From the IMG/VR virus record IMGVR_UViG_3300025410_000066, positions 1 to 29,724 of that record: a DNA stretch of 29,724 nucleotides, one strand, 5' to 3'. Below the pieces are notes generated by a model. That model was not told the origin of the DNA. It made no database searches and saw only the letters and a list, made by a program, of their open reading frames with translations. Each line of letters begins with the position of its first letter. Position 1 is the stretch's first letter. This document shows positions 1-29,724 of the stretch, one piece after another. The position numbers and the translations under genes were made by a program. The DNA is from a virus.

Positions 1-107
1 GCTTCCCGCAACCGTTCAATTTCATCAGCGGCTTCACATGTATCAAAATTAACAACCCACCCAATAATTGTTTCTTTACGATCCCGCAACCGTTCAACAA
101 TATCCAT
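1..107 (-). CDS. MDIV-family small protein, 3' part cut by window edge
   Basis: The frame begins with ATG at 107 and stays open to base 1, giving 35 codons that start MDIVERLRDRK and include EAADEIERLREA-like sequence near the edge. It belongs to the same family as the next three genes and the plus-strand gene at 6527: an N-terminal MDIV(E/N)(R/Q)L block followed by an A(A)(D/N)EIE(R/Q)LR helix. Its ATG overlaps the TGA of the upstream gene (TGATG), and the Shine-Dalgarno GGAGGG lies inside that gene's last codons. No function is known to me. The C-terminus is outside the window. Confidence 0.75.
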   Translation of the reverse strand, partial: MDIVERLRDRKETIIGWVVNFDTCEAADEIERLRE

Positions 108-301
108 CACTCACCCTCCTTCAGTGCGTTGTTGACAAAAAGTATAAGTGCTTTGGCATTCGGTGGGCTATCAGATTCGCAGTGCGTTAAAATATAACGT
201 AACGCTTCCCGCAACCGTTCAATCGCGCTTTTTGCATCACGGGATAACTGATCTTTGCCATTAAAACGCAGATGCTCTTCTAACCGTTCTACAATATCCA
301 T
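107..301 (-). CDS. MDIV-family small protein (64 aa)
   Basis: A small helical, charged protein starting MDIVERLEEHLRF, with a central AIERLREALRYI segment and ending ALKEGE. I chose ATG at 301 rather than the in-frame GTG at 304 because 301 gives the TGATG overlap with the previous stop and a 7-nt spacing from GGAGG. The C-terminal codons for KEGE plus the stop supply the ribosome-binding site of the next gene. No catalytic motif or membrane segment is seen. Paralogues sit immediately on both sides. The function is unknown; the conserved ends look driven by translational coupling. Confidence 0.75.
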   Translation of the reverse strand: MDIVERLEEHLRFNGKDQLSRDAKSAIERLREALRYILTHCESDSPPNAKALILFVNNALKEGE

Positions 302-501
302 CACTCACCCTCCTTCAGTGCAGCGAGAACAATAGCCTTAACTCTTTCATCGTTTTTTACATAAGGCAAAGCCCATCGCAAAGCATCCCGCAATTGTTCA
401 ATCTCATTGGCGGCTTCGTTCTGCAATCCAAGGCGAAACGTATAGCCATCTTGGGAGTAAACAGTATTTGCGCTTTTGCGTAATTGTTCTACAATATCCA
501 T
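301..501 (-). CDS. MDIV-family small protein (66 aa)
   Basis: Starts MDIVEQLRKSANTVY, carries NEAANEIEQLRDALRWALPYV in the middle and ends LAALKEGE. The EAANEIE(Q/R)LR helix is shared with the paralogue at 501-797 and the partial gene at 1-107. ATG at 501 overlaps the upstream TGA, and the in-frame GTG at 504 is a less likely start. The GGAGGG ribosome-binding site is encoded by the upstream gene's KEGE codons. It is predicted soluble and helical. No function is recognised. Confidence 0.75.
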   Translation of the reverse strand: MDIVEQLRKSANTVYSQDGYTFRLGLQNEAANEIEQLRDALRWALPYVKNDERVKAIVLAALKEGE

Positions 502-797
502 CACTCACCCTCCTTTAGTGCGGCCCGTTTTTTAATTTCATCTTTTATATCTTCCGCCATTGCAATCATGTAGTTATACGCGGTAAACCCACTATATTGA
601 ATTTTGGCAAATTTTGCTGGCTCAGTCATTCCGTCATTGATTATAGTATCAACAGCATTGATGCAGTCTTCATATGAACCCCGCAGCCGTTCAATTTCAT
701 TGGCGGCTTCATACGAAAGTTTGTAATCATATTCTGGCTCGTCTTCTGTGACATGAAGAAAAGCATTTATGCGCCGCAACCGTTCAACAATATCCAT
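501..797 (-). CDS. MDIV-family small protein (98 aa)
   Basis: The longest member of the tandem set, starting MDIVERLRRINAFLHVTED, with YEAANEIERLRGSYEDCINA in the middle and ending KKRAALKEGE. A GTG at 803 could extend it by two residues. ATG at 797 is preferred because it matches the family start and forms a TAATG overlap with the 39-aa gene upstream. GGGGAGG lies upstream. Relative to its neighbours it has an extra segment of about 35 residues between the EIERLR helix and the KEGE end. Function unknown. Confidence 0.75.
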   Translation of the reverse strand: MDIVERLRRINAFLHVTEDEPEYDYKLSYEAANEIERLRGSYEDCINAVDTIINDGMTEPAKFAKIQYSGFTAYNYMIAMAEDIKDEIKKRAALKEGE

Positions 798-916
798 TAC
801 CACTGCACCTCCCCGTTAATAACAACCTGCACATACCACCTGTCGCCGTCTTCGTTTTCCCACAGCGCAGATATGTTGTCGCCGTCCCGTTCATGGCGGA
901 CTATCCACTTTCTCAT
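797..916 (-). CDS. very small hypothetical protein (39 aa)
   Basis: The frame from ATG 916 to TAA 797 encodes 39 residues starting MRKWIVRHERDGD and ending VINGEVQW. Its ATG overlaps the stop of the upstream gene (ATGA) and its TAA overlaps the next ATG (TAATG), so it fills the one otherwise unexplained gap in the operon exactly. Composition is rich in W, D and E. The alternation looks like a short beta protein (WIVRH, LWEN, WYVQVVINGEV). No function is recognised. Coupling on both sides is the main evidence that it is a gene. Confidence 0.65.
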   Translation of the reverse strand: MRKWIVRHERDGDNISALWENEDGDRWYVQVVINGEVQW

Positions 917-1200
917 TGCACCGTTTCCCCGTTCTTCCACGCCGCCAGAAGTTTAAATTTATCCTTTATCCTTTGCACAACCACATCTTTCCAAGTGCCG
1001 TCTTCCACTTCTGATTTAAACAAAATCGTATAACCCTGTATCAATAATGGGTCTTCAGATGTCTGAACGATTACAACCAGATTATCTTCAATCAAATCCA
1101 AATTGGTATATACATCAGGGTATACAGGCTTCAGTATTTCAATTTCCAACCCCCGAACACGGGGTAAAAGTAAATCGGCTATTCGTTCCATGTCAGTCAT
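913..1200 (-). CDS. hypothetical protein (95 aa)
   Basis: Starts MTDMERIADLLLPRVRGLEIE and ends AAWKNGETVQ. Its ATG lies within the last codons of the upstream gene (8-nt overlap) behind GGAGGGCGG, and its stop overlaps the following ATG. The sequence alternates acidic and hydrophobic stretches (NLDLIEDNLVVIVQTSED) with no Cys or recognisable catalytic motif. I do not recognise the family. It is probably a small soluble phage accessory protein. Confidence 0.65.
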   Translation of the reverse strand: MTDMERIADLLLPRVRGLEIEILKPVYPDVYTNLDLIEDNLVVIVQTSEDPLLIQGYTILFKSEVEDGTWKDVVVQRIKDKFKLLAAWKNGETVQ

Positions 1201-1405
1201 GACCGCCCTCCCAATCAGCAGGACATATGGGCAACATCATCCAATGGGTAGGGCGGCAACTTAAATAAAATTTAGGATCATCAATTTGGGCATATTGCCA
1301 TTGGTCTGCGTAAATCCATTTGGCAACCATAAGATGACAGCCGGGTTCACAAACTAATACCCATTCATCTTTTGGGCAGGTTTCTATTGGTTGCCAATCA
1401 GTCAT
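1193..1405 (-). CDS. DUF551-like small phage protein (70 aa)
   Basis: The N-terminus MTDWQPIETCPKDEWVLVCEPG matches the W-x-P/K-I-x-T-A/C-P-K-D pattern of DUF551-type small phage proteins, followed by a Trp-rich beta region (VAKWIYADQWQY) and PTHWMMLP, the usual C-terminal PTHWMPLP-like element. Members are common in phage early regions but have no established activity. ATG 1405 lies inside the end of the upstream gene, and its own last codons carry the ribosome-binding site of the next gene. A more diverged relative sits at 1619-1999. Confidence 0.7.
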   Translation of the reverse strand: MTDWQPIETCPKDEWVLVCEPGCHLMVAKWIYADQWQYAQIDDPKFYLSCRPTHWMMLPICPADWEGGHD

Positions 1406-1622
1406 GACGCACCATCCCGCAATAGCCGTGGGTTGTACTAAATAGTCCTTCGCGTATCACGCAATCGTCTGTATCTTTTACTTCTTTAATTAAATTAACC
1501 CACCGCCAAGCCATGCACGTTTTGCCAATACATGAAGCAGCAAATTCTGGCCTATTCATACTCATGCAGCATCCCATTTTTTCAGCCTCTTCAGGCGTCA
1601 CATAATGTGGGGTGTCAGTCAT
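1398..1622 (-). CDS. Cys-rich small phage protein (74 aa)
   Basis: Starting at ATG 1622 the protein reads MTDTPHYVTPEEAEKMGCC, then CIGKTCMAWRW, then GYCGM near the end. The pattern EEA-x-x-x-x-C, C(I/V)G-x-x-CMAWRW and GYCG recurs in a family of uncharacterised phage and prophage proteins; the spaced cysteines suggest metal binding. Start 1622 is preferred to the in-frame 1652 because it overlaps the upstream TGA (ATGA) and has GGAG eight bases before it. The gene overlaps its downstream neighbour by 8 nt. Function unknown. Confidence 0.7.
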   Translation of the reverse strand: MTDTPHYVTPEEAEKMGCCMSMNRPEFAASCIGKTCMAWRWVNLIKEVKDTDDCVIREGLFSTTHGYCGMVRHD

Positions 1623-1999
1623 TTCGGTAACTCCGGTAATTCCATCCACCATTTAGGAGCAAACCAAACGCCCCATGACCATTCTGCATCAGGCTTCGCA
1701 CCTTCCGCCCCAGAATCCTCCGGCCACATATCGTAAGGCTCCCAATAGCCAGTCTCTACCCAGCCATTGCCCTCTTCATCCCTGCCGCCCAATAATATCA
1801 TGCGGTCTTTGGGAGCCGTATCCATTGTTTTCCATTCAAATTTGGATTTCCGCAAACCAATAATATGAAGGGCTTTTTCCTTCGCATACTCCTCAATTGT
1901 AATTCCTGCATCAATTGCAGCCTGACGTTCATCTGCTGATAGTTTGACTAAAGTGTCATTAATTAAATCTTCATTGTTAACTTTTGAAAGATCAATCAT
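1619..1999 (-). CDS. DUF551-like protein with extra N-terminal segment (126 aa)
   Basis: Residues from about 55 onward read FEWKTMDTAPKDRMILLGG, then WVETGYWEPYDMWPEDSG, then WFAPKWWMELPELPK. This is the W-x-x-(I/M)-(E/D)-T-A-P-KD and WMELP signature of DUF551-like phage proteins. The first 50 residues (MIDLSKVNNEDLINDTLVKL onward) are helical and charged and not part of that family as I know it. It overlaps the neighbouring genes by 4 nt on each side. The role is unknown; it may be a fusion of a helical segment to the DUF551 domain. Confidence 0.65.
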   Translation of the reverse strand: MIDLSKVNNEDLINDTLVKLSADERQAAIDAGITIEEYAKEKALHIIGLRKSKFEWKTMDTAPKDRMILLGGRDEEGNGWVETGYWEPYDMWPEDSGAEGAKPDAEWSWGVWFAPKWWMELPELPK

Positions 2000-2541
2000 T
2001 TTTGCCTCCTGCGATATTCTCTGGCTCTTTCTGCGTTATAATTTTTACAAGCAGTACATCTGCATTTATGCCGCTCATAACATACCCTTGTCCCATGTTC
2101 CCATTTTATGTAATCCCTTAAATCTCCTGAAACTAAAGCTTCTTCGGGCGGCATACGAATTAAACGCCTCCAAAGTGTGTCCGCCCGTATTCCTAATTTT
2201 TCAGCCCAATCACATAATGGTAGGGTTTCCCCATTGTGCGTGATTAATCTGTTATCCGACCTATTACGCATTTGTTCTTTCATGGAAGCCCAACGACAAT
2301 TTTCAGGATAATATCCTTTAGTGTTATCAATCCTGTCTAATGACGTTCTCTCTGGGCGTGGTCCCATATCTTGGAAAAACTTGTCGTAGCTTTCCCATTC
2401 AGGGCAATAGCCCAAACCAACATACCGATCTTTTGAAACATGTTTTGAATTTGGATCGCAACGATTTCTCATTGATTTCCAAGCGTTATATGTCCTTGTA
2501 CCTGTAGGATTTTCCCACTTTTGTTTTCTCTTTTTTCTCAT
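1996..2541 (-). CDS. HNH-type/AP2-like phage DNA-binding protein (181 aa)
   Basis: The N-terminal half has the pattern of the phage HNH/AP2-like family: TYNAWKSMRNRC, YCPEWESYDKFFQDMGPRP, then TSLDRIDNTKGYYPENCRWA. These proteins are often freestanding homing-endonuclease-like genes. The middle (LCDWAEKLGIRADTLWRRL) looks like a small helix-turn-helix of the kind that follows this domain. The C-terminus has a compact Cys cluster, HGTRVCYERHKCRCTACKNY, probably metal binding. It starts two bases after the stop of the DUF6378-like gene. It could be a selfish element that inserted between operon genes. Confidence 0.7.
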   Translation of the reverse strand: MRKKRKQKWENPTGTRTYNAWKSMRNRCDPNSKHVSKDRYVGLGYCPEWESYDKFFQDMGPRPERTSLDRIDNTKGYYPENCRWASMKEQMRNRSDNRLITHNGETLPLCDWAEKLGIRADTLWRRLIRMPPEEALVSGDLRDYIKWEHGTRVCYERHKCRCTACKNYNAERAREYRRRQK

Positions 2542-2542
2542 T

Positions 2543-2905
2543 TCAACTCTTAATAAATTGTGGAACGTTGGCGGCGGGCATTTGGGAAACGATATCCTGC
2601 TTTACCCTGTCAAGTTCCCTTTCCTCAATATCCAGCTTTAATAATGCGGAGTATCCCATGATGTCAATAATGTTGTCAAGATATTTATGGTTACCATTTA
2701 ACATCCGCGAAATTTTATTTACGATCATCTCTAACCCCTCCTTATGAGAATCAGATAGGTGCCTCCAATTTTTGGATTCGTATAAAATTTTCTTAAAATT
2801 TTGCGTTGTTTTCGCTACATCCCGAAATGGCCCATAATTTTTTTCGCGGGAGGATAGTACCTCTTCAACAATTCCACTTTCGGTCTTCTGCTTCATCATA
2901 TCCAT
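2543..2905 (-). CDS. DUF6378/DUF1599-like protein (120 aa)
   Basis: The segment SREKNYGPFRDVAKTTQNFK, then SHKEGLEMIVNKISRMLNGN and DNIIDIMGYSALLKLDIEE, matches the R-x-x-x-YG-x-F, KE-x-L-x-M-I-x-x-K-I-x-R-x-L-x-G and DN-x-x-D-x-x-GY-x-x-L pattern of the DUF6378/DUF1599-type phage family. That family has been linked by context to nucleotide metabolism or DNA modification, but no activity is established. ATG 2905 has GGAGAG four bases upstream. It is all-helical with no membrane segment. Confidence 0.65.
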   Translation of the reverse strand: MDMMKQKTESGIVEEVLSSREKNYGPFRDVAKTTQNFKKILYESKNWRHLSDSHKEGLEMIVNKISRMLNGNHKYLDNIIDIMGYSALLKLDIEERELDRVKQDIVSQMPAANVPQFIKS

Positions 2906-2917
2906 TTTACTCTCCTG

Positions 2918-3244
2918 TTAAACAAAGTTCTTGCTTATACGTTTCATGTAGCTTTCCGCCTCCGACACCAATTCAGAAATCGTCGGGGGAAATTTCGCCT
3001 TCGCTAAAATACCCTCTGCTGGGTCTGACAACCGTTGCAGGACTTCTGGCGGGAACTTTCCTAACGCTTCCGCCGCGTTCTCCATCATCAGGGATGGATT
3101 CGGGATGTGGTTGAGGTTGTAGCACCTCATTATTTTTCTGACCGCCTGTTCCGGCGTCAGGGATAATTCCGTATTCTGTGCCGTATTGCTCCCTCCACTT
3201 CGCTTTTCTCCTTTCGCTTGCTTCTTCAAGTCTTGCGAATGCAT
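2918..3244 (-). CDS. domain-like frame overlapping the replication gene (up to 108 aa)
   Basis: Read from ATG 3244 (TTG 3250 also possible), preceded by AAGGAAA at a suitable distance. The first 27 residues are low-complexity, but from about residue 28 the sequence looks like a folded domain: LTPEQAVRKIMRCYNLNHIP, then KFPPEVLQRLSDPAEGILAK, then KFPPTISELVSEAESYMKRI. The FPPT-x-x-EL element resembles the C-terminal part of some phage replication/helicase-loader-like proteins. It overlaps the replication gene in another frame for 272 nt. Either it is an independent overlapping gene, or it is the true C-terminus of that gene displaced by a frameshift; I favour this frame as the constrained one below about 3160. 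Confidence 0.5.
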   Translation of the reverse strand: MHSQDLKKQAKGEKRSGGSNTAQNTELSLTPEQAVRKIMRCYNLNHIPNPSLMMENAAEALGKFPPEVLQRLSDPAEGILAKAKFPPTISELVSEAESYMKRISKNFV

Positions 3245-3890
3245 CCTCAATTTCCTTTTCCTTCGCAGTTTTAGATTTCTTTTTGCCGCCTCCTAAGATG
3301 GCGACGATGTACGGGATGGCATCGTGCGGCTCCGCATCTACAGCCGCCTGAATTGCATCCATTACCCTTTCTTCATCTTGCCCCGTCATTTTGAGACAGC
3401 GGCCAACGAATGAGTTTACGGTAGCCTTTGCGACCCCTAACGATATTAGCATTCCCACCGCCTGATCCCAGAATGCCTTGGTGTTATTTACTGGCGGCTC
3501 TTCGGGAGTGTCAAAAATGCTAAGTAGTGGATCTTCCAACTCCGTAGGAGTTGTATCTTGGTTCCCTGATAGGTTACTGTACCAATTTTGGGATGTGTCA
3601 GTGGGAAAAACGGTACTTGTTGAGTGGTTAGCATTTAAGCGAACTACTTTAGTATTTTTCCGCGCCCCAACACGTTTTCCCGTGTCAACGATCAATCCCA
3701 ATTCAATCAAATTCGCAAAACACTTCATCACGGTCTTACGATCCATGGCGGTGTCTTCACTGATTCGTTCAATAGATGGGTAGCATTCGCCATCGGAATT
3801 GGCGTAATTTGCAAGCATGATAAGCAAGTACTTATCAGTTGCACGTTCTAATTTCTGAGATGTGGCCCAAGCCATAGATTGGAAAGACAT
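2973..3890 (-). CDS. winged-helix replication initiator-like protein (phage O-type, 305 aa)
   Basis: Residues 1-70 (MSFQSMAWATSQKLERATDK, ANSDGECYPSIERISEDTAM, RKTVMKCFANLIELGLI) have the HTH_36-type winged helix of phage O-like replication proteins. These bind the origin and recruit host helicase. Residues 139-200 (FWDQAVGMLISLGVAKATVN, FVGRCLKMTGQDEERVMDAI) form the second helical domain usual in this group. From residue 203 it is charged and helical. After about residue 245 it becomes Pro/Gly/Ser-rich and looks like non-coding translation, while another frame (2918-3244) looks protein-like. A weak Shine-Dalgarno lies in a small hairpin at 3891-3922. Confidence 0.75.
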   Translation of the reverse strand: MSFQSMAWATSQKLERATDKYLLIMLANYANSDGECYPSIERISEDTAMDRKTVMKCFANLIELGLIVDTGKRVGARKNTKVVRLNANHSTSTVFPTDTSQNWYSNLSGNQDTTPTELEDPLLSIFDTPEEPPVNNTKAFWDQAVGMLISLGVAKATVNSFVGRCLKMTGQDEERVMDAIQAAVDAEPHDAIPYIVAILGGGKKKSKTAKEKEIEDAFARLEEASERRKAKWREQYGTEYGIIPDAGTGGQKNNEVLQPQPHPESIPDDGERGGSVRKVPARSPATVVRPSRGYFSEGEISPDDF

Positions 3891-4015
3891 AACGACCTAC
3901 TACCTATTGTAAGGCGGTCGTTTTTGGACTATATGGGGAACAGTCCTGAACTTCCGCGACGACCAAGTTTGAGGATTAGGCCTTGCAGGGCCGTCACCCA
4001 TTAGAGCAGTCCCGA
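3891..4015 (-). other. 125-bp intergenic region with inverted repeats
   Basis: This gap precedes the replication gene. It holds several short inverted repeats: AACGACC (3891-3897) with GGTCGTT (3916-3922), which abuts the ATG of the replication gene and would place its AGG-rich leader in a hairpin; and GGACT with AGTCC around 3926-3946. A GGCC-type hairpin near 3980-4000 is also present. No tRNA cloverleaf can be drawn convincingly and no open frame is visible. It may be a leader for translational control, or part of a promoter/origin region. Confidence 0.4.
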
Positions 4016-4420
4016 TTAGTCGTCGGGGCTGCTTATCTTTTTAACCCGTTTCTTCTTTCGGGTCAACTTCGGATTCCATCCAATAAGGTATTCCGTAATC
4101 TTGACCCCGTGGTACAATTCGGCGGCTTTCTTCCTGAGACGATATGCCGCATCTTTGACCGACCCCGTTGATTTTACCTCTTCGTAAATCACTTTCCCAC
4201 TTTTCGTATCAATGTACGAAAAATCGCAAGTGTATGTACAATATTTCTGATCATTAATGTACACATCAAATCCATACTGCAATTGCAGATCCTGAATCAA
4301 ACCACCCTTTTCCGCCAGTTTCAGTTCAAGATAACGCTTGGCCTCACCCTTTGAGTCAAACGTAATCCCATCAAACGTGCGGTCGGCCTTGGGGCTCACT
4401 TTGTATTTCGGCGGCATCAT
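4016..4420 (-). CDS. DUF1064 phage endonuclease-like protein (134 aa)
   Basis: The sequence follows DUF1064: KYKV, DGITFDSKGEAKRYLELKLA, GGLIQDLQLQYGFDVYI, then YTCDFSYIDTKSGKVIYEEV ending EEVKS. The E-A-x-R-Y helix, central DF and EVK elements fit a VSR/PD-(D/E)XK-like nuclease fold, with probable active-site residues in CDFSY and EEVKS. Members occur in phage recombination and replication regions. Consecutive ATGs lie at 4426, 4420 and 4417; 4420 has the best distance from GAAGGA. The C-terminus is Lys-rich. It overlaps the upstream regulator by 50 nt in another frame. Confidence 0.75.
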   Translation of the reverse strand: MMPPKYKVSPKADRTFDGITFDSKGEAKRYLELKLAEKGGLIQDLQLQYGFDVYINDQKYCTYTCDFSYIDTKSGKVIYEEVKSTGSVKDAAYRLRKKAAELYHGVKITEYLIGWNPKLTRKKKRVKKISSPDD

Positions 4421-4646
4421 CGGCATCCTTCGGGAAAAAATCGTCTTTGGTTAAGATAATCCCACGTTGCTTTGACGCAACCATTAATTCGATCTGGCGG
4501 CGGGCTGGGATGAAACCACCCGTCCCACCTTTCTCCGTAGGCCACGTCCATTTGTATACCGCTTGTGTAGACATCGCTAACATATCCGCAACGACGCGGG
4601 GGCCGCCCAGCTTCTTAATTACCCGTTGTGCAATCATATGAACCAT
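4371..4646 (-). CDS. Cro/CI-like HTH regulator (carph-isopro type, 91 aa)
   Basis: Starting at ATG 4646, the protein has VIKKLGGPRVVADMLAMSTQ and AVYKW, followed by GGTGGFIPARRQIELMVASK and DDFFP. The LGG-x-x-x-VA-x-x-L-x-x-(S/T)-x-x-AVYKW core is a Cro-like helix-turn-helix, and the GTGG-(F/L)-IPA extension is typical of the carph-isopro group of phage regulators. Start 4646 is chosen over the in-frame TTG 4679 because GGAG lies six bases upstream and 4679 falls inside the promoter/operator. It is first in the leftward operon and faces the GcrA-like gene across a palindromic operator, so it probably controls the switch. Confidence 0.75.
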   Translation of the reverse strand: MVHMIAQRVIKKLGGPRVVADMLAMSTQAVYKWTWPTEKGGTGGFIPARRQIELMVASKQRGIILTKDDFFPKDADDAAEIQSEPQGRPHV

Positions 4647-4663
4647 TTGTTTCTCCAAACTAT

Positions 4664-4698
4664 GTTGACAACTTATCAACTGTATGTTTATCTGTCAA
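4664..4698. promoter_or_regulatory. divergent overlapping promoters with palindromic operator
   Basis: A 17-bp palindrome GTTGACAACTTATCAAC (4664-4680) is symmetric at seven of eight arm positions. It contains a plus-strand -35 TTGACA (4665-4670), with a weaker -10 TTATCT (4688-4693) after 17 bp. On the minus strand TTGACA lies at 4698-4693, with a -10-like TAAGTT or GATAAG inside the palindrome. A dimeric repressor bound at 4664-4680 would therefore block both promoters. The likely ligand is the HTH protein encoded at 4371-4646. Confidence 0.65.
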
Positions 4699-4722
4699 GC
4701 ATCAATAACGGGGAAATTGAAA

Positions 4723-5205
4723 ATGGTACAACAAGTAAAACCTTGGACATGGGAGGAGATTAAGTTCGTATCGGACTTAGCCTCCAAAGGATACTCCGCG
4801 AAGAACATCGCGCTTGAATTAGTGGGGCGGAATAAAAACTCCGTTATCGGTATATGTCATCGGAAGGGGATACCACTCCTGCAAAGGACACTCCCCAAGG
4901 AGCAGTTGCCGCATGCACTACCCAGAAAAGAGAGGGAGAAAAGGAAGGGTGCTTCCTTTAATATAAAGAACCCTAAGCCAGTTCGCTTACCGCCGATAAA
5001 GACCTTTGAGACGCACAAAGATGAAAACTTCGTCCCGCTCAATAAAACATTGGACAACCTGCGGTATTTTGAATGTAGGGCTATTGTGGGGCCAATAAAG
5101 CACATGGATACGCTGTACTGCGGGCATCCCGTAGTCCCAAGCAAATCATGGTGTCCGTATCATTTCCGTATTTACACAATTCCAAATAGAAAGGCTTACG
5201 CATGA
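4723..5205 (+). CDS. gcrA: GcrA-like cell-cycle regulator homologue (160 aa)
   Basis: The N-terminal 50 residues (KPWTWEEIKFVSDLASKGYS, then GRNKNSVIGICHRKGI) follow GcrA: W-T/W-x-x-E, a G-x-S-A-x-x-IA-x-x-L helix, and RN-x-x-(A/S)-VIG-x-x-HR. The C-terminus has the GcrA-type Cys/His segment: FECRAI (C118), YCGHP (C133) and WCPYH (C144, H147). In Alphaproteobacteria GcrA works with sigma-70 RNA polymerase at promoters carrying CcrM-methylated GANTC. ATG 4723 is preferred to 4684, which falls in the promoter. It is first in the rightward operon and overlaps the next gene by 4 nt. Inference: it redirects host or phage promoters. Confidence 0.8.
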   Translation: MVQQVKPWTWEEIKFVSDLASKGYSAKNIALELVGRNKNSVIGICHRKGIPLLQRTLPKEQLPHALPRKEREKRKGASFNIKNPKPVRLPPIKTFETHKDENFVPLNKTLDNLRYFECRAIVGPIKHMDTLYCGHPVVPSKSWCPYHFRIYTIPNRKAYA

Positions 5206-5678
5206 GACAAAGCGAACGGGAATGGGCGGTTTTTACAAAGCGCTTCCAAAATTCACGGGCGGCTGTTTTCAAAGTCGCGGAATATATCTGGCGGGAAAAG
5301 GGCCTTGGGGTAACCATTCCATCAATGGAATTAGCACCTAATGTGACGAAGTCCGCTGAGTATGTCGATAAGGGTGACATTATTTGTCATACCGCCAGTG
5401 GTAATGATTTTATCATTGAGGTAAAGGGAACGAAGCATAGCTTTACATCTGTGTCAGATTACCCCTTCAAGTCAGTCCTTATCAATGAGGTACACAAAAC
5501 GCATCGCGTAAATGCATTTGCGTACTTCATCGTTAATAAAGATAGGACACATGCATTTGTTGTTAAAACAGATACGATGGATCAATGGACATCCAGAGAT
5601 GTTACTGACAGCGAACGCGGTGATACTGAGAAAGCATACTTCTGCACCTTTAATTTAGGTGAATTTATAGAACTATAA
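5202..5678 (+). CDS. putative PD-(D/E)XK-type nuclease (158 aa)
   Basis: The protein begins with a basic helical segment (FTKRFQNSRAAVFKVAEYIW). A central stretch, YVDKGDIICH, then NDFIIEVKGTKHSFTS, gives D59-x13-E73-V-K75, the spacing of a PD-(D/E)XK active site. A further beta region (NAFAYFIVNKDRTHAFVVKT) follows, as in the core fold. The family is not one I can name. It starts in the last codons of the GcrA-like gene (ATGA overlap), so both are translated together. The exonuclease gene downstream suggests a DNA-processing role. Confidence 0.5.
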   Translation: MRQSEREWAVFTKRFQNSRAAVFKVAEYIWREKGLGVTIPSMELAPNVTKSAEYVDKGDIICHTASGNDFIIEVKGTKHSFTSVSDYPFKSVLINEVHKTHRVNAFAYFIVNKDRTHAFVVKTDTMDQWTSRDVTDSERGDTEKAYFCTFNLGEFIEL

Positions 5679-5685
5679 TTAGTAG

Positions 5686-5714
5686 TTGACATAATAGCGA
5701 ATCAGTGGGAAATT
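5686..5714 (+). promoter_or_regulatory. possible promoter with GAATC site before the exonuclease
   Basis: The 64-bp gap before the YqaJ gene carries TTGACA at 5686-5691 and a GAATC (GANTC class) at 5699-5703, where a -35/-10 spacer would be. No good -10 hexamer is visible at 16-18 bp spacing. Known GcrA-dependent promoters often have methylatable GANTC near the core elements, and a GcrA-like gene lies just upstream. The link is inference from a few short motifs. Confidence 0.25.
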
Positions 5715-5742
5715 CCTCTCACTATCAACGGGAAAGATAAAA

Positions 5743-6525
5743 ATGGCACTTACGAAGGAACAGAAAGAGTTCCGCTCAAAACTATTGGGCGGGTCAGATG
5801 CAAACACAATCATGGGAGGTGATGAAGAACGTATTTTTGAATTATGGAAAATAAAAAGAGGGAAAGCAGAAGACCATGATCTGTCCGACGCACTTCCAGT
5901 ACAGATGGGAGTTTTTACAGAACCTTTTAACATACAGTGGTTTACAAAGCAGACGGGTCGTCATGTTACGGATAACGGTACCCAAAAGATTAGTTTATCT
6001 CACTCTTTCATGGGATGCACCCTTGATGGACTCACAGACGACGGCCTCACCGTTTTTGAAGCTAAACACGTTTCTGCGTTCTCTAAGGACGACGAAATTA
6101 TGGACCGCTACTATCCCCAGCTAACGCATAACATGCTGGTGTGCGGCGTGGAGAAGGCTGTCCTATCCGTCTTTTACGGCAACCATAAGTGGGAGAAGTA
6201 CGACATAAACCTTGATGCGATATACGCGGATATCTTGATTGACGCGGAAAAACGCTTTTGGGATTGTGTCAAAAATGGCACCCCGCCAGTTACAATTACC
6301 GTACGGCCTCCGGTAGATGCGGTGCGCCGCGTTGATATGACGGGCAACAATGCGTGGGCTAACTTCGCGAATCAGTTGCAGTTAAACTCAGCGGGTAAGA
6401 AAATGTACGATGAAGCCGCCTCTGGCCTGAAGGGTCTGATGGAGGAAGATATGGCGGAAGCGTATGGATACGGTGTCAGCATCAAGCGCGATAAGCGGGG
6501 TGCGTTAAGATTGAAGGGGGATTGA
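5743..6525 (+). CDS. YqaJ-like viral recombinase exonuclease (260 aa)
   Basis: Matches the YqaJ/lambda-exonuclease class: LLGGSDANTIMGG (residues 14-26), GVFTEP (E60), CTLDGL (D95), VFEAKH (E106, K108) and YYPQLTHNMLVCG (residues 123-135). These supply the acidic residues and lysine of the metal-dependent active site. The enzyme would resect double-stranded DNA ends 5' to 3' to feed a single-strand annealing protein; the ERF gene at 7115 is its natural partner. The C-terminal 60 residues are helical and more variable. It follows a 64-bp gap that may hold a promoter. Confidence 0.85.
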   Translation: MALTKEQKEFRSKLLGGSDANTIMGGDEERIFELWKIKRGKAEDHDLSDALPVQMGVFTEPFNIQWFTKQTGRHVTDNGTQKISLSHSFMGCTLDGLTDDGLTVFEAKHVSAFSKDDEIMDRYYPQLTHNMLVCGVEKAVLSVFYGNHKWEKYDINLDAIYADILIDAEKRFWDCVKNGTPPVTITVRPPVDAVRRVDMTGNNAWANFANQLQLNSAGKKMYDEAASGLKGLMEEDMAEAYGYGVSIKRDKRGALRLKGD

Positions 6526-6526
6526 A

Positions 6527-6853
6527 ATGGATATTGTAAACCGATTGCGCGAACTTGGTGATTGGGAAGTGGGTGGCGTAAAATCAGATGCAATTTATCA
6601 TGCCGCCGCAGATGAAATTGAGCGGGGAATGGGATGGTCCGAACATCTCATTGAGCATGGTATACGCCTTGCCAAAACTATACGTGAATTGGAAAGAATT
6701 TGCCCAAACGTACCCCGTCACTTCTGGCTTTCTGCAAAAAAATCTTATTCAGTCTTTATGCAGGAAGAAGCGGATTGGTTAAAAAGAAGAGTTGAATGGG
6801 AAAAAAAATGTTTTGGCGATCCGCCAACGCCCGTATTTAAGGAAGGCGATTAA
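6527..6853 (+). CDS. MDIV-family protein in the plus-strand operon (108 aa)
   Basis: Starts MDIVNRLRELGDWEVG, has HAAADEIERGMGWSEHLI, and ends PVFKEGD. This repeats the MDIV-x-RLR start, A(A)(D/N)EIER helix and KEG(E/D) end of the four minus-strand paralogues at 1-797. Here too the terminal codons (AAGGAAGGCGAT) supply the ribosome-binding site for the next gene. The middle is helical and basic (RRVEWEKKCF). It starts one base after the exonuclease stop. Function unknown. Its presence in an oppositely oriented operon shows the family has spread beyond simple tandem duplication. Confidence 0.75.
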   Translation: MDIVNRLRELGDWEVGGVKSDAIYHAAADEIERGMGWSEHLIEHGIRLAKTIRELERICPNVPRHFWLSAKKSYSVFMQEEADWLKRRVEWEKKCFGDPPTPVFKEGD

Positions 6854-6854
6854 T

Positions 6855-7103
6855 ATGCGCGAAGAAAGCGTCTTAATATTGGAAATCCACATGATGACAG
6901 ATGGTTTCCAAATTGAAGTTCATCCTTTAGTCGCGGCGGATGAGGGGCAATTCATAAGGGATAGGTTGGCGGAACTCCTACCTGAACTTGCGAAGCAATT
7001 GCAGAACCCCTCCGCCCCAAGGGAAATTGAGATCGCGGACGGACACGCCCGCGCAATACTATACGAAGTAACTGGTAACCCAGACAGAAAAAAAGCACAC
7101 TGA
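6855..7103 (+). CDS. hypothetical protein (82 aa)
   Basis: ATG 6855 follows the stop of the MDIV-family gene by one base and lies behind AAGGAAGG encoded by that gene's KEGD end. The protein reads MREESVLILEIHMMTDGFQI, then a charged helix FIRDRLAELLPELAKQLQN, then a beta-like IEIADGHARAILYEV segment. I do not recognise the family. It lies between the exonuclease and the ERF gene, so it may accompany the recombination pair. An in-frame start at 6792 exists inside the upstream gene but has poorer support. Confidence 0.6.
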   Translation: MREESVLILEIHMMTDGFQIEVHPLVAADEGQFIRDRLAELLPELAKQLQNPSAPREIEIADGHARAILYEVTGNPDRKKAH

Positions 7104-7114
7104 AAGGAAAGATT

Positions 7115-7747
7115 ATGAAGACAAGTGAAAGCATTGAACACCTCTCCACGGCCTTAGCAGCCGCACAGGGGGCGTTAAAGAACCCGCCTAAGAACAAGAT
7201 CAACCCACACTTTAAATCCCGCTACGTGGACCTCTCTGACGGTCTGGATGCGATCCGTGAATGCTACGCAAAGCACGGGTTGGCATTCGTTCAAGGTACG
7301 TCCGTAATGGATGGAATCATTATCCTTAACACCCGTATCGTTCATAAATCTGGACAGTGGCTTGAATCGGACTATCCGGTAGGTGGCCTTGGTCGCCCGC
7401 AGGAGATGGGGTCAGCGATGACCTATGCCCGCCGCTATTCGCTATTTGGTTTGGTGGGTGTCGCGGGTGAGGATGATGATGACGGCAATGCTGCTCAGGC
7501 GGCTGATACGACCGCTGTAAAGGCTAAGGCTGCGCCAAAGCAAATGGAGCCGGGTCTTACGCCAGACGATAGCACCAAACTAATGGAAGTCATTAAGGGT
7601 GTATTGGATTTCTGCGAAAACCAACAGCAATTAACGGAGTGGGCGACGGAGAACAAAGACAAAATTGCGATGCTTCTCCCCGGTCACCGCAAAGAATTGC
7701 AAGACTATTATAAGTTACGCAGGGACGAATTGAAAGGCAATGGCTGA
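7115..7747 (+). CDS. erf: ERF-family single-strand annealing protein (210 aa)
   Basis: The sequence matches ERF: HLSTALAAAQGALKNPPKNK, NPHFKSRYVDLSDGLDAIRE, then GSAMTYARRYSLFGLVGVAG followed by EDDDD. The P-H-F-x-S-x-Y-x-x-L and A-x-T-YA-RRY-x-L-x-x-x-x-G-(I/V)-A elements are diagnostic. ERF proteins anneal complementary single strands in phage recombination and circularisation, working with an exonuclease such as that at 5743-6525. The C-terminal third (from about residue 125) is a linker and helical tail. AAAGGAAAG lies just before the ATG. The 3' end overlaps the DUF1367 gene by 8 nt. Confidence 0.9.
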   Translation: MKTSESIEHLSTALAAAQGALKNPPKNKINPHFKSRYVDLSDGLDAIRECYAKHGLAFVQGTSVMDGIIILNTRIVHKSGQWLESDYPVGGLGRPQEMGSAMTYARRYSLFGLVGVAGEDDDDGNAAQAADTTAVKAKAAPKQMEPGLTPDDSTKLMEVIKGVLDFCENQQQLTEWATENKDKIAMLLPGHRKELQDYYKLRRDELKGNG

Positions 7748-8192
7748 AGTCATTTATGTCCGCCGCAATGGGAACAAGCTGGAACCTTGCTCCTTAGTGG
7801 ACGAAGAGGCTTTGGCTGAGTTCCCTACGGGGAAAGACTTATCCGTGACGATCACACGGCCCCGTAGTTCAAAACAACATAGGTTCTTCTGGGCGTTGAT
7901 TCAGAAGATTTGTGAGAACCACGAAACGTACCGTAAGCCGGAACAGCTACTACTTTGGTTGAAGATCCGCCTTGGGTATGTGGAGGAAGTTCGGTTCCAT
8001 GACGATAAGGTCTGGTGGGTTGCAAGATCCATTAGTTTTAACGCAATGGATCAAGAAGAGTTCCGAAAGTTTTTTGAGAGTTCTTTGGACGTAATAACGG
8101 AAGAAGTAATACCAGAAATCAACCAGTATGAACTCCTCCATGAGGTGGAGAAGATGATTGGTTTTAACATTGTTGACTTATGGAGTAAGTAA
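7740..8192 (+). CDS. DUF1367-like phage protein (150 aa)
   Basis: The middle PRSSKQHRFFWALIQKICEN, then LLWLKIRLGYVEEV and ARSISFNAMDQEEFRKFFES, follows DUF1367 (RPR(N/S)-x-x-(F/Q)H-(K/R)-FFAL; K-x-x-x-GY; SISF-x-x-MD-x-x-EF). NinB-type recombination mediators are an alternative on context, because the protein follows the exonuclease and ERF genes. Biochemical activity is not established for DUF1367. The N-terminus is a small beta domain (VIYVRRNGNKLEPC). It overlaps the ERF gene by 8 nt and the next gene starts one base after its stop. Confidence 0.65.
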   Translation: MAEVIYVRRNGNKLEPCSLVDEEALAEFPTGKDLSVTITRPRSSKQHRFFWALIQKICENHETYRKPEQLLLWLKIRLGYVEEVRFHDDKVWWVARSISFNAMDQEEFRKFFESSLDVITEEVIPEINQYELLHEVEKMIGFNIVDLWSK

Positions 8193-8193
8193 A

Positions 8194-8466
8194 ATGGCGT
8201 ATGAAAAGAAGCATGGCGACGCAACGTTGTTCGCGAATGATCGTAAGACCAAGGATAGCCAGCCAGATTGGCGGGGGTCCATTCATATTGAAGGGAAAGA
8301 TTATGAATTGGCGTTTTGGAATAAGACCTCCAAGAACGGCAATAATTTCCTTGGTGGACGGATGGGTGATGAAGTTAAGCCGCCTGAGTCAAAGGGATCA
8401 TTCCCTAAGCCACAACAGGCAAAACCATCAGTTAAAGATTCGCTCAATGACGACATGCCATGGTAA
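8194..8466 (+). CDS. small SSB-like/DUF736-like protein with acidic tail (90 aa)
   Basis: From ATG 8194 the protein reads MAYEKKHGDATLFANDRKTK, DWRGSIHIEGKDYELAFWNK and NGNNFLGGRMGDE, then a disordered Pro/Lys linker ending in NDDMPW. The LF-x-N-x-(K/R)-K, G-x-I-x-I-x-G-x-x-Y-x-LA-x-W and N-x-F-L pattern resembles DUF736-like OB-type proteins of phages. The D-D-x-P-hydrophobic tip resembles the SSB C-terminal tip that recruits partner proteins. With the exonuclease and ERF upstream, a single-strand-binding role is likely but inferred. It overlaps the HNH gene by 7 nt. Confidence 0.6.
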   Translation: MAYEKKHGDATLFANDRKTKDSQPDWRGSIHIEGKDYELAFWNKTSKNGNNFLGGRMGDEVKPPESKGSFPKPQQAKPSVKDSLNDDMPW

Positions 8467-8807
8467 AAAGAGCGTCAATATCAACGAAGAAACGGGTAGC
8501 CCTGTTCCAATCACGGGGCGGCCTGTGTCACATATGTGGGGGTAAAATTAATGTTGGAGAAGCTTGGGAGTTGGAGCATAGAATTCCTCTTGCGATGGGC
8601 GGGGAAGATGCTGAGGCTAACTGGGAACTGGCCCATATTAAATGTCATCGAACAAAAACGTCTGATGACGTGGGTCAAATTGCAAAGGCTAAGAGGCGCG
8701 AAGCGCGTCACCTTGGAGGTCATGTATCAAGGACGCCCTTACCTTTTGGTAAAAAATCTGCATTCAAGCGAAAATTAGACGGAACCGTAGTTAGGAGAGA
8801 TGAGTAA
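8460..8807 (+). CDS. HNH endonuclease (115 aa)
   Basis: A compact HNH module: CHIC (C23, C26), ELEHRIPLAMGGED (H40), N54, and KCHRTK (C62, H63), with two Cys pairs to hold zinc. The C-terminus is basic (KAKRREARHLGG, KKSAFKRKL). Phage HNH proteins of this size act in packaging, recombination or as free-standing endonucleases; here the position beside recombination genes, far from any visible terminase, favours an accessory nuclease. ATG 8460 overlaps the end of the SSB-like gene, and its TAA overlaps the next ATG. Confidence 0.8.
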   Translation: MVKRASISTKKRVALFQSRGGLCHICGGKINVGEAWELEHRIPLAMGGEDAEANWELAHIKCHRTKTSDDVGQIAKAKRREARHLGGHVSRTPLPFGKKSAFKRKLDGTVVRRDE

Positions 8808-9067
8808 TGGAATTTTTTTACGCTTTAATGAGGCCATTAGTGAGGTTGTCTTGGAGGAACCCAAAATGGATAATTGATGCCATTCAAGTAACTACATATG
8901 ACCGAAATGGTAGGCCAGAAAAGAAAGAAATTGGTTTTAGAGTAAAACGGTGGGAAGACTTTTTCTTAACGTATGAATCTATCGCAACATTTGAAACGTT
9001 AGAAGAAGCACAAGATTTTATAAAAAACCATAAACATTTCCCAATTAACATGGACGGAATTAACTAA
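8807..9067 (+). CDS. hypothetical protein (86 aa)
   Basis: TAATG overlaps couple it to both neighbours. It begins MEFFYALMRPLVRLSWRNPK, then has a strand-rich middle (AIQVTTYDRNGRPEKKEIGF), an aromatic segment (RWEDFFLTYESIATF) and a short helix (TLEEAQDFIKNHK). The hydrophobic start is too short and basic for a confident membrane anchor. Base composition looks more AT-rich than the flanking genes. No family recognised. Confidence 0.6.
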   Translation: MEFFYALMRPLVRLSWRNPKWIIDAIQVTTYDRNGRPEKKEIGFRVKRWEDFFLTYESIATFETLEEAQDFIKNHKHFPINMDGIN

Positions 9068-9393
9068 TGGCACTCATATTACCAGACGATTTTGACCCTA
9101 ACGCGAAAGAAAATCCGTTAGAAAACATCTACGATCATGCCTTTCCATTGGCGGATAAGCTATCCTTCGCGATTAACGAATCGGTCATGGAGATGGTGAA
9201 GGATGGGAAGGTGACCGATAAAATGTCGGATGCGATCATCATCCATTCCATATCCCTCATGCTCATTACTTGCATGATGAACCGCGAAGTTCTTGAAGAT
9301 AACACATTAGAAACAACCCTCCGAAAAGTTAAAGGTATTGTTCAAGATTATCTAAAGCACCTTCTGGAAAGCGGTAAGGAGCAAACACATTGA
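9067..9393 (+). CDS. hypothetical helical protein (108 aa)
   Basis: Starts MALILPDDFDPNAKENPLEN and is then predominantly helical, including IIIHSISLMLITCMMNREVL and TLRKVKGIVQDYLKHLLESG. The Met/Ile-rich helix could be a buried core rather than a membrane span because charged residues flank it closely. It overlaps the preceding stop (TAATG), and its last codons carry AAGGAG for the next gene. I do not recognise the family. Confidence 0.6.
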   Translation: MALILPDDFDPNAKENPLENIYDHAFPLADKLSFAINESVMEMVKDGKVTDKMSDAIIIHSISLMLITCMMNREVLEDNTLETTLRKVKGIVQDYLKHLLESGKEQTH

Positions 9394-9626
9394 TTTTGCA
9401 ACTCAGACCAACTTTACCAATGCTAACCCCAAAAGGTCCAGCTTTAGCGCATTTTGTGATTGATTACGGCGAAGAGCATCACCTTCTATGGGTGTGCGTA
9501 CAAGATAACACGGGTGAAATTTGGACGTATGCAAACCCGGATGTTAGGGCGCAGACCAATCTGACATTCAAACGAAGGGAAATTCACATGTCTCTTGATG
9601 GGGATGATGATGAACGCCAGTGTTAG
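9390..9626 (+). CDS. hypothetical protein, TTG start (78 aa)
   Basis: TTG 9390 overlaps the upstream TGA, and AAGGAG lies eight bases before it, which decides this unusual start; the next ATG at 9420 lacks a ribosome-binding site. The protein is MILQLRPTLPMLTPKGPALA, then a beta-rich FVIDYGEEHHLLWVCVQDNTGEIWTY-type core, and ends SLDGDDDERQC. The core resembles the small phage proteins that carry P-x-x-P-x-G-x-A and DYG-x-E-x-x-x-x-W patterns, of unknown function. It overlaps the following gene. Confidence 0.55.
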   Translation: MILQLRPTLPMLTPKGPALAHFVIDYGEEHHLLWVCVQDNTGEIWTYANPDVRAQTNLTFKRREIHMSLDGDDDERQC

Positions 9627-9948
9627 TCGCACCCCGCCCACAATAATGGAGATGATCCAAACGGTGATTTGGACCAGCAATGCCCGAATGAGGGAGCAGA
9701 TAATGATGCTTCGTATTTTGGATCATTACGGCCCAAAGCATTTTGTAGCTACATTGGATGAAATTGCGGAGGCTACTTTCACGAATCGGGCGGTGGTGAT
9801 TCGCGCTTTAAAAGGGCTAAAAGAGTTACAATGGATTGACAGTGAGAGGATTTACAAAAGCAACGGGAGCAATCTCCCCGTAGTTCAAAGTTGTAAATAC
9901 ATTATAACAATCTGTAATGAAAAGGAGGCCGACCAGCCCCGAAACTGA
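9610..9948 (+). CDS. helix-turn-helix protein, last gene of the plus operon (about 112 aa)
   Basis: ILDHYGPKHFVATLDEIAEA, then FTNRAVVIRALKGLKELQWI, has the form of a winged helix (helix, turn with T-L-D-E-IA, recognition helix with RAVVIRALKGL, then strands with IDSERIYKSN). Several ATGs are in frame at 9598, 9604, 9607 and 9610; 9610 has GGGG at the best spacing. It overlaps the previous gene by 17 nt and its stop lies inside the first terminator hairpin. Being last in the early operon and facing the late operon, it could regulate late transcription, but no target site was identified. Confidence 0.55.
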   Translation: MNASVSRTPPTIMEMIQTVIWTSNARMREQIMMLRILDHYGPKHFVATLDEIAEATFTNRAVVIRALKGLKELQWIDSERIYKSNGSNLPVVQSCKYIITICNEKEADQPRN

Positions 9949-9995
9949 TCGGCCCCAAGTCAGGGAGGATACCGTGGGAAGGAAAAACCACGGTA
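9927..9995. terminator. two hairpins between convergent operons
   Basis: Hairpin one pairs GGCCGACCAG (9927-9936) with CTGATCGGCC (9945-9954), nine of ten bases, with an 8-nt loop; it includes the stop of the HTH gene. Hairpin two pairs TACCGTGG (9970-9977) with CCACGGTA (9988-9995), perfect, with a 10-nt loop. They sit exactly between the ends of the plus-strand early operon and the minus-strand late operon. Neither is followed by a clean T-run, so termination strength is uncertain. Confidence 0.55.
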
Positions 9996-9999
9996 CCTC

Positions 10000-10512
10000 T
10001 TATTCTACCATACGAAACGCTATATTTTCAACCCTTGATACGCGACCGCCCCAACCTTTTCCAAAAGTGGGCCACGTAGGAAGTCCTTGTAGGAAAGCTA
10101 ACCGGGCTTCGCAGATTCGCGTTGCAGTTTCACGACCGTTTGCCTCTTCAGCAGCAGCAATTGTTTCTGGCCCGACTTGTCCGTCTTGACCCACACCGCA
10201 TATCTGCTGGAGGGTTTTTGCCGCACGGCTTACCCCGCTATTAACAGCCATATCAAAAGTGGCATAGTCAATGCCAAGAGGAAGTGAGTCGCCATTTATC
10301 TTATCCCAGTAGTTCTTTTTGTACAGGGGGGCGACATCCTGAATCGTCAAGTTCATCATGTCCATCTCCGTCACCGGATGACCGACCCAATCTTCCCAGA
10401 CTTTTTGAGTAACGCCGTGGTTTGTCCGGCCCCCCGGATCACGTGCATCATTCACATAGCCCCCTTCTTCCTTAAGAACAAGGGCTAAACACTGCTCAAA
10501 ATTATCTTTCAT
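10000..10512 (-). CDS. GH108-type N-acetylmuramidase endolysin (170 aa)
   Basis: Residues 1-95 carry the GH108 pattern: LALVLKEEGGYVNDARDPGG (catalytic Glu in EGGY, probably E16), RTNHGVTQ, then YKKNYWDKINGDSLPLGIDY. The C-terminal part (GVSRAAKTLQQICGVGQDGQ, VGPETIAAA) is the predicted peptidoglycan-binding domain that accompanies this family. It would cleave the glycan backbone of peptidoglycan at lysis. No signal peptide or anchor is seen, so export depends on the holin. It is the last gene of the late operon, and its ATG overlaps the stop of the Rz1-like gene. Confidence 0.9.
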   Translation of the reverse strand: MKDNFEQCLALVLKEEGGYVNDARDPGGRTNHGVTQKVWEDWVGHPVTEMDMMNLTIQDVAPLYKKNYWDKINGDSLPLGIDYATFDMAVNSGVSRAAKTLQQICGVGQDGQVGPETIAAAEEANGRETATRICEARLAFLQGLPTWPTFGKGWGGRVSRVENIAFRMVE

Positions 10513-10709
10513 TATTTATTCCCGCAGAACTGCTTCCATTTTTCGTCATGGGACAAGATTTCCGATGCCGTTTTGTTAGATAAAGTATCAGTTTTTCTGA
10601 CATAAATAGGCTTCACCCAATTGCAGGATGTATCTACAATCTTAGTCTCTGGCTTAGGCATACAGGCCGCCATAGGTAATATCGATACCAATATAAAAAT
10701 CCGCTTCAT
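10512..10709 (-). CDS. Rz1-like outer-membrane spanin lipoprotein (65 aa)
   Basis: Starting at ATG 10709, MKRIFILVSILPMAAC is a lipoprotein signal peptide with a lipobox-like PMAAC at residue 16. The mature part has conserved spacing seen in phage lysis lipoproteins (SCNWVKPIYV, TDTLSNKTASEIL, HDEKWKQFCGN). It would be the outer-membrane half of the spanin pair that disrupts the outer membrane after the endolysin acts. Start 10709 is preferred to 10721 because GGAG lies six bases upstream. The gene slightly overlaps the end of the i-spanin-like gene. Confidence 0.7.
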   Translation of the reverse strand: MKRIFILVSILPMAACMPKPETKIVDTSCNWVKPIYVRKTDTLSNKTASEILSHDEKWKQFCGNK

Positions 10710-10963
10710 GGTTGGCTCCATTGTTTCTGAAGGGTATCCTGAGGGGTATTATCCTGAGAGACAGACTGGTCTATTTTAACCGCCTCCGCATCGACCTTCT
10801 GCTCATGCTGAATCGCTATGACCTCTTCCTGCGCCCGCTCATTGGCGGCCCCTATAGCCTTTTCATGGCCCGCCCAGTATGCATAGCCCAGAATAAGTGC
10901 GGCACTTATCCCAACGGCGATTGCGGCATTACGCACCCAAGGATTAAGGAGTAGGAAGAACAT
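10706..10963 (-). CDS. Rz-like inner-membrane spanin (85 aa)
   Basis: An N-terminal hydrophobic segment (residues 1-30, RNAAIAVGISAALILGYAYW) is followed by a charged helical stretch (EKAIGAANERAQEEVIAIQH) and a polar tail. This is the usual plan of an i-spanin: one membrane anchor plus a periplasmic coiled coil. It lies directly upstream of the lipoprotein gene with a 4-nt overlap, the typical Rz/Rz1 order. GGAGCC precedes ATG 10963 at a good distance. Similarity to Rz itself cannot be judged by eye because the family is highly divergent. Confidence 0.65.
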   Translation of the reverse strand: MFFLLLNPWVRNAAIAVGISAALILGYAYWAGHEKAIGAANERAQEEVIAIQHEQKVDAEAVKIDQSVSQDNTPQDTLQKQWSQP

Positions 10964-11187
10964 TACGATGGCTCCGTCTTAGACTTTAGTGCTAACCCAC
11001 CACCGCCGCCAGCAAGGATAGCGGAAGCGCCGATAGCCCAGTTTTGAGGGTCAAAGTTCCCATGAATCACCGCCTGATATGCGGTAACCGCGCAGTAAAC
11101 AAAGGACATTTTAGCCCATAAGATGCGGCCAATGTCCCAAGTCATGTTGTCCACCCCAGTGAACATATGTTTAAGAGCTTGAAGCAT
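10963..11187 (-). CDS. putative holin (74 aa, two membrane segments)
   Basis: MLQALKHMFTGVDNMTWDIG is followed by a hydrophobic segment (WAKMSFVYCAVTAYQAVI), NFDPQNWAIGAS, and a second one (AILAGGGGGLALKS). The small size, two predicted transmembrane helices, short charged tail and position immediately before the spanin and endolysin genes suit a holin. Similar small membrane proteins with an FDP-x-x-(W/F)-(A/G)-x-G-(A/L)-(G/S)-A motif are common in phage lysis cassettes. The exact class cannot be assigned. Confidence 0.65.
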   Translation of the reverse strand: MLQALKHMFTGVDNMTWDIGRILWAKMSFVYCAVTAYQAVIHGNFDPQNWAIGASAILAGGGGGLALKSKTEPS

Positions 11188-11188
11188 G

Positions 11189-11656
11189 TTATTTCACCGT
11201 TAACATTAAAAAGATGCCGATTGCGCCTATACCTAATACCAAAAATCCAACGATACTGCTAACCATAATTAAATCCTTACGGTTTTCTTCCTGTTCTTTT
11301 AACGCGGCAGCAGCTTGACGGGCCGCCTCTTTCCGCATTTCAATGACTTGACGTTGGATGCCTTCCCATGCTGCGGGACCATATTGGCCCACGAACATGT
11401 TCTTTACCTGAAGCTGCATATCCTGTGCTTTAGCTTTAACAGCGTAGCGTTTTACCGCCTCCGCCTCATAATCCGCTTGGCTTTGGAATAGTTTTTTCTT
11501 ATGCGGCGTAGAGGTTACCGTAACAATTTGACCAACTTTGCTAAATAGATTGCTTACCTTCTCCGCAGTCTCCATCATGTCCCGACCCGAATCAACGGCG
11601 GACTTAATGGAGTTATAGATTGCGGTAGCGCCCGCTATAAGGGTAAACGGGTCCAT
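11189..11656 (-). CDS. membrane-anchored helical phage protein (155 aa)
   Basis: MDPFTLIAGATAIYNSIKSA is followed by a long helical region (residues 15-125, Ala/Lys/Glu-rich: RYAVKAKAQDMQLQVKNMFV, QVIEMRKEAARQAAAALKEQ) and a C-terminal membrane segment (residues 129-153, LIMVSSIVGFLVLGIGAIGI). Similar proteins occur between structural and lysis genes of short-tailed phages. It may be virion-associated or part of the lysis group; context does not decide. No enzymatic motif is seen. Confidence 0.55.
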   Translation of the reverse strand: MDPFTLIAGATAIYNSIKSAVDSGRDMMETAEKVSNLFSKVGQIVTVTSTPHKKKLFQSQADYEAEAVKRYAVKAKAQDMQLQVKNMFVGQYGPAAWEGIQRQVIEMRKEAARQAAAALKEQEENRKDLIMVSSIVGFLVLGIGAIGIFLMLTVK

Positions 11657-11676
11657 TCAGTAAATCCCCAATCAAA

Positions 11677-12519
11677 TCAATACTTGTATTTAATACGACC
11701 GCCAGTCTTAACAACGTTAAATCCGGGAATACCCGCATTGACCGCTCCAGCCAAAGCGGAGGCTATTTGAGGATTAGCATTGGCGGCGTTCAAGTTATTT
11801 ATATACCCAGCACCAACGCCCGACGGTATCGTTGGATTGTACGTTGTCCCACCAACCGTAACGGGGTTTACTGCTGGCAATGCATCCGAAGATGTTGCGG
11901 GTCCAAAGCTTCCTTTGTTACCACCCATTTCTGTCGGTAAATTATTAGCGTTATAAGCATTATAATCAGCACTACCAGCCGCCGCACCACCACCAATAAT
12001 TGCGTTTAAATTGTTGGCATATTCTGGATGTTGAGCCAATTGCTGCTGATAATAAGCAAGACCAGCCGCATCAGGAGCGCGGCCAAAATCCTTTTGATAT
12101 GCACTGGTTATCAACGCAGCATTAGGATCTGTCGGAGTAGTCGGTGGAGTTGGGGTAGCGGGTTGATTTGTGGTGTTGGTATTTAGCCCTTGGAGGGTAC
12201 TTAACAATTGTTTAAAGAAATCCCGCCCCTGCGGACCACCTTGCGGCATATTATACCCATTATACCCCTGCATGACGCCGTAGCCACCATAACCACCTTG
12301 GCCGCTATACATGTACGGGTTAGGGCCATAATTTAACCCTCCCGTATATTGAGTATTCGCGCCATTTGGGACGACCGTTTGTGCGTTCTGATTCGCTTGT
12401 ATATTTTGCGCCGCGTTGCTTTGCGGGACTGCCGTATTACCTTGGAGGTCAGGCATATATCCATACCCAGAATTGGGAGGGGGATAACCATAACCGCCAC
12501 CATTCATATATCCGCCCAT
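11677..12519 (-). CDS. Tyr/Gly-rich virion-associated protein with DUF4214-like segment (280 aa)
   Basis: The first 100 residues are Gly/Tyr/Asn/Pro-rich low complexity (GGYGGYGVMQGYNGYN). Residues about 138-165 (SAYQKDFGRAPDAAGLAYYQ) match the DUF4214-like pattern Y-x-x-x-(L/F)-GR-x-P-D-x-x-G-L-x-Y(W/Y). The rest is Asn/Ala-rich and ends in TGGRIKYKY, one example of a GGR(I/V) motif seen in neighbouring large virion proteins. A related DUF4214-like segment is in the 1250-aa gene at about 18760-18870, sharing a 19-nt identical stretch. The role is probably structural. AAGGG precedes ATG 12519. Confidence 0.55.
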   Translation of the reverse strand: MGGYMNGGGYGYPPPNSGYGYMPDLQGNTAVPQSNAAQNIQANQNAQTVVPNGANTQYTGGLNYGPNPYMYSGQGGYGGYGVMQGYNGYNMPQGGPQGRDFFKQLLSTLQGLNTNTTNQPATPTPPTTPTDPNAALITSAYQKDFGRAPDAAGLAYYQQQLAQHPEYANNLNAIIGGGAAAGSADYNAYNANNLPTEMGGNKGSFGPATSSDALPAVNPVTVGGTTYNPTIPSGVGAGYINNLNAANANPQIASALAGAVNAGIPGFNVVKTGGRIKYKY

Positions 12520-12549
12520 CTTAAACCCTTTCCAGAAAAATCAACGATA

Positions 12550-15500
12550 TTATACCCTACGTTGGGCAATTCTTAAAGCATTGACGATTGCATCATCATG
12601 CATGTGAAGCATTTTTTGAGTTTGGCCGTCCAATTCCCGTTTCGCACTCTTAAAGATCTTATCCATTTCAGGAATACGACCGCCAGTGGACCGTTGAACA
12701 CGACCGCCCTTGTTCTGGAAAGTACGTCCAGCGGTTGGGGCTATGGGAGCCGTAGGGGCCTGTGCCATTAGATTTTGTGTATGATTAAGGAAATCGTATA
12801 CCGTCATACCATCCAATTTATTGCTCTTGATCGCTTTCGGGTTAACCCCCGTGCTTTCAATCCCGGCGGATGGATCAGAGCGCAATAGTTTCATCGCGTC
12901 GTTTACACCCAGCATATGAGCGGCGTAAATGTTACCGGGGGTTGTCGCAAATCCGTTGGACGCAAGCGTCTGCATGTTCTGGTTCGTTAAATTGGTAACC
13001 AATTCCCGTTGCAAATCCTGATTCGTCACAATATTGCGAAGGAGGGTGGAGTTAGAGACGCCAGAAGGATCTTGGCTGGTATTCAATCCGCCACTTGCAA
13101 CGTCTCCGGGGTTAACCGTCCCTGTCGCTTCATTTAAGTACTCAGGGTGCAACTGAGTTAATTGATCCACAGCGGTTTTAGGCATTAAGCCCCAAGGACC
13201 AAATGCACCCGAACCCATATTGTACGTATTTTGTCCGTACGAACTTTCCGGCCCCTGCATGGAGTCGACGATCTTATTGACGTAATCCAAGTGCGGGGTT
13301 GGAACATTGGCGGTTGCCGCCCCAGATGGGAGTGAACCCATAGATGGCCCACCCGAATCACCGCCGGATGTATCAAAGCCCTTACCAAATGCAAACTTAC
13401 TTACATCTTGACTGTTAGCCCTGTCATTAGCCGCCGCCTGTGCATCGCTGGATGCTTGTTGTGATTGCGAAACGGTATCGGCGCGGACGTTATCGTTCCC
13501 GCCCGAATCACCACTGGACCCGCCCGTATCACCTTTATATCCACCAACGCTATCGCCCGAACGAACGTCACCGCCCTCATCGTAACCTACGCGACCGCCT
13601 TCTTTGCGACCCATAGCTGTAGCGCCGACGCGGGTTCCAGCCCTTGCTAACCCCATAAGAATATTCTTCGCGATAAACGCGCTATCCTTTTTGGTATTGT
13701 TGGGATCAGTCAAAGACTTATGAGCCGCTTGTAAGTCGTTGATGTTGTCCGACTTAATCTGCGAATATAGTTTACGACCGTAACGGCTTTGCAAGAATGA
13801 TTCGCCTTTCTCAATGCCCTTTTTCATAAGGAGCATATCAAGGCTATGTGCCGCAATAACCCAGTCCGCCATTTTAGAGGCGGGGCCACGTTCAGCATTA
13901 GGGTCCACCATTCCAAGGTGGTTCTTAACATCATTCATCAACTTTTCCATATTGATGAAATGTTCCATATTCGCGACATCTTCCTTACCAAAAATATTTT
14001 CCATGCCCTTGCGATATTGCGCGTTTTTAAAGAATTTCATCGCTTTGTCAGCGTTCAACCTATCGCCAGACTTAACGCGATTAAGCATGTCCAAAAGCAC
14101 CGCTCTTTGGAACGAAACCTTTTCCTCCGGCGTCATCGTTTTAGTAAATTCAACGACGTCGTGGATTTTTTTGGTGTTATTAATATTGGTGAGGAAGCTT
14201 TCACCGTATTTAAACGCATTTTCCCCGTTTCTGCGGTACAAATACCCTTCACGGGCTTTCGCAAAAGCGGGATTAAAGTAACGGCTTTTAGGATCGGTTA
14301 AATCACCAACAATCTTATTCCCAATCCCTTTTTGAGCATTGGCGACATCAATTTGCCCGTTTTGATAACGTGCTTCACCTATTTCATTCAGTTTCCGTTG
14401 CAAATCATCCAAATACTTCGTGTTGATTTGATTGGAATCAACAATGGTTCTTGGGCTGAATTTTTTCTGTGCATTTAAAATTTCAGATGCAGCCTGATTC
14501 GCGTTATCTTTAGCCGCCCGCATTTGTATTGGATTTGACGCATCCGCTGGAGGCTGAAAGAAAATATTAGACACTTCTTCAGGCGACATTTTGCTAAGGT
14601 CGCTTGCTGAGAAAACATTACGTTTCATTAACGCAAGTTGCTGTTCATCCGTAAGCCCCATATTTTCCAATGGGACATCATTCACCATCTTTTTACCTGA
14701 TGGGTCCATGAACATTGTGCGGAATGGAGAGCGGTAATTAGGATCTATCAACCGCCTTTCAGCGTCAACCGCATCAATGCCCTCCCTGAAGAGACCATTG
14801 TTCAAATACTGGTTCCACTCAGGCGACCAAGTTCCGCGCCCATAATTTGGGTCGTTGCGGAATACCCCGTAATTTTCTTTGTTAATCCGAACGCGCTCAT
14901 CTTCCGCCGCCTGACGAAGAGCGGAAAGGTTCATATCATCCGTAACACCATACATTTTTTCCAAAAAGTTGGAAAAGTTAATGCCACTGGTATTGCTACG
15001 GCGTTGTAAAAATCCCTTTAACGCATTGACTTGGTCTGGGTCGCCATTCGCCAAAACATCAGCGATGTAGCCTTGCAGATTGTCCCCGCCCACATCAGCG
15101 ACAATTGGCGTTTGCCCGTTGGCCCGCGCTTGATGAAAGTCTTCAAACGACATGCCCTTCGACTCATCCTTTGTCCCCGCATTGCGGACAAATCCATTTT
15201 GACGGTCAAGTTCGTATTTTTCGGCAAGGTTGTTTAACACATCCTTATCTTTGGAGAACATATTCGTCATCCAATCGGGAAGTCTTTCCGCCGCAAAGCC
15301 CGCGCCAGCGGTCAAAGCTTTCGCCGCAGTGCCTAACCCCGCACCCAAGCCAGCGCCAAGTAACGCTCCCTGAGTGATACTTGTATCCTCCGCATCAGGG
15401 GAGGTTCCAAAATACTTTTCACCCGCAGCGGAAGCCGCTCCATAACCAGCGCCCTCCAATCCAAGGCGGCCTACATCCATAACCGCACGACCGGGGGTTG

Positions 15501-16122
15501 TTGTCTTTAACCAAGACGTTTCAGGTATAATTGGTTCCTTAACAGCGGCAGCCGCAGCAGCCTCACCAGCGGCGGGGGCAACTGTTTCAGCGGCAATTGC
15601 GGGCAAAGCGGCTTCCCCAGCAGCGCCAGCGGCGGCTTCTAAACCGATTGCTTCAGGAGCAACAGCACCAAGCGCCAAGGAAGGTAAAAAATCTTGAATT
15701 ACGGATCTTACAGGATACGCTTCTTTTCTTGCAATCTTTGCCGCCTCATCTCTTGCGGCAAGATTTTGAAGGCGCTCAGAATAGTCAGCCGCCTTTTTCC
15801 CAGTGGGGTCAGTGCCACCCGCACCTAAAGCAGCCTCAATATGACGCGCACCGCTCATCACTAATGGCCCAAGAAGAGGTATGCTACCCCCTGAAGGGTC
15901 GTATCCCGGACCAGCTTCCTTATAATATTCTTGTTGTTGCGGAAGATAGGCTTGAACCCTTTCCGCATACCGTTGGTCTTTTTGCTGCTTTTCATTAATA
16001 GCACCATACGCCTCTTCAAACGGATTCCCCCCTTCAGAGGAAGAACCAGCTTTTGAGGGCGCGGGTGTTACTTGCGAATCCATTGATCCGTATTGAGAGA
16101 TAAACGGGTTTTGGTCGTCCAT
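12550..16122 (-). CDS. large ejection-type virion protein with lysozyme-like domain (1190 aa)
   Basis: Strong start: AGGAG six bases before ATG 16122. Residues 140-205 are very Ala-rich and hydrophobic (LPSLALGAVAPEAIGLEAAA), as in membrane-penetrating ejection proteins. Residues 280-790 are helical. Residues 835-860 carry GRKEGGRVGYDEGGDV. Residues about 945-1100 read IVDSMQGPESSYGQN, GAFGPWGLMPKTAVDQL and IYAAHMLGVNDAMKLL, a lysozyme-like/transglycosylase fold (E in GPESSYG; GA-x-G-x-W/Q-x-x-x-x-TA). The C-terminus has NKGGRVQRSTGGRIPEMDKI then a basic helix. Likely role: an internal virion protein entering the envelope and locally cutting peptidoglycan during DNA delivery. Confidence 0.65.
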   Translation of the reverse strand: MDDQNPFISQYGSMDSQVTPAPSKAGSSSEGGNPFEEAYGAINEKQQKDQRYAERVQAYLPQQQEYYKEAGPGYDPSGGSIPLLGPLVMSGARHIEAALGAGGTDPTGKKAADYSERLQNLAARDEAAKIARKEAYPVRSVIQDFLPSLALGAVAPEAIGLEAAAGAAGEAALPAIAAETVAPAAGEAAAAAAVKEPIIPETSWLKTTTPGRAVMDVGRLGLEGAGYGAASAAGEKYFGTSPDAEDTSITQGALLGAGLGAGLGTAAKALTAGAGFAAERLPDWMTNMFSKDKDVLNNLAEKYELDRQNGFVRNAGTKDESKGMSFEDFHQARANGQTPIVADVGGDNLQGYIADVLANGDPDQVNALKGFLQRRSNTSGINFSNFLEKMYGVTDDMNLSALRQAAEDERVRINKENYGVFRNDPNYGRGTWSPEWNQYLNNGLFREGIDAVDAERRLIDPNYRSPFRTMFMDPSGKKMVNDVPLENMGLTDEQQLALMKRNVFSASDLSKMSPEEVSNIFFQPPADASNPIQMRAAKDNANQAASEILNAQKKFSPRTIVDSNQINTKYLDDLQRKLNEIGEARYQNGQIDVANAQKGIGNKIVGDLTDPKSRYFNPAFAKAREGYLYRRNGENAFKYGESFLTNINNTKKIHDVVEFTKTMTPEEKVSFQRAVLLDMLNRVKSGDRLNADKAMKFFKNAQYRKGMENIFGKEDVANMEHFINMEKLMNDVKNHLGMVDPNAERGPASKMADWVIAAHSLDMLLMKKGIEKGESFLQSRYGRKLYSQIKSDNINDLQAAHKSLTDPNNTKKDSAFIAKNILMGLARAGTRVGATAMGRKEGGRVGYDEGGDVRSGDSVGGYKGDTGGSSGDSGGNDNVRADTVSQSQQASSDAQAAANDRANSQDVSKFAFGKGFDTSGGDSGGPSMGSLPSGAATANVPTPHLDYVNKIVDSMQGPESSYGQNTYNMGSGAFGPWGLMPKTAVDQLTQLHPEYLNEATGTVNPGDVASGGLNTSQDPSGVSNSTLLRNIVTNQDLQRELVTNLTNQNMQTLASNGFATTPGNIYAAHMLGVNDAMKLLRSDPSAGIESTGVNPKAIKSNKLDGMTVYDFLNHTQNLMAQAPTAPIAPTAGRTFQNKGGRVQRSTGGRIPEMDKIFKSAKRELDGQTQKMLHMHDDAIVNALRIAQRRV

Positions 16123-16134
16123 TTACCGCTCCTA

Positions 16135-19100
16135 CTATTCAAAATAACGGGAAAGATTGTGAACCGCAAAACGTGGGTCGCCCGTTTTAACATACAGATT
16201 ATGAACGTACTGATCGAAATACTCAGCCGACTTTGGCCCGTATTTACGGTTCATCAAATCCGTAATTGGGTTGGGATGCAAGTTACCTTGTCCCGCAGGA
16301 GTCTTATCCGACAATGCCATGAGCGCTTCAATTGCTTGAGCATCCCGCGCATATTCGCTTGGCGGGTTTGTCTTTTGGAATACCTTTTCAGCGTTCCAAC
16401 CTAAATTGTTAGTTTTCTGATTGTAATCAGTCGTGAAGTTTTGCAAATCTTGAGCGCGTTTATTCTGCGTAATCATGCTTGCAAGTAATGAACGTTGTGT
16501 TTCAGGCTGTAATGCACCTGTTGGGAACGCATTTTCCAAGCCCTGTGTGATAAACCCAGCATGGCGGCCCTGTTGAACTGATGCCCAAGTTGCGATCTTA
16601 TTTGCCTGCTCTTGAGCGCTAAGTTTATCAGACCAGCCCAAATCGTTGCCCGTCATCGCACCAACCGTTTGAGCGTAGTTAGCCATTCGGTCGCGGAATG
16701 CTTTCTGAATACCGGAAGCAAGCAAGCCAGTTGAATCCTGAGAGGCAACCGCCTTTGTCAAAGTTTGAAGATCTTGCCTACCGTTATAAGCGGCACTACC
16801 TTCTTTGGTTGCGGTATTTTGTATCGCATCAGCTTGGGTAGCCAATTGTTGTGAACGCGGGCCGTATTGAGACGACACATCATTATTGATTGCGTCAATT
16901 TCTTGTTGAATAGCTGCATTTTTCTTGTCAGCATTCAAACCGTCTTCGCGGATCGACCCATATGCAAACGTCTGTAAGGGTTTAGCTTTTTCAGGGCCGA
17001 CAGGAGCGGTTGGAGCCGAAGGAGCGCCAGTGGATGGGCCAGCGCCGCCACCGGATGGGCCGCCAGTAGTTCCAGATTGGCTTGCTGGGGGAATATTAAA
17101 TTCACCGCCACCTATTGATGGTGCAGCGGCGCTTGACTGTCCGCCGCCCATACCGCCTATTGGAATTTGTTGCAATGAAATAGAGCCGTCAGGGTTCATG
17201 GTGCTAACCAATGCACCAGCACGACCAAGTGTCGCGCGTTTAGTAATAGCTTCGCCTTTTTGTGCTTCCGCTTGAGCGGCGCGTAGATTGCTTTCGGACG
17301 CAAGTTTCTGCGACTCAACCAACTGATTCGCATACGCATCAGCAGCCTTCGCAAGACCATAACCAAACGGACCCGGTGTTCCCGCTAACGTCGCACCGAA
17401 CTTAAACAATGCAAGGCGCTCTGGATCAGCAAGGCCGGGGAATAGGCCGGATAAAATGCTTTTATTTTGAGATCCCTGACCAGTCTGATCGCCAGCTTGG
17501 GCGGCTGCGTTCTTTGCGTTTACATATGGCATATCAGCTTGACGCGCACCAAGGAGACCTTGCTGACGCGCTACAGTCCAAGCATTTGCGCCATTTTTCG
17601 CAATTTCATTTGCGGTCCAATCCGATGTTTCTTGTAAATGGGATGGATCGTTTATGTATGCGGCCTTTTGTTGAGGTGTTAATTTTTCCGCCAAATCGGG
17701 ATGCATTTCATTAAAAAAATCATCGCCTTTTCCGGGGTTTGGATATTGTTTTGAAGCGCCGCCAACATGCAATTGGAATGGCCCGGCGGATGAATTATCA
17801 TCACCCAACTTAAAGCGGTGGCCGCTTTCGCCTTGCGATAATTTGACAAACTGATCTACCGGAATACCCGCGTTTTTAGCGGAGTTTTGGATTACGGATG
17901 TATCCGCGACTGGGGCTTCATCCGATGAGTCATCCGTTGCGGCTCCACCGGGAGCATAATGACCAACGACGCCACCGCGATTCATGCCGCTTAGGACGTC
18001 AGCCGCGCCAAATGCTTGCTCAGATGGGGTGTCGTTAGACACACCTGAACCAAATACATCAGCGTTTAACTGCGCCAAATCATCTTTGGTCATAAGCCCA
18101 TAGCTGGTAGGGATTAAGCCGCCCTTTGCACTATGAATACGACCACCGCGGTTTTCTTCTTTGTCTGGACCCATTGAAGATGTAACGCCAGTATAGCCTT
18201 CTTCTTTTGGAATTTTACTTTCCGTGGAACCGCCCGTTAAAGCAGCGCCAATTCCAGCCAACAAGCCACCCAATGGGCCGCCAAAGTTGAACGATGCCCC
18301 ACCACCGCCACCCGCTGAATACGGACCATACCCGCCCGGACTTGCAATAGGACCATTGCTGGAACGGAAATCGGAAGAATAGTTAGCATTACGGGCGGTA
18401 GATGGTTCCCCATGCCCGCGACCTATTAATCCGCTTGCGGTAGCATCCGTTAATCCAGAAGAATCAGATCCTGAAGTACCCGCGCCTAAACCCGCTCCCG
18501 CACCCGCAAGGCTGGCAAGCAATGACGCGAAAGGAGACGCGCCGCTTATTGCTCTTGATGGGAGTGCAACGCCAGATGTCGGGCGCATGGATGCCAAATA
18601 GGAATTGTAGGAGTTACGCAAATCACCCAGTGATGCATTTCCAGAATTAGCAAGTGTGCCATACGCATTATACGCATCAACCATTGGCTTATTTGCCATC
18701 GCATGTTGCAATGCAAATCTATCAAAGCCCTGTGCGCCGCCAGCGATATCGCTCTGCAACTGTGCCATATTTGAGAGGGAGTCTTTACCGGAAGCGATTT
18801 GATCCGCCCAATAGGAATCGGTCGTTGGATTATAAGCGCGGCCAAAATCCTTTTCATAGATAGCGTTTAACGCATCAGTTACCGCTGGATCTGTTTTTGG
18901 TGCGGTCACCGCCCCATCAGTTGCGTAACCCTTAACAGCGCCACCCTCTTTAAATCCTAACCCCGGAATTTTTCCCAATGCGGAGAACATTGTCCCAATT
19001 CCGCCTATTGTATTTGCAATAGATGGGGATGCTGGCTGACCCGTTGTTGTCCCACCCATCGCGGGAGCGGCACCACTAATCAATGAACCCAACCATCCAA

Positions 19101-19887
19101 GCTGGCCGTAAGGGTTTTGATATTGGTTCATATACTGCTGATAGGCGGTGGATAACTGATTTTGAAGCTGCTGTTGTTCCGTCGCGCCCGCACCGTATTG
19201 CGCTTGCGCTTGTTGCAATGCAGCATTCTGTCCGCCCGTCGCAAGGTTAGCAAGGTTAAGTGCATTTTGAGACAAAAGATTGCGGTTTTGTAATTGCGTC
19301 GCAAGGTCAACACCCTGCTGCTGATTAAACTCACCAAGGGCCTGAGTGTAACCTTGGTTATAAAGATTAGAAATCGTCGCGTTGTTCGCCAAGTCTTGCT
19401 GACGCGCTAATTCCGCCTGAGCAATACCAGCGCGGTCGCCACCAAAAGCACCCTTTTGCATCGCATTGCCCAACACTTGTTGTTGCTGTTGGGCATTTGT
19501 TTGGTTAATATTCCCCATCGCTGCGTTAGCAACGTCACTAATATATGGACTCATATATTGATTAACGCCACCCAAAGAAAATTGTCGCATCTGCATTGGG
19601 GTAGCCGCTTGGGAAGTCATCTGTTCCGCCGCTGAGTAAAACGGCTGAGTCCCACCCTGCAAATTCGTAATGTTATTGATCGCGTTGATTTGCTCCGGCG
19701 TCTGGGGTGCGACAAGGCCGGGGACAAAACCCGCATATTGCTGTGCGGTCGATGGGTCGTAATATGGAGCGCCCGTTGATCCGATAAGACCGCCACCCTC
19801 ACCAAGAAGCTGCGTTAACGCATTGGTTATCGCGGGGTTTGCTTGGTACGTCGTTGACGATGGACCGCCACTAAATAAATTACCCAT
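16135..19887 (-). CDS. large virion protein with lysozyme-like segment and DUF4214-like region (1250 aa)
   Basis: The N-terminal 260 residues are Gln/Asn-rich helices (YMSPYISDVANAAMGNINQT, GNAMQKGAFGGDRAGIAQAE), a pattern frequent in phage tail/ejection proteins. Around 340-375, NAIYEKDFGRAYNPTTDSYW resembles DUF4214. Four GG beads follow, including KEGGAVKGYATDGAV, NRGGRIHSAKGGLIP and NRGGVVGHYAPGGA. Residues about 675-790 (FVKLSQGESGHRF, NSSAGPFQLHVGG, WTANEIAKNGANAWTV) look like a lysozyme-like transglycosylase with E in GESGH. The C-terminal 350 residues are helical. ATG 19887 fits AAGGG better than ATG 19893. Probably an internal or ejected virion protein. Confidence 0.6.
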   Translation of the reverse strand: MGNLFSGGPSSTTYQANPAITNALTQLLGEGGGLIGSTGAPYYDPSTAQQYAGFVPGLVAPQTPEQINAINNITNLQGGTQPFYSAAEQMTSQAATPMQMRQFSLGGVNQYMSPYISDVANAAMGNINQTNAQQQQQVLGNAMQKGAFGGDRAGIAQAELARQQDLANNATISNLYNQGYTQALGEFNQQQGVDLATQLQNRNLLSQNALNLANLATGGQNAALQQAQAQYGAGATEQQQLQNQLSTAYQQYMNQYQNPYGQLGWLGSLISGAAPAMGGTTTGQPASPSIANTIGGIGTMFSALGKIPGLGFKEGGAVKGYATDGAVTAPKTDPAVTDALNAIYEKDFGRAYNPTTDSYWADQIASGKDSLSNMAQLQSDIAGGAQGFDRFALQHAMANKPMVDAYNAYGTLANSGNASLGDLRNSYNSYLASMRPTSGVALPSRAISGASPFASLLASLAGAGAGLGAGTSGSDSSGLTDATASGLIGRGHGEPSTARNANYSSDFRSSNGPIASPGGYGPYSAGGGGGASFNFGGPLGGLLAGIGAALTGGSTESKIPKEEGYTGVTSSMGPDKEENRGGRIHSAKGGLIPTSYGLMTKDDLAQLNADVFGSGVSNDTPSEQAFGAADVLSGMNRGGVVGHYAPGGAATDDSSDEAPVADTSVIQNSAKNAGIPVDQFVKLSQGESGHRFKLGDDNSSAGPFQLHVGGASKQYPNPGKGDDFFNEMHPDLAEKLTPQQKAAYINDPSHLQETSDWTANEIAKNGANAWTVARQQGLLGARQADMPYVNAKNAAAQAGDQTGQGSQNKSILSGLFPGLADPERLALFKFGATLAGTPGPFGYGLAKAADAYANQLVESQKLASESNLRAAQAEAQKGEAITKRATLGRAGALVSTMNPDGSISLQQIPIGGMGGGQSSAAAPSIGGGEFNIPPASQSGTTGGPSGGGAGPSTGAPSAPTAPVGPEKAKPLQTFAYGSIREDGLNADKKNAAIQQEIDAINNDVSSQYGPRSQQLATQADAIQNTATKEGSAAYNGRQDLQTLTKAVASQDSTGLLASGIQKAFRDRMANYAQTVGAMTGNDLGWSDKLSAQEQANKIATWASVQQGRHAGFITQGLENAFPTGALQPETQRSLLASMITQNKRAQDLQNFTTDYNQKTNNLGWNAEKVFQKTNPPSEYARDAQAIEALMALSDKTPAGQGNLHPNPITDLMNRKYGPKSAEYFDQYVHNLYVKTGDPRFAVHNLSRYFE

Positions 19888-20350
19888 GACCATTTACCCT
19901 TGCATAATCTTCGTTATACAAAAAGAATGACCCCGCTTTAGGGAAATGTCTTTCGTACAGTTTAACTTTGGCTTCCGTCCTGTGATTTGCGACAACACCG
20001 ATAACAAGCGGTATCTGCATTTCGTCGGAACATTTTTTAGCGAACGTAATTAGTGATTTGACGCGGGTAGATCTGCGGTAATCAGGGTGGACGAAATTGA
20101 ACAATTCATTAAGATGAAAGTCTTTTCCGTACCATAGCTGGTCAATAATAAGGCCAATCATTGCCTCAATTTGACCCTCACCAATAACCCCAACAACACC
20201 CTTACCAGCATTAATCATATTTGTGATGATATCATGCGTTTTTTCTTCGTCGTATTGAAAAACGCCATTCTCATCATGCATCATTTTAAGCAGATCAATG
20301 ATTTGATCCACATCTTCAGCAGTAGCAACTTTGACCTTATAATCAGTCAT
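19880..20350 (-). CDS. GNAT-family N-acetyltransferase (156 aa)
   Basis: VKVATAEDVDQIIDLLKMMH is the usual GNAT N-terminus. AMIGLIIDQLWYGKDFHLNE is strand 4, and LFNFVHPDYRRSTRVKSLIT supplies the acetyl-CoA-binding V-H/x-P-x-x-R-x-x-x-(V/I) segment, followed by FAKKCSDEMQIPLVIGVVAN and the C-terminal YERHFPKAGSFFLYNEDY. Substrate unknown. GNAT genes are recurrently placed between structural genes of alphaproteobacterial and marine short-tailed phages, so it may modify virion or host proteins. It overlaps the next gene by 8 nt. Confidence 0.75.
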   Translation of the reverse strand: MTDYKVKVATAEDVDQIIDLLKMMHDENGVFQYDEEKTHDIITNMINAGKGVVGVIGEGQIEAMIGLIIDQLWYGKDFHLNELFNFVHPDYRRSTRVKSLITFAKKCSDEMQIPLVIGVVANHRTEAKVKLYERHFPKAGSFFLYNEDYARVNGHG

Positions 20351-20352
20351 TC

Positions 20353-22107
20353 TTAATCTCTTTTTGGTCCGGGAAGGTTTTTCAACGTTTTAACCAAGTG
20401 AGAACGGACATATTTAACAAAATTGTCCAGTTTATCGTGGCCCTTGTCCATATCACCGCCACCATAGCGCGTTACATCATCTGGGTGAATTACATACTCA
20501 CCACCCGCCGCGACAATCGGAACTGGGCGGTGCGTGTTTGATATTACGCCGCCGCCTGTCGCACGGGATGCTTCCGAAATACTTGCGTTTCCGGGAACGG
20601 GGAACATAAGGCTTGGGAAGTTTACCGATGCACGGAAATTAGGCATTTCTGCCCCACCCGGACCTTCGCTGAACATTTTGCTTAAAATATCGCTACCAGC
20701 AAAGTCCCTGCCGTCAACACCCAATGCAATATCTGCTGGAAGATCCCGCAAGCTTTTTAGATTTGCGGATATACTTTTTGAACTTAACCCACCACCGCCC
20801 GCTTTGTGGGGAAGGTTGTGGTGATGGCCGAACATCTCATCCAGAATTTTAGCGCCCGCAAGGGTGTTGCCTTCACCAAGACCGGAGACGATGTCGGCTG
20901 GGAGGACATATGAACCTTCAAGGACGTGCATTGGGAGATGGTCGGTACGTCCGCCCACCGCCATTTGGATAATTCCCGTATGGCATGGAGTTGACTTTTC
21001 CCGCGCAAGCTTATCCGCCATATCAACATGGCCGCCTGATGCATATTGGGTTGCGCCCACTTCAGGGCCAGAGGTCTTGCGAACTGGCGTTTGCGGGGCC
21101 TGAGTTTCATAAGCCCCACGGATAAACCTTTCCCCGCTGGACAAATCCTTTGGCTCCCAAATACGTGCAATATAATCAGGATTTAAGCCAGACGTATCCG
21201 CACCTACGCCAAGACGGCGCATTTGACCGCCCGTGCTGTGCTTCCCACTTGGAGGCTCAGTGTAATAGATAGCCTGTTGCAATGGGCGGCCCGGAAATAG
21301 CTTTTGTGCCTCCGCCAAAGAACCCGGACCCGTATCCTCCGTTTGTTCAGGTTGCGCCTGTGGACGGGGTTGGCCTAAATTGGCAGGACGACGTGGTGGT
21401 AACGGCACCTTAGCATTTGGATATTGCGTATCCGTATTGGCACCGCCCATAGCGATTGTCGTATTTTGAGGTGTATTACCCGTCAGCGCCTTAATAAATG
21501 GGGTTGGGGCTGTTGAAGTGGTGGCGGGGGCCGATGGCGTAACTGGGGCGGTTGGCGCTGGCTTTCCCGTTAAAGCGCCGACGAATGAGTTACTGGAAGC
21601 GGGTTCAACTTTGTTCTCAGGGTTGTTTGGATGCGACCAATGCAAAAGATCCAAGGTCTTTTCATAAAAAGACTTCTCATGCGGTTTATACGCATATTCG
21701 GAGCGGTCCCGTGGGGTAATCGCTTGGGTTTTAGCCGCATCTGGGGAGTAAACAGTCGCGCCAACATCATCCGCAGAACTTGGGGTGTAATTAAACGAAG
21801 GGACCGCATTATACAACGATTTGGCGGTATTTGTGATGTAATCACCCATATTTGAAAGGGGGTTGTTATCCGAAGAGCCGCGATTGCCATAACGGATGGA
21901 TTGGCTCATCAAACGGCGCATAGCCCTATCTTCTGGGCCACCCGCGACTGGATTTGAGGGAAGGGACGGCAATCTGTTGTAAATATCTGTTCCAATTCGG
22001 CGCGTATAGTCAATCGCACCCGTTGGGAATAATCCTGAAAGGTCTGGGCCAAAATCAGAGTTTTGAAACGCATCGCGTTCATCACCGTATTGAAATGCGT
22101 CCGACAT
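20353..22107 (-). CDS. structural-type protein with GG beads (584 aa)
   Basis: Residues 1-270 are polar, Pro/Ser/Thr-rich (PTAPVTPSAPATTSTAPTPF). The C-terminal half has glycine-pair elements: HSTGGQM, ASGGHVDMADKLA, AVGGRTDHLPMHVLEGSYVL, and finally AAGGEYVIHPDDVTRYGGGD followed by HDKLDNFVKYVRSHLVKTLK and LPGPKRD. The ending (GGE-(Y/F)-V-(I/L)-x-P-x-x-V then LD-x-F-V...R...LK-x-LPGP) recurs in virion proteins of environmental phages; function unknown. The two G-(S/E)YV(L/I)-P-x-D-(I/V) blocks look like an internal duplication. GTG 22119 is in frame, but ATG 22107 with GGAG six bases before it is preferred. Confidence 0.6.
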   Translation of the reverse strand: MSDAFQYGDERDAFQNSDFGPDLSGLFPTGAIDYTRRIGTDIYNRLPSLPSNPVAGGPEDRAMRRLMSQSIRYGNRGSSDNNPLSNMGDYITNTAKSLYNAVPSFNYTPSSADDVGATVYSPDAAKTQAITPRDRSEYAYKPHEKSFYEKTLDLLHWSHPNNPENKVEPASSNSFVGALTGKPAPTAPVTPSAPATTSTAPTPFIKALTGNTPQNTTIAMGGANTDTQYPNAKVPLPPRRPANLGQPRPQAQPEQTEDTGPGSLAEAQKLFPGRPLQQAIYYTEPPSGKHSTGGQMRRLGVGADTSGLNPDYIARIWEPKDLSSGERFIRGAYETQAPQTPVRKTSGPEVGATQYASGGHVDMADKLAREKSTPCHTGIIQMAVGGRTDHLPMHVLEGSYVLPADIVSGLGEGNTLAGAKILDEMFGHHHNLPHKAGGGGLSSKSISANLKSLRDLPADIALGVDGRDFAGSDILSKMFSEGPGGAEMPNFRASVNFPSLMFPVPGNASISEASRATGGGVISNTHRPVPIVAAGGEYVIHPDDVTRYGGGDMDKGHDKLDNFVKYVRSHLVKTLKNLPGPKRD

Positions 22108-22167
22108 GCTAAACTCCACTTGTTCTCAGATTTATTACACCAAAACTACACTTTTTAATAGCCCCGA

Positions 22168-22509
22168 TTAACTATAAGATACCGCCACAACCATGCCAGA
22201 TCCCGGCACAACAAGTATGGAGTTGTGTACGGGCAACATAACGCTGTAAACCCCGACAGTAGCGGGAATTGTATATATTCTGGTTCCGCTTGTCGTTGCG
22301 GTGCTGGTCGCATCATAAATCGTACCAGCGCTACCCGCTACAATAACGGAGACGTTGGCGACCCACCCCAACCTTGGCGTCAAAAGAGTAGCGGAGGAAA
22401 TTTCCCCGCTGTTCATTACCCCCGCCAGATTGGAGGTTGTCTGCCCCCAATTGTTGATAGCCTGTACCGCATTTTTATGTGCGCTTAATATGTCGTCAAG
22501 CGATGCCAT
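22168..22509 (-). CDS. small virion-associated-type protein (113 aa)
   Basis: ATG 22509 forms a TGATG overlap with the stop of the large hub-like gene, with GGGAG upstream; an upstream in-frame start at 22620 is unlikely. MASLDDILSAHKNAVQAINN is a helical start common in small phage structural proteins, followed by a beta-rich remainder (RLGWVANVSVIVAGSAGTIY, TIPATVGVYSVMLPVHNSIL, PGSGMVVAVSYS). The beta part could be a receptor-distal fibre or decoration domain. A 60-bp non-coding gap follows before the next gene. Confidence 0.6.
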   Translation of the reverse strand: MASLDDILSAHKNAVQAINNWGQTTSNLAGVMNSGEISSATLLTPRLGWVANVSVIVAGSAGTIYDATSTATTSGTRIYTIPATVGVYSVMLPVHNSILVVPGSGMVVAVSYS

Positions 22510-25500
22510 CAGTATCTCCCATCTGGTTGATAACGGTATCTTAATCCGCCTAAACGCCACCAAGTGTTGGAATCGTTTGAGAAGAACAATAGGCGGATAA
22601 ATCGGGCGCGGATGCGGCAAGAGACATAAGATGGGGTCATTCCGTATTGGAACGTAAACGGACCCAGAGTATTTATACCGTTTGCGCCATCAAAATTTTG
22701 CGGCTCATCCGCATCGTTTGTAAACAAAATGTACATCTGTATGGTAGCATTGTAATTATCGCCGCCATTTGGTGATGTGGTTGGGTCGCCGGAATATGTT
22801 CCCCATACAAAGTCAGGCCAGATTTGGTCAACGAAAACAAGTTGATCCGCCTCCGCAATTTGGAAGAACCCGGTGGAGAAGGATGAGGTCATCGGAAAGG
22901 AAGCATTCCCCTGATACGCATTATACCCAACTTCATGTTGATAAATGAAGTTATCGTATCCCGTACCAAGTGGGTTGCCCAATACAGATTGGTCGATCCA
23001 AGCTGTGCGGCCTACAAATTGGCTAACCTGAGTCGCGCCGTCAAAGGCAGTACCCGTAAGGTTATAACCAAAGTTCCATTGGTTTACCGCCACGTTGTAT
23101 TTGATATACGCATTATTCTCACCGATGGATGAGGTTAATGTCGCCCAACCAGCGCCAGAGGAATAGCTTCCCGTGCCAGTCGCAACAAATGTTACCCCAA
23201 CTGTATTGGACGATGCGCCCAATGCGGTAAAATCCGTGTTGCCGACATATCCAATCGTATAGGTTTTCCCAACAACCAACGACCCCGCATAGGCCGTAAA
23301 GGATGGGTATGCGGTTGATGGGAAATACCAAATAATTTCGTTAAATTGCGAATTTATCGCGCAACGAATGTTATTTGTGTATGGTGGGAGATAAGCCGTT
23401 CCAGACCCCGTTCCCGTAGCGGTAGCGACAAATGTTAATCCCACTACGTTTGTCGTCGCACCAACGGTCGTAAAATCCGTTGTTCCAAGAGATGTTATAA
23501 CATATGTTTTGCCCGGAATAAGGGATGAAGGGGATACGTTAACCCCGCCGCCCGTATTGAGCGTTTGGAAAACAAAGTCCCAAGCGGGGCATGGGAGAAC
23601 TTCCGGCCCATTACCACGGTTTACGAAAAACTGCTTTTGGCTCATCCAATATATGTTATTTAGATATTGGCCGACCGATTTGCGCGAAATAGCACCGCAA
23701 TTTGATCCAATCTTGTTAAATCCATAAACAAGAGGCGCACCAACATACTGCATCGCCCAGCAGTCAATATCCGTCCAGATAAACGCCTGTTGCGGACCTT
23801 GGATACAGGTTACAATTTTATTGCCCGTTGGGATGCGGAAGCTACCCGCTTGATTAAGTGCGGTTCCAACCCAAGTGGTGGAATCTTGAACATCTGACCA
23901 GCGAAGAAGAAGCGGGTCTTGTTCTAACCCAAATGAAGAACCCCATGCAACAATTTGGCGTTGTGGCATTGCGACAAACGCGCCATCATTAAGAAGCGGT
24001 GCTTGGATGCTTGGTAAGTTAGCATTGGCGGAGGCTGTGTTAAACGCATACGTATAAACAGGGCCGCCAGCGGGGCATGCGACAAGAATCTGCCCAAAGT
24101 TATCCAAAGACCAGTCAGTAGCGTTGATCTGGTAGCCCGCATTGTAACTGGTTGCTGTACCCGTCCCGCTACCAACGCCAGTAGCGGTAAAAATAACGCC
24201 CACTGTGTTAGAAGACGCCCCAATCAATGTAAAGTCAGTGGTTCCAACCGTAAGAATTTGATATTGAGTCCCAACAATAAAAGACCCAGCATTTGTTATA
24301 GCGCCTGTACCCGTTCCGTATCCACCAACGCCATATCCGCCAGAACCATACCCCCCTGATTGAGACGTTGGTAATGGAGAAATGTAAAAGTTGGTATTGG
24401 GCATACCGGAATTTGCAGGGACTGGATTGGGGGTATAAGCCGTACCCGTACCAGATCCAACGCCAGTAGCGGCGAAAATAACACCAACCGTATTGGCGGA
24501 TGCGCCAATCGCGGTAAAATCCGTAGTACCAACCGATTGAATTTTGTATTGCTGACCAATAACAAATGAACCAGCGGCTGTCGCGGATGCAACAACGTTA
24601 GGTGCTTGGATTGTAAATGTAGGGGCTGTTTGGTTTGATCCTACCGCCGTAACTGTAAAAGACCCCGCCAAAGTAACGTTGTTTACCGTTACTGGGTCCG
24701 CAATATAATAATCACTGCCAACGGTATATGTGTGGTTATCAAGGTAAACAGTAACCGTTTGGCTACCCGGAGCTATATAATATGCGGGCACGCCCAATAA
24801 TCTGGCGGTTCCTGTGCCAGTATACGTCGTTGCTGTACCTGTTCCAGTACCAACCCCTGTAGCTACAAAAATAGTTCCCGGAGTGCTATTAGCGGCTCCA
24901 ATTAATGTAAAATCCGTAGTTCCGGCTGTTATAATTTCATATGTGCTGCCAACAACAAAAGCCCCAGCAGTCGCCACGGCAATCGTAGACAAAAATACGG
25001 TTCCCGTTAAACTGGATGCCGCCCCGTTAGATGTCCAAACTGTCGTTCCCGGAGTTTGAATGACGTAGGTGCGATATTGTTCTAAAGTAGCGGCATAACC
25101 GCCGGAAGACGTTTGGGATATTGAAATAGAATATGTTCCAACGCCGCCCGCAGTATAAAAACTATAAGTTCCAGCCGCTTGAACCGTGAAATTGCTTGCG
25201 GTTCCCGTAACGGTTACCAACGTAATGGTATTGCTGGAAATAGATCCAACAAACGTGCCATTAGGAATGCCTGTGCCGGACACCAATTGCCCAACAGCAA
25301 TGCTTGTAACGTTTGCGAATGTAACGGTATTTGTCCCGACAGCACCACCGCTGGAATAGGTTTTTGTAACAACCGCTGCTGCACTGCTGGTTAATTGCGA
25401 AACGATAAGAGTTCCAGCCGTTGTATTAGAACTGCTAATCAACTGACCAGCGCTCAATGTCCCACTGGTAATAGCTGTAACCGTTAATACCGCTGCGCTG

Positions 25501-26237
25501 CTACTACCATTAAAAAGGGCGGAAGCATTGGTGAATAAAAAATTGGTTTCAGGCTTTGTGGCCGTAGTTGCAATTTGTATTGTATACGTCGTGCCATTTG
25601 CGCTTGATACAGCATACGGCCCTTGGAAAACTGTACCACCAAGTGATATTGGTTCTTTAAATTCAATAAAGTCGCCAACAATTGCGGGTATTTCCGTATC
25701 TACAATCGTTACAATATTGCTACCCGCAGTTGTAGATATCTTAATTACTGGAATAGCCGTACCCGTACCTGTACCCGCCCCCGTCGCGGTGAAGTAGGTA
25801 TAAAGGTCGTTGGACGACGAACCAATAGACGTAAAATTGGTCGTTCCAGTGTTTTGAATAACGTAACTAATTGTACTTAATGTAGATGTAGCGTTAGCAG
25901 CATAATTAGCCCGGAATTGCGGGGTAACATCCGTTAAGGTACCGTTTGTAAGGATCTGCAATGACCCATACGCATTTGTTCCGGGGCTTGGCCCAACGCA
26001 ACCCAAAGCAAGATGATTTAAGTTGTTTAAATCATTGTACGCCTTCATTGACCGGACAGTGGACGATATGGCGGCGTTATAATATGGCTGCCATCCGCCC
26101 ATTTTTTGGGCCAGTCCAAGTTGGTTCCGGTCGGGGAGAAACCGAATCTGGTTCGTATCCGAAATAGCGGATTCGTTCAAATTCAGCGTCTTTATTAAGT
26201 CAACGCCGGGGACAAGTTTAAGTTCTGCACGGGGCAT
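22509..26237 (-). CDS. large tail hub/DNA-stabilization-like virion protein with repeat insertions (1242 aa)
   Basis: The N-terminus (VPGVDLIKTLNLNESAISDT, QIRFLPDRNQLGLAQKMGGW) matches the start of podoviral hub/packaged-DNA-stabilization-type proteins, with the N-x-(I/V)-RF-x-x-x-x-x-x-x-x-K-x-GGW signature. The C-terminal 420 residues continue that architecture (LRWSDVQDSTTWVGTALNQA, INSQFNEIIWYFPSTAY, NNAYIKYNVAVNQWNFG, CRIRARFIRLLFFSNDSNTW). Between and within these are about seven copies of a roughly 48-residue module with core (V)GTTDFT-x-IGA followed by F-x-ATG-x-GTGTA. GGAG lies seven bases before ATG 26237. The gene follows the adaptor gene, which suits a tail-tube/hub component. 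Confidence 0.6.
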   Translation of the reverse strand: MPRAELKLVPGVDLIKTLNLNESAISDTNQIRFLPDRNQLGLAQKMGGWQPYYNAAISSTVRSMKAYNDLNNLNHLALGCVGPSPGTNAYGSLQILTNGTLTDVTPQFRANYAANATSTLSTISYVIQNTGTTNFTSIGSSSNDLYTYFTATGAGTGTGTAIPVIKISTTAGSNIVTIVDTEIPAIVGDFIEFKEPISLGGTVFQGPYAVSSANGTTYTIQIATTATKPETNFLFTNASALFNGSSSAAVLTVTAITSGTLSAGQLISSSNTTAGTLIVSQLTSSAAAVVTKTYSSGGAVGTNTVTFANVTSIAVGQLVSGTGIPNGTFVGSISSNTITLVTVTGTASNFTVQAAGTYSFYTAGGVGTYSISISQTSSGGYAATLEQYRTYVIQTPGTTVWTSNGAASSLTGTVFLSTIAVATAGAFVVGSTYEIITAGTTDFTLIGAANSTPGTIFVATGVGTGTGTATTYTGTGTARLLGVPAYYIAPGSQTVTVYLDNHTYTVGSDYYIADPVTVNNVTLAGSFTVTAVGSNQTAPTFTIQAPNVVASATAAGSFVIGQQYKIQSVGTTDFTAIGASANTVGVIFAATGVGSGTGTAYTPNPVPANSGMPNTNFYISPLPTSQSGGYGSGGYGVGGYGTGTGAITNAGSFIVGTQYQILTVGTTDFTLIGASSNTVGVIFTATGVGSGTGTATSYNAGYQINATDWSLDNFGQILVACPAGGPVYTYAFNTASANANLPSIQAPLLNDGAFVAMPQRQIVAWGSSFGLEQDPLLLRWSDVQDSTTWVGTALNQAGSFRIPTGNKIVTCIQGPQQAFIWTDIDCWAMQYVGAPLVYGFNKIGSNCGAISRKSVGQYLNNIYWMSQKQFFVNRGNGPEVLPCPAWDFVFQTLNTGGGVNVSPSSLIPGKTYVITSLGTTDFTTVGATTNVVGLTFVATATGTGSGTAYLPPYTNNIRCAINSQFNEIIWYFPSTAYPSFTAYAGSLVVGKTYTIGYVGNTDFTALGASSNTVGVTFVATGTGSYSSGAGWATLTSSIGENNAYIKYNVAVNQWNFGYNLTGTAFDGATQVSQFVGRTAWIDQSVLGNPLGTGYDNFIYQHEVGYNAYQGNASFPMTSSFSTGFFQIAEADQLVFVDQIWPDFVWGTYSGDPTTSPNGGDNYNATIQMYILFTNDADEPQNFDGANGINTLGPFTFQYGMTPSYVSCRIRARFIRLLFFSNDSNTWWRLGGLRYRYQPDGRY
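23145..23530 (-). repeat. GTTDFT module copies inserted in the conserved C-terminal region (23145-23290, 23391-23530)
   Basis: Copy 23391-23530 encodes PGKTYVITSLGTTDFTTVGA and ends FVATATGTGSGTAY. Copy 23145-23290 encodes VGKTYTIGYVGNTDFTALGA and ends FVATGTGSYSSGAG. They are separated by the hub-type segment CAINSQFNEIIWYFPSTAYP, so each appears to sit in a loop of the parent protein rather than in a tandem array. Confidence 0.75.
24146..24969 (-). repeat. GTTDFT module copies, central block (24146-24290, 24434-24576, 24821-24969)
   Basis: Three well-conserved copies, each about 145 nt, encode A-G-(S/A)-F-(V/I)-(V/I)-G-x-x-Y-x-I then GTTDFT-(L/A)-IGA and F-x-ATGVG-(S/T)-GTGTA. They share clear DNA identity around the codons for GTTDFT and ATGVG. 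Two degenerate copies lie further N-terminal at about 24970-25078 (GTTVWTSNGAASS) and 25745-25875 (GTTNFTSIGSSSN). Confidence 0.8.
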
Positions 26238-26240
26238 AGG

Positions 26241-26957
26241 TTAACTCCGTGGAGGGGTGGCAATAGGCGATGGGGAGCGCGAAGACCAAGCGGGTCCTTC
26301 AAACTTCTTCCTGTATTCTTCAACCGTTGCACCCTTCAGAAGCGCTTGGTATTGGCTTTCATACGTAACCGCCATCTGTGGGTCATCGTTCAACTTACCG
26401 AAATTCCGTTGATAGGCGGAGACATAAATCATCGACGCTATAAGGAATAGGTCGGGGAAGTAAGTGCTTATATACGTAGGCGTGTTGGACGCACTTAATG
26501 TCGCAAATCTTTCCGTACCCGTTATTGTAAGCGGGTAGGTTGCATCTGGTATTGGCCCCAAAAGAATGGTTATGTTGTTCAATCCGGTAGTGTCCGTACC
26601 AGATCCGTACATTGCAAAATACGTTGGGGTTCCCGTAGTGTTGCCATTAAACACATTCTGAATGTATTCTTTGGAAACGTTAACCAATGGAAACACGGCA
26701 GAAGATGGGGTCGTCACAGATACCGTTTGGACGGAAATAAACTGCGATGGGAGAATGTTGACATATCCCTGAGACGCGGTCGTTGAATACGACGATGTAT
26801 CAGATACAACAGTCGCTAAAAGGTCCAAATCCCTTTGAATCCGCAATTCCGCATAAGAAATTGCATCTGGAAGAATAGTCAAGAAGTATGGATCAGTGGC
26901 GGGGACGACTGCAAGCGTAGCAAGCTGTGTTACATAGTCACTGTATGATAAAGCCAC
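26241..26957 (-). CDS. head-tail adaptor protein (P22 gp4/SU10-adaptor-like, 238 aa)
   Basis: The N-terminus MALSYSDYVTQLATLAVVPA, then FLTILPDAISYAELRIQRDL, and the middle LPSQFISVQTVSVTT follow the podoviral adaptor family of the SU10/P22 gp4 kind: an initial helix pair, YAE-x-RI-x-RDLDLL, then a P-x-(D/Q)-F-x-x-(I/V) strand. It continues with TYFAMYG, TILLGPIPDATYPLTI and YFPDLFLIASMIYVSAYQRN, also typical. It would ring the portal and bridge to the tail. Translation starts at GTG 26957 behind GGGGG at five bases. It lies immediately upstream of the hub-like gene, the expected order. Confidence 0.7.
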   Translation of the reverse strand: MALSYSDYVTQLATLAVVPATDPYFLTILPDAISYAELRIQRDLDLLATVVSDTSSYSTTASQGYVNILPSQFISVQTVSVTTPSSAVFPLVNVSKEYIQNVFNGNTTGTPTYFAMYGSGTDTTGLNNITILLGPIPDATYPLTITGTERFATLSASNTPTYISTYFPDLFLIASMIYVSAYQRNFGKLNDDPQMAVTYESQYQALLKGATVEEYRKKFEGPAWSSRSPSPIATPPRS

Positions 26958-26980
26958 GGTCGCCCCCTATAGGCATAGTA

Positions 26981-27169
26981 TTACTGTGCTGGCGCGTTAA
27001 CCACTTCAACAGGAGCCGCCGCCTGAGCCGCCTCAAACTGTGGTTCTACCTGCCTACGGATTTCCGCAATTAAATCTGCAACTTCCGCATAGGCTCCCCG
27101 TGAAACCAGCAAAAGGATTGCGTTTACTTGTTGAAGAGACAATTTTAGATCAACTTGCACGTCGTTCAT
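26981..27169 (-). CDS. small conserved-type phage protein (62 aa)
   Basis: From ATG 27169 (AGGGA upstream) it reads MNDVQVDLKLSLQQVNAILL, then GAYAEVADLIAEIRRQVEPQ and an Ala/Pro/Val tail. The L-(S/T)-x-(Q/E)-(Q/E)-V-N-x-I-L and P/AY-x-EV-x-x-LI-x-x-I-x-x-Q-x-x-PQ pattern is common in small proteins next to podoviral structural genes. Function unknown. An in-frame start at 27211 exists but has no ribosome-binding site. It overlaps neither neighbour. Confidence 0.65.
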   Translation of the reverse strand: MNDVQVDLKLSLQQVNAILLLVSRGAYAEVADLIAEIRRQVEPQFEAAQAAAPVEVVNAPAQ

Positions 27170-27254
27170 TTGTATTTCCCTGTCTTCAATTGAAATATGT
27201 CGGCGCGACACATTAATTTAATGCCATAAACCTTTGGCAAAGTCTATGAATTGG

Positions 27255-28337
27255 TTATGAAGATGCCCCTTTAATAAGGCCAAAGTTAATGATAACAGAT
27301 TCTTGTACAGTTCCCTTTAGGGCGTAAATTGTAACTACAAAAGTCGAAGTAGACACCCCAGATACAAAATACGCATATGTATTAGAAAGACCCGAACCAA
27401 TAGATAAAACAACCGTGTCATTTGTGTTCACGGATGTATTGCTGACCGTAAAGGATGCGGGATTAGAAACCGTATAATTGTTCCAAAATGCATTATACGT
27501 ATTAATGACACCTGTTGGGGCATTAATTGTCACAGACGTTGTAAGACTTGTTGTTTGAGTTACCGTAGACCCAGCGCCTGTTCCATAACCCAAGCCAGCA
27601 CTTGACCCCTTACTAACAGCAAGAACGTTCCCGGCGTTATCTATTTTTAGTCGCGGCGTTCCGGGAAAAGCACTTGAACTTGTATTAAAAGAAAAATTAT
27701 TATTGACGTTCCCGCTATCAAGCGCAGTTATTATGTTGGTAGCACTTGAAGCCCCTATTCCCAAATAAGAGGTAGCATTGCCAGTTAGTGAAGCTGATGA
27801 ATATCGAATATCAGAAGTGTTGCTGGCTGATGCGGGAATAAACAATCGGCTAACTGAAGTGGCCGTACCAATACTTACGTTTCCCGACGTAGATAGGGTG
27901 CTGAATGTTCCCGCATAATTACCGCGAATGACCCCATCATTTGCAATCCAAACACCGGATGTTGGGTCGGAAAATAGTACAATGCGATATCCTTTGGGGA
28001 TAACAACCGTATTGCCGCCAAAAGCATTGGATATTGTAATGGTTTGAGTCGTCGTAATTTGATTTTCAAAAACCCAATATCCACCAACACTACTGCCCGC
28101 TGAGTTTGTGATTGGGATAACAACGTTTACGCCCGCACCGGGGCTTCCATTTAAATAAATGCGAAAGTTTGCAATTTCCGAAGTGGAAAGATTATAAGTG
28201 GTTCCACTTAATGTAGACGTAGTTGTAGTCCCAAATGCGGCATCAATAGCCACAAAATTGGAGTTTAACGGAACGTTCCAAGAGGATGAATTGGCATCCG
28301 GTTCCTGAAGTGCTTTATTTGTCGTATATGTAACCAT
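27255..28337 (-). CDS. tail fibre protein (360 aa)
   Basis: Residues 1-36 (TYTTNKALQEPDANSSSWNV, PLNSNFVAIDAAFG) are the conserved fibre N-terminus T-x-x-x-L-x-x-P-x-x-x-x-x-W-x-x-x-L-N-x-NF-x-x-ID-x-A-x-G, which attaches the fibre. The middle is a Ser/Thr/Asn-rich beta repeat (FSTLSTSGNVSIGTATSVSR). The C-terminus (GYGTGAGSTVTQTTSLTTSV to VQESVIINFGLIKGASS) matches a recurrent fibre-tip domain beginning GYGTGAG-x-TVTQ and ending (I/V)-NF-x-(L/I)-(I/V)-KG. It is the likely receptor-contact fibre. Confidence 0.8.
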   Translation of the reverse strand: MVTYTTNKALQEPDANSSSWNVPLNSNFVAIDAAFGTTTTSTLSGTTYNLSTSEIANFRIYLNGSPGAGVNVVIPITNSAGSSVGGYWVFENQITTTQTITISNAFGGNTVVIPKGYRIVLFSDPTSGVWIANDGVIRGNYAGTFSTLSTSGNVSIGTATSVSRLFIPASASNTSDIRYSSASLTGNATSYLGIGASSATNIITALDSGNVNNNFSFNTSSSAFPGTPRLKIDNAGNVLAVSKGSSAGLGYGTGAGSTVTQTTSLTTSVTINAPTGVINTYNAFWNNYTVSNPASFTVSNTSVNTNDTVVLSIGSGLSNTYAYFVSGVSTSTFVVTIYALKGTVQESVIINFGLIKGASS

Positions 28338-28344
28338 GACTCAT

Positions 28345-28569
28345 TTACCTTTCAGACCGAAACGCATCTATTTTATCAAAAATCTGACGGCAAATATCTT
28401 CTATATGCCGAATGTTTTCTACAAATTCCGATCTGGGGACTGTGTTAACTTCTAAAATATGAAGATCTTTCCGAAGTTCCTTAACAGCGCCCCATAATTC
28501 GCGGGCAAGCCATCCTACTACGGATAATGCAGCGCCACCAAGTAGATTAATCATCGTCTGCGTATCCAT
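28345..28569 (-). CDS. small membrane-anchored coiled-coil protein (74 aa)
   Basis: From ATG 28569, MDTQTMINLLGGAALSVVGWLARELW gives a short hydrophobic segment (about residues 7-22). A charged helix follows (KELRKDLHILEVNTVPRSEF, IEDICRQIFDKIDAFR), a coiled-coil-like plan seen in holin-associated XhlA-type and related small phage proteins, often beside tail-fibre genes. AAGGGA lies upstream. It overlaps the end of the glycine-rich adhesin gene slightly. Function is not established. Confidence 0.6.
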   Translation of the reverse strand: MDTQTMINLLGGAALSVVGWLARELWGAVKELRKDLHILEVNTVPRSEFVENIRHIEDICRQIFDKIDAFRSER

Positions 28570-28580
28570 GATACTTTCCC

Positions 28581-29390
28581 TTACCAAGACCAAATAAATG
28601 CAGCGCCATCACCGCCGGGACCACCTGCGCCCCCTGTAGTGCTACCCCTACCACCACCGCCGCCTCCGCAACCAATGCCGCCTTTTCCCCCAGCACCGCC
28701 TATACCTGAAGCGTTTCCGCCACCGCCAGCCCCGCCTGCCCCAAGCATAGTAGGTTGCGTAATAAAGAAACCATTACCCCCAGCGCCGCCAGATGTCGCG
28801 CCGCCAGATATGGTTGGATAATTATAATTGATTGCAACAGCATACCCAGCATTGCTTGTATTGGCATTTGAACCTGCGCCGCCGGACAAAAATGTTGTTG
28901 TTGAGGCCGTTTGAGCCGCGCCAGCAACCCCCGCCTGACCCGCAATGGAGTTAAAAATACCAGCAGCGCCAAAATAGTTATTGGTCATTGCGGTGCCACC
29001 TGCGCCACCTGCGGCATTTGTTCCAGCACTGCCGCCATTCGCCGTTAAAAGTGTATATCCTGAGCCAGTTTTAGCTTGGTAAATAATTGATGTAGTCCCA
29101 CCTGCTACACCTGTTGAATTGGCCGCTCCACCTGTTCCGCCAGCACCAATAGATACTTGCAGCACATCTGGGATAAATATTGCTGGTCCTATCCAAGCCG
29201 TAAAAGCGCCAGATCCCCCACCGCCTGTTGCTGACCCGCCAGCACCACCGCCGCCACCACCTGCGCCGATGATTAAAATACGCGCCATAGCAACGCCACG
29301 GGGTTTTACCCAGTCAATGGTCGTGCCGCCACCATAAAACTCTTGGTAGTTAGAACTTAGTGGCTGAATCGTATTAAAAACATCTAACAT
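28581..29390 (-). CDS. glycine-rich phage adhesin/tail-tip protein (269 aa)
   Basis: Residues 28-60 (VKPRGVAMARILIIGAGGGG) begin the glycine-rich domain found in phage adhesins; the body is almost continuous Gly/Ala/Ser with spaced hydrophobics, consistent with a packed polyglycine-helix sandwich. The C-terminus runs through GGKGGIGCGGGGGGRGSTTG and ends GDGAAFIWSW. Such tips determine receptor choice. The upstream partial gene is a paralogue sharing TAS(S/T)TTFLSGGAG, GGIGCGG and a GDG-x-x-x-I-SW end. Confidence 0.75.
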   Translation of the reverse strand: MLDVFNTIQPLSSNYQEFYGGGTTIDWVKPRGVAMARILIIGAGGGGGGAGGSATGGGGSGAFTAWIGPAIFIPDVLQVSIGAGGTGGAANSTGVAGGTTSIIYQAKTGSGYTLLTANGGSAGTNAAGGAGGTAMTNNYFGAAGIFNSIAGQAGVAGAAQTASTTTFLSGGAGSNANTSNAGYAVAINYNYPTISGGATSGGAGGNGFFITQPTMLGAGGAGGGGNASGIGGAGGKGGIGCGGGGGGRGSTTGGAGGPGGDGAAFIWSW

Positions 29391-29394
29391 GATT

Positions 29395-29724
29395 TCACCA
29401 TGAAATTATAACGCAAAGGCCATCACCGCCAATGCCATTTGAGCTACCGCCACAACCTATTCCACCCTTGTAAGCTGTTGCCGTTGCGCCACTTACGCCG
29501 ACAATAATAGGTTGAGTTTGAAAAAATCCATTTGTTGTAGTGCTATAACCGTAATTTGAGGTTGTTGAGGTGGCACCTGCGCCGCCAGATAAAAATGTTG
29601 TTGATGAGGCTGTCTGCGCCCCAGTTGAACCAGTTTGGCCGTCAACCGATTGAAAAAATCCCATGCAAGAAAAATAATTTGATGTGGATGCACCGTTTGT
29701 TGCGCCGCCAGTGCTTCCGGGACC
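29395..29724 (-). CDS. glycine-rich adhesin paralogue, 5' end outside window
   Basis: The frame is open from the right edge and reads GPGSTGGATNGASTSNYFSC, then MGFFQSVDGQTGSTGAQTAS, STTFLSGGAG, FFQTQPIIVG, KGGIGCGGSSNGIGGDGLCV and IISW. It is clearly related to the next gene: the order of NYF, (T)AS(S/T)TTFLSGGAG, FF-x-TQP, GGIGCGG and C-terminal GDG-x-x-x-I-SW is the same, with a shorter glycine region. It is the C-terminal part of a second receptor-binding tip protein. The ATG at 29664 is internal, not a start. Confidence 0.75.
   Translation of the reverse strand, partial: GPGSTGGATNGASTSNYFSCMGFFQSVDGQTGSTGAQTASSTTFLSGGAGATSTTSNYGYSTTTNGFFQTQPIIVGVSGATATAYKGGIGCGGSSNGIGGDGLCVIISW

Follow-up and report, generated by a model that had tools for sequence, protein, structure and literature searches.

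Why should a single phage structural protein contain the same small unit seven times, and what would such units do there? The question is raised by a 29,724-nt virus record of IMG/VR (IMGVR_UViG_3300025410_000066), which is taken over its whole length and referred to here as the window. One 1242-aa frame of this record, P0001, carries seven copies of a unit of about 48 residues, termed module A, which together cover about positions 23145-25892 (Table 1). About seven such units had been described over this span in a first-pass annotation made from the nucleotide sequence, and this description is confirmed in count, span and motif, as a profile made without a given copy still finds that copy at 17-74 bits, and in 1000 shuffles of P0001 no score exceeded 10 bits with the full profile or 1.1 bits with the leave-one-out profile.

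P0001 as a predicted tail nozzle

The structure was modelled for L018, a 753-aa homologue with one module that stands in for the 1242-aa P0001, on the basis of 52 sequences (pLDDT 85.8, pTM 0.81; blocks over the module about 87-92). Foldseek placed this model closest to solved nozzle structures, namely those of SU10 (7z4f, E 2.8e-23), T7 (gp12, E 3.1e-11) and P22 (gp10, E 1.7e-10), with the nozzles of Pa223 and VP1 also among the nearest, and the sequence profile of the family matched VP1 chains named nozzle in the PDB (E 9.1e-11). On the minus strand, a gene for an SU10-type adaptor directly precedes P0001. Because of the fold match of L018, the profile match to nozzle chains and the adjoining adaptor gene, P0001 is assigned as the tail nozzle of a short-tailed phage of the SU10 gp17/P22 gp10/T7 gp12 type, and the hub-type virion protein that had been proposed from the sequence can thus be given a more specific name.

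In the nozzle of SU10, a platform is combined with a seven-bladed propeller, and the tip domains are inserted between blades 2 and 3 (PMC9509320). The strand order of the L018 model agrees with this layout, an agreement of order rather than a count of blades in the coordinates. The tip domains of P0001 would be followed by a Gly-rich return linker, propeller blades and a C-terminal platform, names that we derive from the alignment and the strand order. P0001 thus has the core fold and the gene neighbourhood in common with the nozzles SU10 gp17, P22 gp10, T7 gp12 and VP1 gp16, and tip domains set into the propeller are expected in P0001 as in known nozzles. P0001 differs from the SU10, P22, T7 and VP1 nozzles in the addition of seven A modules and a block of a second module, B, and it appears to have two core tip domains as opposed to the four Ig-like domains of SU10. 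The two tip domains of P0001 weakly resemble each other (29% identity, E 0.002).

A relative in GenBank, MW202675, is annotated as a phage stabilization protein and contains no module; the gene order there is similar, with an adaptor-size gene, the nozzle gene, an acetyltransferase gene and a gene for internal virion protein D. In the window, a gene for a GNAT-like acetyltransferase (19880-20350) lies inside the virion gene cluster, and an acetyltransferase is found at a similar place in MW202675 and MW202481. Further genes of the window code for two adjoining Gly-rich proteins that are alike in sequence (28581-29390 and 29395-29724), the first of them a tail-fibre-like Gly_rich_2 protein, for a GH108 endolysin (10000-10512) and for a YqaJ-type recombinase (5743-6525).

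Clean insertions into a shorter core

Most of the 80 related loci that were found with P0001 encode a protein of about 700-800 aa with zero, one or two modules. When six insert blocks (509 aa) are excised from P0001 at clean boundaries, 733 aa are left, and this core aligns end to end with the module-free 701-aa L037 at 55% identity; the excision raises the score of the alignment from 1482 to 1927 and lowers the number of gap residues from 547 to 52. The modules are thus separate inserts, as had been suggested, and since their presence, number and position vary among relatives, they are not ancient fixed domains. Along the chain, the first block precedes tip domain 1, the second separates the two tip domains, the third follows tip domain 2 and the fourth lies in the return linker; the fifth is found ahead of the last full blade and the sixth within a hairpin of this blade. 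Copies 6 and 7 lie on either side of NSQFNEIIWYFPST, the conserved segment that had already been noted to be flanked by two modules. Copies 1-5 probably lie with the tip (nozzle) domains. Copies 6-7 would be found on the same, cell-facing side of the propeller, as judged from the strand order and from the usual propeller rule, which should place the last two loops on one propeller face with the point where the chain enters the tip domains.

Table 1. Nozzle gene, core domains and modules in the window. Domain names of the core are those expected from the layout of the SU10 nozzle.
Feature	Residues of P0001	Window positions	Strand	Basis
SU10-type tail adaptor gene, adjoining the nozzle gene		26241..26957	-	PF24175, E 1.2e-17
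Tail nozzle protein P0001, 1242 aa (predicted)		22509..26237	-	PHROG 3287; L018 model compared with SU10, VP1, T7 and P22 nozzles; profile match to nozzle-named PDB chains
Core: putative N-terminal platform and first propeller blades	1-114	25896..26237	-	Alignment with module-free homologues; names inferred from SU10 layout (PMC9509320)
Module A copy 1, ahead of tip domain 1 (site 1)	116-164	25746..25892	-	Profile; homologue alignment
Core: tip (nozzle) domain 1	165-231	25545..25745	-	Shared with homologues
Module B, site 2; interrupted by a second B-like stretch at about 25179-25382	242-380	25098..25514	-	
Degenerate N-terminal part of module A copy 2, at site 2	382-~420	24978..25094	-	Profile
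Module A copy 3, which seems to interrupt copy 2	424-471	24825..24968	-	Profile; alignment
TGTGTARLLG, proposed C-terminal remainder of copy 2		24792..24821	-	Aligns with TGTGTAKLVGV of the single module of L018 at this place
Core: tip (nozzle) domain 2	483-552	24582..24791	-	Homologue alignment
Module A copy 4, after tip domain 2	555-601	24435..24575	-	Profile; alignment
Module A copy 5, within the Gly-rich return linker that precedes propeller blade 3	650-696	24150..24290	-	Profile; alignment
Module A copy 6, loop before last full propeller blade	904-950	23388..23528	-	Alignment; L018 model
Module A copy 7, hairpin loop of last full blade	984-1031	23145..23288	-	Alignment; L018 model

Fold and relatives of module A

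Structure prediction, which had been proposed as a check and gave a nozzle fold for L018, was also informative for the module: AlphaFold2 modelled module A alone (81 sequences) with a pLDDT of 92.7 and a pTM of 0.74 as three short strands and a helical turn, which strongly indicates that it folds on its own. The best Foldseek match in the PDB had an E of 4.2 and none was of the Ig type, 52 residues being short for Foldseek, and the sequence of the module gave chance-level PDB matches only. P0001 matched no family in Pfam at E 0.01 or in NCBIfam at E 1, and the module stretch of other carriers matched no Pfam or NCBIfam family either; in one tail-sheath carrier, a Flagellin_IN match (aa 256-301) lies outside its module. 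The BFVD matches of module A are mostly uncharacterised proteins of uncultured phages, the best six with an rmsd of 0.4-0.6 Å. A0A6J5KX00, A0A6J5MUG2 and others, from uncultured Caudovirales phages, contain module A by structure as well as by sequence, but the module itself is undescribed there. Conserved positions are mostly glycine and core hydrophobic residues, among the conserved residues there is no obvious ligand site, and even between very different phages the sequence has remained well conserved. A literature search for the motif of module A returned nothing on it.

In IMG/VR, at least 518 relatives were found with a 53-aa query that joins segments of copies 4 and 5, so that loci resembling these two copies are favoured. 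Eighty loci were retained, and with the modules masked their carrier proteins form 23 clusters, of which the nozzles are the largest. Fifteen of 20 representatives matched a PHROG, with a structural class first in all 15; the names include tail sheath, central tail fibre J, SU10-type adaptor, head-tail adaptor, minor tail, tail and giant virion structural proteins, as well as three distant nozzle relatives (PHROG 3287). At least three phage records of GenBank contain module A, a count that is a lower bound because the low-complexity filter masks the Gly/Thr tail of the module. In bacteria, module A is rare: an exact-peptide search of a species-level genome collection found it on one contig, and three of about 670 genomes sampled around that contig have it, one of them weakly. 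Two of the bacterial cases are good ones. The first carrier is a 200-aa pilin-like protein with a sub-threshold PilX_N match (L164:1979-2581), whose gene ends a run of N-methyl pilin genes on a 3.1-kb contig of a betaproteobacterial MAG. The second is a 5089-aa frame with a TPS secretion domain and PATR repeats (L171:2934-18200), in which module A occupies aa 2221-2267; the bacterial contig is 401 kb long, and the exoprotein gene there adjoins a gene for a ShlB/FhaC transporter. A further candidate, L170 (E 7e-4), was set aside as a probable chance match.

Optional domains of virion proteins are known. Phage Ig-like domains are optional and promiscuous, and they are common to unrelated virion proteins, within them or at their ends (Fraser et al., 2006, as cited in PMC9022992). 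Module A is likewise optional and present in several unrelated classes of virion proteins, but it has no Ig or other match in the PDB, it is inserted in frame and nested, and its roughly 48 residues form three short strands and a helical turn. Smug et al. (2023) described domains that are common to unrelated structural proteins of distant phages (PMC10684548), and module A is shared across unrelated structural proteins in the same manner; their study used ECOD domains, whereas module A is in none of the libraries searched, and the terms 'nozzle' and 'tail sheath' do not occur in the main text of that paper. Module A thus behaves like the optional virion domains but gave no match to their Ig fold, and it is in no library or paper that was searched.

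Exchange of modules at one site

Site 2, the linker between the tip domains, is a loop that several module families share. There is no insert here in L037, L004 and L017; the occupant is A in L018, L043, L070 and L080, B in L033, L036 and L062, D in L011, L013, L014, L022 and L026, and E in L009, L012, L015 and L025, and in P0001 the site holds B plus A. The B, D and E families are present at further sites as well, or in virion genes nearby. Modules are, moreover, found within modules. L017 has a B inserted into an A, between profile positions 17 and 18, and the joined A scores 45.7 bits as compared with 33.1 and 8.1 bits for the separate parts; L009 has the same pattern, and in P0001 a B is split by a B-like stretch. 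The apparent nesting of copy 3 in copy 2 brings a gain of only 4 bits and is based mainly on the alignment with L018. Changes were also counted on a tree of the propeller half with its modules removed, for which 38 of 52 rows had the anchor motif that was used to cut the region. They number at least four for A in the tip half, at least five for B, and at least two for A in the propeller half, counts in which gains and losses are not distinguishable.

Module B is about 65 aa long ('SGTL..GQ...GTYTVS.SQT'), had no match in Pfam, and is found at several nozzle sites (L036, L027, L033, L017) and in neighbouring genes (L088:1-735, L103:2755-4239), one of which has a phage tail collar domain. The small families D and E, which share this nozzle linker, were noted in L011, L013, L025, L012, L077 and L079. 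A D-like stretch is present in a gene just upstream of the nozzle gene (L027-L034). Module E has a further occurrence in L012, in a second gene, and giant virion proteins match it weakly.

Discussion

We consider it probable that P0001 is a nozzle whose exposed linkers have gathered small portable domains, with a role of these domains in contact and in adding bulk at the tip. Recombination between virion genes of co-infecting phages could bring the modules in, and the linkers and the module hairpins would be the tolerated points of entry. As copies 1-7 are all expected at the cell-facing end, a nozzle hexamer would display about 42 copies of module A around this end of the tail. The least certain step is the role, which would most likely be a weak multivalent contact with the envelope or a polymer coat, together with the tip bulk, rather than receptor specificity. 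Surface display and adhesion had been suggested by the first-pass annotation along with independent insertion and recent copying; the insertions are clean, the recent copying was not supported (see below), and display and adhesion, which we infer, are made more plausible by the kind of proteins that carry module A.

Selection on the modules was estimated by comparison with L003, a 77% relative, in the shared region. The dN/dS was 0.11 for copies 1-4, 0.10 for the core and 0.33 for the B block, values that are rough because dS is near or above 1. The A modules are under purifying selection and are kept about as strictly as the nozzle itself.

This similar selection on modules and core would also be expected under the main competing explanation, in which the modules are passive spacers that lengthen and stiffen the chain of tip domains, or brace subunits and fibres, and do so without host binding. 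We regard this as rather doubtful but as a serious possibility, since the tail of SU10 is stabilised by four Ig-like domains at the equivalent tip position, which change their arrangement when the genome is released (PMC9509320), and since the conserved module positions are mostly glycine and hydrophobic. However, close relatives do without modules, and spacers poorly explain the matches in the pilin-like protein and in the exoprotein.

It is unlikely that the modules are rapidly diversifying determinants of host range, a role that had initially been considered. The probable location at the tail end and the variable presence and number of modules would suit such determinants, and where phages shuffle domains, a link with host interaction is frequent (PMC10684548), but the equally low dN/dS of copies 1-4 and core, as well as the conservation of the module among very different phages, argue against diversification.

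Still less probable are ancestral nozzle domains that were lost repeatedly in relatives. L003 has at least the first five A copies at the same places as P0001, which would agree with an ancestral state, and the parsimony counts leave the direction of change open, but from relative to relative one and the same site is occupied by four unrelated module families, modules nest in modules, and A is found in unrelated proteins.

The divergence of the copies bears on their origin. They are 44-72% identical at the DNA level, and even in the closest pair, copies 4 and 5 (80% aa and 72% nt identity), the same codon is used for only 15 of the 37 residues that are shared among 46. With the near relative L003 excluded, the best match of every copy is in proteins of other phages, often unrelated proteins, and not in a sister copy, although for copies 4 and 5 the composition of the 53-aa query may have biased this result. 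Recent duplication within the P0001 gene by repeat-driven recombination, for which the DNA identity between copies had been taken as a sign, is thus the least likely explanation and already disfavoured: seven copies are the most per protein among the matches listed, the next highest number being four, but the synonymous sites are scrambled, the best matches lie elsewhere, and L003 shares the positions of at least the first five copies.

A nozzle with linkers that gather portable domains thus remains our preferred explanation. The known optional virion domains are mostly Ig-like and their use is unclear; module A is much smaller and without a solved relative, it is common in environmental phages, and the family is now missed by annotation pipelines. 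Because empty, occupied and nested sites coexist in one protein family, gain, loss and benefit of such domains are testable in one gene. More tentatively, with a reasonable though not quite even chance of being right, module A may represent a new family of tiny mobile surface domains of unsolved fold, moving among the virion proteins of unrelated phages and occasionally reaching bacterial surface proteins, serving as a general-purpose contact element, and competing with other families for the open sockets of the nozzle.
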